A stretch of 64,000 nt of DNA from Chitinophaga niabensis. Its GTDB lineage: Bacteria; Bacteroidota; Bacteroidia; Chitinophagales; Chitinophagaceae. Below, one piece after another: positions 1 through 64,000 of this stretch. Position numbers and translations under genes: made by a program. The stretch spans positions 1 to 64,000 of the forward strand of contig JAFIGY010000018.1 of assembly GCA_017849435.1 (NCBI GenBank), read 5' to 3'. The notes below the pieces were generated by a model, which saw only the letters and a list, made by a program, of their open reading frames with translations, was not told where the DNA came from and made no database searches. Position 1 is the first letter of the stretch. Every line of letters starts with the position of its first letter.

Positions 1-3
1 AAC

Positions 4-44
4 AAAAAAATGGACAATGCCCATTAGAAACTGGGGCATTGTCC
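4..44 (-). terminator. Hairpin terminator reading leftwards
   Basis: Perfect 11-bp arms at 12-22 (GGACAATGCCC) and 34-44 enclose an 11-base loop. On the minus strand the hairpin is followed almost at once by a run of seven T (complement of 4-10), so it fits an intrinsic terminator for minus-strand transcription. No intact minus-strand gene precedes it inside the window; only the doubtful fragment at 143-238 does. Confidence 0.6.
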
Positions 45-340
45 TGGATCAGTTTTTAACTATTTTTGAAAACAGGATCAAGATATAGATCCTGCTACGA
101 ACTCCGTTTTTTGAAACTTACACAGTTAGTGAGATAGTCCCTTTAATCTTTAAGAAATTGACGCTCTTTATGTAATACTACCGTTCCTTCCTCATTCTTC
201 ACAACAATGGCGCTACCATTATTTTGAATGCAGTACAATCAAATACAGGGAATTCTTCCTAATTTGGGAAAAGCGGCCTTAAGCTTTTATTTCCATTAGC
301 CTTTTTTCATCACGAGATCCTTAAAATGACAAACTGAATC
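45..340. other. Intergenic region without a convincing gene
   Basis: About 300 bases between the left-edge hairpin and the RHS-like gene. I see no complete gene, no tRNA and no clear TAnnTTTG promoter. The only coding-like stretch is a short minus-strand open frame at 143-238, listed separately. The rest is A+T-rich and presumably holds the promoter and leader of the gene starting at 341. Confidence 0.5.
143..238 (-). pseudogene. Possible C-terminal remnant of a lost gene
   Basis: The minus strand has 31 open codons before a TAA at 143-145. The translation (ending HKERQFLKD) looks like ordinary protein with a mixed charged and hydrophobic composition, but there is no start codon of usual type with coding context and a TGA precedes it at 239-241. 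A leftward terminator lies about 100 bases downstream, which would fit a decayed minus-strand gene whose end survives. I do not recognise the family. A chance open frame of this length is quite possible. Confidence 0.2.
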
Positions 341-3300
341 ATGAAGTACATTATAAGCCTCCTCCCTATACTCTTTTGTTTTAAACCCTCCTTCGCCCAA
401 ATCGACGGATTAAGGCAGAATTTCAACAAGGTCATCCCCTCTTCCCCACAGGCCTCTGCCATCATGACCTATCAAAACTACCCAGTAGATTACAAAACAG
501 GCGCCCCACAGGTGGGCATTCCTTTATTTGATGTAAAAACCAAAATGGGAAACATTCCCTTCGCGCTATCTTATCACATCGGAAGACTGAAAGACAATGA
601 ACTGACCGGCCCGGTTGGCTTTGGCTGGACGCTGACTCCCAATCTGGGGATATCCAGGTCTGTCAATGGCAGGCCGGATGAATTGAACACCGGTTACAAT
701 GGTCCCAACCCCTCCTTCGGGAACTCGAGCAATTGTATGTACCTTACATCGCTGGCTCAGGGACAATATGATGAAGAACCGGATGATTTCTACTATTCAT
801 TGCTCAACAGCAGCGGGGCATTCATGCATAAACGTGGGGGTGGGTTCACAACTTATCCCTTTGCACCGATCAGGATCAACCGTCCCTCCAACACTGCCTT
901 TGAGATCACAGATATAGACGGTACGCTTTATAAGTTCGGGAAGTATTCAACCGGTACTACCACTGCTATCGAAACCACCCGGGCCGATAGCTATTTTTCT
1001 CCGGATGTTGTTAAAACAATCGCCTGGAAGCTTACAGAGATCATCTCGTACGATAAAACAGACACCATCCGGTTCAATTATACCAGTTCAGCCAACATCT
1101 GGGACGTACCATATTACAACTACCAGTACCGCATCATTGAGTATCCTAATCGGCCCGACCTTCAGCCTAAAATCTACAAAAGCGTATTCAACACCAATTA
1201 CAGCACTTCCTGCATGCCCTATAATTCTGGTTGGCAAGCTATGAAACCGTACGGAGGTGGCCAGGCATGGCCCAATAGTACTAACTGGTTTGAGGTGTTC
1301 GACATGTTACCTTATTCTGGTGGCGGCTCCGGCATCTTTACACATGTCACGCCGGCAAATAACTGCTATGGTGCTATCCAAAATCCTACAAACTGCTTCT
1401 GGGACACTTACGCTGTGATCGAGAATGAACCTTATTGCTGGATGGAGTACAATGGCAGTGGTGGATATGTTGCCAGATGCATGAATCTCCTCAAGCAAAA
1501 GAACTACACCAGCTACGTATGTGAAACAGGCCATCCGGCATCAAACGATTTTGGTAGTGACTACCAGGATGATGATCTCCTGCAGATCAATAAAGTAGAT
1601 GAAGTGTTGCTCACCAGTGTCGTCTTCCGGGGCGGTAAAGTTACTTTGTCCTATGACAGCGCAAGAATAAAGCAAATCACCCTCTATGCAGAACAAAATG
1701 GAACCTATTCTATTATAAAGGACTTTACACTTCACCAAACAGCACTACCCTTTGCTAACCTACAGCCACGGGTGTACACACAATACTCCAACTACCGGTT
1801 TCTGCTGGACTCCGTCAGATTACGGGATAAAAGCAGTAATGTGATCTCAGCATATCGAATGGCATACACAAAGCCTTCCGGCGCATTTCCAATTGCCGGC
1901 AACTTCTCTTCAGATTTCTGGGGATACCCTGATATCTGGCAGGGAGAAGACCAGGTACCAAGGATTGATTACACCATCGATAACTATTACTGGCAAGTAA
2001 ACTCCAACGGAGCATTTATTACAACTCCTAATACCATACTGTTGGGAAATAAGAAACTCTGGCAATATGACCAGGCCCACCCAAGACCTATTACTGTTCC
2101 ATTAATCACCAGGCTTCAATTTGCGACAGGGGGTTACGCCGAGTTCGATTTCGAAAGAAATCGTTACAAGAGCAGCGCCAACGACAGCATCTATGAAGGA
2201 GGCGGGTTCCGCATTCGCGGGATACGATATAAAAGCAATCTTGGTGCAGATTCCATCGTGAAAAGCTATCGTTATGGAGAAAATGAAAGTGGAACAGGAT
2301 TGATCGGGATACAACCGGAGCGGAGCGACTTTATCTACCAACAAACCGTCAACTCCACCAACCCTTCCGATCTAAGCAATATTGTTCAAAAGATCACAAC
2401 AGTTAAATCCAGTCCGTTCACCGGCATCCTGTTTGAAGGAGGCGCCGCCGTACTGTACCCCGAAGTAGCGGAATACACAGGAAAGCCCGGTAATAGCATT
2501 GGCAAAACTATCTACAAATACAATATCACAGGTATCAATCCAAGCCGGCAACCCTATAGCCCGTTACAGCAGTATTACCGGGACAGCTGGAGAGGAAACA
2601 ATCTGAAGTATGTTGAATATTACCAGTCTACCGGCAGTACATATGACCTCGTACGCAAAGAAAGCTATGGATATACAGAATTCATTAAAGATACATTGCG
2701 CACCGGAGGAGCCTACCTCAAGTATTTCTCGCAGGCAGGCAACGACCCATATACAAACTGTCAGACCCAATACCTGACGGATGTTGTGAACTATGTAGGC
2801 TATGACATCTACACAGGAGATCAAAAAATATCTGAATACAAGGATACTTACTACATCAATGGAAGTACCCTTGAGTCTAAAAAAACTTACACTTACTATC
2901 CCTCTACCCTCTTCTCCTCTCAAGAAACACTTGTCACCAGCAAACAGGAAAATAAAACCAGTACTACCTGGTACAGTGATAATACCACTGAGCTGACAGG
3001 TTGGCCGGCAGCCCAGCTGACATTACTGAATAATATGAGAACTGCCAACCGTATTAATACCGTGGTGAAAGTACAAGTAGCACTTAACAATGCTCCACAA
3101 CAAACCATCAGCCATCATTTCGCGACCTTCAATAGTAATATCTATCCGGCCGAAACTTTTGCTCATTATCTGAACAATGCAGACGAAAGCTACCTGAAAT
3201 ATCTTCAATATGATAATACTGGAAATGTAACCTCCGTGCAGCAAACGAATAATGTGCTTTCCGGTTATCTGTGGGATTATAAGGGTACTCTTCCGGTTGC

Positions 3301-3859
3301 ACAGATCACTGGTGGAAATATCCAGGAAGTGGCTTTCACATCTTTTGAGGCGGAAGATCAGGGCACCTGGTCGGGTGTAAACGCTGCCAATATCCTTACT
3401 AACGCTAATACTATTACCGGAAAGCGATGCTACCAGTCCTCTTCCATCAACATTTTCAAAACCGGGTTGCAGTCCTCAGAAACATACATAGTCTCTTATT
3501 GGAGCAAAAACGGGCAAATGGTGGTGACCGGTACACAATCCGGATGGCCGAAATCTATTAGTACCATTGATATAAATGGGGATGTATGGACTTTATATCA
3601 ACACCAGGTAACAGGGAGTGTGGCCGTCACCGTTAGTGGGAACGGAGCGATCGATGAACTCAGGTTATATCCCGCTAAAGCAGAGCTGAAGACCTATACA
3701 TATGCACCCCTGATTGGAATTACCACAGAGTCTGACACCAATAGCCGGATTCTTTACTATGAATATGATGCTTTTAACCGCCTGCGTCTCATCCGTGACC
3801 AGAACAATAAAATCATTAAACAATACGATTACCAGTACCAGGTACCACCCACCCAATAA
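341..3859 (+). CDS. Secreted RHS-like (YD-repeat type) protein
   Basis: A 1172-residue protein with a clear signal peptide ending near residue 20 (FKPSFAQ). Residues about 45-110 (GAPQVGIPLFDVKTKMGNIP, then GPVGFGWTLTPN) match the N-terminal domain that opens many Bacteroidota RHS-like proteins and resembles SpvB/TcB-type shells. The last 60 residues contain RHS-like text (YYEYDAFNRLRLIRDQNNKI) but the protein stops about 20 residues later, so the usual polymorphic C-terminal toxin is missing. A beta-sandwich-like stretch sits near residues 1005-1110. Family function is surface or secreted shell proteins; the role here is unknown. It stands alone, with 117 bases to the next gene, and seems more A+T-rich by eye than its neighbours. 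Confidence 0.8.
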   Translation: MKYIISLLPILFCFKPSFAQIDGLRQNFNKVIPSSPQASAIMTYQNYPVDYKTGAPQVGIPLFDVKTKMGNIPFALSYHIGRLKDNELTGPVGFGWTLTPNLGISRSVNGRPDELNTGYNGPNPSFGNSSNCMYLTSLAQGQYDEEPDDFYYSLLNSSGAFMHKRGGGFTTYPFAPIRINRPSNTAFEITDIDGTLYKFGKYSTGTTTAIETTRADSYFSPDVVKTIAWKLTEIISYDKTDTIRFNYTSSANIWDVPYYNYQYRIIEYPNRPDLQPKIYKSVFNTNYSTSCMPYNSGWQAMKPYGGGQAWPNSTNWFEVFDMLPYSGGGSGIFTHVTPANNCYGAIQNPTNCFWDTYAVIENEPYCWMEYNGSGGYVARCMNLLKQKNYTSYVCETGHPASNDFGSDYQDDDLLQINKVDEVLLTSVVFRGGKVTLSYDSARIKQITLYAEQNGTYSIIKDFTLHQTALPFANLQPRVYTQYSNYRFLLDSVRLRDKSSNVISAYRMAYTKPSGAFPIAGNFSSDFWGYPDIWQGEDQVPRIDYTIDNYYWQVNSNGAFITTPNTILLGNKKLWQYDQAHPRPITVPLITRLQFATGGYAEFDFERNRYKSSANDSIYEGGGFRIRGIRYKSNLGADSIVKSYRYGENESGTGLIGIQPERSDFIYQQTVNSTNPSDLSNIVQKITTVKSSPFTGILFEGGAAVLYPEVAEYTGKPGNSIGKTIYKYNITGINPSRQPYSPLQQYYRDSWRGNNLKYVEYYQSTGSTYDLVRKESYGYTEFIKDTLRTGGAYLKYFSQAGNDPYTNCQTQYLTDVVNYVGYDIYTGDQKISEYKDTYYINGSTLESKKTYTYYPSTLFSSQETLVTSKQENKTSTTWYSDNTTELTGWPAAQLTLLNNMRTANRINTVVKVQVALNNAPQQTISHHFATFNSNIYPAETFAHYLNNADESYLKYLQYDNTGNVTSVQQTNNVLSGYLWDYKGTLPVAQITGGNIQEVAFTSFEAEDQGTWSGVNAANILTNANTITGKRCYQSSSINIFKTGLQSSETYIVSYWSKNGQMVVTGTQSGWPKSISTIDINGDVWTLYQHQVTGSVAVTVSGNGAIDELRLYPAKAELKTYTYAPLIGITTESDTNSRILYYEYDAFNRLRLIRDQNNKIIKQYDYQYQVPPTQ

Positions 3860-3976
3860 TTGGCGCTTCAGATAATTAATACTAAATTAACACCGGCATT
3901 AGGGCCTGACGGTCAGTTTTTTCTAATTTTTGCGGGCTGTAACAGACTATGCCAACGCAAAATCCCCTAAAATCAT

Positions 3977-6139
3977 GTGAATATGAGTATGGAATTGAAT
4001 GCCATCGCCAAGCCGCAGGCAAGGGTAAAAAAACTACCGGTGAAAAGGAAAATAAACGCAAAAACAGCTTTCAAAAAAAGAAAAACGATCGTAAGGGATA
4101 TCAGCTGGCTGTCTTTCAATGCACGTGTGCTGCAGGAAGCCGCCGATACGACTGTTCCACTTTATGAACGACTGCGTTTCCTCGGCATCTTCTCCAACAA
4201 CCTCGATGAGTTCTTCCGCGTGCGTGTAGCCACCCTCAAACGCATGGTGACGGTCGTAGGTAAAACCGCCAAAATGCATATGGAGGAGAACCCTGATCTG
4301 ATCCTTGACGAGATACAGAATACCGTGATCACCCAGCAGCAGGAGTTTAACCGTATCTGGAAAGAGATCGAGGAAGAATTAAAAGAAGAAAAGATTTTCC
4401 TTCATACAGAAAAGCAACTCAGTCGCGATCAGCAGAAATTCGTCCAAAACTATTTTAACGAGGAAGTACGTACGAATATCATCCCGCTGATGATCGAAGG
4501 CATTACGCAGATGCCCTACCTGCGGGATAAATCCATTTACCTCGCAGTGGTACTGGCCAAAGAAGACAATTCCATCCGCCAGAAATTTGCTTTAATCGAG
4601 ATCCCTGTAGCCGTGCTCCCCCGCTTCATCATTCTGCCCTCGAGAAATGACAGCGAGCACGACATCATCCTCCTGGAAGACGTGATCCGCTACAACCTCC
4701 CGCACATCTTTTCCTACTTCGGATATGACAAGTTCTCGTCCTATATCATCAAAGTGACGAGGGATGCCGAGCTGGACATCGATAACGATATTGCCACCAG
4801 CCTCATCCATCAGATCGAAAAAGGTATCAAGGCCCGCCGCAAAGGCAAGCCCGTGCGTTTCATCTACGATCAGCAAATTGATCCGCACCTGCTGGAATAC
4901 CTCATGCGCCGGCTTGGCCTGTCCGGGAAAGACAACCTCATCCCCGGAGCAAGGATCCATAACTTCAAGGACTTCATGGATTTCCCGGAAAAGGTGTTCA
5001 CCCGCGAACGCGTTCGCCGCAAAACCTTTATCCATCCCCTGTTCCAGAATGCTCCCAGCGTCATGCAGGTGATGCAGAAGCAGGATGTGATGCTGCATCT
5101 CCCCTATCATTCCTTCGATACGATCATCGACTTACTCCGCGAAGCGGCCATGGATCCGAATGTAACAACGATCAAGATCACGGCCTACCGGCTCGCGCGG
5201 AACAGTCGCATCATCAACGCCCTGATCAATGCCGTGCGCAACGGGAAGCAGGTGGTGGTGATACTGGAATTGCGTGCCAGGTTTGATGAAGAGGCCAATC
5301 TCCAATGGAAGGAAAGGCTGGAAGAAGAAGGCGTGAAAGTACTGCTTGGCGTCCCGGGCATGAAGGTGCACGCCAAACTCTGCGTGATCAAGAAACGCAT
5401 CGGCAACAAAACCATACAGTTCGGTTTTGTGAGCACCGGCAACTTCAACGAAAGAACGGCCCGCGTGTACGGCGATCATTGCCTGCTAACGTCCAACCGC
5501 AATATTATGGCGGATATCAACCGTATTTTCAGCTACCTGGAGAATGCGCGTCATGACGTCAAGCATCTGCTGGCCTGCAAAACCCTCATCGTAAGTCCGT
5601 TCAGCATGCGGAAATTCTTCCTCCGCATGATCGATCGCGAGATTCGGAACGCCCGACGTAAAAAACCGGCTTCCGTCATCCTCAAAATGAATTCCCTCTC
5701 CGATGAAGAACTGATCGCGAAGCTGTACGATGCCGCCCGGGCGGGTGTGGAAATCAAAATGGTGATCCGTGGTATCTGTTGCGCCTATACGGAGAATAAA
5801 AAATGGAAAAAGGATATTGAAGCGGTCAGTATTGTGGACGAGTACCTGGAACACGCCAGGGTGTTCATTTTCCATAACAACGGCAACGAAAAGGTCTACA
5901 TCGCGTCCTCCGACTGGATGATCCGCAACCTCGATCACCGGGTGGAAGCCGCCGTGGCCATCGAAGATGAATCGATCAAACAGGAGCTGATAGAGATCCT
6001 GAACATTCAGCTGAACAGCAATGTGAAAGTGCGGATACTGGACAATGAACAGAAAAACGCTTACAAGCATTCGCCTGGCCGCAAAATCCGCGCGCAACTG
6101 GAAATATTCAAATACCTCCACGAAAAAACATACCTTTGA
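3977..6139 (+). CDS. ppk1: Polyphosphate kinase 1
   Basis: Makes inorganic polyphosphate reversibly from ATP in the cytoplasm. The 720-residue frame has the PPK1 order: N domain (ISWLSFNARVLQEA, then FLGIFSNNLDEFFRVRVA), head domain, and two phospholipase-D-like C domains. GMKVHAKLCVIKKR carries the histidine that becomes phosphorylated (residue 465 counting from the GTG), and a second His lies in FHNNGNEKVYIASSDWM. The frame opens with GTG at 3977; ATG codons at 3983 and 3989 are equally possible starts, and the poorly conserved basic N-terminus cannot decide. It is followed after about 90 bases by the exopolyphosphatase gene, so synthesis and breakdown of polyphosphate are encoded side by side. 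Confidence 0.97.
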   Translation: MNMSMELNAIAKPQARVKKLPVKRKINAKTAFKKRKTIVRDISWLSFNARVLQEAADTTVPLYERLRFLGIFSNNLDEFFRVRVATLKRMVTVVGKTAKMHMEENPDLILDEIQNTVITQQQEFNRIWKEIEEELKEEKIFLHTEKQLSRDQQKFVQNYFNEEVRTNIIPLMIEGITQMPYLRDKSIYLAVVLAKEDNSIRQKFALIEIPVAVLPRFIILPSRNDSEHDIILLEDVIRYNLPHIFSYFGYDKFSSYIIKVTRDAELDIDNDIATSLIHQIEKGIKARRKGKPVRFIYDQQIDPHLLEYLMRRLGLSGKDNLIPGARIHNFKDFMDFPEKVFTRERVRRKTFIHPLFQNAPSVMQVMQKQDVMLHLPYHSFDTIIDLLREAAMDPNVTTIKITAYRLARNSRIINALINAVRNGKQVVVILELRARFDEEANLQWKERLEEEGVKVLLGVPGMKVHAKLCVIKKRIGNKTIQFGFVSTGNFNERTARVYGDHCLLTSNRNIMADINRIFSYLENARHDVKHLLACKTLIVSPFSMRKFFLRMIDREIRNARRKKPASVILKMNSLSDEELIAKLYDAARAGVEIKMVIRGICCAYTENKKWKKDIEAVSIVDEYLEHARVFIFHNNGNEKVYIASSDWMIRNLDHRVEAAVAIEDESIKQELIEILNIQLNSNVKVRILDNEQKNAYKHSPGRKIRAQLEIFKYLHEKTYL

Positions 6140-6140
6140 A

Positions 6141-6231
6141 TCAATTGGCAATTACGATTTACGAATTACGAATAATGGACATTTTGTAATTTGTCACTCG
6201 TAATTCGCATTTGATAATTCGTAATTGAATT
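6141..6231. repeat. Inverted-repeat intergenic element (copy 1)
   Basis: Between ppk1 and ppx lies a stretch built of AATTACGAAT-type units: 6150-6173 reads attacgatttacgaattac plus gaat, and 6198-6229 carries the opposite orientation (cgtaattcg, then ataattcgtaattg). The two arms could fold into an imperfect hairpin. The same unit recurs at 8014-8031 and 8142-8158, so this is a local member of a dispersed intergenic repeat and not a unique site. Confidence 0.65.
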
Positions 6232-7125
6232 ATGAAGCTGGCAGCTATAGACATCGGTTCCAACGCCGCGCGTTTGTTAATATCAGAAGCATCTCCCAAA
6301 GCAAATGGTGAGATGGATTTCACCAAGGTGAACCTGGTGCGTGTGCCGCTGCGTTTAGGGCTGGACGTATTCACCAGCGGCATCATCTCCGAAAAACGCG
6401 CGGATTGCCTTGTCAGTACTATCAAAGCCTATAAACTTCTGCTGGACGTATATGAGGTCAAATACCTCAAAACCGCCGCCACCTCGGCCATGCGTGACGC
6501 CGGGAACGGCCCGCAGATCCTCGACCGCGTGCGTCAGGAAACGGGAATGGATATACGGCTCATCACGGGACAGGAAGAAGCCTCTTTCATCTACGAAAAC
6601 CATATCGCCGAGAACCTGGACAAAACAAAGAGCTATCTCTATATCGATGTAGGAGGCGGTAGTACGGAGCTGACCTTTTTCAGCGGAAACCGGCTTGTAT
6701 TCAAGGAATCCTTCAACATCGGCACCATCCGCATTCTCCAGAACCAGGTAACCGAACAACACTGGCAGCAGATGAAGGATTTCCTCAAACAACAACTGCG
6801 TGCATACGGCCTCGTGATCGCCATCGGTTCCGGAGGCAACATCAACAAGATATTCTCCCTTTCCAAAAGAAAAGAAGGCAAACCCCTCTCCCTCGAGCTC
6901 CTCAAGGACTACTACAAGGAGTTCAGCAGCTTCAGCGTGGAAGAACGCATTCACCTGTACAACCTGCGGGAAGACCGTGCAGACGTAATCGTACCAGCCC
7001 TGCAGATCTACGTGAACGTGATGCGGTGGATGGACATCCAGGAGATCTTCGTCCCCAAGATAGGTTTGGCTGACGGCCTCGTACGCTCCCTCTACAACGA
7101 GATCAGCCAGCTCAGCACCCACTGA
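6232..7125 (+). CDS. ppx: Exopolyphosphatase / Ppx-GppA family
   Basis: Expected to release phosphate from polyphosphate or to act on pppGpp. The 297-residue protein begins with the ASKHA phosphate-binding motif ([14 protein letters not shown]) and has the second one at about residues 137-146 ([13 protein letters not shown]) and a third [10 protein letters not shown] near 200. It has only the two-lobed Ppx/GppA core and lacks the HD-like C-terminal domains of the long enterobacterial Ppx, as is usual for short Ppx proteins. It follows ppk1 in the same direction, which supports a polyphosphate role over a purely pppGpp role. The repeat element in front of it makes a separate promoter or mRNA processing possible. 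Confidence 0.9.
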
Positions 7126-7159
7126 TCAAAAAATAGTTTTCAAATCCGATTTATATTGC

Positions 7160-7167
7160 AACCTTTG
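7160..7167 (+). promoter_or_regulatory. Weak -7-like box of panB
   Basis: AACCTTTG, one mismatch from the Bacteroidota -7 consensus TAnnTTTG, lies 26 bases before the panB ATG, with a T-rich stretch (gttttc) about 18 bases further upstream. The match is imperfect. Confidence 0.3.
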
Positions 7168-7192
7168 TAGCTTACGCTTAACTTTTTTTGTC

Positions 7193-8011
7193 ATGTCCGC
7201 TGTAAATAAAGAGATCAAACGCATCACTACCCACGTTCTCCAGAAGATGAAAACAGACGGTGAGAAAATATCCATGCTCACTGCCTATGATTTCTCCATG
7301 GCCAGGATACTGGACGATGCGGGCATAGACATCCTGCTGGTAGGCGATTCCGCGTCCAACGTAATGGCCGGCCACGAAACCACGCTGCCCATCACGCTTG
7401 ACCAGATGATCTATCACGCTTCCTCTGTGGTACGTGCCATCCGCCGCAGCTTTGTGGTGGTAGACCTCCCCTTCGGGTCCTACCAGGGCAATTCCAAGGA
7501 AGCGCTCAACTCTACCATCCGCATCATGAAAGAGACCGGCGCACATGGTATCAAGATAGAAGGCGGAGAAGAGATCATCGAATCCGTAAAAAGGATCATT
7601 AGTGCAGGCGTTCCCGTTATGGGCCACCTCGGCCTCACCCCCCAGTCGATCTACAAATTCGGCACCTACGCCGTACGCGCCACAGAAGACGCCGAGGCAC
7701 AGAAACTCCTGAAAGACGCACAATTGCTCCAGGAAGCCGGCGCTTTCGCCATCGTGCTGGAAAAAATACCGGCTCTGTTGGCCAAACAAGTGGCGGAACA
7801 AGTGACCATCCCCGTGATCGGCATCGGCGCAGGCAAATATGTAGATGGACAGGTGCTCGTGATGCACGACATGCTCGGGATCAACAAAGAGTTCAAGCCC
7901 CGCTTCCTCCGTCGCTACCTGAACCTCTACGAAGATATCTACAAAGCCACCCAGCAGTACATCCATGATGTAAAGGCAAAGGAATTCCCTACAGACCAGG
8001 AGCAATACTGA
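7193..8011 (+). CDS. panB: 3-Methyl-2-oxobutanoate hydroxymethyltransferase
   Basis: First step of pantothenate synthesis: transfers a hydroxymethyl group from methylene-tetrahydrofolate to 2-oxoisovalerate to give ketopantoate. The 272 residues are the full family length and show the TIM-barrel motifs [36 protein letters not shown] (metal-binding Asp and substrate Ser), KIEGGEE, and [20 protein letters not shown]. The ATG at 7193 gives the normal N-terminus. No other pan gene is adjacent. It is followed by the second copy of the inverted-repeat element. Confidence 0.97.
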
Positions 8012-8160
8012 GACAATTACGAATTACGAATGATGATGGGTGAGTATTGGACAGTTGAAGCGCGTATGCTTTCTGTATCCGTCAGCGGCCTTCCCAATCC
8101 AGTTGGCCATATCCCTTAAAATCGTTAACTTGTATCTGCTTTTCGTAATTCGTAATCGAC
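8012..8160. repeat. Inverted-repeat intergenic element (copy 2)
   Basis: caattacgaattacgaat (8014-8031) and its near-perfect reverse complement ttcgtaattcgtaatcg (8142-8158) flank about 110 bases, giving a compact element with terminal inverted repeats right behind the panB stop. The unit is shared with 6141-6231. The flanks also carry attggacagttgaa and acaattgaacattgaa, another related pair. No open frame of interest lies inside. Confidence 0.65.
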
Positions 8161-8291
8161 AATTGAACATTGAAATAAACATACAACTCTCTCTTCTCGC
8201 TTTCCTGCGCAGCACCTGCTCGCACGTGCCATGAATCCGCGCGTCCCGTTGTAACCCTCGCAAAATCCAAACCTTAAATTGACCGTACCAC

Positions 8292-9191
8292 ATGACAACA
8301 CTGGAAACAGTATTGAATGGCCTTATGAGCCGTTACCAGGAGCGCGTTCCGGATGTGAGCGCCATTATCAACGCCATGATAGAAGAAGGCGTTATCACCG
8401 AAGCAAACGATATTGAGAATGATCACATCGCATTCAGGACCCTGGGCGTAGAACACCTCGGCATTCAATCGCTGGAAAAGATATTTCTCCATTACGGCTA
8501 TACGAAAAGAGATGACTATTATTTCCCGGAAAAGAAATTGGACGCTTACTGGTATGCTCCTCCCGCAGAGCAATATCCGCGCATCTTTATCAGCGAACTG
8601 CGCGTAAAAGACCTCAGCCCACAGGCGCAAACCATTATCGCCGGCTATACACAGGAAGTGAAAGCGGATCCGGTGAACAAACTGGATCTCAACAATGGTC
8701 AGGCTGTGGACACTTTCCTCCACAGCGCGCTCTGGCGCACACCTACGCTGAAGGACTATCTCGCACTGGCCGGTGAAAGCGAGTACGCGGCCTGGGTGAT
8801 CTACAACCGGTACTATCTGAACCACTTTACGATAAGTGTGCACAACCTGAAGGCAGGATATAATACCGTTGCGGACTTCAATAACTTCCTGGAACGCCGG
8901 GGCTTCCGCCTGAACGATGCCGGTGGAAAGATCAAGACCAGTCCGGATAAAGGTCTGCTGCAAAGCTCCACCGTAGCGCGGATGATCGAAGCTGTTTTCG
9001 CGAACAACGAAAAACACGCTATCGCCGGTTCTTACGTGGAATTCGCAGAAAGACGGGTATTACCACAGTTTGCGGGCCTGTCGGCCGATGCCGTCAGGAG
9101 AGAACACCGGAGAGAGGGTTTTGAAGCAAACAATGCAGATAAGATATTTGAAAGTACATATGCCGCACAAACGGGCAGGAGTAAGGATTAA
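8292..9191 (+). CDS. DUF1338 / HglS-type 2-oxoadipate dioxygenase-decarboxylase
   Basis: Members of this family (HglS of Pseudomonas putida) convert 2-oxoadipate to D-2-hydroxyglutarate with Fe(II) and O2 in lysine breakdown. The 299-residue protein keeps the pattern His-x3-Arg in NDHIAFRT (H45, R49), a later His in LNHFTISVH (H178) and Glu in YVEFAERR (E250), which correspond to the metal ligands and substrate arginine known for the family. It is shorter than HglS (about 460 residues), so it belongs to a short subgroup and the exact substrate is inferred. An aminoadipate-semialdehyde dehydrogenase-like gene lies 1 kb downstream, which supports a lysine pathway. Its stop overlaps the convergent transporter gene by four bases. 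Confidence 0.8.
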   Translation: MTTLETVLNGLMSRYQERVPDVSAIINAMIEEGVITEANDIENDHIAFRTLGVEHLGIQSLEKIFLHYGYTKRDDYYFPEKKLDAYWYAPPAEQYPRIFISELRVKDLSPQAQTIIAGYTQEVKADPVNKLDLNNGQAVDTFLHSALWRTPTLKDYLALAGESEYAAWVIYNRYYLNHFTISVHNLKAGYNTVADFNNFLERRGFRLNDAGGKIKTSPDKGLLQSSTVARMIEAVFANNEKHAIAGSYVEFAERRVLPQFAGLSADAVRREHRREGFEANNADKIFESTYAAQTGRSKD

Positions 9192-9610
9192 TGCGGCAGC
9201 TTGTCGCGGAACCGCCCGTACGTCCACGTACCGGCGATGGCGCTTAGCAAAGTGACGATCACCACGGTAAAACCACTCCCGATCTGCGCGAAAAGCGGGC
9301 CGGGACAAGCGCCTGTGATCGCCCAGCCAAGGCCAAAGATCAGTCCGCCGTAAATATTCCCTTTGGTGAATACTTTCTTCGGAACCACGATCTCCTCGCC
9401 GGAAAGCGTTTTGATCCTGAACCTGCGGATGAGCCACATGCCCAGCATACCAGTGAGAATGGCGCTTCCGATCACACCATACATATGAAAGGATTGCAGC
9501 CGGAACATTTCCTGGATGCGGAACCAGGAGATCACTTCGGATTTTACGAGTACGATGCCGAAGCACATACCGAAGAGGAGGAATTTCAGGTATTTCACGG
9601 GAGCAGCCAT
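9188..9610 (-). CDS. YeeE/YedE family transporter, small subunit (DUF6691 type)
   Basis: A 140-residue membrane protein starting at MAAPVKYL (ATG at 9610). Four hydrophobic helices are visible, and the conserved cysteine motif GWAITGACPGPLFAQIG lies near residue 95. The family moves sulfur compounds such as thiosulfate through the inner membrane, often as two half-size proteins. The start overlaps the end of the partner gene by 16 bases, typical of translational coupling. The frame is open further upstream but that extension lies wholly inside the partner gene in another frame, so the short start is preferred. Confidence 0.85.
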   Translation of the reverse strand: MAAPVKYLKFLLFGMCFGIVLVKSEVISWFRIQEMFRLQSFHMYGVIGSAILTGMLGMWLIRRFRIKTLSGEEIVVPKKVFTKGNIYGGLIFGLGWAITGACPGPLFAQIGSGFTVVIVTLLSAIAGTWTYGRFRDKLPH

Positions 9611-10164
9611 TTCATAAGGTGAGGTAATATCAGGTTCGTCATTACAAAACCTCCGGCCATGAAGCACACCGTAGCAACCAGGGATGGCCACTGCAACGTG
9701 GAGATACCCATGATGGAATGACCGGATGTGCAACCACCGGCGTAACGCGTACCAAAACCGACCAGGAAGCCGCCACAGACGAAAAACAGCAGGCCGGTCG
9801 GACTGATCACATGCCCCCAGTTGAAAATATCGCCGGGCATCAGCTCGTCAAACTCCTGCACACCCGCTGCGTGCAAGGCCGCCACGGTGGACGGGTTCAA
9901 TCGCACCGGCTCACCATTGTGTAAAAAGAACAGGGCAAAAACGGCGCCGAGCGCTATACCGCCCACAAAGAATAAATTCCAGCTTTCTTTTTTCCAGTCA
10001 TAGTGAAAAAAAGGAATTTTGCCGGGGAAGCAGGCAGCGCAAATGTGACGAAGCGAGGAGGATATACCCAGGGCCTTGTTCCCGATAATGAACAACAGCG
10101 GTACACTCAGGCCGATCAGAGGACCGGCGATATACCAGGGCCAGGGCTGTCTTAAAAGATCCAT
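9595..10164 (-). CDS. YeeE/YedE family transporter, larger subunit
   Basis: A 189-residue membrane protein with about four to five helices. The family motif GTRYAGGCTSGHSIMG, with the conserved cysteine that relays the sulfur substrate in TsuA-like transporters, lies near residue 140. It is the first gene of a two-gene operon with the DUF6691-type partner. Such pairs are often found next to rhodanese, sulfur dioxygenase or ArsR-type genes; none is present here. Substrate (thiosulfate or another sulfane-sulfur compound) is inferred from the family. Confidence 0.87.
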   Translation of the reverse strand: MDLLRQPWPWYIAGPLIGLSVPLLFIIGNKALGISSSLRHICAACFPGKIPFFHYDWKKESWNLFFVGGIALGAVFALFFLHNGEPVRLNPSTVAALHAAGVQEFDELMPGDIFNWGHVISPTGLLFFVCGGFLVGFGTRYAGGCTSGHSIMGISTLQWPSLVATVCFMAGGFVMTNLILPHLMKWLLP

Positions 10165-10239
10165 GAGTTGAAATTAATAATTATAATAATAAATTATGTA
10201 AAAAATACACGCATTCTTCTACGTTAACGGCACAGGAGG

Positions 10240-11802
10240 ATGTCATATTTCGTAACAGACAAACTGAATATACACATGCAAAGCATTCTTACGAAGTTCA
10301 ACATTGCAGCAACGAACAGCGGCGTATCCACGGGCACGCAATGGCTGGCCGCCGGCGGAGCGGAGATCGTATCTTCCTCACCGGTAGACGGTAAAGTGAT
10401 CGCGGCGGTAAAAAGCGCTACCAGGGCAGATTACGATACAGTGATCGAAAAAGCGCAGGAAGCCTTTCTGCAATGGCGCCAATGGCCGGCGCCGCGCCGC
10501 GGGGAAGTGGTACGGCAGGTAGGGGAAGCCCTCCGTGCCAACAAGAAAGAACTGGGCCGCCTGGTGAGCTATGAAATGGGAAAGAGTCTCCAGGAAGGTT
10601 ATGGCGAAGTACAGGAAATGATCGATATCTGTGATTTTGCCGTGGGCCTCTCCCGCCAGCTGCACGGTCTCACCATGCATTCAGAAAGACCCGGCCATCG
10701 TATGTACGAGCAATGGCATCCGCTGGGCATCACCGGGATCATTTCCGCATTCAATTTCCCGGTGGCGGTGTGGAGCTGGAACTCCATGCTGGCATGGGTT
10801 TGTGGGAACGTATGCGTGTGGAAGCCATCTGAAAAAACACCGCTGACCGCTATCGCCTGCCAGCAGATAACCGCGAAAGTGTTTGCAGACAATAAAGTAC
10901 CGGAAGGCGTAGCCTGCCTCGTGGTGGGCGACAGGGCAACAGGCGAATGGATGGCGGGAGATACACGCATACCATTGGTATCGGCCACAGGTTCCACCCG
11001 AATGGGAAAAAGCGTAGGTGCCGCTGTAGGAGCGCGTCTCGGGAAATCCCTGCTGGAGCTGGGTGGCAACAATGCCATTATCATTTCCAAAGATGCCGAT
11101 CTGGATATGAGTCTCATCGGTTGTGTCTTTGGCGCTGTAGGCACTGCAGGCCAGCGTTGTACGTCCACACGCAGACTGATCATCCACGAAAGTGTATACG
11201 ACACCTTCAAAACCAAACTGGCAAAGGCTTACGGGCAGCTCCGCATTGGCGATCCGCTGGATGAACATAACCATGTTGGTCCGCTGATCGATAAACAGGC
11301 CGTGGAATTATACCTCAAAGCTATCGAAGCCTGCAAAGCGGAAGGCGGTCACTTCCTCGTGGAAGGCGGTGTGCTCGAAGGTAAGGGCTACGAATCCGGT
11401 TGTTACGTGAAACCCGCTATAGCAGAGGTACAGAACCACTTCTCCATCGTGCAGCACGAAACGTTCGCACCCATCCTCTATCTCATCAAATACAAAACTA
11501 TTGATGAAGCAATCGCTTTGCAAAACGGCGTTCCACAAGGACTTTCATCCGCTATCATGACGCTTGATCTGCGGGAAGCAGAACAGTTCCTCTCGCAAAC
11601 CGGCTCTGATTGCGGCATTGCTAATGTGAACATCGGAACCTCCGGTGCAGAGATCGGCGGCGCATTCGGAGGAGAAAAAGAAACAGGCGGCGGCAGGGAA
11701 AGCGGATCGGATGCGTGGAAAGCATATATGCGCAGACAAACGAACACCATCAATTACAGTACCAGCTTGCCTTTGGCGCAAGGAATAAAATTCGATCTGT
11801 AA
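10240..11802 (+). CDS. amaB: Aldehyde dehydrogenase, aminoadipate-semialdehyde (ALDH7) type
   Basis: NAD-dependent oxidation of an aldehyde, by family most likely L-2-aminoadipate 6-semialdehyde to 2-aminoadipate in lysine degradation. It has the ALDH7 features FNFPVAVWSWN, the glutamate in LLELGGNNAI (E273) and the catalytic cysteine in GTAGQRCTSTRR (C307), and the C-terminal ESGSDAWKAYMRRQTNTINY. ATG at 10240 directly touches an AGGAGG at 10234-10239, which is too close for normal use; ATG at 10276 (MQSILTKF) may be the true start, giving 508 residues. With the HglS-like gene nearby, two steps of the same route seem to be clustered. Confidence 0.88.
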   Translation: MSYFVTDKLNIHMQSILTKFNIAATNSGVSTGTQWLAAGGAEIVSSSPVDGKVIAAVKSATRADYDTVIEKAQEAFLQWRQWPAPRRGEVVRQVGEALRANKKELGRLVSYEMGKSLQEGYGEVQEMIDICDFAVGLSRQLHGLTMHSERPGHRMYEQWHPLGITGIISAFNFPVAVWSWNSMLAWVCGNVCVWKPSEKTPLTAIACQQITAKVFADNKVPEGVACLVVGDRATGEWMAGDTRIPLVSATGSTRMGKSVGAAVGARLGKSLLELGGNNAIIISKDADLDMSLIGCVFGAVGTAGQRCTSTRRLIIHESVYDTFKTKLAKAYGQLRIGDPLDEHNHVGPLIDKQAVELYLKAIEACKAEGGHFLVEGGVLEGKGYESGCYVKPAIAEVQNHFSIVQHETFAPILYLIKYKTIDEAIALQNGVPQGLSSAIMTLDLREAEQFLSQTGSDCGIANVNIGTSGAEIGGAFGGEKETGGGRESGSDAWKAYMRRQTNTINYSTSLPLAQGIKFDL

Positions 11803-11850
11803 CAGTTGGAGGAAAGAAAAATAAAAAGAGAGGGGTGATGTTTTGAAAGT

Positions 11851-11876
11851 AGCGGGGTTGGATAACCCCGCTTTTT
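11851..11876 (+). terminator. Intrinsic terminator of the aldehyde dehydrogenase gene
   Basis: AGCGGGGTT (11851-11859), a four-base loop and AACCCCGCT (11864-11872), followed by TTTTT. A textbook stem plus T-run about 50 bases after the stop codon. Confidence 0.9.
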
Positions 11877-11953
11877 CGTTAAACGGAAACCATGCTTATG
11901 AGAAAGAATACTGATGCCGAGAAGCGATCATGTACTCTCTCTGGGTATAAATA

Positions 11954-12490
11954 TTACACTTTTTTTTGAAAATTCATATTCAACTTTTGTGCTACAGCCT
12001 CTCCGAAGTCCAAAACGTTGACGATAAGTACCTCTTCAAACGCGCCCCTGCTGGATTTCAGGTCTTTTTCCCGAATCCCGAGCATGTTCGCCATTTTTAA
12101 AATACTTTTCGACGGAGCGCATACAACAATCGTTTTCCCGGCGTTTTGCTCCATCATCGTTTTCAAAATATGTTCCATTATCTCCGGGAGGTTTTCACTT
12201 GAAGCATCCCTGAAATACTGTACCCTGTGCTGTTTGGAGGTGGCCAGCGGTTCCACGGTTTTGATCAGGCATTGTTTAAAAGGGGCATATACCGCGGATA
12301 TCTCAGTATCCTTCAGGAAGCTGGCCAGCTGTCCGGCCTGCTCCTGCCCTGCGATGCTCAGCGCATCATCATCCCCGGGCCGGGTTTCTGCACAATTCAC
12401 GAAAATAACAGTAGTGGCGGCCCTTCCGGGCGGATCCTTGGCAAAGACGCTGCTTGCCAGCAGGAGCATGAAGAAAATTGAACGTAACAT
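11954..12490 (-). CDS. Secreted histidine-phosphatase-fold protein, apparently catalytically dead
   Basis: A 178-residue protein with a signal peptide (LLLASSVFA, cut near residue 17). The layout is that of the histidine phosphatase (phosphoglycerate mutase) superfamily: a strand ending in the RHG motif, an LSxxGxxQA helix, the SPxxR motif, and the GHS motif. All the catalytic positions are changed: Arg-His is Asn32-Cys33 (FVNCAETRPG), the Arg of SPxxR is Gln73 (YAPFKQC), and the second His is Pro126 (VCAPSKSI). Surrounding structural text (LSIAGQEQAGQLASFL) is well kept, so this is a maintained gene rather than a decaying one. A binding or structural role in the periplasm is the simplest reading. 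Transcribed alone, convergent to the aldehyde dehydrogenase. Confidence 0.75.
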   Translation of the reverse strand: MLRSIFFMLLLASSVFAKDPPGRAATTVIFVNCAETRPGDDDALSIAGQEQAGQLASFLKDTEISAVYAPFKQCLIKTVEPLATSKQHRVQYFRDASSENLPEIMEHILKTMMEQNAGKTIVVCAPSKSILKMANMLGIREKDLKSSRGAFEEVLIVNVLDFGEAVAQKLNMNFQKKV

Positions 12491-12881
12491 GGCGGAAAAT
12501 TTAATATGTGATAGAAAAAATTAAGCTAACGGACCAAATAAAATGTTAATTCAAGGGCAGGAATATGGAATAAAAACGATATTTGCCCCTTTTTCCCGGA
12601 GATAGTTTAGGTTGATGGGTGTACTTTGGACAATTAAAAATCGAGCACTTAAAATTAGGCCGAATAACAGGACTAGGGAAAGGGAATGTGACCAAAGGTC
12701 CGGTAACCGGGCTGAACTCCTTCAGCTGGATAAGTAAGGAATTCCAGGTTTTCAAGTCATATCTGACCAATAGTCAACCTGCTACGCCATTCACCACATC
12801 CAAAAGCCTGTTGTAACGCATTTATCATATCTTTAACCAATTGTGGTATTCGAATTGTATTCTATAGGAAAATTGTATAAA
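12491..12881. other. Intergenic region between divergent genes
   Basis: About 390 bases separate the pseudo-phosphatase (minus) from the subtilase (plus). Short open frames exist on both strands (for example 12619-12816 plus, 12546-12770 minus), but neither has a recognisable domain, a supported start or a homologous partner, and they overlap each other, so neither is called. A TATCTTTA sequence near 12829 might be a -7 box of the subtilase gene. No RNA gene is seen. Confidence 0.4.
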
Positions 12882-14564
12882 ATGAGATTCATCTGCAGAG
12901 CGCTGATACTGGTGGTAAGTGTTGGGATGTTGACATCTGCACAGGTTGTCGGGCAACGGGTGACCGTTCCAAAGAACTGGCATTTACTGGATTATTCGAC
13001 AGACAGTGTATACGGTATCGGCGTGGAAAAAGCGTACCGGGAGCTATTGAAGAACAGGAAAAGCAAAACTGTGATAGTGGCCGTGCTGGATTCAGGTATA
13101 GATACTGCGCATGAGGATCTGAAAGCCGTTCTCTGGCATAATCCTAAAGAGATTCCGGGTAATCATATCGATGATGACGGGAACGGTTATGTGGACGATG
13201 TGTACGGATGGAACTTCATCGGCGCGAAAGACGGCAGCAGCGTGAAGGAAGATTCCGACGAGGCCACCCGCGAATACTACCGTTTCAAGAAACTTTACAG
13301 GAACCCGGACTCCGCACTGGAAAAGGACAGTAAGGAATATCTTTACTGGAAGCGGCTGAAGGACCGCATTGAGCGTCCGTCTTCCCAAAACAAATCCAAT
13401 TACCGGATGATGCTGAAAGTGCAGGAGAACCTCCTGAAATGCGAACCCATCCTTACAGAATACCTCAAAGCCCAGGATTTCTCCCTTGAGCAACTGGACA
13501 CTATCCGCAGCAATGACCAGGATCTGATGATGGCCAAAAGCTTCACCGTGCGCCTGCTCAACAGCACCGGGGAAGAAGGCATGACCTACCAGGCGCTGAA
13601 AACAGACCTGCAGGAGTACGTGAACGAGCTTCGCCGCAAAGCAGAGTTCTCCGGCAAGGAGCCGCAGGATAAACGCACGACCATCGTAGGTGATAACCTC
13701 GAAGATATTAACGACAAATATTATGGCAATAGCGATGTAACCGGCCAGTTTGCCACGCATGGCACACATGTGGCGGGTATCATCGGGGCCGTTCGCGGGA
13801 ATGGCGTGGGCGTAGACGGGATTGCGAATGATGTGCGCATCATGGCGGTAAAAGTAGTACCGGAAGGCGATGAGCGGGATAAAGATGTGGCCCTCGGCAT
13901 CCGTTATGCAGTGGACAATGGCGCGCAGATCATCAATATGAGCTTTGGGAAAGGGTTTTCCCCGCACAAAGAGTGGGTGGACGACGCCATCCGCTACGCG
14001 CAGCAAAAAGGCGTACTGCTGGTGCATGCCGCCGGCAACGATGGCGCTAACAACGATGAAACGGAAAACTACCCGAACCCTCTTTTCAACGATGGAGAAA
14101 GAGCGGATAACATGATCACGGTGGGCGCTATCGGCAATGGCCGTACCGGCAGTAAAGTTGCCGGGTTCTCCAACTACGGTAAAAAGGAAGTGGACGTTTT
14201 TGCACCCGGGGTGCAGATCTACTCTACCGTTCCGGGTAATAAATATAGCTCCGCCAGCGGTACCAGCATGGCTTCTCCGGTGGTGGCCGGCGTTGCCGCC
14301 ATGATCCTCTCCTACTTCCCGGACCTTAGCGCCCGGCAGCTGAAATACATCATCGAAAAATCAGCTACTCCCCTGCCGGAAACGATGGTGAATAAACCCG
14401 GCGCCAAAGACGAAATGGTGAATTTCTCCGAATTGTCGCGCACCGGCGGCGTGGTGAACGCTTACGAAGCTATCAGGCTGGCAGCGAAAATAAAAGGCGA
14501 AAATGCCAGGAAGAACAAAGAGAAGGAAAAGCAACTGAAACTGATGCCACTCACAAAAGACTAA
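12882..14564 (+). CDS. Secreted subtilisin-like serine protease (S8)
   Basis: Exported peptidase. Starting at the ATG at 12882 gives 560 residues with a standard signal peptide (MRFICRALILVVSVGMLTSA); the frame is open to a GTG at 12843 but the extra 13 residues would spoil the signal. The catalytic triad is complete: Asp70 in AVLDSGID, His293 in THGTHVAGI, Ser462 in GTSMASPVVAG. The Asp-His spacing of 223 residues is far larger than in classical subtilisins and holds a charged, helix-rich insertion, a design seen in Bacteroidota S8 proteins. The C-terminus is a short Lys/Glu-rich tail with no sorting domain. A strong terminator follows. Confidence 0.93.
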   Translation: MRFICRALILVVSVGMLTSAQVVGQRVTVPKNWHLLDYSTDSVYGIGVEKAYRELLKNRKSKTVIVAVLDSGIDTAHEDLKAVLWHNPKEIPGNHIDDDGNGYVDDVYGWNFIGAKDGSSVKEDSDEATREYYRFKKLYRNPDSALEKDSKEYLYWKRLKDRIERPSSQNKSNYRMMLKVQENLLKCEPILTEYLKAQDFSLEQLDTIRSNDQDLMMAKSFTVRLLNSTGEEGMTYQALKTDLQEYVNELRRKAEFSGKEPQDKRTTIVGDNLEDINDKYYGNSDVTGQFATHGTHVAGIIGAVRGNGVGVDGIANDVRIMAVKVVPEGDERDKDVALGIRYAVDNGAQIINMSFGKGFSPHKEWVDDAIRYAQQKGVLLVHAAGNDGANNDETENYPNPLFNDGERADNMITVGAIGNGRTGSKVAGFSNYGKKEVDVFAPGVQIYSTVPGNKYSSASGTSMASPVVAGVAAMILSYFPDLSARQLKYIIEKSATPLPETMVNKPGAKDEMVNFSELSRTGGVVNAYEAIRLAAKIKGENARKNKEKEKQLKLMPLTKD

Positions 14565-14570
14565 AACAAA

Positions 14571-14602
14571 AAGGGAACGCTTCATCAACGTTCCCTTTTT
14601 TA
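14571..14602. terminator. Bidirectional intrinsic terminator
   Basis: AAGGGAACG (14571-14579) pairs with CGTTCCCTT (14589-14597) around a nine-base loop, followed by T-rich sequence on the plus strand and preceded by A-rich sequence (T-rich on the minus strand). It lies between the ends of the convergent subtilase and DUF4870 genes and can serve both. Confidence 0.88.
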
Positions 14603-14605
14603 ATA

Positions 14606-15037
14606 TCATTTCACGATCCGGAAACTGATCGGATAACGGTAAGGGGTGCCTTTGCCGGCGGATACCGCAGCGATGATCGAAAAGACGAGGTTCAATATCC
14701 ACACTACTTTCATGAGGCCGATCGTTGAAAAGAAACGGAAATCCCAATCGTGCTTCAGAAACACATCATCTCCCCGGAACAATCGTCCGAACGACCAGAA
14801 GCCCCAGCTGATGCCGTTGATCACAAAAATTGCGGCCGCAATGAGGCTGAGCGTGATCTGGAAATTCAGCGCCTCCTTCCCTTCCTGGTCAATAAAACGG
14901 GATTCATTTCTTTTGATCAGCCAGAGCACCAGTGCACCGATGATATTGCCCACCGGGGACATAATAGCCTGACCAACGATACCGCCCAGGTGCACCAGTG
15001 CACCCCAGGTTTTGTCGTCTCTGTGAAGTTCTTCCAT
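14606..15037 (-). CDS. DUF4870 (Tic20-like) membrane protein
   Basis: A 143-residue protein starting at MEELHRDDKTWGALVHLGG. Three to four hydrophobic helices are visible, and the text GNIIGALVLWLIKRNESRFIDQEGKEALNFQITL is the DUF4870 hallmark split here into its two halves (IIGALVLWLIKR and DQEGKEALNFQ). The function of the family is not established. The frame runs upstream into the RNase P RNA gene; that extension is not coding. It lies 50 bases downstream of rnpB in the same direction. Confidence 0.85.
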   Translation of the reverse strand: MEELHRDDKTWGALVHLGGIVGQAIMSPVGNIIGALVLWLIKRNESRFIDQEGKEALNFQITLSLIAAAIFVINGISWGFWSFGRLFRGDDVFLKHDWDFRFFSTIGLMKVVWILNLVFSIIAAVSAGKGTPYRYPISFRIVK

Positions 15038-15086
15038 AAGGTAGTAGATTTTGGGTTTAGGGAGCAATTTAAAGAAAGGAACCGGT

Positions 15087-15464
15087 AAAATCACCCGGCA
15101 CGCCTGTAAGCCGGATTCTGTACCCGTTTTGCAACGGGTTGCTATCATTTATCTGCGACGGCCATCGCTGACCGCCTGTATCTGCCTACCCTCGGTCATC
15201 GGGCGGGCAGCCCTCAAACAACCGTATACATGGCATTTCAGCACGCAAGGTTTACCCGTGATGACTGTTACCAGCCTCCACCGTGGGCTCTTACCCCACA
15301 TTTTCACCTTTTCCCCGTGAGGGGTAGTTATTTTCTGTGGCACTCTCTGTTTCCGCAGAACGGAACCCACCCGTTAGGTGGTGCGTTGCCCTGTGCTGTC
15401 CGGACTTTCCTACCGCAGCCGCAAAGCAGCTGAAGTCGATAGCACGGCCATGCCGGGTGATCTT
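15087..15464 (-). ncRNA. rnpB: RNase P RNA, bacterial class A
   Basis: Catalytic RNA of RNase P, which trims tRNA 5' ends. Read on the minus strand, the conserved core GAGGAAAGTCCGGACAG-like segment appears as GTAGGAAAGTCCGGACAG near 15397-15414, ACAGAAAATAACTACCCC and GTAAGAGCCCAC follow, and the conserved end CCGGCTTACAGGCGTGCCGG is at about 15095-15114. The ends pair over about 14 bases (15451-15464 with 15087-15100), forming helix P1. Length is about 378 nucleotides. It lies 14 bases after the Smr-domain gene, transcribed in the same direction. Short open frames across it are meaningless. Confidence 0.97.
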
Positions 15465-15478
15465 ACCGGATGGCAAAG

Positions 15479-16495
15479 TTACTTAAAAAAAATCTCGGTA
15501 GCCCCATAGCCATATAGCGGATGGTACTGATTCACGAAGAATTTCACTTCCGGAACGGTTTTCAGTATCTCATGCACCTCATCCCGCAGCTTCCCCGAGC
15601 CTACGCCGTGTATCACAATCATGCTGTGCTGGTGCTGGGAAATGGCCAAATCCAGGTAATGCTGGAACTCGTTGAGCTGAATACCCAGTATTTCAAGGTT
15701 AGTCAGGCTTTTCCAGTTATCCGCCAGCTTTTCGATATGCAGGTCCACTTCATGTTTGGCGGTAATGGGCGTGGTATCCTTTATGGATTGTATGGAGGTA
15801 AGGGTGGAGAGTTTTTTCTTTTCGTGCGGACTGAAGCCATAAGCATCCGTTTCCGCTCTCAAAGGATATTTATCGAACAGCAGGTAATCGATCGTGGCTT
15901 TCTGCTGTTGTTGTAATTCCCCCAGCTGCAGGAATAACTGCCGGGCCTTAACTTTCCAGGTTTTCTGGTAGGATGCCGCCAGCTTGAGATCCGCCTCTTT
16001 GGGAATGAAGGTGAACTCCAGGCGGGGATTATCGTTGAGCTGGTCAAACTCCAGGTCCGCCAGATAAGTATGCTGGAAAGGGTGAATATCCTGCCGCAAT
16101 TCCAGGAAAAGTGTGTTATTCAGCCAGATGCCGAGATGAAAATTATACGGCCGGTTGGTTTCATTGAGAAGATGGAATTTGAGGGTTTGCACCATCTCTT
16201 CGTCCCCATGCCCGGTAAACACCGGCAGCATGGTCAGAAAAACGCCTTTTTCGGGCTTTTGGACGCCTGAGGGCTTTTCCTTACGTATTTCCTCACCCGG
16301 TGTCCGTTTGGGCGGTAACGGGGCTTTTTTCTGCGTAAAACGATGAAAATAGGGGAAATCTATCTGGTCGAGGTAAACGGGAAAGTTCGTGCCGCCTACT
16401 TCTACCAGTACCATTTTGTCGTTAATGATATCCACTACTGTCCCCTCTTCTTTGGAGTGCAGCAGTAATATCCGGTCGCCTACTGTATATTTCAT
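15479..16495 (-). CDS. DUF2027/Smr-domain protein
   Basis: A 338-residue cytoplasmic protein from ATG 16495 (MKYTVGDRILLLHS); an ATG nine bases upstream is also possible. It has an N-terminal small beta-barrel (about residues 1-50), a middle beta-sandwich region typical of the Bacteroidota DUF2027 family, and a C-terminal Smr domain (HEVDLHIEKL, then MIVIHGVGSGKLRDEV and YGYGATEIFF). Smr domains are nucleic-acid-binding and often nucleases; the GxGxLR-type motif is intact (GVGSGKLR). A role in RNA or DNA handling is inferred. DoxX lies upstream and rnpB immediately downstream. Confidence 0.9.
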   Translation of the reverse strand: MKYTVGDRILLLHSKEEGTVVDIINDKMVLVEVGGTNFPVYLDQIDFPYFHRFTQKKAPLPPKRTPGEEIRKEKPSGVQKPEKGVFLTMLPVFTGHGDEEMVQTLKFHLLNETNRPYNFHLGIWLNNTLFLELRQDIHPFQHTYLADLEFDQLNDNPRLEFTFIPKEADLKLAASYQKTWKVKARQLFLQLGELQQQQKATIDYLLFDKYPLRAETDAYGFSPHEKKKLSTLTSIQSIKDTTPITAKHEVDLHIEKLADNWKSLTNLEILGIQLNEFQHYLDLAISQHQHSMIVIHGVGSGKLRDEVHEILKTVPEVKFFVNQYHPLYGYGATEIFFK

Positions 16496-16534
16496 AGCAG
16501 GCAAAATTAGTAATGTCCCGATGATTGCAAAAAC

Positions 16535-16993
16535 TCAGTTCATGATATCCTGTCTTTTCTCCGGGTGCCGGCGCATATACTCGTCCACGGAGAACTTCCC
16601 GCTGCCTTCCACGAGGAAGAACAACAGCAGGCACAACACTACTACGGACAGTATCATTTCGGAGTGTACGGAGAAGAGGTTTGTAGAGGAATTGACGAAT
16701 AGAACGGCGCCGATCAGGATGGGAAGGTTAGCGATCACGCCTACACGGGTAAGCAGGCCCAATGCAATGAAAAGCCCGCCAACGAAATGTGCAAAAACAA
16801 TGATATGAGCCAGCCAGAAAGATAAAGCGGTAAGGAAAGGTTGTTCGGCGATGTGCGCCTTCAACAGGTCGATGTTGTTCACGAACTGTATACCTTTCCA
16901 GATCAGGATCAAACCCAGCATGATCCTTAGCCCGTCTATCCACATGGGGTGATGCGTATCGCCCCAGTGCTCTATGCGTTGCAGGATGTTCAT
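16535..16993 (-). CDS. DoxX family membrane protein
   Basis: A 152-residue protein with four hydrophobic helices and DoxX-type text (DGLRIMLGLILIWKGIQFV, AHFVGGLFIALGLLTRVG). Family members are small quinone-reducing or stress-linked membrane proteins with poorly settled functions. It precedes the Smr-domain gene by about 40 bases in the same direction and may share its transcript. Confidence 0.88.
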   Translation of the reverse strand: MNILQRIEHWGDTHHPMWIDGLRIMLGLILIWKGIQFVNNIDLLKAHIAEQPFLTALSFWLAHIIVFAHFVGGLFIALGLLTRVGVIANLPILIGAVLFVNSSTNLFSVHSEMILSVVVLCLLLFFLVEGSGKFSVDEYMRRHPEKRQDIMN

Positions 16994-17035
16994 AACATAA
17001 GTTTTAATAAAAAAAGAACTCGTTCCTGTAAGTTA

Positions 17036-17073
17036 CGAAAAAAAGCGCAAAAGGCGTGAACCCTTTGCGCTTT
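17036..17073 (-). terminator. Intrinsic terminator of the amino-acid permease gene
   Basis: Arms AAAGCGCAAAAGG (17042-17054) and CCCTTTGCGCTTT (17061-17073) pair with one mismatch. On the minus strand the stem is followed by a run of T (complement of 17038-17044). It lies about 25 bases past the permease stop. Confidence 0.88.
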
Positions 17074-17095
17074 CCATAAGACAACGAAGATGAGC

Positions 17096-18766
17096 TTATG
17101 CCTTTACGGGCGCCAGTTTGCTCTTCCAGTAGCCATATGCGAAATAAATGACCAACCCGCCTGCCATCCAGCCAAAGAACACCATCCAGCTGCGTACCGG
17201 GATCTCTATCATCAGGTACAGGCAGCAAAGCATGCCCAGCACCGGGATCAGGGAGAGTTCCCGGGTCACGGTAACGAGGGTGATGCCGAGAGCGAGTACC
17301 AGGAAAATAAGGAACAGGATGCGCTCATGATTGATGGTGGTGAGATTCAGGAAAGTGTCCTCTATCTTTTCCCAAAAGAAATAGCAGAACAAAGCAAACA
17401 GCAACGGAATGATGTAACGGCCGCTGATGTAGGGCAGATTGAATTTTTTACCCTCTTTGTCCGCTTTCGGCAGCAACAATACGCCACCGCACACCAGCAC
17501 GAAAGCGAACAGCGTTCCGATGCTGGTGAGGTCCGTAACGATGCCGCTTTCTACGAACAGGGAAGGAATCGCTACGATGAAACCTGTCACCACCGTGGAA
17601 AAGCCCGGCGTATGGAATTTCGGATGCACTTTGGCAAAGCGTTTCGGTAACAACCCGTCCCGGCTCATACTCATCCAGATACGGGGCTGACCAATCTGGA
17701 ATACCAGGATCACGCTGGAGGCGGCCACCACAGCGCTGATGGAGATCACATATCCTATCTTCTCCATATGCAGCTTGTCGAATACATATGCAAGCGGATC
17801 GGAGATGTGGTTGAATTCGGAATAATGCACCATGCCGGTGATCACAAGGGTGACCACCACATAGATAACGGTACAGATCACCAGGGAATAGATCATCGCC
17901 CGGGGCATGTCCCGCTGCGGATTGGCGCTTTCCTCCGCGGTGGTGGAAATAGCATCAAAGCCGATGTAAGCGAAGAACACAGCAGATACGCCTTTGAGCA
18001 CTCCTTCAAATTTGTTGGGGAGGAAAGGCGTCCAGTTATCGGTATTGATATAGAATACACCGATAAGGATCACCACCATCAGCACAATGATCTTCAAACC
18101 CACCATGGCATTGGCGCTGCGCTTACTTTCCCGTATGCCCACATATGCCACGATGGTGATCAACACTACAATGAGGAAAGCGGGGATATTCATGATCACT
18201 TTCCAGGAACCCAGCAATGGCGCGGTAGTCCAGGCAAGATCTCCCAACGATGCTTTGGTTGCCAGGGCATGATCATATGCTGCTTTAGCCGTCTGGTAAT
18301 CGGTCGTAAGCCAGGCAGGCAGATGTACATGCATGCCTTCGAGCACATTATTAAAGTAGCTGCTCCAGGAAATAGCCACTACGATGTTGCCGATGGAGTA
18401 CTCCAGGATAAGCGCCCAGCCGATGATCCAGGCGGCAAGCTCTCCAAACGTCACGTAAGAATAAGTATAGGCGCTCCCCGCTACCGGCACCCGCGATGCG
18501 AACTCTGCATAACAGAGTGCGGTGAAACCGCAGGTAATGGCAGTGAGCACAAAAAGGAAAATCACACCGGGGCCGCCATTGTAAGCGGCCTGTCCGATGG
18601 TGGAAAAGATCCCGGCTCCGATCACTGCAGCCACTCCCATGAGGGTAAGGTCCCTTACGTTCAGCACTTTCTTTAATCCGGAACTGCCGTGCGAATCGGA
18701 AACGCCCTCCCGGGCATCTTTCATAATGTTGGCCAGCGATTTCTTCCTGAAAAGCGAATTAGACAT
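17096..18766 (-). CDS. APC-superfamily amino-acid permease
   Basis: Inner-membrane amino-acid transporter of the cationic-amino-acid-transporter-like group. The 556 residues form about 12-14 helices, with the APC glycine motif GVAAVIGAGIFSTIG in helix 1, FCGFTALCYAEFASRVP-like text in helices 2-3 (CYAEFASRVPVAGSAYTYSY) and FFAYIGFDAISTTAEES in the conserved loop. A 60-residue hydrophilic insertion lies between helices 4 and 5. The substrate cannot be fixed from sequence. It follows the polyprenyl synthase gene with a 48-base gap, but a separate promoter is possible. Confidence 0.93.
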   Translation of the reverse strand: MSNSLFRKKSLANIMKDAREGVSDSHGSSGLKKVLNVRDLTLMGVAAVIGAGIFSTIGQAAYNGGPGVIFLFVLTAITCGFTALCYAEFASRVPVAGSAYTYSYVTFGELAAWIIGWALILEYSIGNIVVAISWSSYFNNVLEGMHVHLPAWLTTDYQTAKAAYDHALATKASLGDLAWTTAPLLGSWKVIMNIPAFLIVVLITIVAYVGIRESKRSANAMVGLKIIVLMVVILIGVFYINTDNWTPFLPNKFEGVLKGVSAVFFAYIGFDAISTTAEESANPQRDMPRAMIYSLVICTVIYVVVTLVITGMVHYSEFNHISDPLAYVFDKLHMEKIGYVISISAVVAASSVILVFQIGQPRIWMSMSRDGLLPKRFAKVHPKFHTPGFSTVVTGFIVAIPSLFVESGIVTDLTSIGTLFAFVLVCGGVLLLPKADKEGKKFNLPYISGRYIIPLLFALFCYFFWEKIEDTFLNLTTINHERILFLIFLVLALGITLVTVTRELSLIPVLGMLCCLYLMIEIPVRSWMVFFGWMAGGLVIYFAYGYWKSKLAPVKA

Positions 18767-18814
18767 CAGTCGTGTTTAAAGGTTGATATAGGCTAAAGTA
18801 AAGAAAAATGCGTT

Positions 18815-19786
18815 TTAATGTTGCCTTGTCAAAAGATAATCCGCCAGTTCCTTCAGCGGCTGCTTACGGTTGCTGAGCACGGCGATGGCCTCCAGGTGCT
18901 CGAAAGCCAGCTGTGAGAACTTTTCCTTTTCTTTCTCCGCCCATTCATCCACCCTGCAGTCGTGGAACACTTGTAGTACTTCCGTTACCTTGTTGGCAGG
19001 GTTGGTTTCCATCAGGTGGTGGAGATGTTGTTTTTGCGCGGGGGTGCAAAGCTCGAGGGCTTTCAGGAGCAGGAAAGTTTTTTTGTTGATGAGGATGTCT
19101 CCCCCCTGCTGTTTCCCGAATTTCTCCGGATCGCCGAAGGCGTCCAGGTAATCATCCTGTATCTGAAAGGCGATGCCTACGTTCTTGCCGAACTCATAGA
19201 GGTGTTCCTGATTTCCTTCGCTCCCTCCGCCGATTACGCCGCCCATCTGCAGACTGGCAGCGAGCAGCACGGAGGTTTTGAGCGCGATCATGTTCACATA
19301 ATCCGTATAATTCACCTGCTCCGGCGGCGTGCCTTCCAGGTCCATATCCATCTGCTGCCCCTCGCACACTTCACGGGCCGCCTTGTTGAATACGCTTAAT
19401 ATTTTGGTGCGGATGCGAATATTGACCTTATTAATATGTTCGTAGCAATGGATCAGCATCACGTCTCCGGCCAGGATGGCGGCGGAATCACTGTACTTCG
19501 TATGTACCGTGGGCATACCACGGCGAAGCGGCGCTTTATCCATGATATCGTCGTGGATCAGCGTGAAATTATGGAACAGTTCAATGGCGTTGGCGGCATG
19601 ATAAGCGTCCGGCATTATTTCATCGAACAGCTCATTTCCAAGCAGGCATAATACGGGCCTTATCCGTTTCCCTCCGATCCCGAGAATGTATTGCGCGGGA
19701 TCATACAGACTGTGGGGCTGGTCCGGAAACTGTCTCGTACTAAATTGTTCCTCAAACTTTGCTGAAAGCACTTTAAATGAATGCAT
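18815..19786 (-). CDS. Polyprenyl diphosphate synthase
   Basis: Chain elongation of isoprenoid diphosphates with isopentenyl diphosphate. The 323-residue protein has both aspartate-rich motifs: D79-D80-xx-D83 in LIHDDIMDKAPLRRG and D211-D212-xx-D215 in FQIQDDYLDAFGD, plus GGKRIRP near residue 40. The residue just before the first motif region (HNFTLIHDD) is compatible with geranylgeranyl or longer products, but product length cannot be read safely. It starts five bases after the rnr stop, last gene of the bioD-lpxK-rnr operon. Confidence 0.94.
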   Translation of the reverse strand: MHSFKVLSAKFEEQFSTRQFPDQPHSLYDPAQYILGIGGKRIRPVLCLLGNELFDEIMPDAYHAANAIELFHNFTLIHDDIMDKAPLRRGMPTVHTKYSDSAAILAGDVMLIHCYEHINKVNIRIRTKILSVFNKAAREVCEGQQMDMDLEGTPPEQVNYTDYVNMIALKTSVLLAASLQMGGVIGGGSEGNQEHLYEFGKNVGIAFQIQDDYLDAFGDPEKFGKQQGGDILINKKTFLLLKALELCTPAQKQHLHHLMETNPANKVTEVLQVFHDCRVDEWAEKEKEKFSQLAFEHLEAIAVLSNRKQPLKELADYLLTRQH

Positions 19787-19791
19787 GTCGG

Positions 19792-21840
19792 TTACTTGCT
19801 TTTTTTCTTTCCGGGTTTAGTTTTCCTTCCTGTGTCTCTTTTTGAACCAGTTTTTACAGATTTCCGTGCGGGCCTGCGGCCGGGAGCGGCATTGCCGTCG
19901 TCCACCAGGTCGTAGTCCAGCTGCCGTTTGGCAAGACTGGCCGCCACTACGCGGATTGTCACTTTATCGCCTATACGAAACTTTCGGGCCGTCTGCATAC
20001 CGATCAGGGCATATTCAGACTCCGAGTAGCTGAAATCTTCACTAAGCGTATGCACGCTCACCAGTCCTTCGCATTTGGTATCCACGGTTTCCACCCAGAA
20101 GCCGAAATGCGCCACGCCGCTGATAACGCCTTCAAACGTATCGCCGATGAACTGCTGCATGTATTCCACCTGTTTGTATTTGTTGCCTGCACGCTCTGCG
20201 TCCATGGCCTTGCGCTCCATATCGGAAGAATGTTTGCAGCGTTTCTCGAGCTGTTTGTCCGGGTGCACATCCTCCGCAAGGCATTGTGCGAGGATGCGAT
20301 GCACGAGCACGTCCGGATAGCGGCGGATGGGCGAGGTAAAGTGGCAATAATGTTCGAAGCCCAGCCCGTAGTGTCCCACATTCTCCGTGGTGTATATGGC
20401 TTTGGCCATAGTGCGGATGCCGAGGGTTTCCAGCACATGCTGTTCCGGTTTGCCCTGCACCAGCTGCAGCATCTTGTTGAAAGAAGCGGCCACGCTTTCA
20501 GGGCTTTTCACATCGAACTTATAACCGAACTTGGCGGCGAATACGGCAAACATATGCATCTTTTCCTCATCCGGCGTATCGTGCACACGATAGGGAAATG
20601 GTACAGGCTGTTTGTTCACCCGTTGTTTGGAAACATATTCCGCTACCGTGCGGTTAGCCAGCAGCATGAACTCTTCGATCAGCTGATGCGCTTCCTTGCT
20701 TTCCTTCACCACTACGCCAATGGGTTTCCCGGTTTCATCCAGCCGGAAGCGCACTTCCTGCGAAGAGAAGTTAATGGCACCTTCTCCGAAGCGCTGCTTC
20801 CGCATGGTTTGGGCCATGTTGTTCAGCAGCATGACCTCCTGATCATAAGGCCCCTCCCCCGTTTCAATCACATCCTGCACCTCTTCATAAGTGAAGCGGT
20901 GAGCAGAGTGGATCATGGTGCGGCCGAGCCAGAATTGTTTTACTTCGGCCTTTTCATTCATCTGGAAAATGGCGGAGAAAGTCAGTTTATCTTCATGCGG
21001 CCGCAGCGAGCAAAGCTCGTTGGATATCTTCTCGGGCAACATGGGCAATACCCGGTCCGGCAGGTACACGGATGTGGCGCGTTTCTCCGCTTCCTTATCC
21101 AGCGCGGTAACCGGAAGCACATAATGGCTTACATCCGCAATATGCACACCGATCTCATACAGACCGTTCTTCAGTTTGCGGATGGAAAGGGCATCGTCAA
21201 AGTCCTTTGCATCCACCGGGTCGATCGTGAAGGTGAGTATCTTGCGGCAATCTTTTCTTTTTTTGAGCTCTTCTGCGGAGATGTTTTCTTTCAGCGTTCC
21301 CAGTTCTCCGATCACTTCGTCCGGGAAATGCAGGGGGAACCCGCTTTCCACGAGAATCTCCTTCATGGCCAGATCGTTTGTATCCGAAGCATCGAGTATC
21401 TCCACGATCTCGCCTACGGGCTTACGCGTTTTCTCGCCCCAGGCCACGATCTTCACAACGGCTTTATCACCGTCCTTTGCGCCCTGAAGGGAATTTTCGG
21501 GAATATAGATATCCGGCAGGAAAGCGCCTTTCTCCGGAACGAGGAAGGCGAAGGTTTTGTTCAATTGAATGGTGCCGGTGAATTCGGTTTTCTTGCGTTT
21601 CAGCACATCGGTGATGAATCCTTCCATACGCCCCATATTGCGGGCCTGGCGGATCACGTCTACCAGTACTTCATCTCCGTCCAGCGCAGTGTTCAGGTTC
21701 TTCTGTTTTACCATGATATCGCTGTTCAGCCCTTCCACGGCTACGAAAGCCATCCCGGAGCGGGTAATATCCACGATACCTCTGTAGGTTTTTTTCTGGC
21801 TGCTATTCTTTTTGGGCTTCTTCTTCTTTGTCATTGACAT
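19792..21840 (-). CDS. rnr: Ribonuclease R
   Basis: Processive 3'-5' exoribonuclease able to degrade structured RNA. From ATG 21840 (MSMTKKKKPKK) the protein has 682 residues: a lysine-rich N-terminus, cold-shock-type RNA-binding domains (about residues 20-180), the RNB catalytic domain with its aspartate cluster in DPVDAKDFDDALSI, a C-terminal S1 domain (GVISGVAHFGFWVET) and a basic tail. The start is four bases after the lpxK stop, which rules out the longer open frame that runs into lpxK. A long antisense frame over this gene is a shadow. Confidence 0.96.
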   Translation of the reverse strand: MSMTKKKKPKKNSSQKKTYRGIVDITRSGMAFVAVEGLNSDIMVKQKNLNTALDGDEVLVDVIRQARNMGRMEGFITDVLKRKKTEFTGTIQLNKTFAFLVPEKGAFLPDIYIPENSLQGAKDGDKAVVKIVAWGEKTRKPVGEIVEILDASDTNDLAMKEILVESGFPLHFPDEVIGELGTLKENISAEELKKRKDCRKILTFTIDPVDAKDFDDALSIRKLKNGLYEIGVHIADVSHYVLPVTALDKEAEKRATSVYLPDRVLPMLPEKISNELCSLRPHEDKLTFSAIFQMNEKAEVKQFWLGRTMIHSAHRFTYEEVQDVIETGEGPYDQEVMLLNNMAQTMRKQRFGEGAINFSSQEVRFRLDETGKPIGVVVKESKEAHQLIEEFMLLANRTVAEYVSKQRVNKQPVPFPYRVHDTPDEEKMHMFAVFAAKFGYKFDVKSPESVAASFNKMLQLVQGKPEQHVLETLGIRTMAKAIYTTENVGHYGLGFEHYCHFTSPIRRYPDVLVHRILAQCLAEDVHPDKQLEKRCKHSSDMERKAMDAERAGNKYKQVEYMQQFIGDTFEGVISGVAHFGFWVETVDTKCEGLVSVHTLSEDFSYSESEYALIGMQTARKFRIGDKVTIRVVAASLAKRQLDYDLVDDGNAAPGRRPARKSVKTGSKRDTGRKTKPGKKKSK

Positions 21841-21844
21841 GATT

Positions 21845-22909
21845 TTAGGGGGCCGGTAAGGCCGCTGCCACGTAATCAAAAATATAACTATTAAATGAAT
21901 CCGCTTCCCCGAAGAGGAACTGCACTTCAACGGGTACAACGGTGAACGGCATCTGCATCGCTGTAATGCGCTCCTGCAGCAGATGCAGCCGTACCGCATC
22001 TTTTTCGGTTGTCACAATGTATTTGTGGTTGCCATCAAGCTGATCCAGCTCCAGCCTGATCTTGTCGAGATCCTTTTGCGTGTAATAATAGTGGTCCGGG
22101 AAAGACAGCAGGTGAACGTTTGCGTACTGTTGCCGCAAATGTTGTACCAAAGGCTCCGGTCGTGCAATCCCGCAAACGGCCAGAATGGTGGCGTCCGCAG
22201 GCAGCGTCTGCGGCAACAGGTTCAGCATCCCGTATAATTGTCCGTATTGCAGGGAAGTAAAGAACACCCGCTGTTGCGGAAGCGGCGCAATCTCCCGGAT
22301 GATGGCTTCTTTCTCCGCCACGCTTAGGTCAGGCGGACATTTGGAAACGATGATCCCGTTAGCACGATGATATCCTTTCCGCCCTTCGCGGAGCCGCCCG
22401 AAGGGCACTACATGGTCCCGGGTAAAAAGACGGCCATACTCCGTCACCATCAGGTTCAGACCGGGTTTGATGGAACGGTGCTGGAATGCGTCGTCCAGCA
22501 GGATCACCTGCGTTTCCGGGCGATCTCCCAGCAACTGGGGTACCGCCAGCATCCGTTCCTCTCCCACACACACCGTAATGTCCGGGAATTTCTGATGGAA
22601 CTGCATTGGTTCATCCCCGATCTCCGCGGCCGTGCTTCGGGCATCTGCAAGAATGTAGCCTTTCGTCCGGCGGTTGTAACCGCGGCTAAGCGCAGCCACC
22701 GGCCAGGTCTGCTTCAGCAGGCGGATGAGATATTCCACATGCGGGGTTTTGCCCGTTCCGCCTACGGAAAGGTTGCCCACTGCAATCACGGGCAGGTCAA
22801 ACTCCACGGCCGTCAGCATACCGTTATCGTACAGGCGGTTCCGTATCCAGAGCACAAGCCCGTATAGAAGGGAAAAAGGATATAAAAAGTATTTCAGGTA
22901 TTGCCACAC
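21845..22909 (-). CDS. lpxK: Tetraacyldisaccharide 4'-kinase
   Basis: Phosphorylates the 4' position of the lipid A precursor at the inner membrane. The 354-residue protein has an N-terminal hydrophobic anchor (YFLYPFSLLYGLVLWI) and the Walker A motif VGNLSVGGTGKTPHVEYL at about 44-60, followed by LSRGYNRRTKG and the LLDDAFQHRSI motif. Full family length. In the middle of the operon after the 5-formyl-THF cyclo-ligase gene (12-base gap) and directly before rnr. Confidence 0.96.
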   Translation of the reverse strand: MWQYLKYFLYPFSLLYGLVLWIRNRLYDNGMLTAVEFDLPVIAVGNLSVGGTGKTPHVEYLIRLLKQTWPVAALSRGYNRRTKGYILADARSTAAEIGDEPMQFHQKFPDITVCVGEERMLAVPQLLGDRPETQVILLDDAFQHRSIKPGLNLMVTEYGRLFTRDHVVPFGRLREGRKGYHRANGIIVSKCPPDLSVAEKEAIIREIAPLPQQRVFFTSLQYGQLYGMLNLLPQTLPADATILAVCGIARPEPLVQHLRQQYANVHLLSFPDHYYYTQKDLDKIRLELDQLDGNHKYIVTTEKDAVRLHLLQERITAMQMPFTVVPVEVQFLFGEADSFNSYIFDYVAAALPAP

Positions 22910-22921
22910 AGGAAGCAGGTT

Positions 22922-23506
22922 TTAGTCTTTAAAAAAATAGAGTCGGGCCGGCGTAGCCACAATGTTCATCGGTACATCGCCTTCATACACGTCCTGTACC
23001 GGTTCCTGCAGCGGCTCAAAGAGGCTCAGGCCGATCTTCTGAACATCTTCCCGGCATTGCCGGAGGAAGGCATCGTACATCCCCTTGCCATAGCCGATAC
23101 GATGGCCGAGGGCATCAAAAGCCAGCATAGGTACAAACACCAGGTCAATCTCCTTTGGTTCCACGATCCTTCCGCTTTCCGGTTCCGGGATACCGTAGGC
23201 GTTCAGCACCAGCTGCGTTTTTTCATCCCACACATAATGCAACATATTGCCGGTAGCGAGATAGGAACGGGAAATCACGAGCTTTATGCCCGGGAAACGC
23301 TGGCGGAGCCAGGTGGCCAGCGGATAGGTATCCACTTCTTTCTTTTCAGCGATGGGCAGAAAAAGGTGCGCTACCTTCGGATCTCTCAGCGGCAAAGCCC
23401 TGCATTGCTGCAGCAGCGCTTCGTTCAGCCGGATTGCTTCAGCATCCGTCAACGCCACACGCTTTGCAAGATAGCGTTTTCGTATATCCTTTTTCGTGAA
23501 TGTCAT
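22922..23506 (-). CDS. 5-Formyltetrahydrofolate cyclo-ligase
   Basis: ATP-dependent conversion of 5-formyl-THF to 5,10-methenyl-THF. The 194-residue protein has KKDIRKRYLAKR at the start, the nucleotide-binding region, and the family signature GIPEPESGR followed by DLVFVPMLAFDALGHRIGYGKGMYDAFL. It overlaps bioD by four bases (23503-23506), so the two are translationally coupled. Confidence 0.95.
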   Translation of the reverse strand: MTFTKKDIRKRYLAKRVALTDAEAIRLNEALLQQCRALPLRDPKVAHLFLPIAEKKEVDTYPLATWLRQRFPGIKLVISRSYLATGNMLHYVWDEKTQLVLNAYGIPEPESGRIVEPKEIDLVFVPMLAFDALGHRIGYGKGMYDAFLRQCREDVQKIGLSLFEPLQEPVQDVYEGDVPMNIVATPARLYFFKD

Positions 23507-24144
23507 GCTTTCAGCAATTGTTCCAGCGCAGGTGCGATCAGTTCTCCCTGTGCCTGCACAAAGTCGCGCGTGAGTTTGCGGGCGCGGGGGATGCGGGCGA
23601 TGCGGGGGTAATGGCTCCAGGCCACCACATCGTCTTCATTCGTATGGTGGTCTCCGTTAAATATCCATCCGATAACGGGTATCTCCGCATGCCGCAGGGC
23701 CATGGCGGTGAGGAGGCAATGATTGATACTGCCGAGGTAGTTCTGGGCAACGATAATGGTTTTTGCGCCGAGGGCTTTGATCAGGTCGATGGTAAATACC
23801 TCTTTGTTCAGCGGCACCATCAATCCGCCGGCACCTTCGATCACGAGGGGACTATCCGGCCGCTGCAACTGTTTCGCACGCTCCACGATCTTTTCCGGCA
23901 TGATGTTGATCCCTTCCCGGCGGGCTGCCAGATGCGGCGATGCAGGCATCCGCAGGCGATACAGTTCTTCTTTCACATGGGAAGGTTCACTGAGAAGAGC
24001 CCGCACGGTTTGCGTGTCCGTCGTGTCCTGAAGGCCCGCCTGAACAGGCTTCCAGTAAAATGCGCCCAACGCTTCCGTAACGCAGGCAGACGCAACCGTT
24101 TTACCTACGCCGGTTCCAATACCGGTGATGAAGATGTTGTTCAT
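23503..24144 (-). CDS. bioD: Dethiobiotin synthetase
   Basis: ATP-dependent ring closure of diaminopelargonate to dethiobiotin. The 213-residue protein opens with the P-loop GIGTGVGKTVAS (residues 8-19), has WKPVQAGLQDTTDT and VIEGAGGLMVPLN. Full length for the short BioD type. It is the first gene of the minus-strand operon and starts 64 bases from the divergent cystathionine beta-synthase gene. No other bio gene is nearby. Confidence 0.96.
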   Translation of the reverse strand: MNNIFITGIGTGVGKTVASACVTEALGAFYWKPVQAGLQDTTDTQTVRALLSEPSHVKEELYRLRMPASPHLAARREGINIMPEKIVERAKQLQRPDSPLVIEGAGGLMVPLNKEVFTIDLIKALGAKTIIVAQNYLGSINHCLLTAMALRHAEIPVIGWIFNGDHHTNEDDVVAWSHYPRIARIPRARKLTRDFVQAQGELIAPALEQLLKA

Positions 24145-24208
24145 AATGGCAAATATAAACCATCATTCGCCCAATTACCGTAATTTCGTTGAACAAGCAC
24201 CAAAACAT

Positions 24209-25567
24209 ATGAAGTACTGCGAAAACATACTCGAAACGATCGGACATACGCCACTGGTGAAACTTCACCGGGTGACCTCAGAACTGCCCTGTACCGTGCT
24301 GGCCAAAGTAGAATTCTTCAATCCCGGCAACTCCATCAAAGACCGCATGGCCGTTAAGATGATAGAAGAAGCGGAGAAAAACGGATGGCTGAAACCCGGC
24401 GGTACCATCATCGAAGGCACTTCCGGCAATACCGGGATGGGGCTTGCACTCGCAGCCGTGATCAAAGGATATAAATGCATTTTCACCACTACCGATAAAC
24501 AATCCAAGGAGAAAGTAGACATCCTCAAAGCCGTGGGCGCTGAAGTGATCGTATGCCCTACCAACGTGGAGCCGGAAGATCCGCGTTCTTACTATTCCGT
24601 GGCGAGAAGGCTCGGAAAGGACATTCCCAATTCCTTCTACGTGAACCAATACGATAATCTCGCCAACCGGGATGCACACTATGAGCAAACAGGCCCCGAG
24701 ATATGGGAACAGACGGAGGGAAAGGTGACACATCTCGTAGTCGCCACGGGCACGGGCGGAACCATTACCGGTACGGGAAAATTCCTGAAGGAAAAGAATC
24801 CCGCCATCCAGGTATGGGCGATCGACAGCTACGGGTCCCTGCTGAAAAAATTCCATGAAACCGGTGAGCTGGATATGAATGAAGTATATCCCTATATCAC
24901 GGAAGGGATCGGGGAAGATTTTGTGCCGCAGAATTACGATATGAGCGTGATCGATCATTTTGAAAAAGTGACAGACAAGGATGGCGCCGTGATGGCGCGC
25001 AGGATCGCGAAAGAAGAAGGAATATTTGTGGGATATTCCGCAGGGTCCGCCATAGCCGGACTCCTCCAGCTGAAAAGCCGCTTAAAGCCGACGGATGTTG
25101 TGGTGGTAATATTCCACGATCACGGCAGCCGTTACGTGGGTAAAGTATACAATGATCAATGGATGATGGAACGCGGTTTCCTCGATGTAAAAACAGTGAA
25201 AGACGTGGTGAACTCCCGCCGCAACCTGCCACTGGTAACGATCACGCCGGAAGAGAAAGTACATGATGTGATTGCCAGGATGAAGAAGTTCGATATCGAG
25301 CATCTGCCCGTTTTCGATAATGGCCGCATTGTTGGCGCTATTTCCGAAAGCGGATTGTTCAGCAAACTGATCGATCAGCCGGATCTGAAAGAAGCCGCTG
25401 TAAAGAAGGTGATGCAGCCCCCTTTCCCCGTGGTCACCATGGACACACCCATCGAGAAGCTGTCCGTATACATCAATAAAGAGAATGGCGCCGTGCTCAC
25501 ACAGGATGAAAGCGGCAATTATCACATCGTCACCAAATACGACATTATCCAGGCCCTAGGCAGCTGA
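24209..25567 (+). CDS. Cystathionine beta-synthase with C-terminal CBS domains
   Basis: PLP enzyme that joins serine (or O-acetylserine) with homocysteine (or sulfide). From ATG 24209 (MKYCENILETIGHTPLVKLH) it has 452 residues. Lys44 in NPGNSIKDRMAVKM is the PLP lysine, GTSGNTGMGLA binds the substrate carboxylate and GTGTGGTITGTGKFL the PLP phosphate. Residues about 325-450 form a pair of CBS domains (VHDVIARMKKFDIEHLPV, then VTMDTPIEKL), the regulatory module of true CBS enzymes. The open frame continues upstream but overlaps bioD, so the internal ATG is chosen. Two bases separate it from the next gene. Confidence 0.93.
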   Translation: MKYCENILETIGHTPLVKLHRVTSELPCTVLAKVEFFNPGNSIKDRMAVKMIEEAEKNGWLKPGGTIIEGTSGNTGMGLALAAVIKGYKCIFTTTDKQSKEKVDILKAVGAEVIVCPTNVEPEDPRSYYSVARRLGKDIPNSFYVNQYDNLANRDAHYEQTGPEIWEQTEGKVTHLVVATGTGGTITGTGKFLKEKNPAIQVWAIDSYGSLLKKFHETGELDMNEVYPYITEGIGEDFVPQNYDMSVIDHFEKVTDKDGAVMARRIAKEEGIFVGYSAGSAIAGLLQLKSRLKPTDVVVVIFHDHGSRYVGKVYNDQWMMERGFLDVKTVKDVVNSRRNLPLVTITPEEKVHDVIARMKKFDIEHLPVFDNGRIVGAISESGLFSKLIDQPDLKEAAVKKVMQPPFPVVTMDTPIEKLSVYINKENGAVLTQDESGNYHIVTKYDIIQALGS

Positions 25568-25569
25568 AC

Positions 25570-26349
25570 ATGCTTTTCAAAGATCAATCAGGCAGAGCGG
25601 TGGAGATACTCTCCCCTCCACGGCGGATCGTTTCCGTAGTCCCGTCGCAAACGGAACTCTTGTACGATCTCAACGCTCCCGTTACAGGCATCACCAAATT
25701 CTGCGTGCACCCTGAAAGCTGGTTCCGCAGCCTTCCCCGCGTAGGCGGCACCAAACAACTGCACCTTGAGAAGATCGCGGCACTGCAACCGGACCTGATC
25801 ATCGCCAATAAAGAAGAAAATGAGAAAGCGCAGATCGAAGCCCTCGCCCTCCAATTCCCTGTCTGGGTCAGCGATATCCACACCCTGCAAGATGCATGTG
25901 ATATGATCACCGCTATCGGCCATATCCTGCAACAACAACACGCCGCCCAAAAGATCGCGGACAATATCCGGGAACGCTTCAACCTCCTTGAACCCTTTCC
26001 CACAGCGGTTCCCACTGCCTATTTCATCTGGCGCGAACCCTGGATGGTAGCCGGCGGCGATACCTTTATCCATGAAATGATGCACCGGTGCGGCTTCCGG
26101 AATGTATTTGCAGACCTTCCGCGCTATCCCGCCATCACCCTTCCCCAGCTGGCCGCCAGCGGATGCAGGCTGGTACTGCTTTCCAGCGAGCCTTATCCAT
26201 TCCGCGAAAAGCACATCGCCGAAATCCGGGAATACCTGCCAGATGCCGGGGTACTGCTGGTGGACGGAGAAATGTTCTCCTGGTACGGCAGCCGCCTTTT
26301 GCAGGCGCCTGCTTATTTTCAGCAGCTGATCCATTTGATATCTTCCTGA
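25570..26349 (+). CDS. Helical-backbone metal-receptor (BtuF/FepB-like) protein without signal peptide
   Basis: A 259-residue protein with the BtuF-type periplasmic binding fold: RRIVSVVPSQTELLYDL, VGGTKQLHLEKIAALQPDLIIA, then the backbone helix and a C-terminal lobe (WREPWMVAGGDTFIHEMMHRCG). Usually such proteins capture cobalamin or ferric siderophores outside the inner membrane, but this one begins MLFKDQSGRAVEIL with no signal peptide or lipobox, and no upstream ATG adds one. It starts two bases after the cystathionine beta-synthase gene, so the two are co-translated. A cytoplasmic ligand-binding role is therefore possible; ligand unknown. Confidence 0.85.
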   Translation: MLFKDQSGRAVEILSPPRRIVSVVPSQTELLYDLNAPVTGITKFCVHPESWFRSLPRVGGTKQLHLEKIAALQPDLIIANKEENEKAQIEALALQFPVWVSDIHTLQDACDMITAIGHILQQQHAAQKIADNIRERFNLLEPFPTAVPTAYFIWREPWMVAGGDTFIHEMMHRCGFRNVFADLPRYPAITLPQLAASGCRLVLLSSEPYPFREKHIAEIREYLPDAGVLLVDGEMFSWYGSRLLQAPAYFQQLIHLISS

Positions 26350-26581
26350 AGCAGCCTGGCTTTACGTGGTTGACAATTGAAGTCCGGCTGATAAGGTGAT
26401 CGTTCTGAAAATGAAACGAAGCAGCCGATCCCGGGCTGATGCGTAAACAATTACCTGCTTCCCGAATATGATTTTCTAACCTCTTATTAAAATTAGAACA
26501 ACCGGCCGCTATTTTTAGACCTCTCCCGAGGCAACCTGACCTTTACCTCCTGCGTATCCTTCTTGAAATAAAAACCTCATT

Positions 26582-27016
26582 ATGGAAAGAAGAGATTTTT
26601 TGTCCGGCCTGAGCGCTACCATTTGTATCGCTTGCGCCGCCGGCCTGGCAGCATGTTCAAAAGGAGATAGCGGGTATTCTGGCGGTGGTGGAGGTGGTGG
26701 CAACACACGCCTTACCGTGGACCTGTCTTCTCAGCTCCCCAATGTCGGGAGTTTCATCATCAGCGGCGGGGTGATCATCATTCGCCTGGCGGCTACCAAT
26801 GTGCCGGCTTCCTTCTCCGCCCTGAGCAGTACCTGTACACACCAGGGCTGTACAGTCGCCACGTTCAACACTTCCACGCAGAAGATCGAATGCAACGCCC
26901 CCTGCGGGCACGGCAGCCGTTACAATACGGATGGTTCCGTGAGCAACGGGCCCGCTACCGGTGCATTGACAAAATATACCATAGCCATTAATGGCAGCAC
27001 ACTGACCGTGACGTGA
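26582..27016 (+). CDS. Rieske-type [2Fe-2S] lipoprotein with unusual ligand spacing
   Basis: A 144-residue exported protein. The N-terminus combines a Tat-like motif (ERRDFLSG) with a lipobox ending LAAC25, followed by a glycine-rich linker (31-40). The first Rieske box is canonical, C85-T-H87-xx-C90. The second, normally Cys-Pro-Cys-His, reads C104-N-A-P-C108-G-H110-G-S, so the usual Cys-x2-His is absent and ligands would be spaced C108-x-H110 or C104-x5-H110. The strand GSRYNTDGSVSNGPAT that follows is typical Rieske. Likely an electron carrier at the membrane; no partner oxidoreductase is adjacent. Confidence 0.8.
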   Translation: MERRDFLSGLSATICIACAAGLAACSKGDSGYSGGGGGGGNTRLTVDLSSQLPNVGSFIISGGVIIIRLAATNVPASFSALSSTCTHQGCTVATFNTSTQKIECNAPCGHGSRYNTDGSVSNGPATGALTKYTIAINGSTLTVT

Positions 27017-27107
27017 TGTTGGAAGGGGATGTATGCCGTTCGTGTTCATGTTGGAGGAATCCCTTATATTTATCCTCTCATCCAACAAACGAAAAACCTG
27101 ACGGCAT

Positions 27108-28451
27108 ATGAACAGCTACTCTTTTGCACTGATCAGCAGCGCACTCCTCTTATGCATCTCCACCGGCTGCAAAAAATCATCGTCCACTGAAACACAACCG
27201 CCCGTTATCATTCCGGTGACCGTTAATTCTGCACTGGCGGACAGTATCGTGGAAGTGAATGAAATGATATCCGGGGGGCAGGAGGCTAATCGCCTCGCAC
27301 AAAACTTCCCGGCTTCGGACTTTTCGCCGACGGGATTTTACCTGCCGCCCAACGTGACCCTGAAAGTGAACGTGCAACAGCTGGCAGGAAGCAAACTTCC
27401 GGCGTTGCTCATCGGCACTTATTCCCGTTACAAAAGCAAATGGAACCCGAAGGAAGTACAGCTCGTGAACGGCGATAACATTATCACGGACGATCTCGGC
27501 GGCCTGCTCTACCTGCGTTTTTCCGCCACTACTCCCTCCGGCAGCAAAGTAAAAGTACGCTTCATGGAAGGCCAGAAACCGGTTCCGTTTTATGTGTTGG
27601 GCAAAACCACGCATGCCGACTGGCTCAAGGCACTCGATCAGCTGAACGATGTGCCAGATGTACAACTCGTCAGCAACCGCGTGATGATGGTCGCCTCCCG
27701 CACTAATGCGCTTGCGTACAAGCAGGAAGACCAGGACCAGGTTTTACGTATAGCCGACAGGGTAATAAACATCGAAGATTCCATCAGCGGGCTGGACGGG
27801 CAAACCGCTGCAGACAAGGTCAATATCCACAAATACCTCATGACCGAAACCGATAACAGCGATTACTATATGGTGGCCACCTGGTACCGCACCGCTTTCT
27901 TCAGCAACACGCTGGCCGCGGTAATGACCGTGAACGGCCTGGGAAGGGATGGATGGGGCCCCTGGCATGAGCTGGGGCATATGCATCAGCAGGGGGCCTG
28001 GACCTGGAGCACATTGACGGAAGTCACCGTAAACGTCTATAGTCTCGCTGTGGAGAGGGCTTTCGGCCTTACACCTTCCCGGCTGAAAAAAGATAATGTG
28101 TGGACAAAAATGGATACTTATCTCGCACTGGCTGATGCCGACAGGGATTTTAACGGCAGCAGGGCCGATGTTTGGGTTAGACTGTGCATGTTCCATCAAC
28201 TATGGCTTGCATACGGCGATAGTTTTTATCAACAACTACACCGCCAGACGCGGCAGGAAAAACCTTCTCTGGCTAATGACGCGGCAAAGATGCGGTACTT
28301 CATGCTCAAAGCCTGCACAATTTCCGGGAAAAACCTCTCCGCCTTCTTCCGGAAATGGGGCTTTAAGGTGGATGAAAGCGTCTTTACAGAGATCGCGGCG
28401 CTGAGCCTTCCCGCGCCTGCTACTGATCCTTCCACATTGAGAGAAAATTAA
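27108..28451 (+). CDS. Peptidase M60 (enhancin-like) lipoprotein
   Basis: Surface or periplasmic zinc peptidase; M60 members cut mucin-like and other glycoproteins. The 447-residue protein has a lipobox (CISTGC21) and, in GWGPWHELGHMHQQ, the zinc motif H287-E288-x-x-H291 with the downstream glutamate E305 in LTEVTVNVYS, matching the family pattern. The region before it (about 60-260) is the beta-rich part that normally precedes the gluzincin core. No carbohydrate-binding module is visible. It stands alone between the Rieske gene and the aldolase gene. Confidence 0.9.
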   Translation: MNSYSFALISSALLLCISTGCKKSSSTETQPPVIIPVTVNSALADSIVEVNEMISGGQEANRLAQNFPASDFSPTGFYLPPNVTLKVNVQQLAGSKLPALLIGTYSRYKSKWNPKEVQLVNGDNIITDDLGGLLYLRFSATTPSGSKVKVRFMEGQKPVPFYVLGKTTHADWLKALDQLNDVPDVQLVSNRVMMVASRTNALAYKQEDQDQVLRIADRVINIEDSISGLDGQTAADKVNIHKYLMTETDNSDYYMVATWYRTAFFSNTLAAVMTVNGLGRDGWGPWHELGHMHQQGAWTWSTLTEVTVNVYSLAVERAFGLTPSRLKKDNVWTKMDTYLALADADRDFNGSRADVWVRLCMFHQLWLAYGDSFYQQLHRQTRQEKPSLANDAAKMRYFMLKACTISGKNLSAFFRKWGFKVDESVFTEIAALSLPAPATDPSTLREN

Positions 28452-28485
28452 AATTTGACCTTCCGGCGTGCAAAATCTTGCAAAA

Positions 28486-28512
28486 TTGCAAATTTATTAA
28501 TGCCTATATTTG
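28486..28512 (+). promoter_or_regulatory. Promoter of the aldolase gene
   Basis: TATATTTG at 28505-28512 is a full match to the Bacteroidota -7 box TAnnTTTG, 34 bases before the ATG. TTG trinucleotides lie upstream at 28478-28480 and 28486-28488, neither at the ideal 19-20 base spacing. Confidence 0.55.
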
Positions 28513-28546
28513 CTCTCCTTTAAAAATAAAATATAACGTATCTATT

Positions 28547-29614
28547 ATGGGAAAGTACAAAGCCGGCGTATTATTCGGTGAAGAGCTGGAAGCGCTTTAC
28601 AAAGATGCCAAACAAAATGAATTTGCCATGCCCGCGGTGAACGTGGTAGGCACCAACTCTGTGAATGCGGTGCTGGAAACGGCTGCGAAAGTAAATTCCC
28701 CTGTGATCATCCAGTTCTCCAATGGCGGCGCACAGTTCTTTGCCGGTAAAGGTATGCCCAACGATAAACTCCAGGCTAATATTTCCGGTGGTATTTCCGG
28801 TGCAAGGCACGTACACGAGGTAGCCAAATATTATGGTGTACCCGTAGTACTGCATACAGACCACGCGGCTAAAAAATGGCTGCCCTGGATCGACGGTCTG
28901 CTGACCGCAGGTGAAGCCTTTAAGAAAGAAACCGGCCAGCCGCTTTACAGCTCTCACATGCTGGACCTTTCAGAAGAACCGATCCACGAGAACATAGAAA
29001 TATCCAAAGCTTATTTTCAGCGCATGAACAAGCTGGGCATGAGCATCGAGATAGAACTGGGCGTTACCGGCGGTGAGGAAGATGGTGTTGACAATTCCGG
29101 CGTAGAGAATGCATTGCTCTACACCCAGCCGGAAGATGTAGCGTACGCTTTCGAGCAATTATCTGAAGTAGGCCCCCGCTTCACCGTGGCAGCAGCTTTC
29201 GGGAACGTGCACGGGGTGTATAGTCCGGGTAACGTGGAATTGCGCCCTGAGATACTCCGGAACAGCCAGGAATTCATTGAGAAAAAACATAATACCGCCA
29301 AAAAACCGGTGTATTATGTATTCCATGGCGGATCCGGTTCTCCCAAGCACCAGATCCACGAAACCCTGGGATACGGTGTGATCAAGATGAACATTGATAC
29401 CGATATGCAATGGGCCTTCTGGGAAGGTATACTGGGTTATTACCAGAGCAAGGAGGCTTACCTGCAGGCGCAGCTCGGTAACCCCGAGGGAGCGGACAAA
29501 CCGAACAAGAAATACTACGATCCGCGGGTATGGCTGCGGAAGGGTGAGGAAACCTTCGTAAAACGGCTGGAAGAGGCCTTTGCGGACCTGAATTGCATCA
29601 ACCGCAACGCCTGA
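28547..29614 (+). CDS. fbaA: Class II fructose-bisphosphate aldolase
   Basis: Zinc-dependent cleavage and synthesis of fructose 1,6-bisphosphate in glycolysis and gluconeogenesis. From ATG 28547 (MGKYKAGVLFGEELEALY) the protein has 355 residues, the length of the class IIA E. coli-type enzyme. VVLHTDHAAKKW carries the catalytic Asp and a zinc His, and AAAFGNVHGVYSPGN, FHGGSGSPKHQI and KMNIDTDMQWA are the other signature loops. The open frame extends 23 codons upstream across the promoter, so the internal ATG is chosen. Confidence 0.97.
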   Translation: MGKYKAGVLFGEELEALYKDAKQNEFAMPAVNVVGTNSVNAVLETAAKVNSPVIIQFSNGGAQFFAGKGMPNDKLQANISGGISGARHVHEVAKYYGVPVVLHTDHAAKKWLPWIDGLLTAGEAFKKETGQPLYSSHMLDLSEEPIHENIEISKAYFQRMNKLGMSIEIELGVTGGEEDGVDNSGVENALLYTQPEDVAYAFEQLSEVGPRFTVAAAFGNVHGVYSPGNVELRPEILRNSQEFIEKKHNTAKKPVYYVFHGGSGSPKHQIHETLGYGVIKMNIDTDMQWAFWEGILGYYQSKEAYLQAQLGNPEGADKPNKKYYDPRVWLRKGEETFVKRLEEAFADLNCINRNA

Positions 29615-29630
29615 TCCTGAAAAATAATGC

Positions 29631-29664
29631 CAAAACGCCCTCCCGGAACCGGGAGGGCGTTTTG
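29631..29664 (+). terminator. Strong intrinsic terminator of the aldolase gene
   Basis: Sixteen-base perfect arms (29631-29646 and 29649-29664) with a two-base loop and T-run; the sequence CAAAACGCCCTCCCGG and its complement. About 17 bases after the stop. Confidence 0.92.
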
Positions 29665-29738
29665 GTTTACGGGAAATTTTAATTTTATCGTATCTTGCAC
29701 CACTATTCTTTAACCTATTATTCAGTAGAAAATCTAGT

Positions 29739-30584
29739 ATGAGCTGGTTTAAGCGAATTAAACAGGGTATTTTGACCTCTACCAGTGAGAAGAAGGAAGC
29801 GCCGGACGGTTTATGGCACAAATGCCCGAATTGCAAGAAAACGACTACCATGAAAGATCTGAAGGAGCATTTGTACGTATGCGACAAATGTAACTTCCAT
29901 AACCGCATCAATTCACCTGAATACTTCGAGATCATCTTCGACAACAATGCGTTCGAAGAGCTTTTCAGCAATATTTACCCGAAAGACATGCTGGGCTTCA
30001 ATGACCTGAAACCCTACGGGGCCCGGTTGAAAGAAGCGCAGAAAAAATCCGGCCTTACGGACGCTATGCGTGTAGGCGCCGGGTTTGTGAACGGGAGTGG
30101 TCTGGTAGTGGCCTGTATGGATTTCAGCTTCATCGGGGGATCGATGGGTTCTGTTGTGGGTGAGAAGATCGCGCGGAGCATTGATTTTTGCATTGCCAAC
30201 AAACTGCCCCTGCTGATCATCTCCAAGTCCGGCGGCGCCCGCATGATGGAAAGCGCTTTCTCGCTGATGCAAATGGCTAAAACTTCCGCCAAGCTTACCC
30301 AGCTGGCCGCGGCCCGTTTGCCTTTTATTTCCCTGATGACAGACCCCACCACCGGCGGCGTAACGGCTTCTTATGCCATGCTGGGGGATATCAATACCGC
30401 GGAACCGGGCGCTCTGATAGGGTTTGCCGGGCCGAGGGTGATTAAGGAAACAATCAAGAAAGACCTTCCGGAAGGCTTCCAGAGTGCCGAATTCCTGTTG
30501 GAACACGGATTTCTGGATTTTATCACCGACCGCAAGGAACTGAAAAACAAACTGAGCACCCTGCTGGAGCTTTTTAAGAACTAG
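29739..30584 (+). CDS. accD: Acetyl-CoA carboxylase carboxyltransferase subunit beta
   Basis: Carboxyltransferase half of the enzyme that makes malonyl-CoA for fatty-acid synthesis. The 281-residue protein has the N-terminal zinc ribbon C29-x2-C32 and C48-x2-C51 ([17 protein letters not shown]), the crotonase-like core with [21 protein letters not shown] and [17 protein letters not shown]. Full family length. Its alpha partner is not in the window. A near -7 box (TATCTTGC, 29691-29698) precedes it; smpB follows after 25 bases. Confidence 0.97.
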
Positions 30585-30609
30585 GCTCCGGCTTGCTCCA
30601 CATCCCTTT

Positions 30610-31053
30610 ATGGCAGAATTAAAGAACAGATCGGCTTATTTTGAATACGCGATAGAAGATAAGTATGTCGCCGGACTGGTATTGACAGGAACGGAGATCA
30701 AATCCATCAGGGAAGGCAGGGTGAGCTTCAACGACAGCTTTTGCTACTTTTCCCATGGAGAATTATATGTGAAAAGTCTGCATATCGCTGAATATTCACA
30801 TGGTACATACGCCAATCATGACCCGCTACGGGAACGCAAGCTGCTGCTCCAGAAAAAAGAATTGCGGAAGATGGAAAAGAAGCTCCAGGAAAGGGGATAT
30901 ACCATCGTTCCCCTGCGTATATTCATGAATGAAAAGGGACTGGCCAAGATGGAGATCGGGTTGGGCAAGGGAAAGAAGCTGCACGACAAACGGGACTCTA
31001 TCAAACAACGGGAAGCCGACAGGGAATTAAGACGCGATTTCAAGATCCGGTAA
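30610..31053 (+). CDS. smpB: SsrA-binding protein
   Basis: Binds tmRNA and delivers it to stalled ribosomes. The 147-residue protein has the OB-fold features AYFEYAIEDKYVAGLVLTGTEIKSIREG, and LHIAEYSHGTYANHDPLRERKLL, and the basic C-terminal tail KLHDKRDSIKQREADRE. Same direction and close spacing with accD, so probably co-transcribed. The tmRNA gene itself is not in the window. Confidence 0.97.
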   Translation: MAELKNRSAYFEYAIEDKYVAGLVLTGTEIKSIREGRVSFNDSFCYFSHGELYVKSLHIAEYSHGTYANHDPLRERKLLLQKKELRKMEKKLQERGYTIVPLRIFMNEKGLAKMEIGLGKGKKLHDKRDSIKQREADRELRRDFKIR

Positions 31054-31080
31054 CCCCAACTACCTGCAAACAACACCCAT

Positions 31081-32223
31081 ATGAACACCTGCTACCGTTA
31101 CCTGACTATCCTCCTCACCGTAGCGCTGTTTTCCTGCAAATCCGGTGAAAAGCTTTACAACCAGGGACACTACGATGCCGCCGTGGGCGCTTTTGTGAAA
31201 AAGCTCCAACGCCGCCCGAACGACGCCACCTCGCTGCAACTGCTGCCCAAAGCTTATGCTGCCGCTATGGAAGATCATGAAGGACGCGCCAGGCAGGCCC
31301 TTGCCTCCAATAACGACCTGAAATGGGAAGCAGTGCGCACGGAATACCGGGCCATGCAATCCCTTTACAATATCATCCGGGCATCCCCCGCTGCCAGTGC
31401 CGTAGTAAAACCGAAAGACTATTCCTCCGCCATCACCGGCGCCCAGGAAAATGCGGCCGAAGCCCGCTATGACCGCGGCACACAGTTACTGCAACAAGGG
31501 GATAAGCAAAGCGCCCGGGAAGCTTTTAACGAATTCGATGCCGCACTCCGGCTCGCGCCCAATTACAGGGATGCCAAACAATTGCGGGATCAGGCCTATC
31601 AGGTGGGATTGATACACGTAGTGGTAAGCGAGGTCGATATCAGGTCCCCGTATTTTCAATTCCCCGCAGATCAGTTCCGGGACGCCGTTATGCGCAACCT
31701 TGAACAGCGCCGGATCAACAACTTCGTGAAATTCTACGACGAACGGTTTGTGCGGAATGAAAGGGATTTTCAACCGGATCAATACCTGGAGATGCGATTC
31801 AATGATTTCATGGTGGGACAAACATACGTTGACAGATATCAGCGGGAAGTCTCCAAAGTAATCAGCGTACCCGGACCCAAGAGGGACACTACGGGGAACT
31901 ATATTTATGTCGATATAACGGTAAAGGCTACACTCTATATCACCCGCAAAACGATCGCTTCCAATGGTATCCTGGATTACCGCATCACCGATGTCAATTC
32001 CGGGAAGCTGTTGCGGCAGGACAGGCTTCCGGGCTCCTATACCTGGCAGAACCAGTTCGGCACTTTCCGCGGAGATGAGCGGGCTTTGAGTGACGAAGAC
32101 AAGCGGCTGATCGGTGGAAGAGACCTTCCTCCCCCACCACCGCAGGACCTGTTCACCGAACTTACCCGTCCCATTTATGACCGGTTAGCCGGAGACCTGC
32201 AAGGTTTTTACAGCCGGTATTAA
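31081..32223 (+). CDS. Tetratricopeptide-like lipoprotein of unknown function
   Basis: A 380-residue protein with a lipobox (VALFSC19). Residues about 20-190 are helix-rich with TPR-like text (EKLYNQGHYDAAVGAFVKKL, and RYDRGTQLLQQGDKQSAREA), followed by a mixed alpha/beta domain (about 195-345) and a proline-rich stretch (LPPPPPQDLF). I do not recognise a named family; such lipoproteins are widespread in Bacteroidota. Start 27 bases after smpB suggests read-through from the accD-smpB transcript. Confidence 0.8.
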   Translation: MNTCYRYLTILLTVALFSCKSGEKLYNQGHYDAAVGAFVKKLQRRPNDATSLQLLPKAYAAAMEDHEGRARQALASNNDLKWEAVRTEYRAMQSLYNIIRASPAASAVVKPKDYSSAITGAQENAAEARYDRGTQLLQQGDKQSAREAFNEFDAALRLAPNYRDAKQLRDQAYQVGLIHVVVSEVDIRSPYFQFPADQFRDAVMRNLEQRRINNFVKFYDERFVRNERDFQPDQYLEMRFNDFMVGQTYVDRYQREVSKVISVPGPKRDTTGNYIYVDITVKATLYITRKTIASNGILDYRITDVNSGKLLRQDRLPGSYTWQNQFGTFRGDERALSDEDKRLIGGRDLPPPPPQDLFTELTRPIYDRLAGDLQGFYSRY

Positions 32224-32270
32224 CTTTTCTGGTTTGGTATTTGTTTATGATCCTGAAAAAAATAATCAAC

Positions 32271-32699
32271 ATGAAAAAACTCCATGTATGGGTGGCTGCC
32301 GCCACTGTAGCGATCCTGAGCAGTTGTGCAGCCCCCCGGGCGGCGAGCATCAATAATGAAGCGGACCTCTATAGAACCTGGCGGCTGGTAGAACTGGAAG
32401 GTCATACGGTCGATACCAGCAAGCTGCAACGCCCTGCGGAACTGACTTTCATAAAAATGGACAATCGGGTGTATGGCTCTGCCGGTTGCAACACCCTTTC
32501 CGGCAAATTCACCATCGGCGCGCCGAATAAAATGACCTTCTCCCCCATCGCTGCTACGCGCATGGCCTGCAAGGATATGAGCACAGAAGATCAGTTCCTC
32601 CGCATCGCTCCGAAAGTAAATGCATGGACTATCACGGCGGACTTCCTGGTGTTGAGTCAGGATAATACGCCACTGGCCCGTTTCAAAGCGAAAAAATAA
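32271..32699 (+). CDS. META-domain (HslJ-like) lipoprotein
   Basis: A 142-residue protein from ATG 32271 with signal peptide and lipobox (VAILSSC). The META domain is clear: TWRLVELEGHTV, then AELTFIKMDNRVYGSAGCNTLSG and FSPIAATRMACKDM. E. coli HslJ is an outer-membrane heat-inducible protein linked to novobiocin resistance; function here is not known. The frame opens ten codons earlier, but the internal ATG gives a proper signal peptide. It ends two bases before the convergent exporter gene. Confidence 0.87.
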   Translation: MKKLHVWVAAATVAILSSCAAPRAASINNEADLYRTWRLVELEGHTVDTSKLQRPAELTFIKMDNRVYGSAGCNTLSGKFTIGAPNKMTFSPIAATRMACKDMSTEDQFLRIAPKVNAWTITADFLVLSQDNTPLARFKAKK

Positions 32700-32701
32700 G
32701 T

Positions 32702-34873
32702 CTAATTAATAGCCTGGTGGTGCTGCCAGAGTTTGGAGTAGATGGCATTGTTCTCCAGCAGCTGATGATGCGTGCCTTCTTCCGCCATCGCCCCCTCCTG
32801 CAGCACCACTATCTTGTCCGCATTCATCACCGTGCTCAGGCGGTGTGCGATCACAATGATCGTTTTACCGCCATCCCGGAGTTGCTGCATAACGTTCTGT
32901 ACGAATTGATCCGATACGGAATCCAGTGAAGAAGTAGCTTCGTCCAGGATCAATATCTCCGGATCACGATACAACGCCCTGGCAATAGCGATCCGCTGAC
33001 GCTGGCCACCAGAGAGGTTTACACCGTGTTCGCCAAGCATCGTATTAAAGCCTTCGGGCAGCTTTTCGATGAATTGCAGGATACCGAGGTGAGCAGATAT
33101 CACCAGCACTTTCTGCATATCCGGCTCAAATTCTCCCACGGCAATATTTTCCAGCACAGTGGCAGCAAAAAGATCGATCTGCTGCGGCACTACGCTCACC
33201 CGTTTCCGCAGGCTCTCATAGTCGATATAACGGATATCCATCTTACCGATCGTAATATTACCTTCCTGCAAGGGATAGATATTCTGTAACAACGCCATCA
33301 ACGTAGATTTCCCGGAGCCGCTCTCCCCTACGATCGCTGTGATCTTTCCTTTCTGGACGTGCAAATTAAAATTGCGGAATACTTCTACGCGGGTGCCATA
33401 ACGGAAGGAAACGTTATGAAATACCACATCCCCCATCATATCCGCGGTCAGCGCCACTTTATTCGTATTCTCCTCCTGCTCCAAATCCATGATCTCAAAC
33501 AACCTGTCCGCCGCAATCAAAGCATCCTGCATGCTGCGGTTCGCACCGATGAGGGACATGGCCGGACCGGTGAAATAGCCGGTGATGGCGTAAAAGCTCA
33601 GCAGCTCACCCGGACTCAATTGCCGGTCCATCACAAAATAAGCGCCCACCCACAACAGGATCACCACAAAAGCGCTGGTGATAAAGCTGCTGGCATTCCC
33701 CAGGTAGAGGTTACTCATGGAGGCGGAGAAGATAGTTTTCAACAATTGTACAAAGCGGTTTTCCGTTTTGGTATTGGCATAATCTTCCAGTCCGAATCGC
33801 TTGATAGTAGCTACCGAATTCAATGATTCCACCAGCTGGCTGCCCAGCTCCGCATTATCTTCCATCAATTTCCGCTGCACGCGCCTGTTGATCTGGTTGC
33901 TGATATGATAGATGATGGCATATGCAGGCAGGATGGAAAGCACAATGAGCGCCAGCTTCCAGTAATAAGTGAACATCAGGCAGAAGGAAAAAAGGACGAT
34001 GAAAACGTTCACGATCAACCCCATTGCAACATCGTTGATGAATACACGAATTTTCACTGCGTCGTTGATGCGGGAAGTGATCTCCCCTACCCTCATGGTA
34101 TCAAAGAATTGCTGCGGGAGGCGCAGCAGGTGCTTGTAATAACCAAGTATCAGCCGCGCATCGATCTGCTGGCCGGTCTTGAGAGCGAATACACTCTTCA
34201 GCTGCCCGATAAACAATTGCAGCAACAGGATCATCAGCATCACGATGCCCAGCATGTTCAGGAGATTGCGGTTCCCTTCCACCAGTACATTATCCACGAT
34301 CTTCTGCACGTAAATGGAAGTGGAAAGACCCAATACCGTATAGATCAGCGCCCCGAACATGGCTTGCAATACCACTGCGCGGTGCGGCCGCAGGAGGTAC
34401 CAGAAGCGTTGCAGATGAGATACTTTTTCATTACCGGCTTTGAACTCACTGCCGGGCAGGAGCAATACCAGTACGTTCGTCCACATGGCCTTAAACTCGT
34501 CATGCGAAAGCTTGTGATACATGCCATCCCCCGGGTCCATCACTACTACATGTGTTTTGGTTACCCGGTAGATTACCACAAAATGGTGCAAACGCTCTTT
34601 TACCACCACATGCGCGATAGCGGGCTTGGGGATGGAGAACAACGCTTCAAACGGGCCTTTCACGCCTTTGGCCTGGAACCCCAGCTTCCCCGCCGCCTCA
34701 ATAAGGCCCAGCACATTGGTGCCTTTACTGTCCGTAGCGGCCAGCTGACGGATACGGGCCACGGGCATTTGCAATTGATAGTACGCTGCAATGGAAGCAA
34801 GGCAGGCTGCGCCACAGTCGCTGATATCGCGTTGGCGGATACGGGCATTTTTTTTCAGACGGATGTCGGACAT
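32702..34873 (-). CDS. Peptidase-containing ABC exporter (C39-TMD-NBD)
   Basis: Exports small peptides and removes their leader after a double-glycine-type motif. The 723-residue protein has an N-terminal C39 protease with Cys20 (RQRDISDCGAACLAS), His97 (RLHHFVVIYRV) and Asp113 (MDPGDG), so the protease looks active; six helices at about 160-430; and a nucleotide-binding domain with Walker A (VGESGSGKSTLMALL), signature LSGGQRQRIAIARA and Walker B ILILDEATSSLD. It is three bases from the HlyD gene upstream. No peptide precursor or outer-membrane channel gene was found nearby. Confidence 0.95.
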   Translation of the reverse strand: MSDIRLKKNARIRQRDISDCGAACLASIAAYYQLQMPVARIRQLAATDSKGTNVLGLIEAAGKLGFQAKGVKGPFEALFSIPKPAIAHVVVKERLHHFVVIYRVTKTHVVVMDPGDGMYHKLSHDEFKAMWTNVLVLLLPGSEFKAGNEKVSHLQRFWYLLRPHRAVVLQAMFGALIYTVLGLSTSIYVQKIVDNVLVEGNRNLLNMLGIVMLMILLLQLFIGQLKSVFALKTGQQIDARLILGYYKHLLRLPQQFFDTMRVGEITSRINDAVKIRVFINDVAMGLIVNVFIVLFSFCLMFTYYWKLALIVLSILPAYAIIYHISNQINRRVQRKLMEDNAELGSQLVESLNSVATIKRFGLEDYANTKTENRFVQLLKTIFSASMSNLYLGNASSFITSAFVVILLWVGAYFVMDRQLSPGELLSFYAITGYFTGPAMSLIGANRSMQDALIAADRLFEIMDLEQEENTNKVALTADMMGDVVFHNVSFRYGTRVEVFRNFNLHVQKGKITAIVGESGSGKSTLMALLQNIYPLQEGNITIGKMDIRYIDYESLRKRVSVVPQQIDLFAATVLENIAVGEFEPDMQKVLVISAHLGILQFIEKLPEGFNTMLGEHGVNLSGGQRQRIAIARALYRDPEILILDEATSSLDSVSDQFVQNVMQQLRDGGKTIIVIAHRLSTVMNADKIVVLQEGAMAEEGTHHQLLENNAIYSKLWQHHQAIN

Positions 34874-34876
34874 GGT

Positions 34877-36031
34877 TTATTTTTTTCCGCTCGTGTTGGG
34901 ATTGATCCAATTATCTGTTTTATCGTATAACAGCTGGAATAAACTGCGTTTTGTAAGGATGAAGCGGGCCTGCAGGGTCATCCCTTTTTTGAGGCTGCCT
35001 TTCACGCCATTAGCGGTATGCACTTCCGTGCTCGCGAACTGGCATTTCACCCTGAACACCGGTTGATTTTCCACCAGTGTAAAATCATTGTCCACGCTCT
35101 GTACTTTTCCTTCCACCACTCCCCATTCATTGTAGTTAAAAGCGTCCACCTGGAACTTAACGGGCATGCCTGCACGAAGATATCCGATATCCCTCGGGGA
35201 CACCAGGCATTCTGCGATCAGGTTGGAATCCGGGGAGATCACGCCCATTAGCTCGCCTACCTGTACGTATCCACCGGCATACTTTCCGGAAAACTGCTGC
35301 AAAGTACCGCTCACCGGTGCTTTGATCAGGTTCCATTCCTTCTGTTTCTCCAGTTGCGCGGCATCGGCCTGGAGGCGGTTGCTTTCCAGCCGGTAACGGC
35401 TCAGCTCCTCCGCCCAGGCGCTTCGCTGTTGCTGCACAGCCGAACGGTAAGCTGCCACACTTTTATCGTACTCATATTGCTTATCGCGCAGCTCTTTCTC
35501 CGCGATCACTTTATCGTCAAACAGCTTTTGGTACATTTCCAGGTCACTTGCCAGTTTACGGGTAGTGGCCTGCTGTTCGTTAAGAGTGGATACAAAGCGG
35601 TTGTACTGCTGCTGATAAAGGGTGGATTGTAGCCCGCCCCCTCCGCCCGCGGCCAGCCGGGTAAGGTCGCTGATGTACGCTTCCCGCTGTTTCAGCTCAA
35701 AAGAGGTCTGGGAAAGCTTGCTGTTGCTGATGTCTTCCTGGAGACGCAGGATCACCTGACCCTTCGTCACATGCTGACCTTCCGATACCATCACTTGTTC
35801 GATAGTACCGGCCACCAGGCTTCTCAGCTCATTCTTCTCCGTAACGGGACGAACGATGCCGGAGGACCGCACAGAAACATCCACTTTAATGAAAGGCAAA
35901 GCCAGCAGGCTGATCAGCACTGCCAACAGGATGGTCGTATAGATCATCTGCGAACGTACCTTCACGCGGGGCAACCACGTAAACGTAGAATTCTCGATAA
36001 CCTCCACCGGAAATAATTGAGGCATGGGCAA
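34877..36031 (-). CDS. HlyD-family membrane fusion protein
   Basis: Periplasmic adaptor that links the ABC exporter to an outer-membrane channel. The 384-residue protein has one transmembrane helix (about residues 30-48), a biotinyl-lipoyl half-motif (SEGQHVTKGQVILRL), a long coiled coil (about 100-225) and the second lipoyl half (KAPVSGTLQQFSGKYAGGYV). The start may be the first or third codon (both ATG). Transcribed with the C39 exporter, three bases apart. Confidence 0.93.
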   Translation of the reverse strand: MPMPQLFPVEVIENSTFTWLPRVKVRSQMIYTTILLAVLISLLALPFIKVDVSVRSSGIVRPVTEKNELRSLVAGTIEQVMVSEGQHVTKGQVILRLQEDISNSKLSQTSFELKQREAYISDLTRLAAGGGGGLQSTLYQQQYNRFVSTLNEQQATTRKLASDLEMYQKLFDDKVIAEKELRDKQYEYDKSVAAYRSAVQQQRSAWAEELSRYRLESNRLQADAAQLEKQKEWNLIKAPVSGTLQQFSGKYAGGYVQVGELMGVISPDSNLIAECLVSPRDIGYLRAGMPVKFQVDAFNYNEWGVVEGKVQSVDNDFTLVENQPVFRVKCQFASTEVHTANGVKGSLKKGMTLQARFILTKRSLFQLLYDKTDNWINPNTSGKK

Positions 36032-36136
36032 ATTTCAAAAAGATGAAAAATACTGCCCGACGGTTCAAACAGGTTAACAACAAATATTGCTTAGAAACGA
36101 TATGGCAATTTACTACTATTTATCAAAAAATAAAAT

Positions 36137-36601
36137 TCAGACATTGGCTTCATAGCCTGTATCCTCGAGCCATGGCCCCCCGTCCGCCGCAGCGGTAGCG
36201 AGTTGATCGCAACGGTTGTTCTCGGGATTGGAAGCGTGCCCTTTCACCCAGTGGAATTTGATGCGGTGTTTCCGGAACAACGGAATGAAACGTTCCCAGA
36301 GGTCGCGGTTCTTTTTATCTTTAAACCCCGTCTTCACCCAGTTCCATAACCAGCCCTTTTCCACGGCGTTTACTATATACTGGCTGTCTGTATAGATCAA
36401 CACAGATAAACCTTCTTTCGTCAATGCCTCCAGCGCCACGATCACGGCCAGCAGCTCCATGCGGTTATTGGTGGTCATCCGGTAACCTGCGGAAAGCTCT
36501 TTCCTTATCTTTCCCCACATCAATATCAAACCATATCCACCCCGGCCGGGATTCCCCCGTGATGCGCCGTCTGTATAAATAACGAGTTGCTGATTCATCA
36601 T
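36137..36601 (-). CDS. rnhA: Ribonuclease HI
   Basis: Degrades RNA in RNA-DNA hybrids. The 154-residue protein has the catalytic carboxylates in IYTDGASRGNPGRGGYG, NNRMELLAVIVALEAL, IYTDSQYIVNAV and the final Asp in NNRCDQLATAAA, with WVKGHASNPENNRCD typical of the bacterial enzyme. The second codon is also ATG and may be the true start. Confidence 0.96.
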   Translation of the reverse strand: MMNQQLVIYTDGASRGNPGRGGYGLILMWGKIRKELSAGYRMTTNNRMELLAVIVALEALTKEGLSVLIYTDSQYIVNAVEKGWLWNWVKTGFKDKKNRDLWERFIPLFRKHRIKFHWVKGHASNPENNRCDQLATAAADGGPWLEDTGYEANV

Positions 36602-36636
36602 TCCGTTTTCCTGTGTGAAAGGGCAAAGATGAAAAA

Positions 36637-37296
36637 TTAGACGGGGATGTACAAATTTGTGTTGGCACGCAGGCAGAGGAGATGCGACAAAATTACCAAC
36701 GGCACTACCACTCCGGGTAATAACGTATAAGGGAATCCAAGGATGGCAATGTTCGGCTGATCAAACGCCAAATGCTGAATGGGCGACGGGGCGGATAAAA
36801 TAGCGATACCCACGATATTGGCCAGAAATATCAACCCGAGTATATTCCAAATGCGGAATAAAAGTGGATGAACCTGTTTTCCGGAAAGAGATGGGTAAAG
36901 CAAAAGCAATGCTGCCGTTATGCCAATGACGATATCGTAATTCCAACCCTCGAACGTCATGATCACCGGTACTTTCTTCTCGAGAAAAAGCAGGTACAGC
37001 GTGATTTCCACAGGTATCCTCAGCACGTGTACCGCCAGTAGCATGTTCCGGTGAACGGTCTTTTTTGCAAGCGATCTGTATAAAATGATGATACCGGCGA
37101 TGGCAGGCAGATTGACCAGCAGCATCATCCTCGGTAAGGCTGCGGCGGTATGTTGAAAGAAACCGGTAGCAGCGATAATGCCCACCCATACGGCCCAGAG
37201 AAGGCAGCCCACAAGAATTCCTTTGTGGCTGCCGGTTCCTTTGTAGAAAAGAAAGATGGCCAGTAAAGTAGTAATCAGGAAAAGTATTGCTTGCAT
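36637..37296 (-). CDS. Seven-helix membrane protein of unknown function
   Basis: A 219-residue, strongly hydrophobic protein with about seven predicted helices and short loops. I do not recognise the family. It lies 12 bases downstream of the carboxyltransferase gene and 35 bases upstream of rnhA on the same strand, so it is probably co-transcribed with the former. Confidence 0.7.
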   Translation of the reverse strand: MQAILFLITTLLAIFLFYKGTGSHKGILVGCLLWAVWVGIIAATGFFQHTAAALPRMMLLVNLPAIAGIIILYRSLAKKTVHRNMLLAVHVLRIPVEITLYLLFLEKKVPVIMTFEGWNYDIVIGITAALLLLYPSLSGKQVHPLLFRIWNILGLIFLANIVGIAILSAPSPIQHLAFDQPNIAILGFPYTLLPGVVVPLVILSHLLCLRANTNLYIPV

Positions 37297-37308
37297 GATG
37301 AGATTGTT

Positions 37309-38946
37309 TTAGACCTGTATAACCCCTGTCCGGAATGCTTCCTCCACCGGTGCATGATTGGCCGCATGAAGGCATTCGGCGACGGTTTGGCGGGTTTGTG
37401 CGGGATCGATGATCTCGTCCACCCATAATCTTGCAGCGGCGTAATAGGGAGTGGTCTGGCTATTGTATTTGTCGGTAATATCCCTGAGCAATTTGGCTTC
37501 TGCTTCCGGCGTGATGGTTTCACCTTTTGCTTTCAGGGAGGCCACCTGTATCTGCAACAGGGTTTTGGCCGCCTGCTCCCCTCCCATCACGGCGATCTTT
37601 GCATTGGGCCACGCGAAGATGAAACGGGGGTCGTATGCTTTACCACACATGGCGTAGTTTCCGGCGCCATATGAATTACCGATGATGATCGTGATCTTCG
37701 GCACCACCGAATTGGCAACAGCATTCACAAGCTTTGCGCCGTCTTTGATGATACCGGCGTGCTCACTGCGACTCCCCACCATAAATCCCGTTACATCCTG
37801 AAGGAAAACAAGTGGAATCTTTTTTTGATTGCAGTTCATGATGAAACGTGCGGCCTTGTCCGCACTGTCATTATAGATCACGCCTCCCATCTGCATTTCG
37901 CCCTTCCGGTTCTTCACCATCTTCCGTTGATTGGCCACGATGCCCACGGCCCATCCTTCTATGCGGGCATATCCGCAGAGGATCGTCTTTCCATAATCCG
38001 GTTTATATTCATCGAACACTGATCCGTCTACAAGACGCGCGATCACTTCATGTACATCGTAAGATTTACTGCTGTCCAGCGGCACGATCCCGTACAGTTC
38101 CTCCGGTGATTTCTCCGGGGCTACAGGCGCAATGCGGTCAAATCCTGCCTGAGCGGGATGTCCCAGTCGGGATACGATGTGCCGTATCCGGTCCAGGCAT
38201 TCCTCCTCCGTCTTGAACTTATAATCCGCGATCCCGGATATTTCCGTATGCGTCACGGCGCCGCCCAGTGTTTCCGCATCCACTTCTTCCCCTATTGCGG
38301 CTTTCACGAGATAAGGCCCGGCGAGGAAGATAGAGCCGTTGCCTTCCACCATCAGTACCTCATCGCTCATGATGGGGAGGTAGGCGCCTCCGGCCACGCA
38401 ACTTCCCATCACGGCCGCGATTTGGGTGATGCCCATTGCGCTCATGCGCGCATTATTGCGAAAGATGCGGCCAAAGTGCTCTTTATCCGGGAATATCTCG
38501 TCCTGCATGGGCAGATAAACCCCTGCACTGTCTACAAGATAGATCACCGGCAGGCGGTTTTCCATCGCTATTTCCTGCAGGCGGAGGTTCTTTTTACCCG
38601 TCAGGGGAAACCAGGCGCCTGCCTTTACCGTCATATCATTGGCCACGATCACGCAAAGGCGGCCGCTCACATACCCCAGTCCCGCCACCGTACCCGCCGC
38701 CGGGCAGCCGCCATGCTCCTGGTACATGTCAAAAGCAGCGAATGCGCCTATTTCCGTAAACGTCGTATGCTTGTCCACCAGGTACCGGATCCGCTCCCTT
38801 GGGGTCAGTTTACCCCTTTGCCGCAGCTTTTCTATACTTTTTTTCCCTCCTCCCTGCTCAATAACAGCCAGCCGTTGTTTCATGGTGCTGACCAACATGC
38901 GCATATTATCCTCATTTTTGTTAAATTCCAGTTGCCGTTGCTCCAT
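37309..38946 (-). CDS. Acyl-CoA carboxylase, carboxyltransferase (beta) subunit
   Basis: Carboxyltransferase of the methylcrotonyl-CoA/geranyl-CoA/propionyl-CoA carboxylase group, working with a biotin-bearing subunit. The 545-residue protein has MKQRLAVIEQGGGKKSIEKL, GAWFPLTGKKNLRLQEIA, VYLVDSAG-like text (IYLVDSAGVYLPMQDE), and FLQDVTGFMVGSRSEHAGII with FAWPNAKIAVMGGEQAA. Residues VYLPMQDEIFPDKEHFGRIF are characteristic of the methylcrotonyl-CoA type, so leucine breakdown is the best guess. The biotin carboxylase partner is not in the window. Confidence 0.92.
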   Translation of the reverse strand: MEQRQLEFNKNEDNMRMLVSTMKQRLAVIEQGGGKKSIEKLRQRGKLTPRERIRYLVDKHTTFTEIGAFAAFDMYQEHGGCPAAGTVAGLGYVSGRLCVIVANDMTVKAGAWFPLTGKKNLRLQEIAMENRLPVIYLVDSAGVYLPMQDEIFPDKEHFGRIFRNNARMSAMGITQIAAVMGSCVAGGAYLPIMSDEVLMVEGNGSIFLAGPYLVKAAIGEEVDAETLGGAVTHTEISGIADYKFKTEEECLDRIRHIVSRLGHPAQAGFDRIAPVAPEKSPEELYGIVPLDSSKSYDVHEVIARLVDGSVFDEYKPDYGKTILCGYARIEGWAVGIVANQRKMVKNRKGEMQMGGVIYNDSADKAARFIMNCNQKKIPLVFLQDVTGFMVGSRSEHAGIIKDGAKLVNAVANSVVPKITIIIGNSYGAGNYAMCGKAYDPRFIFAWPNAKIAVMGGEQAAKTLLQIQVASLKAKGETITPEAEAKLLRDITDKYNSQTTPYYAAARLWVDEIIDPAQTRQTVAECLHAANHAPVEEAFRTGVIQV

Positions 38947-39054
38947 AAAGCGGTGATTATTTGATTAAAAATAAGGGAAAATGAGGGAATGGCCTGCTAA
39001 TTGATGAAAGGAAAGAGGAGCCCCAGCAGCAAAAAGACCTAAAAACTACCACGT

Positions 39055-39522
39055 ATGTCCACACCCGTAGTACTATCAGAAGCCCTGCAGCACATCTATC
39101 ACGGACAGCCCTGGCTGGACGTCACCCTTCTCGAACACCTCCGGGAAGTTAACGCTGAACAGGCCACCCGCCGCGTACAACATTCGCATAATATCTGGGA
39201 ACTGGTGAACCATCTCATCTTCTGGCATCAGAATGTGATCCGGAAGCTACAGGGAGAAAAGCCGGAACAGGACGGCGATCTGCCGGATTTCTATCTGCCG
39301 GAAAATCATGGGGAAGACAATTGGAGTGCAACGTTACAGCGACTGGATCATTCCGTCACACTCATGGTGGAAACGATCCGCAACTTCCCCGAAGAGCGTC
39401 TTTATTTAACCGTTCCCAATACGCAGCATAATGCGTATTATTATATCCAGGGGATATTGCAGCATGCGGCTTATCACCTTGGGCAGATCGTGTTGTTGCG
39501 GAAGCATGTGATCAACGCTTAA
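39055..39522 (+). CDS. DinB-family protein
   Basis: A 155-residue four-helix-bundle protein of the DinB superfamily. The metal-site histidines are seen in HSHNIWELVNHLIFWHQNVI (as NHLIFWHQ) and near the end in LQHAAYHLGQIVLLRK. Many members are thiol-dependent transferases or have unknown roles. It starts 108 bases from the divergent carboxyltransferase gene and is nine bases before the membrane acyltransferase-like gene. Confidence 0.9.
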   Translation: MSTPVVLSEALQHIYHGQPWLDVTLLEHLREVNAEQATRRVQHSHNIWELVNHLIFWHQNVIRKLQGEKPEQDGDLPDFYLPENHGEDNWSATLQRLDHSVTLMVETIRNFPEERLYLTVPNTQHNAYYYIQGILQHAAYHLGQIVLLRKHVINA

Positions 39523-39531
39523 AAATAACCT

Positions 39532-40674
39532 ATGAAACGTATTTACGCCGTAGATGTATTGCGCGGCATCGTTATGATTATCATGGCACTGGATCATGTG
39601 CGTGATTATTTTCATGCCACCGCTTTCACGCAGGATCCACTGGACGCGGCCACCACTACGCCTGCGCTTTATTTCACACGCTGGATCACACATTTCTGCG
39701 CGCCGGTTTTTGTTCTCCTCTCCGGTTTATCCATTCACCTGATGCACAACCGAAGAACCAAAGCGGAGATCAGCAGGTATCTATTCACCCGCGGCCTTTG
39801 GCTCATCCTGGTAGAGATAACCATCATGTCTTTCGCGCTCACCTTCAACCCGCAAATGAATGTATTGATTCTGCAGGTGATCTGGGCAATCGGGATCAGT
39901 TTTGTTGTGCTGTCAGGCCTCATCTTCCTGCCCTGGCAGGTTATTCTGGGGGTAGGACTGTTGATCACAGCGGGCCACAATGCATTGGACGCTCTTCCGA
40001 TACCACCCGGAACGATCTGGGAGTTCGTACATCAAACGAAGTATACTCTTTTCACGATCATGCCGGGGCGCGGTTTCCTGGTGCTGTATCCTTTCCTGCC
40101 CTTTACGGGCATATTGTTGTGCGGGTATGGACTGGGGAGGGCTTTTCTGCAGGACGTATCGCCGGCGGCGAGAAAGAAGCTGCTGATAACTGCCGGCACC
40201 GTTATGATCCTGCTGTTCCTCGTGCTGCGGGGGATCAATGTGTACGGGGATCCTGCACCCTGGAAAGAGCTATCCGTTTATACCTTCCTGAATGTAACGA
40301 AATATCCCGCCTCACTCCTTTTCACCTGCATTACCATCGGGCCGGGATTGTTGCTGCTGGCGGCGCTGGAAGGGAAGCAACATCGTTTGACCGACATCGC
40401 GAAAGTATACGGGAGCGTGCCTTTCTTCTATTACATCCTGCATTTCTACCTCATCCATACCCTCTGCATGATCGTGTTCTTCCTGCGCGGGCATACCGCT
40501 GCGCAGATATCCAGCCCCATGGTGCCCTTCTACTTTGTGGTGCCGGGGTCCGGTTTCTCACTCGGAGGCGTATACCTCGTTTGGTTTTCTGTTGTAGCGG
40601 CGCTTTACCTGCCCTGCAGGTGGTACAGCGGATACAGACAGCGTCACCGGTATTGGTGGCTGAGTTACCTGTAA
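39532..40674 (+). CDS. DUF1624 / HGSNAT-like membrane acyltransferase
   Basis: A 380-residue protein with about ten helices. It opens with RIYAVDVLRGIVMIIMALDH, the hallmark of the heparan-alpha-glucosaminide N-acetyltransferase catalytic family, whose members carry acetyl groups across membranes onto sugars. The His in ALDHVRDYFH corresponds to the conserved histidine of the family. Substrate here is unknown. It is preceded by DinB at nine bases, and its 3' end overlaps the convergent MarR-GNAT gene by ten bases. Confidence 0.85.
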   Translation: MKRIYAVDVLRGIVMIIMALDHVRDYFHATAFTQDPLDAATTTPALYFTRWITHFCAPVFVLLSGLSIHLMHNRRTKAEISRYLFTRGLWLILVEITIMSFALTFNPQMNVLILQVIWAIGISFVVLSGLIFLPWQVILGVGLLITAGHNALDALPIPPGTIWEFVHQTKYTLFTIMPGRGFLVLYPFLPFTGILLCGYGLGRAFLQDVSPAARKKLLITAGTVMILLFLVLRGINVYGDPAPWKELSVYTFLNVTKYPASLLFTCITIGPGLLLLAALEGKQHRLTDIAKVYGSVPFFYYILHFYLIHTLCMIVFFLRGHTAAQISSPMVPFYFVVPGSGFSLGGVYLVWFSVVAALYLPCRWYSGYRQRHRYWWLSYL

Positions 40675-41606
40675 TGCAATTTCAGCTCGTACTTTTCTTC
40701 GTACAGGTCGTGCCCCCAAAGGTGTTGGGCTGTAGAGCCGGTTTTCACGAAGCCTGCTTTCATGTACAGGCGTGCGGCTTTATCCTGCTGATGCGTTGTC
40801 AGCAGATATACCTCCCGGAACTTCCGCTGTCTGCAAAAGGCCATCGCCTGGTTGATCAGTACTTTTCCCAGTCCCAGCCCCCTGAGGTCAGGGCGCACAA
40901 GGAACCAGCGTAACTGCGCACGGCCACGGCCGCGACTGAGGATCGCGATCATCCCCGCCAGTTCGCCATTGCAGTACGCCTGCCAGATGCGATCCTTTTC
41001 CGGTTGATAGCTTTGCATACATTCCTGAAAAGTTTCCAGCACGTATTGTTCAAATGCGATACCATACTGGTATTCCCGTGCATATAGTTGTCCGTGCAGG
41101 CGAATCATTTCCCCAATGTCTCCCGGCCGGAGATCAGTACGAATATGGACCTGCCCTATGGTATGATCGCTTCCCGGTGCGTGTAGGAGGTACCGGAGCA
41201 CGTTCATCGAATCCGCGACTTTTTGTTTTTGTGCGGGTTCGAGGGAGGTCAGCATTTCACGGATCTGGTGGTTAGATAGTTCATTCATGGAAGACATCAG
41301 TTTCTTGCCGCGGGCTGTCAGCTGCAGGTAAGAAGCGCGGCCGTCTTCCGGGAGGGGATGTTTGATGAGGAGGCCCTTCTTCTCGAAATTACGGAGGATA
41401 CGGCTCAGATATCCCGCATCAATCTGCAGTGCCTCCCGTATGCCCGTAGCCGTTGTTTGTCCGTTGAACATAATCTCATATAGCGCCCTGACCTCCGTCA
41501 GTGAATACTCCGAATCAAAAACGTGCTGCTGCAGCAAACCCAGCTGCCGGGTATAAAAACGGTTGAACTTCCGGATATCGCTCACAAGCTGTATTTCCTG
41601 TTCCAT
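40665..41606 (-). CDS. MarR-GNAT fusion: regulator with acetyltransferase domain
   Basis: A 313-residue two-domain protein. Residues 1-150 are a MarR winged helix (LTEVRALYEIMF, TATGIREALQIDAGYLSRIL, the wing HPLPEDGRASYLQLTARGKK). Residues about 152-310 are a GNAT fold with the acetyl-CoA loop RPDLRGLGLGKVLINQAM. Such fusions are known in several phyla; the acetylated substrate is not. The upstream intergenic region carries a perfect 13-bp-arm palindrome and a second palindrome, likely operators for this regulator. Confidence 0.92.
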   Translation of the reverse strand: MEQEIQLVSDIRKFNRFYTRQLGLLQQHVFDSEYSLTEVRALYEIMFNGQTTATGIREALQIDAGYLSRILRNFEKKGLLIKHPLPEDGRASYLQLTARGKKLMSSMNELSNHQIREMLTSLEPAQKQKVADSMNVLRYLLHAPGSDHTIGQVHIRTDLRPGDIGEMIRLHGQLYAREYQYGIAFEQYVLETFQECMQSYQPEKDRIWQAYCNGELAGMIAILSRGRGRAQLRWFLVRPDLRGLGLGKVLINQAMAFCRQRKFREVYLLTTHQQDKAARLYMKAGFVKTGSTAQHLWGHDLYEEKYELKLHYR

Positions 41607-41638
41607 ACCTCGATATTTAGTTTAAAAATACAATTTAA

Positions 41639-41673
41639 TTGACAAAAGCAACTATTTTATTTGCTTTTGTCAA
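41639..41673. promoter_or_regulatory. Perfect inverted repeat, probable operator of the MarR-GNAT regulator
   Basis: TTGACAAAAGCAA (41639-41651) and its exact reverse complement (41661-41673) flank a nine-base A+T-rich spacer. CAACTATTTTA also occurs twice in direct orientation (41649-41659 and 41671-41681), 22 bases apart, that is two helical turns. It lies 32 bases before the regulator's ATG, where its promoter must be, and could bind two dimers. It lacks a T-run placement that would favour a terminator. Confidence 0.65.
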
Positions 41674-41686
41674 CTATTTTATATTT

Positions 41687-41700
41687 ACGTATTTATACGT
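41687..41700. promoter_or_regulatory. Second palindrome between the divergent genes
   Basis: ACGTATTTATACGT is a perfect 14-base palindrome, 13 bases past the longer inverted repeat and 20 bases ahead of the TACCTTTG -7 box of the lipoprotein gene, so it covers that promoter's -33 region. Confidence 0.45.
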
Positions 41701-41719
41701 GTATTAGTCCCGTATAAAC

Positions 41720-41728
41720 TACCTTTGC
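41720..41728 (+). promoter_or_regulatory. -7 box of the 41781 lipoprotein gene
   Basis: TACCTTTGC matches the Bacteroidota consensus TAnnTTTGC exactly, 53 bases before the ATG. The -33 region is A+T-rich without a clear TTTG and coincides with the ACGTAT palindrome. Confidence 0.6.
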
Positions 41729-41780
41729 ATCAGCAGGCTGAAATAATTTATTTGCAGGCAAAACACCCCAAAACTTTGTT

Positions 41781-42440
41781 ATGAAGCTGTTGCTTTGCTA
41801 TACAGCCATACTGCTCGTGCTGGTTGCTGTGGCGTGCATCCGAAAAACCATGCAGCCGATGCTTTTCATTGCCTCCACCGATATATCCTCTCCCGGCGAG
41901 ATCATCCTGCTGCAGTTCACCGATCAGAAGGAAGCAGATACCAATGGAATGAACGTGATCTTTGGAAGAGAAAGCGGTCTTATCACGGGGCAGGATACGC
42001 AGGGCTCCGTTGCCGTGATGGTGCCGGACGTGGCAGCCGGCAAAACAAAACTACAGGTAACGCGCGGTGGCCATATCCTTGGCACTTCGGAATTTACCAT
42101 TTTGGATAATACCGGCAAGTCTGTTGCCTTCAGCATGGAAGGCAAAGCTTTCAGCGTGCTGTTCATCAAAGGCACTAACGACGCCATTGAACAGTACCTG
42201 GGCACAGAAGGCCGCATGCTGGCTTTTGATGTATTGAATGTTAAAGGAGAGTTACTGATGACGGGCACCGTACCTTATCCGGGTGCTGACAAGCGCTTCA
42301 GCATCACTATTCCCAATGCAAAAGGAAAACAGACGATTCGTTTTTATGAACCCGCCTCCGGCGAAAGTATTCATTCCGGGAAATTCGTCAGTACGCGGGA
42401 ATTTATCTCCGAAGTAAGCATCCACAACAAAAATGCTTGA
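41781..42440 (+). CDS. Lipoprotein of unknown function, Ig-like
   Basis: A 219-residue protein with signal peptide and lipobox (LVAVAC19). The mature part looks beta-rich: an IPT/TIG-like first half (ISSPGEIILLQFTD, VMVPDVAAGKTKLQVTRGG) and a second sandwich-like half. No catalytic motif is visible and I do not recognise a named family. It is divergent from the MarR-GNAT regulator and is the obvious candidate for its control. Confidence 0.75.
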   Translation: MKLLLCYTAILLVLVAVACIRKTMQPMLFIASTDISSPGEIILLQFTDQKEADTNGMNVIFGRESGLITGQDTQGSVAVMVPDVAAGKTKLQVTRGGHILGTSEFTILDNTGKSVAFSMEGKAFSVLFIKGTNDAIEQYLGTEGRMLAFDVLNVKGELLMTGTVPYPGADKRFSITIPNAKGKQTIRFYEPASGESIHSGKFVSTREFISEVSIHNKNA

Positions 42441-42448
42441 GCCAGGAA

Positions 42449-44236
42449 TTATTTTCTTGTCTTGAAGCAGGCTGATGCGCGTGTTTTATCCAGGCAAATG
42501 ATTGCATCATAACGATCCGGGAGAATGGCCGTTTCAAATTGCATACTGCCATCCATGGCTACTGCACCGAGATTCCGCAACCGTACCTTACCCAGTAGCC
42601 AGCGTGCCGCGGGATCCGTTAAGGTTTGCTTCCGGACATCGAGCACAAAATCCCTCAACCCCGCGTCCCTCCCATATCCCTCCAACGACCTCCGCGCCGG
42701 GGCTTCCAACACATTGTTGCTGGTTACACCTTTGCCCTTAACCACCGCCGTATAAGTCCCTTCTGCCGCGCCGAATCCAAACACCACTATCTCTTTCCCG
42801 TACATCCTGTCCAGATAGCTGCCCATGGAAAACAGCGTACGGTTCACATGCCCGTTATGCGCCCAGACCACCATTTTGGCACCGGGATTATGATCCATGA
42901 TCCATTTCACATTGTCCGCCATACTTCTGTCGCGTACCTGATTACTTGTGCGACCGGCGCACATCAGATCACCGAACTGCTCGATCACCGTGATATTCTG
43001 GAGCGTCCATTCCAGATCGGGTGGCTGCATCTTCCCCAACAATTCCGCTTTGTGTTTGCGGATATATTTCCTGATATCTTCCACCATGCTATACAACGGC
43101 TGCAGATCTTTTTTTGTGCTCCGTTCGTACCCCAGCTTCATCAACGATTTGCAGAAGCCGGTCAGCGTGTCCGCCAGCGGCTGCATGTCCGGAGCATATT
43201 GCTGTGCAAACCGCTGCAGGTGCTGCGCGGCTCCTTTGTAGTTCTGCATGTCGAAGCCGGTGAACTGCAGCATTTTATCAGGATGTTTGAGATTGTACTG
43301 CCGCATCCAGACCATCATATCCATCACCTCCTGTGTATTCCAGGTCCAGAAGTACATCGTATCCAGCATACGGTGGGGATCGCCGATGCCGCGCAATACG
43401 TAATCATTCACAGCGTAAGTCTCCGGCATATTCGCTTCGATGGAGAAGATCGTAAAACCCATTTCGGTAGCAAGGAATTCCAGCATGCGATGTTTCATCC
43501 GGAAGATCTCGCTGGTGCCGTGCGTACATTCTCCCAGCGATACGATCCGCGCATCGCCGATGATCTTTTTGAGAGGTTGCAAATCCTGTGTACCCTGGCC
43601 TGCATCTACGCTTGTGAGGGGAATGGCGTTTGCCTTCAGCCACTGTTGCGATGCGGCGGGCAGGGAATACGCCGAAGGATCCAGTTTAGGCACAAGAGCC
43701 GCATCATTTCCATCCACCGTGAGCATCAGCTTATCCATCCACATTTTCCCGGTTCCGCTCAATAATCCGCCCAGGTGGATCGCGTCTGCATTTTCATCCA
43801 GTTTAAGTTTGATGGTGTAAAGCTTCCAGTCTGTAGTACCTGTACTTCCTCTTCCATACATGTTATCGAACTGACCGCTGCCATCAATCCGCATCCACAA
43901 ACCAGCGTATCCCTGCTGTACGTTCTCCGTGCGGATATATCCCTGTAACACTACTTCTTTTCCTTTAAAATCAACCGGGATAACGTATTCGCTTACACCG
44001 ATGTCCATCACGGAATCCTTTTCAATAAGCAGGGAGTGTGCACCGGAGAAAAAGACGGTACTGTCCGTCCGCATCAGGTTACGCCCGGAAGCGAAGGTCT
44101 GGTAAAAGGCGCGCCATCCGCGGGATGGTTCTCCCGCATCTTTGGCCGGTTGTTCAAAATCGAAATTATGGGATTGCTGGGCGAAGGATATTTGGGCGCA
44201 GCATAACAGGAGGAATGCAGTGAAATGGCGATTCAT
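42449..44236 (-). CDS. Secreted erythromycin-esterase-family protein
   Basis: A 595-residue exported protein (signal peptide to about residue 19, AQISFAQ). Residues about 25-175 are a beta-sandwich of carbohydrate-binding type; 190-590 is the Ere-type hydrolase domain with IVSLGECTHGTSEIFRMKHR, FSIEANMPE, and MVVWAHNGHVNR carrying the conserved Glu and His residues. The family includes macrolide esterases, but most secreted members in Bacteroidota have unknown substrates and the extra N-terminal domain is not part of EreA/EreB. Resistance should not be assumed. It faces the lipoprotein gene tail-to-tail. Confidence 0.85.
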   Translation of the reverse strand: MNRHFTAFLLLCCAQISFAQQSHNFDFEQPAKDAGEPSRGWRAFYQTFASGRNLMRTDSTVFFSGAHSLLIEKDSVMDIGVSEYVIPVDFKGKEVVLQGYIRTENVQQGYAGLWMRIDGSGQFDNMYGRGSTGTTDWKLYTIKLKLDENADAIHLGGLLSGTGKMWMDKLMLTVDGNDAALVPKLDPSAYSLPAASQQWLKANAIPLTSVDAGQGTQDLQPLKKIIGDARIVSLGECTHGTSEIFRMKHRMLEFLATEMGFTIFSIEANMPETYAVNDYVLRGIGDPHRMLDTMYFWTWNTQEVMDMMVWMRQYNLKHPDKMLQFTGFDMQNYKGAAQHLQRFAQQYAPDMQPLADTLTGFCKSLMKLGYERSTKKDLQPLYSMVEDIRKYIRKHKAELLGKMQPPDLEWTLQNITVIEQFGDLMCAGRTSNQVRDRSMADNVKWIMDHNPGAKMVVWAHNGHVNRTLFSMGSYLDRMYGKEIVVFGFGAAEGTYTAVVKGKGVTSNNVLEAPARRSLEGYGRDAGLRDFVLDVRKQTLTDPAARWLLGKVRLRNLGAVAMDGSMQFETAILPDRYDAIICLDKTRASACFKTRK

Positions 44237-44416
44237 GCACTCAAAATAGAATTTTCGGCGTTAAGGAAAAGTTATAAGGCAGATTTTATTGCAACTCCTT
44301 ATCAAGCTTCGTTCCGTCAGACCCGGATCGAAGAATACGTTCATGCTATTGTTTCATTTTCGCCTGCCTGAAATCCCTTTCCTTCAACATCAATTCCAGA
44401 TGTAAATAAGGTTTGA

Positions 44417-45037
44417 TTATATCTGCTTTAAAGCATGCTCATAATTGGCTGCTGCGGCATTCCAGTCGAGCACTTCCCAGAAAGACTTGATATAATCCGC
44501 CCGTTTGTTCTGGTATTTAAGGTAATAAGCATGTTCCCATACATCCAGTCCCAGCACGGGAATCCCGCGATCCGTCAGGTTCACGTCCATCAACGGGTTA
44601 TCCTGGTTGGGTGTGGAAGCGATCTCGATCTGCCCGTTATATTTCACATACAACCAGCTCCACCCGGACCCGAAGCGGGCCAGCGACAGGTTGTAGAATT
44701 GTTCCCTGAATTGCTCCAGGCTGTCCCATTTTGCGAGGATTGCTGCTTCCAGTTTACCGGAGGGTTTCTTTGCGGGAGATGCGGAGAGCAGTTTCCAGAA
44801 AAGGGAATGGTTATAGTGGCCACCGCCGTTGTTGCGCACTGCAGCGCTGTATTTGCTGACGTTCTGCAGAATCTCTTCCAGGGTTTTGTTCTCCGCATCC
44901 GTTCCCGCGATGCTTTTGTTCAGATTATCCACATACGCCTGATGGTGACGGGTATGGTGTATTTCCATGGTAGCTTTATCGATATGCGGTTCCAGTGCAT
45001 CGTAGGCATATGGCAATGCCGGCAGTTGATGTATCAT
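44417..45037 (-). CDS. Superoxide dismutase (Fe/Mn)
   Basis: Converts superoxide to peroxide and oxygen. The 206-residue protein has all four metal ligands: H27 (MEIHHTRHHQAYV), H77 (GGGHYNHSLFW), D165 and H169 (LDVWEHAYYLKY). No signal peptide, so cytoplasmic. Fe or Mn preference cannot be decided safely from sequence. It is transcribed from a very good Bacteroidota promoter that overlaps a palindrome at the start of the divergent SufR-like regulator. Confidence 0.96.
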   Translation of the reverse strand: MIHQLPALPYAYDALEPHIDKATMEIHHTRHHQAYVDNLNKSIAGTDAENKTLEEILQNVSKYSAAVRNNGGGHYNHSLFWKLLSASPAKKPSGKLEAAILAKWDSLEQFREQFYNLSLARFGSGWSWLYVKYNGQIEIASTPNQDNPLMDVNLTDRGIPVLGLDVWEHAYYLKYQNKRADYIKSFWEVLDWNAAAANYEHALKQI

Positions 45038-45062
45038 AACTTTCGTTTTTTATTTTACTGTA

Positions 45063-45093
45063 CAAATATAGTAACTTTGATTATTAAACCAAA
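45063..45093 (-). promoter_or_regulatory. Promoter of superoxide dismutase
   Basis: On the minus strand TTTG (45090-45093) is followed after exactly 19 bases by TATATTTG (45063-45070), a full match to the Bacteroidota -33/-7 arrangement. The -33 box is overlapped by the AATAAACA palindrome at 45092-45110. Confidence 0.8.
45072..45079 (+). promoter_or_regulatory. -7 box of the SufR-like regulator gene
   Basis: TAACTTTG, full match to TAnnTTTG, 32 bases before the ATG at 45111. It overlaps the divergent sod promoter, so the two transcripts compete for the same 30 bases. Confidence 0.6.
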
Positions 45094-45110
45094 TAAACAC
45101 TTTGTTTATT
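45092..45110. promoter_or_regulatory. Palindromic operator at the sod/SufR-like intergenic region
   Basis: AATAAACA (45092-45099) and TGTTTATT (45103-45110) are perfect inverted arms around CTT. The site covers the first bases of the sod -33 box and ends exactly one base before the regulator's ATG, so binding there could block both sod transcription and the regulator's own expression. Binding by the neighbouring regulator is inferred. Confidence 0.6.
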
Positions 45111-45743
45111 ATGAATAATCCTCTTCCTGAGAACGAGCGGGCAGTATGGGTACTGAAGACGATCGGGCCGCAGCCCTTGAGCGTATTGGCGGAGAAGATG
45201 AACGTGACCGTGGAGGGCGCCCGGTTCCAGCTGCTCAAACTGGCTACAGACGGACTTGTAGAGGCAACCACTGTTTCCAAAGGTCGCGGACGTCCGCAGC
45301 AGATATGGTCTTTAACCGCCCGCGGGCATGCCCGTTTCCCGGATACGCATGCCGATCTTACGGTGAAGCTGATCCGGAAGATGCGGGAAACGCTGGGAGA
45401 GGCGGCTGTGCAAGCGGTGATAGCGGCTAACGGGAAAGACAGTACGGAAAGATATCTGAAGGAACTGGAGGGGGTTAAGGGATTGGAGAGCCGTGTAAAA
45501 AAACTGGCGGAGATACGCAGCCGCGAAGGTTATATGGCGGAGTATGAAAAAGAGGCGGGTGGCTTTCTGCTGGTGGAGAACCACTGCCCTATTTGTGCAG
45601 CGGCAACAGCTTGCCAGGGGTTCTGCCAGTCGGAGTTATCTGCATTCAGGAAGGTATTGAAGGCGGATGTGGAAAGGGTTAGTCATATTTTGGACGGCGC
45701 GAGGCACTGTGCTTATAAAATAAAGCTGCACGATCAAATATAG
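45111..45743 (+). CDS. SufR-like iron-sulfur winged-helix regulator
   Basis: A 210-residue transcription factor. Residues about 8-75 form a winged helix (LSVLAEKMNVTVEGARFQLLKLATDGLV, wing KGRGRPQQIWSLTARG). The C-terminal part has the SufR-type cysteine set: C159 in ENHCPI, C172 in GFCQSEL, and C200 in GARHCAYKI, with additional C162 and C168, and the text DVERVSHILDGARHC. SufR proteins bind an iron-sulfur cluster and repress Fe-S assembly genes. Here the neighbour is superoxide dismutase, which suggests redox control of sod. Start at ATG 45111 is preferred over a TTG at 45102. The cfa gene follows after 31 bases. Confidence 0.88.
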   Translation: MNNPLPENERAVWVLKTIGPQPLSVLAEKMNVTVEGARFQLLKLATDGLVEATTVSKGRGRPQQIWSLTARGHARFPDTHADLTVKLIRKMRETLGEAAVQAVIAANGKDSTERYLKELEGVKGLESRVKKLAEIRSREGYMAEYEKEAGGFLLVENHCPICAAATACQGFCQSELSAFRKVLKADVERVSHILDGARHCAYKIKLHDQI

Positions 45744-45774
45744 CGTACCTTTATCCTGAACTTCTTTACATCCC

Positions 45775-46929
45775 ATGAAGAAGGAAAAGGCCCAAATGAT
45801 CATCAGCCGGCTTTTGGCTTCAGCCGGAATTACCGTGAACGGGAATAATCCCTGGGACATCCGGGTTCACCGGGAGGATTTTTATAGCAGGGTGCTGAAA
45901 TACGGCTCCCTCGGCCTCGGGGAATCCTACATGGAACATTGGTGGGACTGTCCCCGGATGGATGAATTCTTTTACCGTGTGCTCACTCATCACCTCAACG
46001 ATTATATCAAAAAAGACTGGCGCCTGAAAGCAGACATCCTCCTCTCCCGGCTCCTCAACTCCCAGCATACAGATCGCGCGCACCTCAATGCTTCCCGACA
46101 TTACGACATCGGGAATGATCTTTTCAAAACTATGCTGGACAAACGTTTAACATACACCTGTGCATTCTGGGACCATGCGCATACATTGGATGAAGCACAG
46201 GAACACAAGCTCGATCTCACCTGTCGGAAACTTCAGCTCGAAGCAGGGATGCATGTACTGGACATCGGCTGCGGATGGGGCAGCTTCGCGAAGTTCGCAG
46301 CGGAGCGATATGATGTGAAAGTAACCGGCATCACCTTATCCAAAGAGCAGGCCACACTGGCTGCGCAGCTTTGCAGGGGATTACCGGTGGATATCCGGCT
46401 CACCGATTACCGTGAGCTGGATGGGAAGTTTGATGCCATTGTATCTCTGGGAATGTTTGAGCATGTAGGGCCGAAGAATTACCGCGCTTATATGCGTATG
46501 GCACACCGTTCTTTAAAGGACGGCGGATTGTTTCTGCTGCACACCATCGGCGGTAACAGTTCTTCAACGATGGGCGACAAATGGCTGCACAGATACATCT
46601 TTCCGAATGCCGTCATTCCTTCCATCCGGCAGATCGGCCAGGCTATTGAAAAATTATTTGTAATGGAACACTGGGAGAACTTCAGTGTGAACTATGATAA
46701 AACCCTGATGGCATGGTATGCCAACATCCTGCAATACCGGGATCAGCTTGCTGTCCGGTATGATGATACCTTCTTCCGGATGTGGGAATACTACCTGCTC
46801 TCCTGCGCAGGTTCCTTTCGCGCAAGGCAAAGTCAGCTATGGCAGATCGTACTGTCCCGGGAGGGTGTACGGGGCGGTTATCATTTCGACGCTCCGCTAT
46901 ATTTTGACGTTTTGAAAAAAATGATTTAG
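45775..46929 (+). CDS. cfa: Cyclopropane-fatty-acyl-phospholipid synthase
   Basis: Transfers a methylene group from S-adenosylmethionine onto double bonds of membrane phospholipids, a stress adaptation. The 384-residue protein shows the family order: an N-terminal lipid-binding region (GLGESYMEHWWDCP), HYDIGNDLFKTMLDKRLTYTCAFW, the SAM motif VLDIGCGWGSFA, and SLGMFEHVGPKNY with the conserved active-site Glu-His. Short spacing behind the SufR-like regulator suggests one transcript. Confidence 0.95.
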   Translation: MKKEKAQMIISRLLASAGITVNGNNPWDIRVHREDFYSRVLKYGSLGLGESYMEHWWDCPRMDEFFYRVLTHHLNDYIKKDWRLKADILLSRLLNSQHTDRAHLNASRHYDIGNDLFKTMLDKRLTYTCAFWDHAHTLDEAQEHKLDLTCRKLQLEAGMHVLDIGCGWGSFAKFAAERYDVKVTGITLSKEQATLAAQLCRGLPVDIRLTDYRELDGKFDAIVSLGMFEHVGPKNYRAYMRMAHRSLKDGGLFLLHTIGGNSSSTMGDKWLHRYIFPNAVIPSIRQIGQAIEKLFVMEHWENFSVNYDKTLMAWYANILQYRDQLAVRYDDTFFRMWEYYLLSCAGSFRARQSQLWQIVLSREGVRGGYHFDAPLYFDVLKKMI

Positions 46930-47119
46930 CTTTTGAGCAGTATCATCCGATATTTCCAGGCTGACGTAACACTGTTAACCATACCAGCAGTATAACCTGA
47001 ATAACCCGGCCCCCATAGGATTCAACGGGGATGGGCATTTCATGGAGAGGACATACAAAGGAATAAAGATGAGGAAGTCATGTTATTAACACACCAGTAA
47101 CAAATGAAATCTTTTTTCG

Positions 47120-49072
47120 ATGCAGGATTTTTATGATGAACATGTCCAGGCCGCCCTTCAACTGGCGCCTGTAGGGGCTTATATGGCGGACATGAACGGA
47201 AATTGCTTTTTCATCAACAGCGAATTTGAAAGAATAAGGGGGCTGGGGCTGGAGGAGGTCAGGAACAATGGCTGGCAGCATATGGTAATACCGGAAGACC
47301 TTCCCGGATTGAACAATATTATTGCAACGTTACTTAAGACAAATGGTCGCATCTTTCATCATACCTACCGCGTCCGGCATCCACAGAAAGGATTGCGCTA
47401 TCTGAAAAATAATGCGAGGATAGTGGCGGATAACGAAGGACACCCGCGTTATCTTTTGGGATGTATACAGGACATCACAGACGAGATCACCCGGAACCAG
47501 CGGCTGGAAGACCTGATGGAAAGCCAGGAGCGCCTGAACCAGTTACTGGAGATCAGCCAGGAGATCAGCAAAACCGGCGGATTTGAATTCAACCTTTCCA
47601 CCGGCGAAATATCCTGGACCAAACAGATCTATGCCATCTACGGTATGCCTGATGATTACATTCCCACTTTCGAAGACAGTCTTACTTTTTTTGAAGTGGA
47701 GGAACGGGCCCGGATATTGACAGAGCTGAACATCGCTGTTCAACACAAAAGTCTTTTCTTCATTGAGGCAAAAACCATCACCCCCGGCGGCGAAAGGAAA
47801 TGGGTACGCCTGATCGGTATACCGCTGGTGGAACAGGATGAAGTAACGATGCTGAGAGGCGCCCTTACAGACATCACGAAGGAAAAAGAAGATCAACTGA
47901 CCCTCATACAAGCCAAGAACATTGCGGAAGACGCGGCCAGGAGCAAAACAGAATTCCTGTCCGTTATGAGCCACGAGATCAGAACACCATTGAATGGCAT
48001 CATTGGCATCACCTCTCTATTAGAGCTGAATCATACGCCGGAACAAACGGAATATATCCGCAACCTCTCTTTCTCGGCCAACCACCTTCTGCGGCTGATC
48101 AACGATATACTCGATTTGCATAAAGTGGAAAGCGGGAACCTGGAGCTGACCAAAGCGGAAATAGACCTTTACCAGCTGATCCGCGACATCTCCAACCAGT
48201 TCGAATCCCTCGCAGCCAGCAAACATATCCGGATCATTCAATCCATCGCTGCCGGCGTTCCGCCGAAAGTACTGGGAGATACGTTGCGCCTTAGCCAGAT
48301 ATTGAACAACCTCGTCAGCAATGCCATCAAATACACGGATGAAGGAGAAGTAACGATCACTCTTTCCACCAAAGAAGTGACCGCAGGTAAGGCCATCCTG
48401 CATTTTTCGATCAACGATACGGGTATCGGTATTCCGGAAGACATGCATGAAAGGATATTTGAAAGCTTCAGGCAGGTACATCAGGCTTCCTCCAGGAAGC
48501 ACACAGGAACCGGGCTCGGATTAACGATCACCAAAAAACTGATCGAACTGCATGGCAGCGATATCTTCGTGAAGAGCAATCCGGGTAAAGGAACCGAATT
48601 TTATTTCGACCTCACTTTCAACCTGCCGCTACGGCAACCGGAACACATGAGAAAAACACCATCAACCAACATCGCAGCCTATCAGAAAAAATTTGCGGGA
48701 TTACGGGTATTGTTTGTGGAAGACAATCACATCAACGTTATTGTGGCCAGCCGGCAGCTGGAATATTTTGGTATTCAGCCGGACTGTGCTGCAGATGCTT
48801 TCGAAGCGCAGGACCTGCTGAAAGAACGTTCCTACGATGTGGCTTTGCTGGACCTGCATATGCCTGAAATGGACGGCTATGCGTTGGCAGAAATCATCAA
48901 AAGGGATTATCCCGGTATACACATTATCATCTTCACGGCTGATATTATGGACGATGTGCGGATGCGGTTGGGTAAGATGGGCATCTTTGACGTGCTCAAC
49001 AAACCCTTCATGCCGGAAGAAATGCTGAACGCCCTCATAAAGGCCGGGCGGCTGAAAGGATTAACATCCTAA
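47120..49072 (+). CDS. Hybrid sensor histidine kinase (PAS-PAS-HisKA-HATPase-REC)
   Basis: Cytoplasmic sensor with no transmembrane helix. Two PAS domains (about 8-125 and 148-262; LRYLKNNARIVADNEGHPRY and VRLIGIPLVEQDEVTMLRGA are their ends), HisKA with His285 in MSHEIRTPLNG, HATPase with NNLVSNAIKYTDEGE and GTGLGLTITKKLIELHG, and a C-terminal receiver with Asp578 in VALLDLHMPEMDG. 650 residues in all. No response regulator or Hpt gene is adjacent, so the output partner is unknown. Its end overlaps the convergent GlxA-type gene by four bases. Confidence 0.94.
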   Translation: MQDFYDEHVQAALQLAPVGAYMADMNGNCFFINSEFERIRGLGLEEVRNNGWQHMVIPEDLPGLNNIIATLLKTNGRIFHHTYRVRHPQKGLRYLKNNARIVADNEGHPRYLLGCIQDITDEITRNQRLEDLMESQERLNQLLEISQEISKTGGFEFNLSTGEISWTKQIYAIYGMPDDYIPTFEDSLTFFEVEERARILTELNIAVQHKSLFFIEAKTITPGGERKWVRLIGIPLVEQDEVTMLRGALTDITKEKEDQLTLIQAKNIAEDAARSKTEFLSVMSHEIRTPLNGIIGITSLLELNHTPEQTEYIRNLSFSANHLLRLINDILDLHKVESGNLELTKAEIDLYQLIRDISNQFESLAASKHIRIIQSIAAGVPPKVLGDTLRLSQILNNLVSNAIKYTDEGEVTITLSTKEVTAGKAILHFSINDTGIGIPEDMHERIFESFRQVHQASSRKHTGTGLGLTITKKLIELHGSDIFVKSNPGKGTEFYFDLTFNLPLRQPEHMRKTPSTNIAAYQKKFAGLRVLFVEDNHINVIVASRQLEYFGIQPDCAADAFEAQDLLKERSYDVALLDLHMPEMDGYALAEIIKRDYPGIHIIIFTADIMDDVRMRLGKMGIFDVLNKPFMPEEMLNALIKAGRLKGLTS

Positions 49073-50049
49073 GCAAATACAGCACGCTTGTTATACTTGT
49101 TCCGGTAATCCACCGGCGACATTCCTGCTACTTTTTTGAAGATCATGCGGAAGGCCTTCACGTCGTTATACCCTACTTCGTACATCACCTCTGTTACATT
49201 CTTCGTGCTGTTTTCCAGCATTTTCTTCGCCGCCTCCATCTTCACCCGCTGAATGTATTCCAGTGGTGTGTTATTGGTAGCCGTTTTGAAGCGCCGGATG
49301 AAATGCCTCCTTCCAATCGCGAATTTCGTGGCGAGATCTTCCACCGATATCTTCTCCGCCACATTCTTCTCGATGAACTCCTGAGCCTCCCGTATCGGCT
49401 CATCCTCATGCTTCTTCTGCCCGTTGAACATGATGAAAGGCGACTGGCTCTTACGATCGATCTCTATCGCAAAGAATTTGGCCGCCTGTATCGCGATCTC
49501 GCGATTGGTATATTTCTCCACCAGGTGCAGCAACAGATTCCAGTAAGAACTGGCCCCGCCGCTGGAATAAACGCCGTCAGCCTCCGAAATGATCCGGCCA
49601 TCTATCAGTTCCACCTCCGGGAACATCGCTCTGAACTCGTTGGCAAACAGCCAGTGGGTGGAACATTCCCTGCCATTCAGCAATCCGGTGGAAGCCAATA
49701 AGAAAGCGCCCAGGCAAAGACTGGCCACTTCTGCTCCTTTATTGTGCTGCTGCACGATCCAGGGCACGAAACCCTGATTGATCTCCAGCGATTTTTTAAT
49801 ATCTCCGGTCAGCGCCGGCACCAGGATGAGATCAGTCCTTTTTACATCCTGTATGAGTACATCGGGATGTACGGAAAAGCTGCCGTTATGCAGCCGCACC
49901 TCTTTGGTCAGTCCTACCAGCTGTACCTGGAATAACGGCGGCTCCCCGCGCATCTCCAGGAACTGGTTCACCGCCGTGAACATATATCGCGGGTCAAAGA
50001 TACTGGCCAGCACCACTTCTTCGGGAACAAGGATAGATATGTGTTTCAT
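49069..50049 (-). CDS. GlxA-family AraC regulator with DJ-1/PfpI domain
   Basis: A 326-residue transcription factor. Residues about 1-190 are a DJ-1/PfpI-like domain (ILVPALTGDIKKSLEINQGF, EVASLCLGAFLLASTGLLNGR with the nucleophile-elbow Cys), which in this family serves as a sensor rather than an enzyme. Residues about 220-320 are the AraC double helix-turn-helix (ISVEDLATKFAIGRRHFIRRF, NVTEVMYEVGYNDVKAFRMIF). It is divergent from the hydrolase/reductase pair across 185 bases holding an inverted repeat. Confidence 0.93.
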   Translation of the reverse strand: MKHISILVPEEVVLASIFDPRYMFTAVNQFLEMRGEPPLFQVQLVGLTKEVRLHNGSFSVHPDVLIQDVKRTDLILVPALTGDIKKSLEINQGFVPWIVQQHNKGAEVASLCLGAFLLASTGLLNGRECSTHWLFANEFRAMFPEVELIDGRIISEADGVYSSGGASSYWNLLLHLVEKYTNREIAIQAAKFFAIEIDRKSQSPFIMFNGQKKHEDEPIREAQEFIEKNVAEKISVEDLATKFAIGRRHFIRRFKTATNNTPLEYIQRVKMEAAKKMLENSTKNVTEVMYEVGYNDVKAFRMIFKKVAGMSPVDYRNKYNKRAVFA

Positions 50050-50127
50050 CTGGATGGATTAAAAAACGTTATACTCCAAATTTAAGCCCTTTGCAGAATT
50101 ATGACAAATCTTATCCATGAAGGGGTA

Positions 50128-50150
50128 AATGTGACCCGCGATGTCACATT
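50128..50150. promoter_or_regulatory. Inverted repeat between the GlxA-type regulator and hydrolase genes
   Basis: AATGTGAC (50128-50135) and GTCACATT (50143-50150) are perfect arms with a seven-base spacer. It resembles a CRP site in its half-sites (TGTGA/TCACA) but the nine-base gap between them is wrong for CRP (six). It lies about 50 bases upstream of the hydrolase -7 box. Confidence 0.5.
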
Positions 50151-50201
50151 GCCCCCCCTGAAAAGTCGCGTTCTCACTTTATCCGGCTTCAGGCCTCCCG
50201 G

Positions 50202-50209
50202 TAACTTTG
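50202..50209 (+). promoter_or_regulatory. -7 box of the hydrolase-reductase pair
   Basis: TAACTTTG, full match to TAnnTTTG, 26 bases before the ATG at 50235. Confidence 0.6.
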
Positions 50210-50234
50210 TAATGCGAACCATAAACAACCTCCC

Positions 50235-51122
50235 ATGCACAAACACATCCATTCACTCATGCTGGCGCTGGCTTTCTTTACCATGGCCGGTTGCCGCTCA
50301 ACGAATAAAACGGAAACGCATGGCTATGCTTCTGTAAATGGCCTCACGATGTATTACGAGATCCATGGCACTGGCCGGCCGCTGGTGTTACTGCATGGTG
50401 CTTATTCCAGCATCAACGGGTCTTTCGGGAAACTGATACCCGAACTGGCTAAACACAGGCAGGTGATTGCTGTGGATCTCCAGGGCCATGGACGCACAGC
50501 GGACATTAACCGGCCTATCACTTATGAACGGATGGCGGATGACGTGGCTGCCGCATTGAAACAATTGAAGATCGATACGGCAGATGTGTTCGGATACAGT
50601 ATGGGCGGCGGCGTTGCCCTGCAGATGGCCATCCGGCACCCGGAACAGGTACGAAAGCTGATAGTGGCCTCCGCCACCTTCAACTCCGGAGGATTACATC
50701 CCGAGCTTGTACCAATGATCAAAACCATCCAACCCGAAGTTTTTGACGGTTCCCCGATGAAAAAGGAATACGACAGCCTGGCCCCTAATCCCCAGGACTG
50801 GCCCATGCTCGTACGCAAGCTCGTTGCGCTGGACACCACCGTGCAGGACTGGCCGGCAGCTTCCATACAAGCCATCCGGTCGCCCACCTTCCTCATCTTC
50901 GGCGATGCGGACGCCGTTCGCCTGGAACATGCCGTTGAAATGTTTAAGCTACGCGGCGGCGGCGTAATGGGAGACCTGGCAGGACTTCCAGGCTCACAAC
51001 TCGCCATCCTGCCACATTGCAGCCATGTGGGCGTAATACTCGAACATACAGACCAGCTGCTGGCCATGATACCATCCTTCCTCGATGCGCCCATGCCCGC
51101 AGCCAATAAAAAACCATCATGA
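50235..51122 (+). CDS. Alpha/beta hydrolase lipoprotein
   Basis: A 295-residue exported hydrolase with lipobox (TMAGC20). The alpha/beta fold shows the oxyanion motif LVLLHGAYSS, the nucleophile Ser122 in VFGYSMGGGVAL, an Asp in FLIFGDADAV and the catalytic His in LPHCSHVGVI. Substrate unknown. It overlaps the next gene by four bases (ATGA), so the pair is translationally coupled, and it is divergent from the GlxA-type regulator. Confidence 0.9.
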   Translation: MHKHIHSLMLALAFFTMAGCRSTNKTETHGYASVNGLTMYYEIHGTGRPLVLLHGAYSSINGSFGKLIPELAKHRQVIAVDLQGHGRTADINRPITYERMADDVAAALKQLKIDTADVFGYSMGGGVALQMAIRHPEQVRKLIVASATFNSGGLHPELVPMIKTIQPEVFDGSPMKKEYDSLAPNPQDWPMLVRKLVALDTTVQDWPAASIQAIRSPTFLIFGDADAVRLEHAVEMFKLRGGGVMGDLAGLPGSQLAILPHCSHVGVILEHTDQLLAMIPSFLDAPMPAANKKPS

Positions 51123-51694
51123 GAAAATTAATCGTGTCGATGAATGTTACGCTGGACGGCTTCATGGCGGGAACGAACTGCGAACTGGACTGGCATTTCA
51201 GCTACTGGGATGATGAAATGGCCCAACATGCGAGTGAAAGGCTTAGTATGATCGATACCATCCTGCTCGGCAGGATCACCTACCAGGCGATGGCGCGATA
51301 TTGGCCTGCGCAAACCATGAACAGTTATTTCCCCCGTGAAAGCATTGCGTTCGCGGAGATGATGAACAATTACCGCAAGGTTGTTTTCTCGAAAACGCTG
51401 AAAGCACCTGTCTGGAATAATTCAAGGATAGCGCGGTACAGTCTTGATAAAGAGATACAGTCACTCAAATTGCAGGGCGGGAAAGACATGATTGTGTATG
51501 GCAGTGGCAGTGTGGTATCAGGATTGATCCAGCTGGGGTTGGTGGATGAATATGAATTGTGGGTGCATCCGGTGCTGATCGGGAAAGGTAAACCGTTTTT
51601 CAGGGAGTTGCATGCCGGGCGAACGTTAGTGCTTTCAGGGACGAGGGTGTTTGGATCCGGCGTAGTGATATTGGACTATCGTACCCTTTCATAA
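51119..51694 (+). CDS. Dihydrofolate-reductase-like (RibD C-terminal) protein
   Basis: A 191-residue cytoplasmic protein of the RibD_C/dihydrofolate reductase fold: RKLIVSMNVTLDGFMAG, IDTILLGRITYQAMARYW, MIVYGSGSVVSGLIQLGLVDEYELWVHPVLIGKGKPFF. These stand-alone proteins are NADPH-binding reductases with mostly unknown substrates; true folate reductase activity is not implied. Coupled to the hydrolase gene. Confidence 0.9.
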   Translation: MRKLIVSMNVTLDGFMAGTNCELDWHFSYWDDEMAQHASERLSMIDTILLGRITYQAMARYWPAQTMNSYFPRESIAFAEMMNNYRKVVFSKTLKAPVWNNSRIARYSLDKEIQSLKLQGGKDMIVYGSGSVVSGLIQLGLVDEYELWVHPVLIGKGKPFFRELHAGRTLVLSGTRVFGSGVVILDYRTLS

Positions 51695-51698
51695 AATC

Positions 51699-51726
51699 AA
51701 AAAAGCCTCCGGATGGAGGCTTTTTT
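51699..51726. terminator. Bidirectional intrinsic terminator
   Basis: AAAAAAGCCTCC (51699-51710), a four-base loop, then GGAGGCTTTTTT (51715-51726). It lies five bases past the reductase stop and ten bases past the stop of the convergent dehydrogenase gene, serving both. Confidence 0.92.
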
Positions 51727-51735
51727 GATGTATCG

Positions 51736-53709
51736 TTATCTCAGGGAATTGATCCATCCTGCGATCTTCAATGCATCCGCTTTCGGCACCTGCGGCATGG
51801 GCGGCATTTCTGTTGCATACCCCGGCCAGTTCTCCGGATTCGGATTGTAGATCAGTTTCACGATGAGATCATTGCTGTAATGTTTCTTCGCGATATCCTT
51901 AAACGCAGGCCCCACCTGCTTCTTGTCGGCATTATGACAAGCGGCGCAGGTGTATTTCGCCAACAGCGGCTTCACTTCTTCATAAGTAGCTGCTTTGGCA
52001 ACGGCAGGTTTGGCCGCAGTTTCAGCGGATTTCACGGCCGGCTTCGCACCAGGTTTAACGGGCTTCACAGGCGTTGCAGCAGCTGCAACCGCAGCTGCTT
52101 TTGCAGCTTCCGCCGCGGAGTTGCGGGTGCTCACTTCACTCATGGCCAGTTTGGCGCCATCAGGAATATTGTTCAGCGTATAATACCCGGAAGTGTGCAC
52201 CAGCGAATAGAAATTATCACGGGAGCGAACACCTTCCAACGTCAGATGGTGAATGTAGTACTGACGCATATTGTCAACAATGATGCGGGCTTTCATACCG
52301 TCTTCAGATACTTTTACCCCTTTCACTTCACATTTGGCCATGTTCACGGTAGGACTGCCATACACAGGATGGTATTTGTAGATGAAGCTCTCCACGTTGT
52401 AAGACGCCAGATCTTCCGCGGATTTTTTATCCACCGGTAAAGTGAACTCAACTTCAAACCCGTCCGGCATCGCTCTTACCGTTTGCATTTCAAAGGGAAT
52501 GCGATTATTCCATACAAGGCGTTGCAAACCTTCATTTGCATCACCGGCAGAACCCCATCCGCGGTTGGTTTCCCCTACGAACAGGGATCCATCCTGCCCC
52601 CATGCCAGGCGAAGTACACCTGACTGAAAACCGCTGCGGAAATCGAAAGCAACGCCCTGGTATTCGCCCTTCACTTTTTCCAGTACCACGCGCATGATCT
52701 TGCTCTGCCCCTGGTCACCCACCAGCGCCTGGCCTGCAAAAGGTCCGAAAGCGCCTTGCGGGACAGACACCATCTCCGAGTTGGAAATGCCCAATACGCC
52801 GTGTGGCAGCCATACAGCCGGTAAACGCAATTCAGGGACCGATTTTTTCACTTCGAACATGGTCTTGAAAGTTTCATCTACCACGTTCTCCGGTTTGATG
52901 TATCTGCCTTGCGCGTTCTTATTCTTTCGCGGATCTACCTGTGCATACAATTGTTCAGTGGTAAGTTTCAGCGGGGAATTGGGCTCTCCTGTCCAGCGCA
53001 GGCCGGCGGGGTGGCCCACGAAATCGCCTTTCTGTACACGCCATACACCACCGGATCCCATCCAGTCGCCCTGGTTCTCTGTGTAGAACAATTCTCCGTT
53101 GATCATGCCCAATCCGCAGGGAGAGCGCATGCCCGTAGCCCAGGGCTCCATGCTGCTGCCGTCGGCGGCGATGTGCATCATCCATCCGCGCCAGGGTACG
53201 CGGCTTTCGCCACGCCACCATTCTTCATCGCCAAAGGCTACGTTGCCGGACACAAAGAAGGAACCATCCGGCGCAATCTTCGGCCCGAAGCTATATTCGT
53301 GATAGTGTCCGGATATCGGCCATGCATATACGGTTTCGTATACATCGGCCTTCCCGTCCATATTCGTGTCTACCAGTTTGGTGAGCTCACCACGCTGTGC
53401 GCAGTACAATGCACCGTCCTTATAAGCCAGGCCCAGTATCTCGTGCAGGCCGGAAGCAAATTTGCGAAAGAACGGCCGGCGGCTGGTGGGATTTTCCACG
53501 ATGTACACATCCCCGCGACGGGTGGATACGCCGAGGTCGCCATTCGGCAAAACGGTAAGCCCGCCCACTTCCAGCAGAGTGCCTTCCGGCGCGCTCATCT
53601 TCACGATCCTGAAATAGTCTTCCTCCTTGGGCGTTTCCTGTGCGGAGGCGCTAAAAGCGGCGCACAGCGGGAGGAAGTATAATGCAGTTTTCTTTATGAT
53701 ATTTTTCAT
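51736..53709 (-). CDS. Beta-propeller dehydrogenase-like protein fused to cytochrome c
   Basis: A 657-residue exported protein (signal peptide to about 23, FSASAQ). Residues about 40-400 are a six-bladed propeller of the soluble glucose/sorbosone dehydrogenase-like group found in large-genome environmental bacteria (LTVLPNGDLGVSTRRGDVY, HGVLGISNSEMVSVPQGAF). An Ala/Lys/Pro-rich linker follows (about 525-575), then a mono-haem cytochrome c with CAACH at 588-592 and a Met ligand in MPPMPQVP. Likely oxidises a sugar or related compound and passes electrons to the haem; cofactor and substrate are inferred. Transcribed 18 bases after the DUF1080 gene. Confidence 0.85.
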   Translation of the reverse strand: MKNIIKKTALYFLPLCAAFSASAQETPKEEDYFRIVKMSAPEGTLLEVGGLTVLPNGDLGVSTRRGDVYIVENPTSRRPFFRKFASGLHEILGLAYKDGALYCAQRGELTKLVDTNMDGKADVYETVYAWPISGHYHEYSFGPKIAPDGSFFVSGNVAFGDEEWWRGESRVPWRGWMMHIAADGSSMEPWATGMRSPCGLGMINGELFYTENQGDWMGSGGVWRVQKGDFVGHPAGLRWTGEPNSPLKLTTEQLYAQVDPRKNKNAQGRYIKPENVVDETFKTMFEVKKSVPELRLPAVWLPHGVLGISNSEMVSVPQGAFGPFAGQALVGDQGQSKIMRVVLEKVKGEYQGVAFDFRSGFQSGVLRLAWGQDGSLFVGETNRGWGSAGDANEGLQRLVWNNRIPFEMQTVRAMPDGFEVEFTLPVDKKSAEDLASYNVESFIYKYHPVYGSPTVNMAKCEVKGVKVSEDGMKARIIVDNMRQYYIHHLTLEGVRSRDNFYSLVHTSGYYTLNNIPDGAKLAMSEVSTRNSAAEAAKAAAVAAAATPVKPVKPGAKPAVKSAETAAKPAVAKAATYEEVKPLLAKYTCAACHNADKKQVGPAFKDIAKKHYSNDLIVKLIYNPNPENWPGYATEMPPMPQVPKADALKIAGWINSLR

Positions 53710-53727
53710 CGATGTACAGTCAATAGT

Positions 53728-55614
53728 TTAGAAAAGGATAGAATAGCTCAATCTTCCGCGTACGGGTATGATCAGCTCCTGACGGTTATTCCCCGCATCG
53801 CGGATCACCGGTTTGGCACCACCGGCCTCAAGGACCTGCAGGTACCACGCTTTACCGTCAATCACATAGGTATCTTTCTCCAATACTTCTATCTGCGCGC
53901 CTTCCGCCAGTCTGGCATAAAGATCGCCCGCAGGCGCCGTTACATTGATCTCCCGCCGGATACCATGCCCATCTTCCGATACCCGGATCGCATCCGTTAC
54001 AGTGGAGCCATATACCTGGTAACGGAAAGTAGGACGGTCTTTTTCATCCAGCACATATCCTTTCGGACGATAGCTGCTGCCGGCTGTATCCGCGCTCCAG
54101 GCCTGCTGCTGCGAAGCCAGTTTGCCCAGCGTTAGCAACGGTTTGCCAAAACGCTGTACAGCCCCCTGCGGCCGGGAAGTACCATTACCGCGGGAATGCC
54201 ACATCGGCGTGGTTTCCAGGAACTCTCCACGCCATACCTGCACGATAGCGCCTTTGTCCAGATCATACGTATAATGCACTTTTTCCGGGCTTCCTACGGA
54301 AACCGCATGCACTACCTTGCCATATCCGGGCAGGTCCATGAAGCTGCGCAGGATGGTATTGGATTCCGCGTCTACGAGAATAGGATCCGTTGCATCGGGT
54401 GTAATGGCGTCTCCAATGTAGAAGCCGCGTGTACCCGGACCGGCAATTACCATACCCAGTACAGGTACTCCCCAATCCCCGGAACGTGCATAGGTGATCT
54501 CCACCGGCAGATTCCCTGCCGGTAGTGTGGCCCTGCCTCTTGGATTATTATTTCCCATCGGAACAACTATCGCATTGTTGATCTTCATCGTAGCTGCACC
54601 GCCCTGTGCGTTCATATCGAAAGTATATTCTCCCGGGTCTTTTACCTGCAGCGTACCCTTATAGATCAGGATGTATTCTTTGGAAAGCGCGCCGGCATTA
54701 GCGGTAAGATGTGCCGTGCGGCCTTTTGATTCCGGCTTTTCAGCGGCATAACTGGCAGCCGGCTGATACTTGCCTTTGTATTCTGCAAATTGCAGATCAG
54801 TAAGTTCGGGACGTGGTTTGTTAAATTCCCTGATCTGGATATTCCTGAACGCCACAGCGCCATGATCTCCCTGGATACGCAACGGTCCGGCAGCCTTTTC
54901 ATCCCCTCCGCCAACGGATCCCCGGGTGGGGCCCTGCAGCTCTACGTTTTCGTGGATCAATACGCCATTCAGTTCGGCGCGTAATATTTTTGCGTTTTCG
55001 ATCTTTTTACCGGCCGCATCAAAGCGGGGTGCCTGGAAGGAGACTTTCAGATGCTGCCACAGTCCGGGCGCTTTACTGGCGTTCTGGCGCGGCGCGTATC
55101 CCTGATAGCCTTTTTGCCCTTCGGGTTTGCTGTCGTCCCAGCGTTCATAGATGCCGCCGTTGTCGCCGGGGCGCGGTTTCCTCACCCCCCAGCTGTCCAG
55201 CAGCTGCAACTCGTACCGGCCCTGAAAATAGATACCGGAGTTGGAACCTTCGGCCATCATATAATCCAGCTCAAGGTCCAGGTCGCCATGCGCTAACGTG
55301 GAATAGAGGTCCTGCCCATGCGTGCGTTTACCCGGCAGGTTCACCAGGATCCCTGTTCCCCTGGTCACCTTCAGGGTGTTCGGTTTACCGAGAACAGCGG
55401 ATACATCGCCGGCGATCTGCCAGCTGCTGCCGGCGTCTTTAAAGGCGGAGAAGTCCTGCAGCGGCAGCTGGACCGACTGGCCCGCGGCTGTCAATGCCGG
55501 AATCAGTCCGGCGCCGCAGGCACATAAAAAGCCGATCCATGACCGGCTCAGCAATTTGTTTCTTGATCTTAGTACCATGATCGCTAAAATATAAATAGTT
55601 CTTTTCGCATTCAA
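53728..55614 (-). CDS. DUF1080 (3-keto-disaccharide hydrolase-like) secreted protein
   Basis: A 628-residue exported protein; ATG 55578 (MVLRSRNKLLSR) may be the true start and gives a better signal peptide ending AAGQ. The DUF1080 concanavalin-like domain (about 80-265) has DLDLELDYMMAEGSNSGIYFQGRYELQLLDS split as two motifs (LELDYMMAEGSNSGIYFQG and YELQLLDSWG). The middle holds a PA14-like beta domain (YTFDMNAQGGAATMKINN), the last 230 residues a beta-rich region of unknown type. DUF1080 members cleave 3-keto-glycosides. Paired with the cytochrome-fused dehydrogenase in one operon, which suggests extracellular sugar oxidation and cleavage. Confidence 0.82.
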   Translation of the reverse strand: MNAKRTIYILAIMVLRSRNKLLSRSWIGFLCACGAGLIPALTAAGQSVQLPLQDFSAFKDAGSSWQIAGDVSAVLGKPNTLKVTRGTGILVNLPGKRTHGQDLYSTLAHGDLDLELDYMMAEGSNSGIYFQGRYELQLLDSWGVRKPRPGDNGGIYERWDDSKPEGQKGYQGYAPRQNASKAPGLWQHLKVSFQAPRFDAAGKKIENAKILRAELNGVLIHENVELQGPTRGSVGGGDEKAAGPLRIQGDHGAVAFRNIQIREFNKPRPELTDLQFAEYKGKYQPAASYAAEKPESKGRTAHLTANAGALSKEYILIYKGTLQVKDPGEYTFDMNAQGGAATMKINNAIVVPMGNNNPRGRATLPAGNLPVEITYARSGDWGVPVLGMVIAGPGTRGFYIGDAITPDATDPILVDAESNTILRSFMDLPGYGKVVHAVSVGSPEKVHYTYDLDKGAIVQVWRGEFLETTPMWHSRGNGTSRPQGAVQRFGKPLLTLGKLASQQQAWSADTAGSSYRPKGYVLDEKDRPTFRYQVYGSTVTDAIRVSEDGHGIRREINVTAPAGDLYARLAEGAQIEVLEKDTYVIDGKAWYLQVLEAGGAKPVIRDAGNNRQELIIPVRGRLSYSILF

Positions 55615-55668
55615 GTTATTTTTGAAGAATGGTAAAAATTCTCTTATTTTTTAAACCATATCACCACT

Positions 55669-55678
55669 AAATCGATTT
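55669..55678. promoter_or_regulatory. Short palindrome AAATCGATTT upstream of the DUF1080 operon
   Basis: A ten-base palindrome with central CG, sharing the core AATCGATT with the 22-base palindrome at 62231-62252. It lies 55-90 bases before the DUF1080 gene starts. Short A+T-rich palindromes occur by chance. Confidence 0.25.
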
Positions 55679-55713
55679 TGCATTGAAGGAAACGTAACAG
55701 ATACATTTCAGGG

Positions 55714-55752
55714 AAAAAATGCAGCGAGCCATGAGGCGGTCGCTGCATTTTC
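55714..55752 (-). terminator. Terminator of the SusC-SusD operon
   Basis: AAAATGCAGCGA (55716-55727) pairs with TCGCTGCATTTT (55740-55751) around a 12-base loop; on the minus strand the stem runs into TTTTTT (complement of 55714-55719). It is 70 bases past the SusD stop. Confidence 0.85.
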
Positions 55753-55820
55753 TTTTACAAGCAGGGTTTCCTGTGGTTACTCCACCTTACCATTCTTTTA
55801 TATTGCGGATGAAAAATTAC

Positions 55821-57524
55821 CTACCATCCTTCGTTTTGCTTCAGGTTCGGATTGCGGAGCGTTTCATCCGTCGTGATCGGGATCACGTACATCGCACTCC
55901 TCCACAAACGATCTTCTACCTTGAAGCGATCATACCGGTATCCGCCGGGCTTGGAAGGATCCACCACGGGCTTCATGCCCCAGAGGGTTTTCTCTGTATT
56001 CTCCGCAATCTTCCAGCGGCGCACGTCCCAGAAACGAAAGTTCTCGAAACACAGCTCTATCCTCCGCTCATTCCGGATCTTCTGGCGCATCTGGCCCTGT
56101 GTTAACCCTGCGAGGATAGGCGGCTGACCGGCCCGGGTACGGATGCGGTTGAGATAGATCAGGATATCCGGGTTCCCGGGATCATATTCATTCAGCGCCT
56201 CCACGTAATTGAGGAAGATCTCCGCAAGCCGGAAGGTGATGCCGTTGATGGTTCTGTTACTGCCGGACTGGCCGGCCGTAATGGTTTCATCCACCAGTTT
56301 GCGGCAGAAATAGCCGGTGCGGGTATGATCCGTTTCCGTGCTTTGTTCATCCCTGCCTTTAGCGAAAGTTTCGATCTTGCGGCCTTTCCAGGGGGCGCCG
56401 GGATAGAGGATGTCTGTATAGAAGCGGGCGTCCCGGTTGGCGTAAGGGGTATCAGGGTTGTATCCGGACAAGGGATCGGTGATCGGCAAACCGTTCTTCA
56501 TTTCATAATCATCTACCAGATTCTGGGAAGGCGCGCCGCCTGACCATCCGCCGCTGCCATTCGGGAACATATACCGGTCGTAATCCTGGTTCGCTTCATT
56601 CATCCTCACAAAAATCACTTCCCTGCTGGTGAGCACATTGCTTTTGAACATATTCTGCCGCGCTGCCAGTGTGAGTTCCAGGTCATATACCTGCGCGCCC
56701 TGATCATTCTTAAGATCGATCACTGCTTTGGCCGCTGCAGCAGCTTTACGCCATTTTTCCGGATCAGATGCAGCAGTACTGCTGCTGATATCCGCCAGGT
56801 AGCCGTTCTTACCGGCAACTGCCCAGAGTGGGCTGGCAGAAAGCAGGAGCACACGGGATTTCAACGCCATGGCTGTACCCTTTGTTACCCTGCCCACTTG
56901 TGTGGCCGGATAGGTGGCTTGTACGCGTTTGACAGCTTCATCGCAATCCGCAAGCACCTGCGCTACGCAGGAATCGAAGCTGCTGCGGGGACGATTGAGT
57001 GCTTTCGCATCTGCCTGGTCGATCGTTTTCGTAACAACGATCACACCGCCGAACTGGCGCATCAGCTCATAGAGATAATAAGCGCGGAGATAATACACTT
57101 CCCCTATCCGGTTGTCCAGCGAACCAACGTTGTTGGGATCATCCGGTGTTTTGTACTTCGCCACGTTTTCGAGAATGGTATTAGCCTGGCGAATGGCGAC
57201 ATAATTATCGCGCCAGGTGTTGCCAATCGGGTTGTCATTGCCGGACCATGACCCGTTATTGAATCGCATGGAGCCCATCCAGTTGGAAGCATCTTTGGAT
57301 TCGTCTGCGGCGGAAGACATGTTATAACCGCTCAGGTAGGTATAATTGCCGCGGAGCTTACTGTAAAGGTTATTGACCACCTGGTCCGTCATGGCGAAGC
57401 TGGTGAAGATATCTACGTCCTGCTGCTGCGTGGTGGAGGCTCTGTCAAGGAATCCCTTCTTGCAATACGGCAAAGTACAGGCAGCAAGCATTAGCAGCAC
57501 AAGTGTTTGTATTCTGATTCTCAT
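55821..57524 (-). CDS. SusD/RagB-family outer-membrane lipoprotein
   Basis: Surface glycan- or nutrient-binding partner of the SusC-type porin. The 567-residue protein has the SusD-type signal with the lipidated Cys in LPYCKKGFLDR, helix-rich TPR text in the N-terminal half (EVYYLRAYYLYELMRQFGGV is the family hallmark) and the C-terminal RLAEIFLNYVEALNEYDP and ELCFENFRFWDVRRW. Together with the SusC gene 18 bases upstream it forms a TonB-dependent uptake complex. Substrate cannot be read from the sequence. Confidence 0.96.
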   Translation of the reverse strand: MRIRIQTLVLLMLAACTLPYCKKGFLDRASTTQQQDVDIFTSFAMTDQVVNNLYSKLRGNYTYLSGYNMSSAADESKDASNWMGSMRFNNGSWSGNDNPIGNTWRDNYVAIRQANTILENVAKYKTPDDPNNVGSLDNRIGEVYYLRAYYLYELMRQFGGVIVVTKTIDQADAKALNRPRSSFDSCVAQVLADCDEAVKRVQATYPATQVGRVTKGTAMALKSRVLLLSASPLWAVAGKNGYLADISSSTAASDPEKWRKAAAAAKAVIDLKNDQGAQVYDLELTLAARQNMFKSNVLTSREVIFVRMNEANQDYDRYMFPNGSGGWSGGAPSQNLVDDYEMKNGLPITDPLSGYNPDTPYANRDARFYTDILYPGAPWKGRKIETFAKGRDEQSTETDHTRTGYFCRKLVDETITAGQSGSNRTINGITFRLAEIFLNYVEALNEYDPGNPDILIYLNRIRTRAGQPPILAGLTQGQMRQKIRNERRIELCFENFRFWDVRRWKIAENTEKTLWGMKPVVDPSKPGGYRYDRFKVEDRLWRSAMYVIPITTDETLRNPNLKQNEGW

Positions 57525-57542
57525 CTGAAAATGCTTTAGTGG

Positions 57543-60500
57543 TTAAAACTTGATATCGATCCCGAAATTCCAGATCTTCTGGATCGGGTACATGGCGCCG
57601 TTGCCATCCCCGATCTCCGGGTCTACCTGGTAATCTTTCAGCTTATCCCAGGTGTAGAGGTTCAAACCGTTGACGTATACACGAAAATAGTTGAGGCCCA
57701 GCGGAGCGATCCAACGCTTGGGCAAGCGATACCCCACTTCTACGTTCTTCAGCCGCAGGTAATCCGCGCTCTTGATCCAGAAGCTGGAAGCCCGGTGATT
57801 GTTCCCGTTTGTATTGCTGTGCAGGCGCGGATATGTTGCGGTAGCAGCGGTTTCCGGCGTCCAGCGGCCAAGATGGAAAGGCTTTACCTTCCCGCTCTGG
57901 AAGAATTCGTATACCGCTTCATTCTCCAACCGTACATCTGCATGCGCAGCGCCCTGGAAGAGTACGCTGAGATCAAAATTGCGGTAATCCATTTCAATCG
58001 TGGTACCATACATGATCTCCGGTGTACGGGCATAACCGATACGGGTTTCATCAAAGGAAGCCTGGATATAGTCATATTCTTTACCGGTCAGTTTTTTGTA
58101 TTTGATATCACCCGGACCATAAGCGGAGAAGTTCTGGAACGGACTGTTGGACACATCTGCGGCATCTTTGAAGAAGCCGTCAGCAATCAGCCCGAACTTA
58201 GTACCGATCGGCCATCCGGTACGGCGCATCCAGGGGTAAAGGCGGCTTACCTCATCCTGGTAAACGATCACGTTTTTGGCGTAAGTAAAGTTCGGTTTGA
58301 TGGCATAGTGGAACTTGCCGATGTTGTTATCATGCACCAGCTCGAATTCAATGCCTTTGTTGTCCACCTCCCCGATGTTCTGTGCTTTGATACCTTGTCC
58401 GAATACATCTGACAAAGTGCTGCGGGTGATGAGTATCTTGCTACGACGCTGTTTGAACACATCTATGGTAAGGCCGAGCTTGTTCTTCCACAACCGGAAT
58501 TCCAGGCCAAGGTCCACCTGCTTGCCACGCTCCCAGGTAACGCCCGGGTTGCCGATAGCACCTTGTCCCCATCCATTGGCCTGTGTAATATTGGTACCGA
58601 ACCAGTATTGGGGTGCACCCTGCCAGGAAGTGAACCAAAGGAAGCGTTCACCAGAGCTTCTGTCGTTCCCTACCTCACCATAAGATGCGCGTACTTTCAG
58701 AAAGCTGATGGCAGGAACATGATCCTTGATGAAATTTTCTTCAGACAATACCCATCCGCCGGAAATAGAAGGGAATAAGCCATAGCGGCTTTCCTTTGGG
58801 AAGTTTTCCGAGCCCTGGTAAGAGGCACTCACTTCCAGCAGGTACTTTGCTTTGTAGTTGTATGTTCCGCGGAACAGGAAAGACTCGTAGGCAAAGGGGA
58901 TCGAAGAACCGTTCTCCTGCAGCCTGCGGTTCCAGAGCAAAAGACCAGTTAATTCATGATGCCCGAAATTACGGTTCCAGTTCAGTACAGCCTCCAGGTA
59001 TGTGTTGCGTACGGCCCCACCGCCGCTGAAACCACCGTTAGGATCGATGCGCGTATCATTCCCGAATTGTTTGTAACCGGTGATCTCTCCCTGTGCGTTA
59101 TATAAGGGTTCATACACCGCATAGTTCCGGCCATAACTGGAGTTGGGGGTATTGGTGTTATCGTAGGAGAAGGAAACCTTGGCGCTGAGATTCTTCGTGA
59201 TCACATCCAGCTTACGGGTAAGTGCAAACGTTCCCTGTACCGTATTATTGTACCATCGGCGATAGCCTTTCTGGGAGAGTTCTCCGTAGATATTAGACTG
59301 AAAAGTACCATTCCCCCAAAGTGACCCGTCAGGGTTAAAAATGGGATAAATAGGCGCCATGCGGTTGGCGAGGTTCATGATCGTGCCCGCAGAGTTGTTC
59401 CCATCTGTACGATCCGTGAGCGTACCGGCGAGATCGAGGCGGGCGGTGAGGTCTTTCGTGATATCCACGTCTACGTTGGCTCTCAGGTTGTAGCGCTTCA
59501 TGCGGTTGTTGCCATCGTATCCATCTTTGTTATTCTTGGTATGCTTGTAGTTCCCTTCCGCCATATTGTAACCCGCCGAGATAAAATACCGGGCCACGTT
59601 ACCGCCACCGCTCACGTTCAGGTTGCCTGACACTACGGAAGATGGTCGCATGATGAACTTGTAATAATCCGTATTGGGTAATGTGCCATTCTTATAGCCA
59701 TCCAGTTGCTGCTGTGTAAATGCAGGTTGCGCACCATCGTTCCCCAACGCTTCATTCAACAGGCGGGCGTAATCATAAGAGCCGAGGTATTCCGGCAAAC
59801 GGGTAGCTTCCTGTATACCGGTAGCGGCGCGAAAGCTAACGGCGGGAGCGCCTGCTTTACCCCGTTTGGTGGGGCTCAGCACAGCGCCGTTGGCACCGCG
59901 CATCCCCAGTACGGCGGTGGCTGCTGCATCTTTCAGGATGGTCAGACTTTCAATATCGTTCGGGTCCAGGTAATCCATGGAACGCTCCACACCATCCACC
60001 ATAATGATCGGCGTAGCGGAATTCAGTGTAGCCACCCCGCGGATATATAATGTGCTTGCATCCACTCCCGGCTCTCCGCTGCGCTGCGTGGTAATGAGAC
60101 CGGGAAGACGCCCTGCCAGTGCATTGGTAAGGTTGGAAACAGGGCTCTGCAACAATTCCTTTGTAGAAATGGATGCAATAGATCCCGTAACAGTCGCCTT
60201 CTTTTGTTCACCATATGCTACTACCACTACGTCCTTCAATCCGATATTGGCAGGGTTCAACGCTACATGCACCTGGTTGGAAGAACCCACTTCCACTTCC
60301 TTTGATTCATAACCGATAAAGGAGAACACAAGCGTCTGGAGACCAGCAGGCACCTGCAGACTGTAAGTGCCATCCGCCTGCGTTTGTCCGCCCCTGTTAG
60401 TACCCTTGATCATCACTGTTACACCGGGCAACGGGGTATTCGTACGGAATTCGATCACGGAACCGATGATCATACGTTGTTTCCCTTCCTGCGGGGGAAC

Positions 60501-60935
60501 CGGCCTGGCCGTGGTATCTGCGGGCTGCCTGCCGTCCTCGGGCATAAAGATCACAATAATATCTTCCTGCTGACGGAACTGCAGGCGGGTGCTCATCAAT
60601 AGCAGATTGAGCGTTTCCTTGACAGTGCGGGTGGCTTTAGGCAGGCTGATATTCTTGTGCCGGGTGATCTGTTCCGGTGGATAAGCGATGCGGAAACCGG
60701 AGAGCGATTCTACCTTGCTAAGCGCATCGTGGAGTGTTTCCCGGCTCAGTGACAACGTGATCTTCCTGGTTGCCATATCCTGTGCCTTGCCGGAAGCCGC
60801 CCATAGCATGGGAGTCACCAGCAGCATACAGCCCAGGGCTACTGTACTGATCTTCATAACGTACCGGGTATTCCCTGACAGGCAGGTGCAAAGGAATGCC
60901 CCAAGCTGTTTTTGCACAGCTAAGAATTTTTTCAT
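57543..60935 (-). CDS. SusC/RagA TonB-dependent transporter with STN signalling domain
   Basis: Outer-membrane porin of the SusCD pair, 1130 residues. After a long signal region (to about 52) comes an STN (secretin/TonB N-terminal) domain (RKITLSLSRETLHDALSKVE to about 130), which marks transducers that talk to FecR. A carboxypeptidase-D-like regulatory domain follows (about 150-240; TPLPGVTVMIKGTNRGGQT), then the plug with LTNALAGRLPGLITTQRSGE and the 22-strand barrel ending YPIQKIWNFGIDIKF. The STN domain, FecR and the ECF sigma gene nearby imply that substrate binding induces this operon. Confidence 0.96.
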   Translation of the reverse strand: MKKFLAVQKQLGAFLCTCLSGNTRYVMKISTVALGCMLLVTPMLWAASGKAQDMATRKITLSLSRETLHDALSKVESLSGFRIAYPPEQITRHKNISLPKATRTVKETLNLLLMSTRLQFRQQEDIIVIFMPEDGRQPADTTARPVPPQEGKQRMIIGSVIEFRTNTPLPGVTVMIKGTNRGGQTQADGTYSLQVPAGLQTLVFSFIGYESKEVEVGSSNQVHVALNPANIGLKDVVVVAYGEQKKATVTGSIASISTKELLQSPVSNLTNALAGRLPGLITTQRSGEPGVDASTLYIRGVATLNSATPIIMVDGVERSMDYLDPNDIESLTILKDAAATAVLGMRGANGAVLSPTKRGKAGAPAVSFRAATGIQEATRLPEYLGSYDYARLLNEALGNDGAQPAFTQQQLDGYKNGTLPNTDYYKFIMRPSSVVSGNLNVSGGGNVARYFISAGYNMAEGNYKHTKNNKDGYDGNNRMKRYNLRANVDVDITKDLTARLDLAGTLTDRTDGNNSAGTIMNLANRMAPIYPIFNPDGSLWGNGTFQSNIYGELSQKGYRRWYNNTVQGTFALTRKLDVITKNLSAKVSFSYDNTNTPNSSYGRNYAVYEPLYNAQGEITGYKQFGNDTRIDPNGGFSGGGAVRNTYLEAVLNWNRNFGHHELTGLLLWNRRLQENGSSIPFAYESFLFRGTYNYKAKYLLEVSASYQGSENFPKESRYGLFPSISGGWVLSEENFIKDHVPAISFLKVRASYGEVGNDRSSGERFLWFTSWQGAPQYWFGTNITQANGWGQGAIGNPGVTWERGKQVDLGLEFRLWKNKLGLTIDVFKQRRSKILITRSTLSDVFGQGIKAQNIGEVDNKGIEFELVHDNNIGKFHYAIKPNFTYAKNVIVYQDEVSRLYPWMRRTGWPIGTKFGLIADGFFKDAADVSNSPFQNFSAYGPGDIKYKKLTGKEYDYIQASFDETRIGYARTPEIMYGTTIEMDYRNFDLSVLFQGAAHADVRLENEAVYEFFQSGKVKPFHLGRWTPETAATATYPRLHSNTNGNNHRASSFWIKSADYLRLKNVEVGYRLPKRWIAPLGLNYFRVYVNGLNLYTWDKLKDYQVDPEIGDGNGAMYPIQKIWNFGIDIKF

Positions 60936-61020
60936 GACGCAAATGAATTTAGAATGTTACTGAATAAGGCCGCTGTTCACGACGGCGCACATTTTGGTTG
61001 AGGAACGGGTTGCCTGTTTA

Positions 61021-61058
61021 GCTGCAAAACGCAGCTATCAACCCCTTTTCATTGATAG
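61021..61058. other. Two small hairpins in the SusC leader region
   Basis: GCTGC-AAAAC-GCAGC (61021-61035) and CTATCAA (61035-61041) with TTGATAG (61052-61058) lie between the FecR stop and the SusC start. Neither has a T-run, so they are not good terminators; they may structure the leader of the SusC message. Confidence 0.35.
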
Positions 61059-61111
61059 TAAAATGGTTTAAAGTGAATGGATAATAAATGCTAGTCTCGT
61101 TCAGTCTCTGG

Positions 61112-62101
61112 CTATTTGCAGCCTTCTCCCTGTATAATAATACGATGGTCCTTATCTGTGTGGTAAGTGGCGTTGCGTACGGTACAAAGCACGGAAAGCA
61201 CTTCATCCAGCGTTTCCTTGCCGGAGAAAGACGCCCTGATGAGGCATTCCGTCAACGCCGGATTATCGAATACGATCTTCGTGCCGTAACGCGCTTCGAG
61301 TACCCCGATGATCTCGCCGAAGCTTTCATTTTCAAAAACCATGTCCTGCTGCGTCCAGTTGGTTTGCACTATCGCCACAACACGTTGCTGCTGGGCTGCT
61401 GCATCCTTCATACTGTACACTACCTGCTGGTCCGGCGTAAGCACGGCCAACAGCTTCCGGTCGTCTTCAGTTTCCACTTTCACCTTTCCCCGTGTAACCG
61501 ACACCGTTATTTCAGGCGCATCCTTGTATGCCTTTATATTAAAGGCGGTACCCAGTACGGTGGTCCTGAGGCGGCCGCTATGGATGATAAATGGTTTGAC
61601 AGTATCTCTTTTAATATCAAAATAAGCTTCCCCTACGAGCGTTACCTCTCTGGTGCTTTTGTTAAAGGCCGCGGGGTACTCGAGCCTGCTATCAGCGTGC
61701 AATACCACGGTACTGCCATCCGGCAGGGTGATATGCCGGTTATGATGTACAGGCCGGCGATGCGATTTCACCAGTTGTTGCTGCCGGGATTCAGGTTGTA
61801 ACAGGTAATAGAGGCTGCCGGACAGCAAAGCCGCTCCCGCGATCATCGCTACCCAACGGCGTGCTTTCTTCCAGCGGGAAATGGATATTACCGGGGCAGG
61901 GGTTATGTTTAACCTGCGTTTCAGTTCCTGCAGTTTCTCCTGCGTTAGCCTGGATGCCGCTTCTCCTCCTTCTTTCCATAAATGATCAGGGCGTTCACCG
62001 CCTAATGAAGCGAACCATTTATCGAGCCGCTCCAATTCCTCATCAGTGCATTTTCCTGCCTGATACTTTTCAAGGAGCTCATATAAAACGTGTACATCCA
62101 T
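61112..62101 (-). CDS. FecR-family anti-sigma factor
   Basis: Inner-membrane protein that receives the signal from the STN domain of SusC and releases its sigma factor. The 329-residue protein has an N-terminal cytoplasmic part (about 1-80), one transmembrane helix (about 84-102, WVAMIAGAALLSGSLYYLL), a periplasmic FecR domain (HITLPDGSTVVLHADSRLEY) and a C-terminal STN-like domain (about 260-325). It is upstream of SusC on the same strand, but the sigma gene is on the other strand, which is unusual. Confidence 0.95.
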   Translation of the reverse strand: MDVHVLYELLEKYQAGKCTDEELERLDKWFASLGGERPDHLWKEGGEAASRLTQEKLQELKRRLNITPAPVISISRWKKARRWVAMIAGAALLSGSLYYLLQPESRQQQLVKSHRRPVHHNRHITLPDGSTVVLHADSRLEYPAAFNKSTREVTLVGEAYFDIKRDTVKPFIIHSGRLRTTVLGTAFNIKAYKDAPEITVSVTRGKVKVETEDDRKLLAVLTPDQQVVYSMKDAAAQQQRVVAIVQTNWTQQDMVFENESFGEIIGVLEARYGTKIVFDNPALTECLIRASFSGKETLDEVLSVLCTVRNATYHTDKDHRIIIQGEGCK

Positions 62102-62230
62102 ATGCTTAACTGATTATAAAAACACCAATCCGAAAGGTTACCGTTACCCTAAAAAAATATTTTTTTCAGGATTTCTTTGTTTTTTCTTCTAATTGATTGA
62201 TATACATAACTTTATATGAATTTTTATTTT

Positions 62231-62252
62231 TTTGCTGAATCGATTCAGCAAA
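62231..62252. promoter_or_regulatory. Perfect 22-base palindrome between FecR and sigma genes
   Basis: TTTGCTGAATC (62231-62241) followed directly by its reverse complement (62242-62252). The centre CTGAATCGATTCAG, with a central CG, is of the type bound by LacI-family repressors such as Cra/FruR. It lies 130 bases from the FecR start and 27 bases ahead of the sigma gene's -7 box. No T-run follows, so a terminator is unlikely. No LacI-type gene is in the window. Confidence 0.7.
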
Positions 62253-62278
62253 TAGGGAAAAAATCAAATTGTTATTAT

Positions 62279-62286
62279 TAAATTTG
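62279..62286 (+). promoter_or_regulatory. -7 box of the ECF sigma gene
   Basis: TAAATTTG matches TAnnTTTG. Transcription would start near 62293, only a few bases before the coding-like frame of the sigma gene opens, so the message would be nearly leaderless. No good -33 TTTG is found at 19-20 bases. Confidence 0.45.
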
Positions 62287-62296
62287 GAACAAACTT

Positions 62297-62899
62297 ATTG
62301 TCATCGAACAATATATCGATCATACTGATACTACTCTTCTCACGTTATGGCGAAATGGTGACGAAAAAGCGTTCAACACGATCTATGAGCGTCATTTTAT
62401 TCGTTTGCTGAACATTGCCTATAAGAAAACCGGTAATGCCGAGGCTGCGGAAGAACTGGTACAGGATGTGTTTGTTTCCTTCTACAAACAATTATCTTCT
62501 TTACGGGAAGATACCATTATAGAGAATTATCTGTTCATCTCATTAAAGAACCGCATTTTCAATTATCACCGTCAATTGATCGCGCAGCTCAGGAAAGATC
62601 ATGCGCTAATGAAAGATACGCCGTTCCAGACAAAGGAAATGAACCGGCAGATGACGGAGTTCAAGGAATTACAAACAAGGCTGACCGAGCGCATCCGGGA
62701 GTTGCCGCCGCAATGCCGGGCGGTATTCCTTTTGAGCCGGGAAGATCAGCTTTCCAATAAAGAAGTGGCCGAGCGATTGAATATTTCGGTGAATACTGTG
62801 GAACAACATATGCGGAAGGCCCTGCGCATCCTCAGGGCCGGTCTGGGCAATGATATGGCATTATGTATTGCCTGCTGTCTCCTTTTTCATCTCTACTGA
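62297..62899 (+). CDS. ECF-type RNA polymerase sigma factor
   Basis: Sigma-70 family factor expected to be held by FecR. The frame gives region 2 (LWRNGDEKAFNTIYERHF, NAEAAEELVQDVFVSFY), and region 4 (LPPQCRAVFLLSREDQLSNK, LNISVNTVEQHMRKALRIL) and a hydrophobic C-terminal tail. The conserved N-terminus (VIEQYIDHTDTTLLTLWRNG) is coding-like but contains no ATG, GTG or TTG; the first usual start is TTG at 62405, which would cut off part of region 2. The start given is therefore an ATT at 62297, chosen as the first codon past the putative transcription start; the exact start is uncertain. In-frame stop at 62279. Confidence 0.82.
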   Translation: MVIEQYIDHTDTTLLTLWRNGDEKAFNTIYERHFIRLLNIAYKKTGNAEAAEELVQDVFVSFYKQLSSLREDTIIENYLFISLKNRIFNYHRQLIAQLRKDHALMKDTPFQTKEMNRQMTEFKELQTRLTERIRELPPQCRAVFLLSREDQLSNKEVAERLNISVNTVEQHMRKALRILRAGLGNDMALCIACCLLFHLY

Positions 62900-62971
62900 A
62901 CCCACAATCCCCACTATTTTCTTAAAAGCCCTATTTTTGCTGCTTATGCGCTCAATATAAACTGCAATATC

Positions 62972-63385
62972 ATGTGGTGGATCTATGCACTGTTATCCGC
63001 ATTCTTCGCGGCATTGACGGCCATCTTCGCGAAGATTGGCATCAAAGGAGTGAACTCTGACCTGGCCACTGCCATCCGTACGGTGGTGATACTTTTCCTC
63101 GCCTGGGGGATTGCTTATTTCCGGGGCGCTACTACGCAGATCCATCAGCTCAGCAGGCAGAACCTCATTTTCCTTATCCTCTCCGGTATCGCCACCGGCC
63201 TTTCCTGGATCTTTTATTTCCGGGCGCTGCAAATCGGAAAAGTGGCGCAGGTGGCGTCTGTAGACAAACTCAGTGTGGCGCTGGCCATTATTTTCGCCAC
63301 GATCTTCCTCGGTGAGATCCCCACTGTAAAAATGGCCATTGGTGCGTTGTGCATCATTGCAGGCACACTAATCCTGGTGTTGTAA
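62972..63385 (+). CDS. EamA-family half-size transporter
   Basis: A 137-residue inner-membrane protein with four to five helices, corresponding to one EamA (drug/metabolite transporter) repeat: WWIYALLSAFFAALTAIFAK, ATGLSWIFYFRALQIGKVAQ and LGEIPTVKMAIGALCIIAGTLI. Single-repeat members usually work as dimers. Substrate unknown. It ends eight bases before the convergent rhamnosidase gene. Confidence 0.9.
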   Translation: MWWIYALLSAFFAALTAIFAKIGIKGVNSDLATAIRTVVILFLAWGIAYFRGATTQIHQLSRQNLIFLILSGIATGLSWIFYFRALQIGKVAQVASVDKLSVALAIIFATIFLGEIPTVKMAIGALCIIAGTLILVL

Positions 63386-63393
63386 ACGATCTG

Positions 63394-64000
63394 CTAAAAA
63401 GTTATGTCAACATGATGCGCACCTGTGGCTAATATGCAGGGCATGGATGCCGGCCTGCCGTCAACGGATATACGTTTTATCTTCCGCTCGTCCAGCCGCA
63501 GGGAAGCGGTGGTATTGGGCGGAATCGTTATATCGTACTGTATTTTATCACCCGTTCTTTTCCAGGAAGAGATGATCCTGCCGTCAGGACTTTCATGCAT
63601 GGCTTCAAAGCTCTCCAGTCCTTCTGCGAAATGCGGTTCCAGGCGGATATGCCGGAACCCCGGCGCCGATTCATCCGGCCTGATGCCGCCCAATCCTTTG
63701 TACAGCCAGGCACCGATCTCTCCAAACATAATGTGGTTCCGTGAGATATCGGATTTCGCGTCAATAGGCCAGTTCTCATAAAGCGTAGTAGCGCCATTCA
63801 CGATCCACCAGCCCCAGGAAGGCAGCGTTTGCTGCGATGCTATTTTATAAGCCACATCTGCGTAGCCGTTTTCGCTCAGGGCGTTGAGAATGCATTTGGT
63901 GCCGAGGAGACCTACATCCAGATGGTAATTATCAGTCGCCACACGTTTTGCCAGGTTGGCCGCTACCGTGGCACGTTGCTCATCCGGCGCCAGTCCCCAG
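63394..64000 (-). CDS. Alpha-L-rhamnosidase (GH78), C-terminal part
   Basis: The frame is open to the window edge, so the N-terminal part lies outside. The visible 201 residues read WGLAPDEQRATVAANLAKRV at the edge, then GTKCILNALSENGYADVAYK, QQTLPSWGWWIVNGATTLYE and SRNHIMFGEIGAWLYKGLGG, which are the late alpha/alpha-barrel motifs of GH78, and then the C-terminal beta-sandwich. The enzyme removes terminal rhamnose from plant polysaccharides and glycosides. Its closeness to the SusCD/FecR/sigma locus hints at a shared glycan-use region, though it is on the far side of the EamA gene. Confidence 0.92.
   Translation of the reverse strand, partial: WGLAPDEQRATVAANLAKRVATDNYHLDVGLLGTKCILNALSENGYADVAYKIASQQTLPSWGWWIVNGATTLYENWPIDAKSDISRNHIMFGEIGAWLYKGLGGIRPDESAPGFRHIRLEPHFAEGLESFEAMHESPDGRIISSWKRTGDKIQYDITIPPNTTASLRLDERKIKRISVDGRPASMPCILATGAHHVDITF

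Follow-up and report, generated by a model that had tools for sequence, protein, structure and literature searches.

The window, by which we mean the whole stretch of 64,000 nucleotides that was analysed, carries a conserved unit made up of a SufR-like regulator, a 28-bp operator and a superoxide dismutase gene (sod). This unit is genuine: the gene layout, the cysteines of the regulator, the operator and the promoters are conserved, and the arrangement recurs across the phylum. We consider it reasonably probable that the regulator, a paralogue of SufR, would act as an autorepressor of a small antioxidant and efflux gene set and would be freed by damage to its iron-sulfur cluster. The original prediction concerned a single locus with sod, the regulator and a downstream cyclopropane fatty acid synthase gene (cfa); the new part of the picture is wider than that finding and would be a SufR-derived, portable, probably SoxR-like divergon in Bacteroidota. 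The features of the locus are the following:

44417..45037, minus strand: sod, Fe/Mn-family superoxide dismutase of 206 aa (Pfam Sod_Fe_N and Sod_Fe_C)
45063..45093, minus strand: sod promoter, an exact TTTG-N19-TATATTTG found by pattern scan, with its -33 box within the operator
45072..45079, plus strand: probable -7 box (TAACTTTG) for transcription of the regulator, with TAnnTTTG occupying the position in 27 of 34 relatives
45083..45110, no strand: conserved 28-bp operator (ATTAAACCAAATAA/ACACTTTGTTTATT), the predicted binding site of the regulator, recognised by its conservation in relatives
45092..45110, no strand: 8-3-8 palindrome of the original prediction, centred differently from the conserved dyad and free of mismatches in 11 of 34 relatives
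45111..45743, plus strand: SufR-like winged-helix regulator of 210 aa, with C159, C168, C172 and C200 invariant within the subfamily
45775..46929, plus strand: cfa, cyclopropane fatty acid synthase of 384 aa (Pfam CMAS), possibly reached by read-through from the regulator

The regulator and its suf-linked paralogue

The open reading frames of the window and the Pfam assignments agree with the predicted layout, in which sod and the regulator are divergent and stand back to back, with no suf genes at this place. The genome that carries the window (5.0 Mb, 99.96% complete) has three genes for Fe/Mn superoxide dismutases, and since two of them lie elsewhere, the sod of the window is not necessarily the main superoxide defence. 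Its product has the GGGH and NQD residues, which we take to be those usual for the Mn type, and Mn-usual residues are present in all three enzymes.

The regulator matched the NCBIfam model SufR_cyano (TIGR02702) with 102 bits (E 3.5e-29), under the curated cut-off of 178.8. No Pfam family was found over its cut-off (PadR matched weakly), and the Rrf2 family was absent among the Pfam and NCBIfam results. Five cysteines are present (159, 162, 168, 172, and 200), four of which (C159, C168, C172, and C200) are invariant in an alignment of distinct sequences comprising 58/58 of the sod-type (53% identity or more to the query regulator), 18/18 of the suf-type (42–49%) and 4/4 intermediate ones; C162 is kept in 49 of the 58 sod-type sequences, and 17 distant homologues retain C159, C172 and C200 but not C168. 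The trio C159, C172 and C200, which had been named as the SufR cysteine set, has the spacing Cys-x12-Cys-x27-Cys, equal to that of C203, C216 and C244, the residues reported as required for the function of Mycobacterium tuberculosis Rv1460/SufR (PMC6034842). Cyanobacterial SufR is reported to have the motif C-x12-C-x13-C-x14-C (PMC8593673), the third cysteine of which is missing from the regulator, and the invariant C168 may serve as its replacement. A structure model (pLDDT 80.6, pTM 0.59) predicts a winged helix. Foldseek returned three matches at E 0.001 or better for this model, with mostly general winged-helix proteins among the best 50 rows, and phmmer against the PDB gave just a weak PadR match (E 0.71), so that no solved relative was seen among the matches listed for the cysteine-bearing C-terminal part.

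A second copy of the regulator in the same genome (47% identical) faces sufB-sufC-sufD-sufS (Pfam SUFBD_core, ABC_tran, SUFBD_core, and Aminotran_5) and, with 97.6 bits against TIGR02702, likewise stays under the cut-off of 178.8. Because this suf-linked paralogue is present, identification of the regulator as the SufR orthologue was rejected, and the regulator itself faces sod rather than a suf operon. Judged by its sequence, it is a SufR paralogue separate from the suf-linked copy of the genome. The paralogue's kind was found in all 36 genus genomes compared (44–51% identity to the query), 17 of which, including the one studied here, have an additional sod-type copy (56% or more). In the genus, sufB is divergent to the paralogue-kind gene in 14/14 loci (our own and those of 13 genomes without a sod-type copy), and an FMN_red gene lies inside the suf divergon in seven of them, which may be how the paralogue came by its new partners. 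Outside the genus, 'suf-type' is a label by identity only, because sufB was seen divergent in one (L075) of six 3.6-kb loci of 42–48% identity. A tree of 97 rows unites the 60 sod-type rows in a single group that contains no suf-type row; the support of this group, obtained with a quick method, is an SH-aLRT of 93, below the star threshold of 95.

The operator, its promoters and the genes around it

A phylum-wide conserved block upstream of the regulator's ATG reads AATAAACCAAATAA-(A/T)(T/C)-ACTTTGTTTATT. In 34 non-redundant upstream regions, its best dyad centre lies between positions -15 and -14 (69% of positions complementary, vs. 52% for the runner-up centre), with an outer arm, AATAAAC (-28 to -22), that is conserved beyond the 8-3-8 palindrome. 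This palindrome, AATAAACA-CTT-TGTTTATT, had been proposed as the site of control, and it is indeed exact at 45092–45110, with the regulator's ATG starting at 45111; it is the sole exact copy in the genome (chance expectation in the window 0.03 matches with up to two mismatches). It is also the better local palindrome, with 8/8 arm positions matching vs. 9/14 positions in the window's own dyad. As the conserved operator it was rejected, as it is perfect in the 11 relatives only and its centre lies 4–5 bases closer to the ATG than that of the conserved element, the 28-bp dyad at 45083–45110. With up to three mismatches, the palindrome had 42 matches in the genome vs. 49 for the reversed pattern, and thus no excess.

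The 28-bp pattern (up to three mismatches) was present in 37/79 genus genomes at 43 places (reversed control, 0/79), and a full regulator gene adjoins 36 of these places. Our own genome has a single site at this threshold, so no second target is predicted in it. In a phylum sample of 395 genomes, operator matches occurred in ten, vs. three control matches; five of the nine other than our own have a subfamily regulator, and four, about the control rate, have none in the fetched flanks. Stand-alone operators are near-perfect 28-bp dyads, for instance AATAAACCAAATATTCATTTGGTTTATT in L176, which together with L163 belongs to the operator-bearing genomes left out of the regulator protein search. 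Part of the operator conservation needs no function, because the sites are related by descent.

For cyanobacterial SufR, the reported operator is CAAC-N6-GTTG (PMC8593673). The similar CAAG-N6-CTTG was found in perfect form at the corresponding place of the suf-linked paralogue in our genome, in 14/14 genus loci and in 15/20 suf-type loci overall (a sixteenth match lies elsewhere), and its dyad has the same centre as the operator. The core of the sod-type operator reads CAAA-N6-CTTT and has long outer arms, vs. the CAAC-N6-GTTG of SufR.

The exact sod promoter that had been described, TTTG-N19-TATATTTG on the minus strand, was recovered at 45063–45093 and is overlapped by the operator. The pattern TTTG-N18-21-TAnnTTTG has four matches in the window (0.76 expected; four or more in 2/100 shuffles). 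A minus-strand -7 box (CAAAnnTA) was found in 26/34 relatives (21/34 with CAAA at N18-21), the plus-strand one (TAnnTTTG) in 27/34, and both, back to back, in 23/34, counts that are not independent because the loci share descent; the chance rates in mononucleotide shuffles were 1.2% for the minus-strand and 1.9% for the plus-strand box. As the operator covers the sod -33 box together with the start region of the regulator, one bound dimer could block both promoters. In all 21 sod-linked loci, the operator (up to five mismatches) lies 40–66 bp from the ATG of sod. It adjoins the ATG of the regulator (distance 0) in 12 of them, and in the remaining nine it is 62 bp (three near-identical loci), 113, 113, 121, 144, 145, and 1870 bp away; in four of these nine (4/21), another, weaker site immediately precedes the regulator's ATG. 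The position of the operator is thus tied to sod no less closely than to the regulator.

Altogether 72 regulator loci were fetched, 39 of which were left after removing similar upstream regions, and gene calls in the relatives were made from open reading frames and tblastn. A superoxide dismutase gene on the opposite strand with the operator in between was found in 21/72 loci (16/39 non-redundant). These loci belong to the genus itself, to Salegentibacter, Sinomicrobium and Leeuwenhoekiella, to a Sphingobacteriaceae bacterium and, in the phylum sample, to family f43, so the linkage of sod and regulator, on which the prediction depended, exists in several Bacteroidota families. Chitinophaga contributes 13 and Niabella four of 29 named loci with the regulator, and among the regulators found in other genomes, the nearest is 67% identical. 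Five other genomes in the phylum sample have the subfamily (53% identity or more), all with the operator between sod and regulator; one of these, G339, has an extra subfamily copy (L184), whose fetched 6.6 kb contain no operator and no sod. The tree requires nine changes of the SOD label, at least four of them forced by starred branches, from which we infer repeated gain, loss or movement of the sod linkage.

Other divergent partners (identified by Pfam on examples and by tblastn for the rest) were an RND pump (HlyD and ACR_tran), two kinds of FMN_red, DUF2480, an arylamine N-acetyltransferase-like gene and, in one case, an aminotransferase-like gene. As read from the data of the 39 non-redundant loci, the first identified divergent gene was SOD in 15, an RND adaptor in eight, FMN_red in eight, DUF2480 in two, the N-acetyltransferase in one, the aminotransferase-like gene in one and unclear in four. 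One of these four, L185, has the operator and a sod at a distance of 1.9 kb. The FMN_red gene counted for L042 comes after an open reading frame of 99 aa. The partners also occur together: L043 has a mixed run of SOD, DUF2480 and FMN_red (Pfam), SOD stands with an RND adaptor in L041 (Pfam) and in L158, L159, L173 and L175 (tblastn), and with FMN_red in L139, L164, L181, L183, and L186 (tblastn). Seven genus operator sites have no full regulator; these lie in a DUF1304/DUF2480 gap, in an MFS/fatty acid desaturase gap (two genomes), beside an MFS gene, or at FMN_red and SDR genes. An aconitase gene follows the regulator by 59–72 bp in 11 loci, some of which are the same place fetched twice. The neighbours of regulator and operator in relatives, i.e., SOD, FMN_red, HlyD with ACR_tran, MFS, and SDR, are candidates for a controlled set; in our own genome, sod is the only neighbour of an antioxidant, reductase or efflux type. 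No iron-uptake gene was found among the identified neighbours, which do not include every neighbour.

The cfa gene had been counted as part of the unit. Its distance from the regulator in the window, 31 bases (45744–45774), was confirmed and suggests read-through and co-transcription. General membership in a conserved unit was rejected, as cfa adjoins the regulator in our own genome only and in 0/71 other loci (0/38 non-redundant; fetched flanks mostly 4–5 kb), and this linkage is the weakest part of the picture. The genome has no other close copy of cfa (one further match is partial, E 2.3e-5). The fatty acid desaturase behind the operator in two other species is a loose parallel in membrane lipids.

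Proposed mechanism and alternatives

We propose that a SufR paralogue was untied from the suf genes and turned into a repressor dedicated to an antioxidant divergon; the cluster, the dimer, its binding, the repression and the signal are all predicted. In the regulator dimer, C159, C172, and C200 would ligate a [4Fe-4S] cluster of the SufR type, with C168 as the likely fourth ligand, and the cluster-loaded dimer would bind the dyad at 45083–45110. Occupation of this site would cover the sod -33 box and the start region of the regulator transcript, and both genes would be repressed. Superoxide, redox-cycling compounds or iron shortage would damage or empty the cluster and make the dimer leave, and sod and the regulator, here perhaps with cfa by read-through, would be expressed until clusters are rebuilt. 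Release upon cluster damage would make the regulator functionally SoxR-like. In a broader version, which we advance tentatively, SoxR-less Bacteroidota may have duplicated a suf-linked sufR divergon and made the copy into a functional substitute for SoxR. This would be a portable regulator with a 28-bp operator that governs, depending on the species, sod, FMN/quinone reductases, DUF2480, RND/MFS pumps and, here, cyclopropanation, and that, unlike SoxR, works by lost repression on Fe-S damage.

The target genes lend themselves to other readings. The RND pump, FMN_red and N-acetyltransferase partners, together with the MFS and SDR genes at stand-alone operators, have a drug-handling flavour, and five cysteines could serve as thiol switches; redox-active or electrophilic small molecules such as quinones and antibiotics might thus be sensed directly or via cysteine oxidation instead of through an Fe-S cluster, with sod placed in a drug-response set beside efflux pumps and FMN reductases. 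We regard this as unlikely, as the cysteines are invariant in the SufR spacing and common to the suf-linked paralogues, and the SufR homologues studied in other organisms are reported to bear clusters (PMC6034842, PMC8593673). A cluster could also report on iron or Fe-S status, so that its shortage under iron starvation would bring about a switch to a Mn-type enzyme and superoxide would not be the primary signal. This fits the reported derepression of SufR under iron limitation (PMC13421787). The residues of all three superoxide dismutases of the genome, which we take to be those usual for the Mn type, also favour it. The RND/MFS pump and FMN reductase partners, however, have no obvious role in iron metabolism and iron-uptake genes are missing among the neighbours that were identified, which makes this reading less probable still.

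A different kind of doubt concerns the site: the palindrome at 45092–45110 could be the operator after all, and the wider conservation could reflect the overlapping promoter and start-codon context. It is exact, rare and the best local palindrome in the window, and conservation next to an ATG could be partly translational. Nevertheless, only 11 of the 34 relatives have it in perfect form, the outer arm AATAAAC is conserved outside it, and stand-alone operators with no regulator ATG, such as that in L176, are near-perfect 28-bp dyads, so we give this possibility very little credence.

Among the PMC matches listed, no SufR-type regulator of sod was apparent from titles and abstract starts (subscription papers and preprints being outside the scope), in line with the earlier remark that no example in Bacteroidota was known. 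Within the same scope, sensing of superoxide or redox-cycling drugs by a SufR-type protein in SoxR-less Bacteroidota is undescribed. A defined regulator, a 28-bp site and a list of predicted targets make the question of sensing directly testable, and the suf-linked paralogue in the same genome is a natural control for the conversion of an Fe-S biogenesis regulator into a stress regulator. If the proposal is true, DUF2480 becomes a candidate redox-stress protein.

Comparison with SoxR, SufR and IscR/RsrR-type regulators

SoxR (TIGR01950) was found over the cut-off in 0/79 genus genomes and in 1/14 control genomes, with matches below the cut-off in 33 of the 79; our own genome has no SoxR match, and the regulator matches SufR_cyano instead. 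The predicted target classes of the regulator overlap those reported for SoxR and SoxRS, i.e., sodA and acrAB-tolC in E. coli (PMC13367049), flavoprotein and quinone reductases, an epimerase and a transporter in Streptomyces (PMC4146615), and the MFS pump gene mfsA in Stenotrophomonas (PMC4411124). The proteins differ in that SoxR is a [2Fe-2S] activator of the MerR family, whereas the regulator is unrelated to it and is predicted to be a SufR-type repressor. IscR and RsrR-type Fe-S regulators resemble the proposed system in that they can control antioxidant genes, but they belong to the Rrf2 family. To SufR itself (Synechocystis sll0088, Rv1460, and Streptomyces avermitilis SufR) the regulator is linked by its similarity to TIGR02702, its cysteine spacing, the predicted winged helix, the divergent promoter and an operator centred like the CAAG-N6-CTTG of the suf-linked paralogue; it differs from SufR in staying under the family cut-off, in being linked to sod instead of suf in a genome that has a suf-linked paralogue, and in the outer AATAAAC/GTTTATT arms of its 28-bp operator.

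Surroundings of sod and its operators

Downstream of sod, the superoxide dismutase gene of the window, lies one further gene on its strand:
42449-44236, same strand as sod, erythromycin-esterase-like protein of 595 aa
Because 180 bases separate the two genes, their co-transcription is uncertain. At three of the loci compared (L158, L159 and L175), the operator, which is the conserved dyad predicted to bind the SufR-like regulator, occurs as a pair, with a good copy near sod, 62 bp off the regulator ATG, and a second, degenerate copy immediately 5' of this ATG. The own genome carries two more Fe/Mn SOD genes (L192 on contig G000:C2 and L193 on G000:C7), which are 60% and 57% identical to that of the window, respectively, and no operator (≤ 5 mismatches) was found in the 8.3 kb around them.

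Operators lacking a full regulator gene

In L150 and L152 the operator (position 4001) is flanked on one side by an MFS transporter gene and on the other by one for a fatty acid desaturase, and no regulator gene was found across the surrounding 8 kb; both genomes have a sod-linked regulator at other loci (L149 and L151). The operator at position 4001 of L163, L174 and L176 adjoins FMN reductase and SDR genes, with no full regulator gene beside it. L174 retains a stretch resembling the final ~55 codons of the regulator and nothing more of the gene, as if the operator had become established first and the regulator gene had then disappeared.

Aconitase, DUF2480 and FMN reductase

An aconitase gene is situated 59–72 bp 3' of the regulator, with FMN reductase as the divergent gene, in loci listed under 11 handles, some of which denote one place counted twice (L048, L050, L051, L053, L060, L142, L166, L167, L171, L172, and L179). 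A superoxide-sensitive enzyme was possibly thereby brought under the regulator's switch. DUF2480, a protein of unknown function, repeatedly adjoins the regulator or operator (L035, L039, L043, L046, L140, L164, and L183), and an FMN reductase gene follows farther along in six of these seven loci. Within the genus, half of the suf-type loci examined (7/14), i.e., those of the regulator's paralogue kind, have an FMN reductase gene before sufB inside the sufR-suf divergon (L019, L020, L021, L023, L024, L028, and L030).
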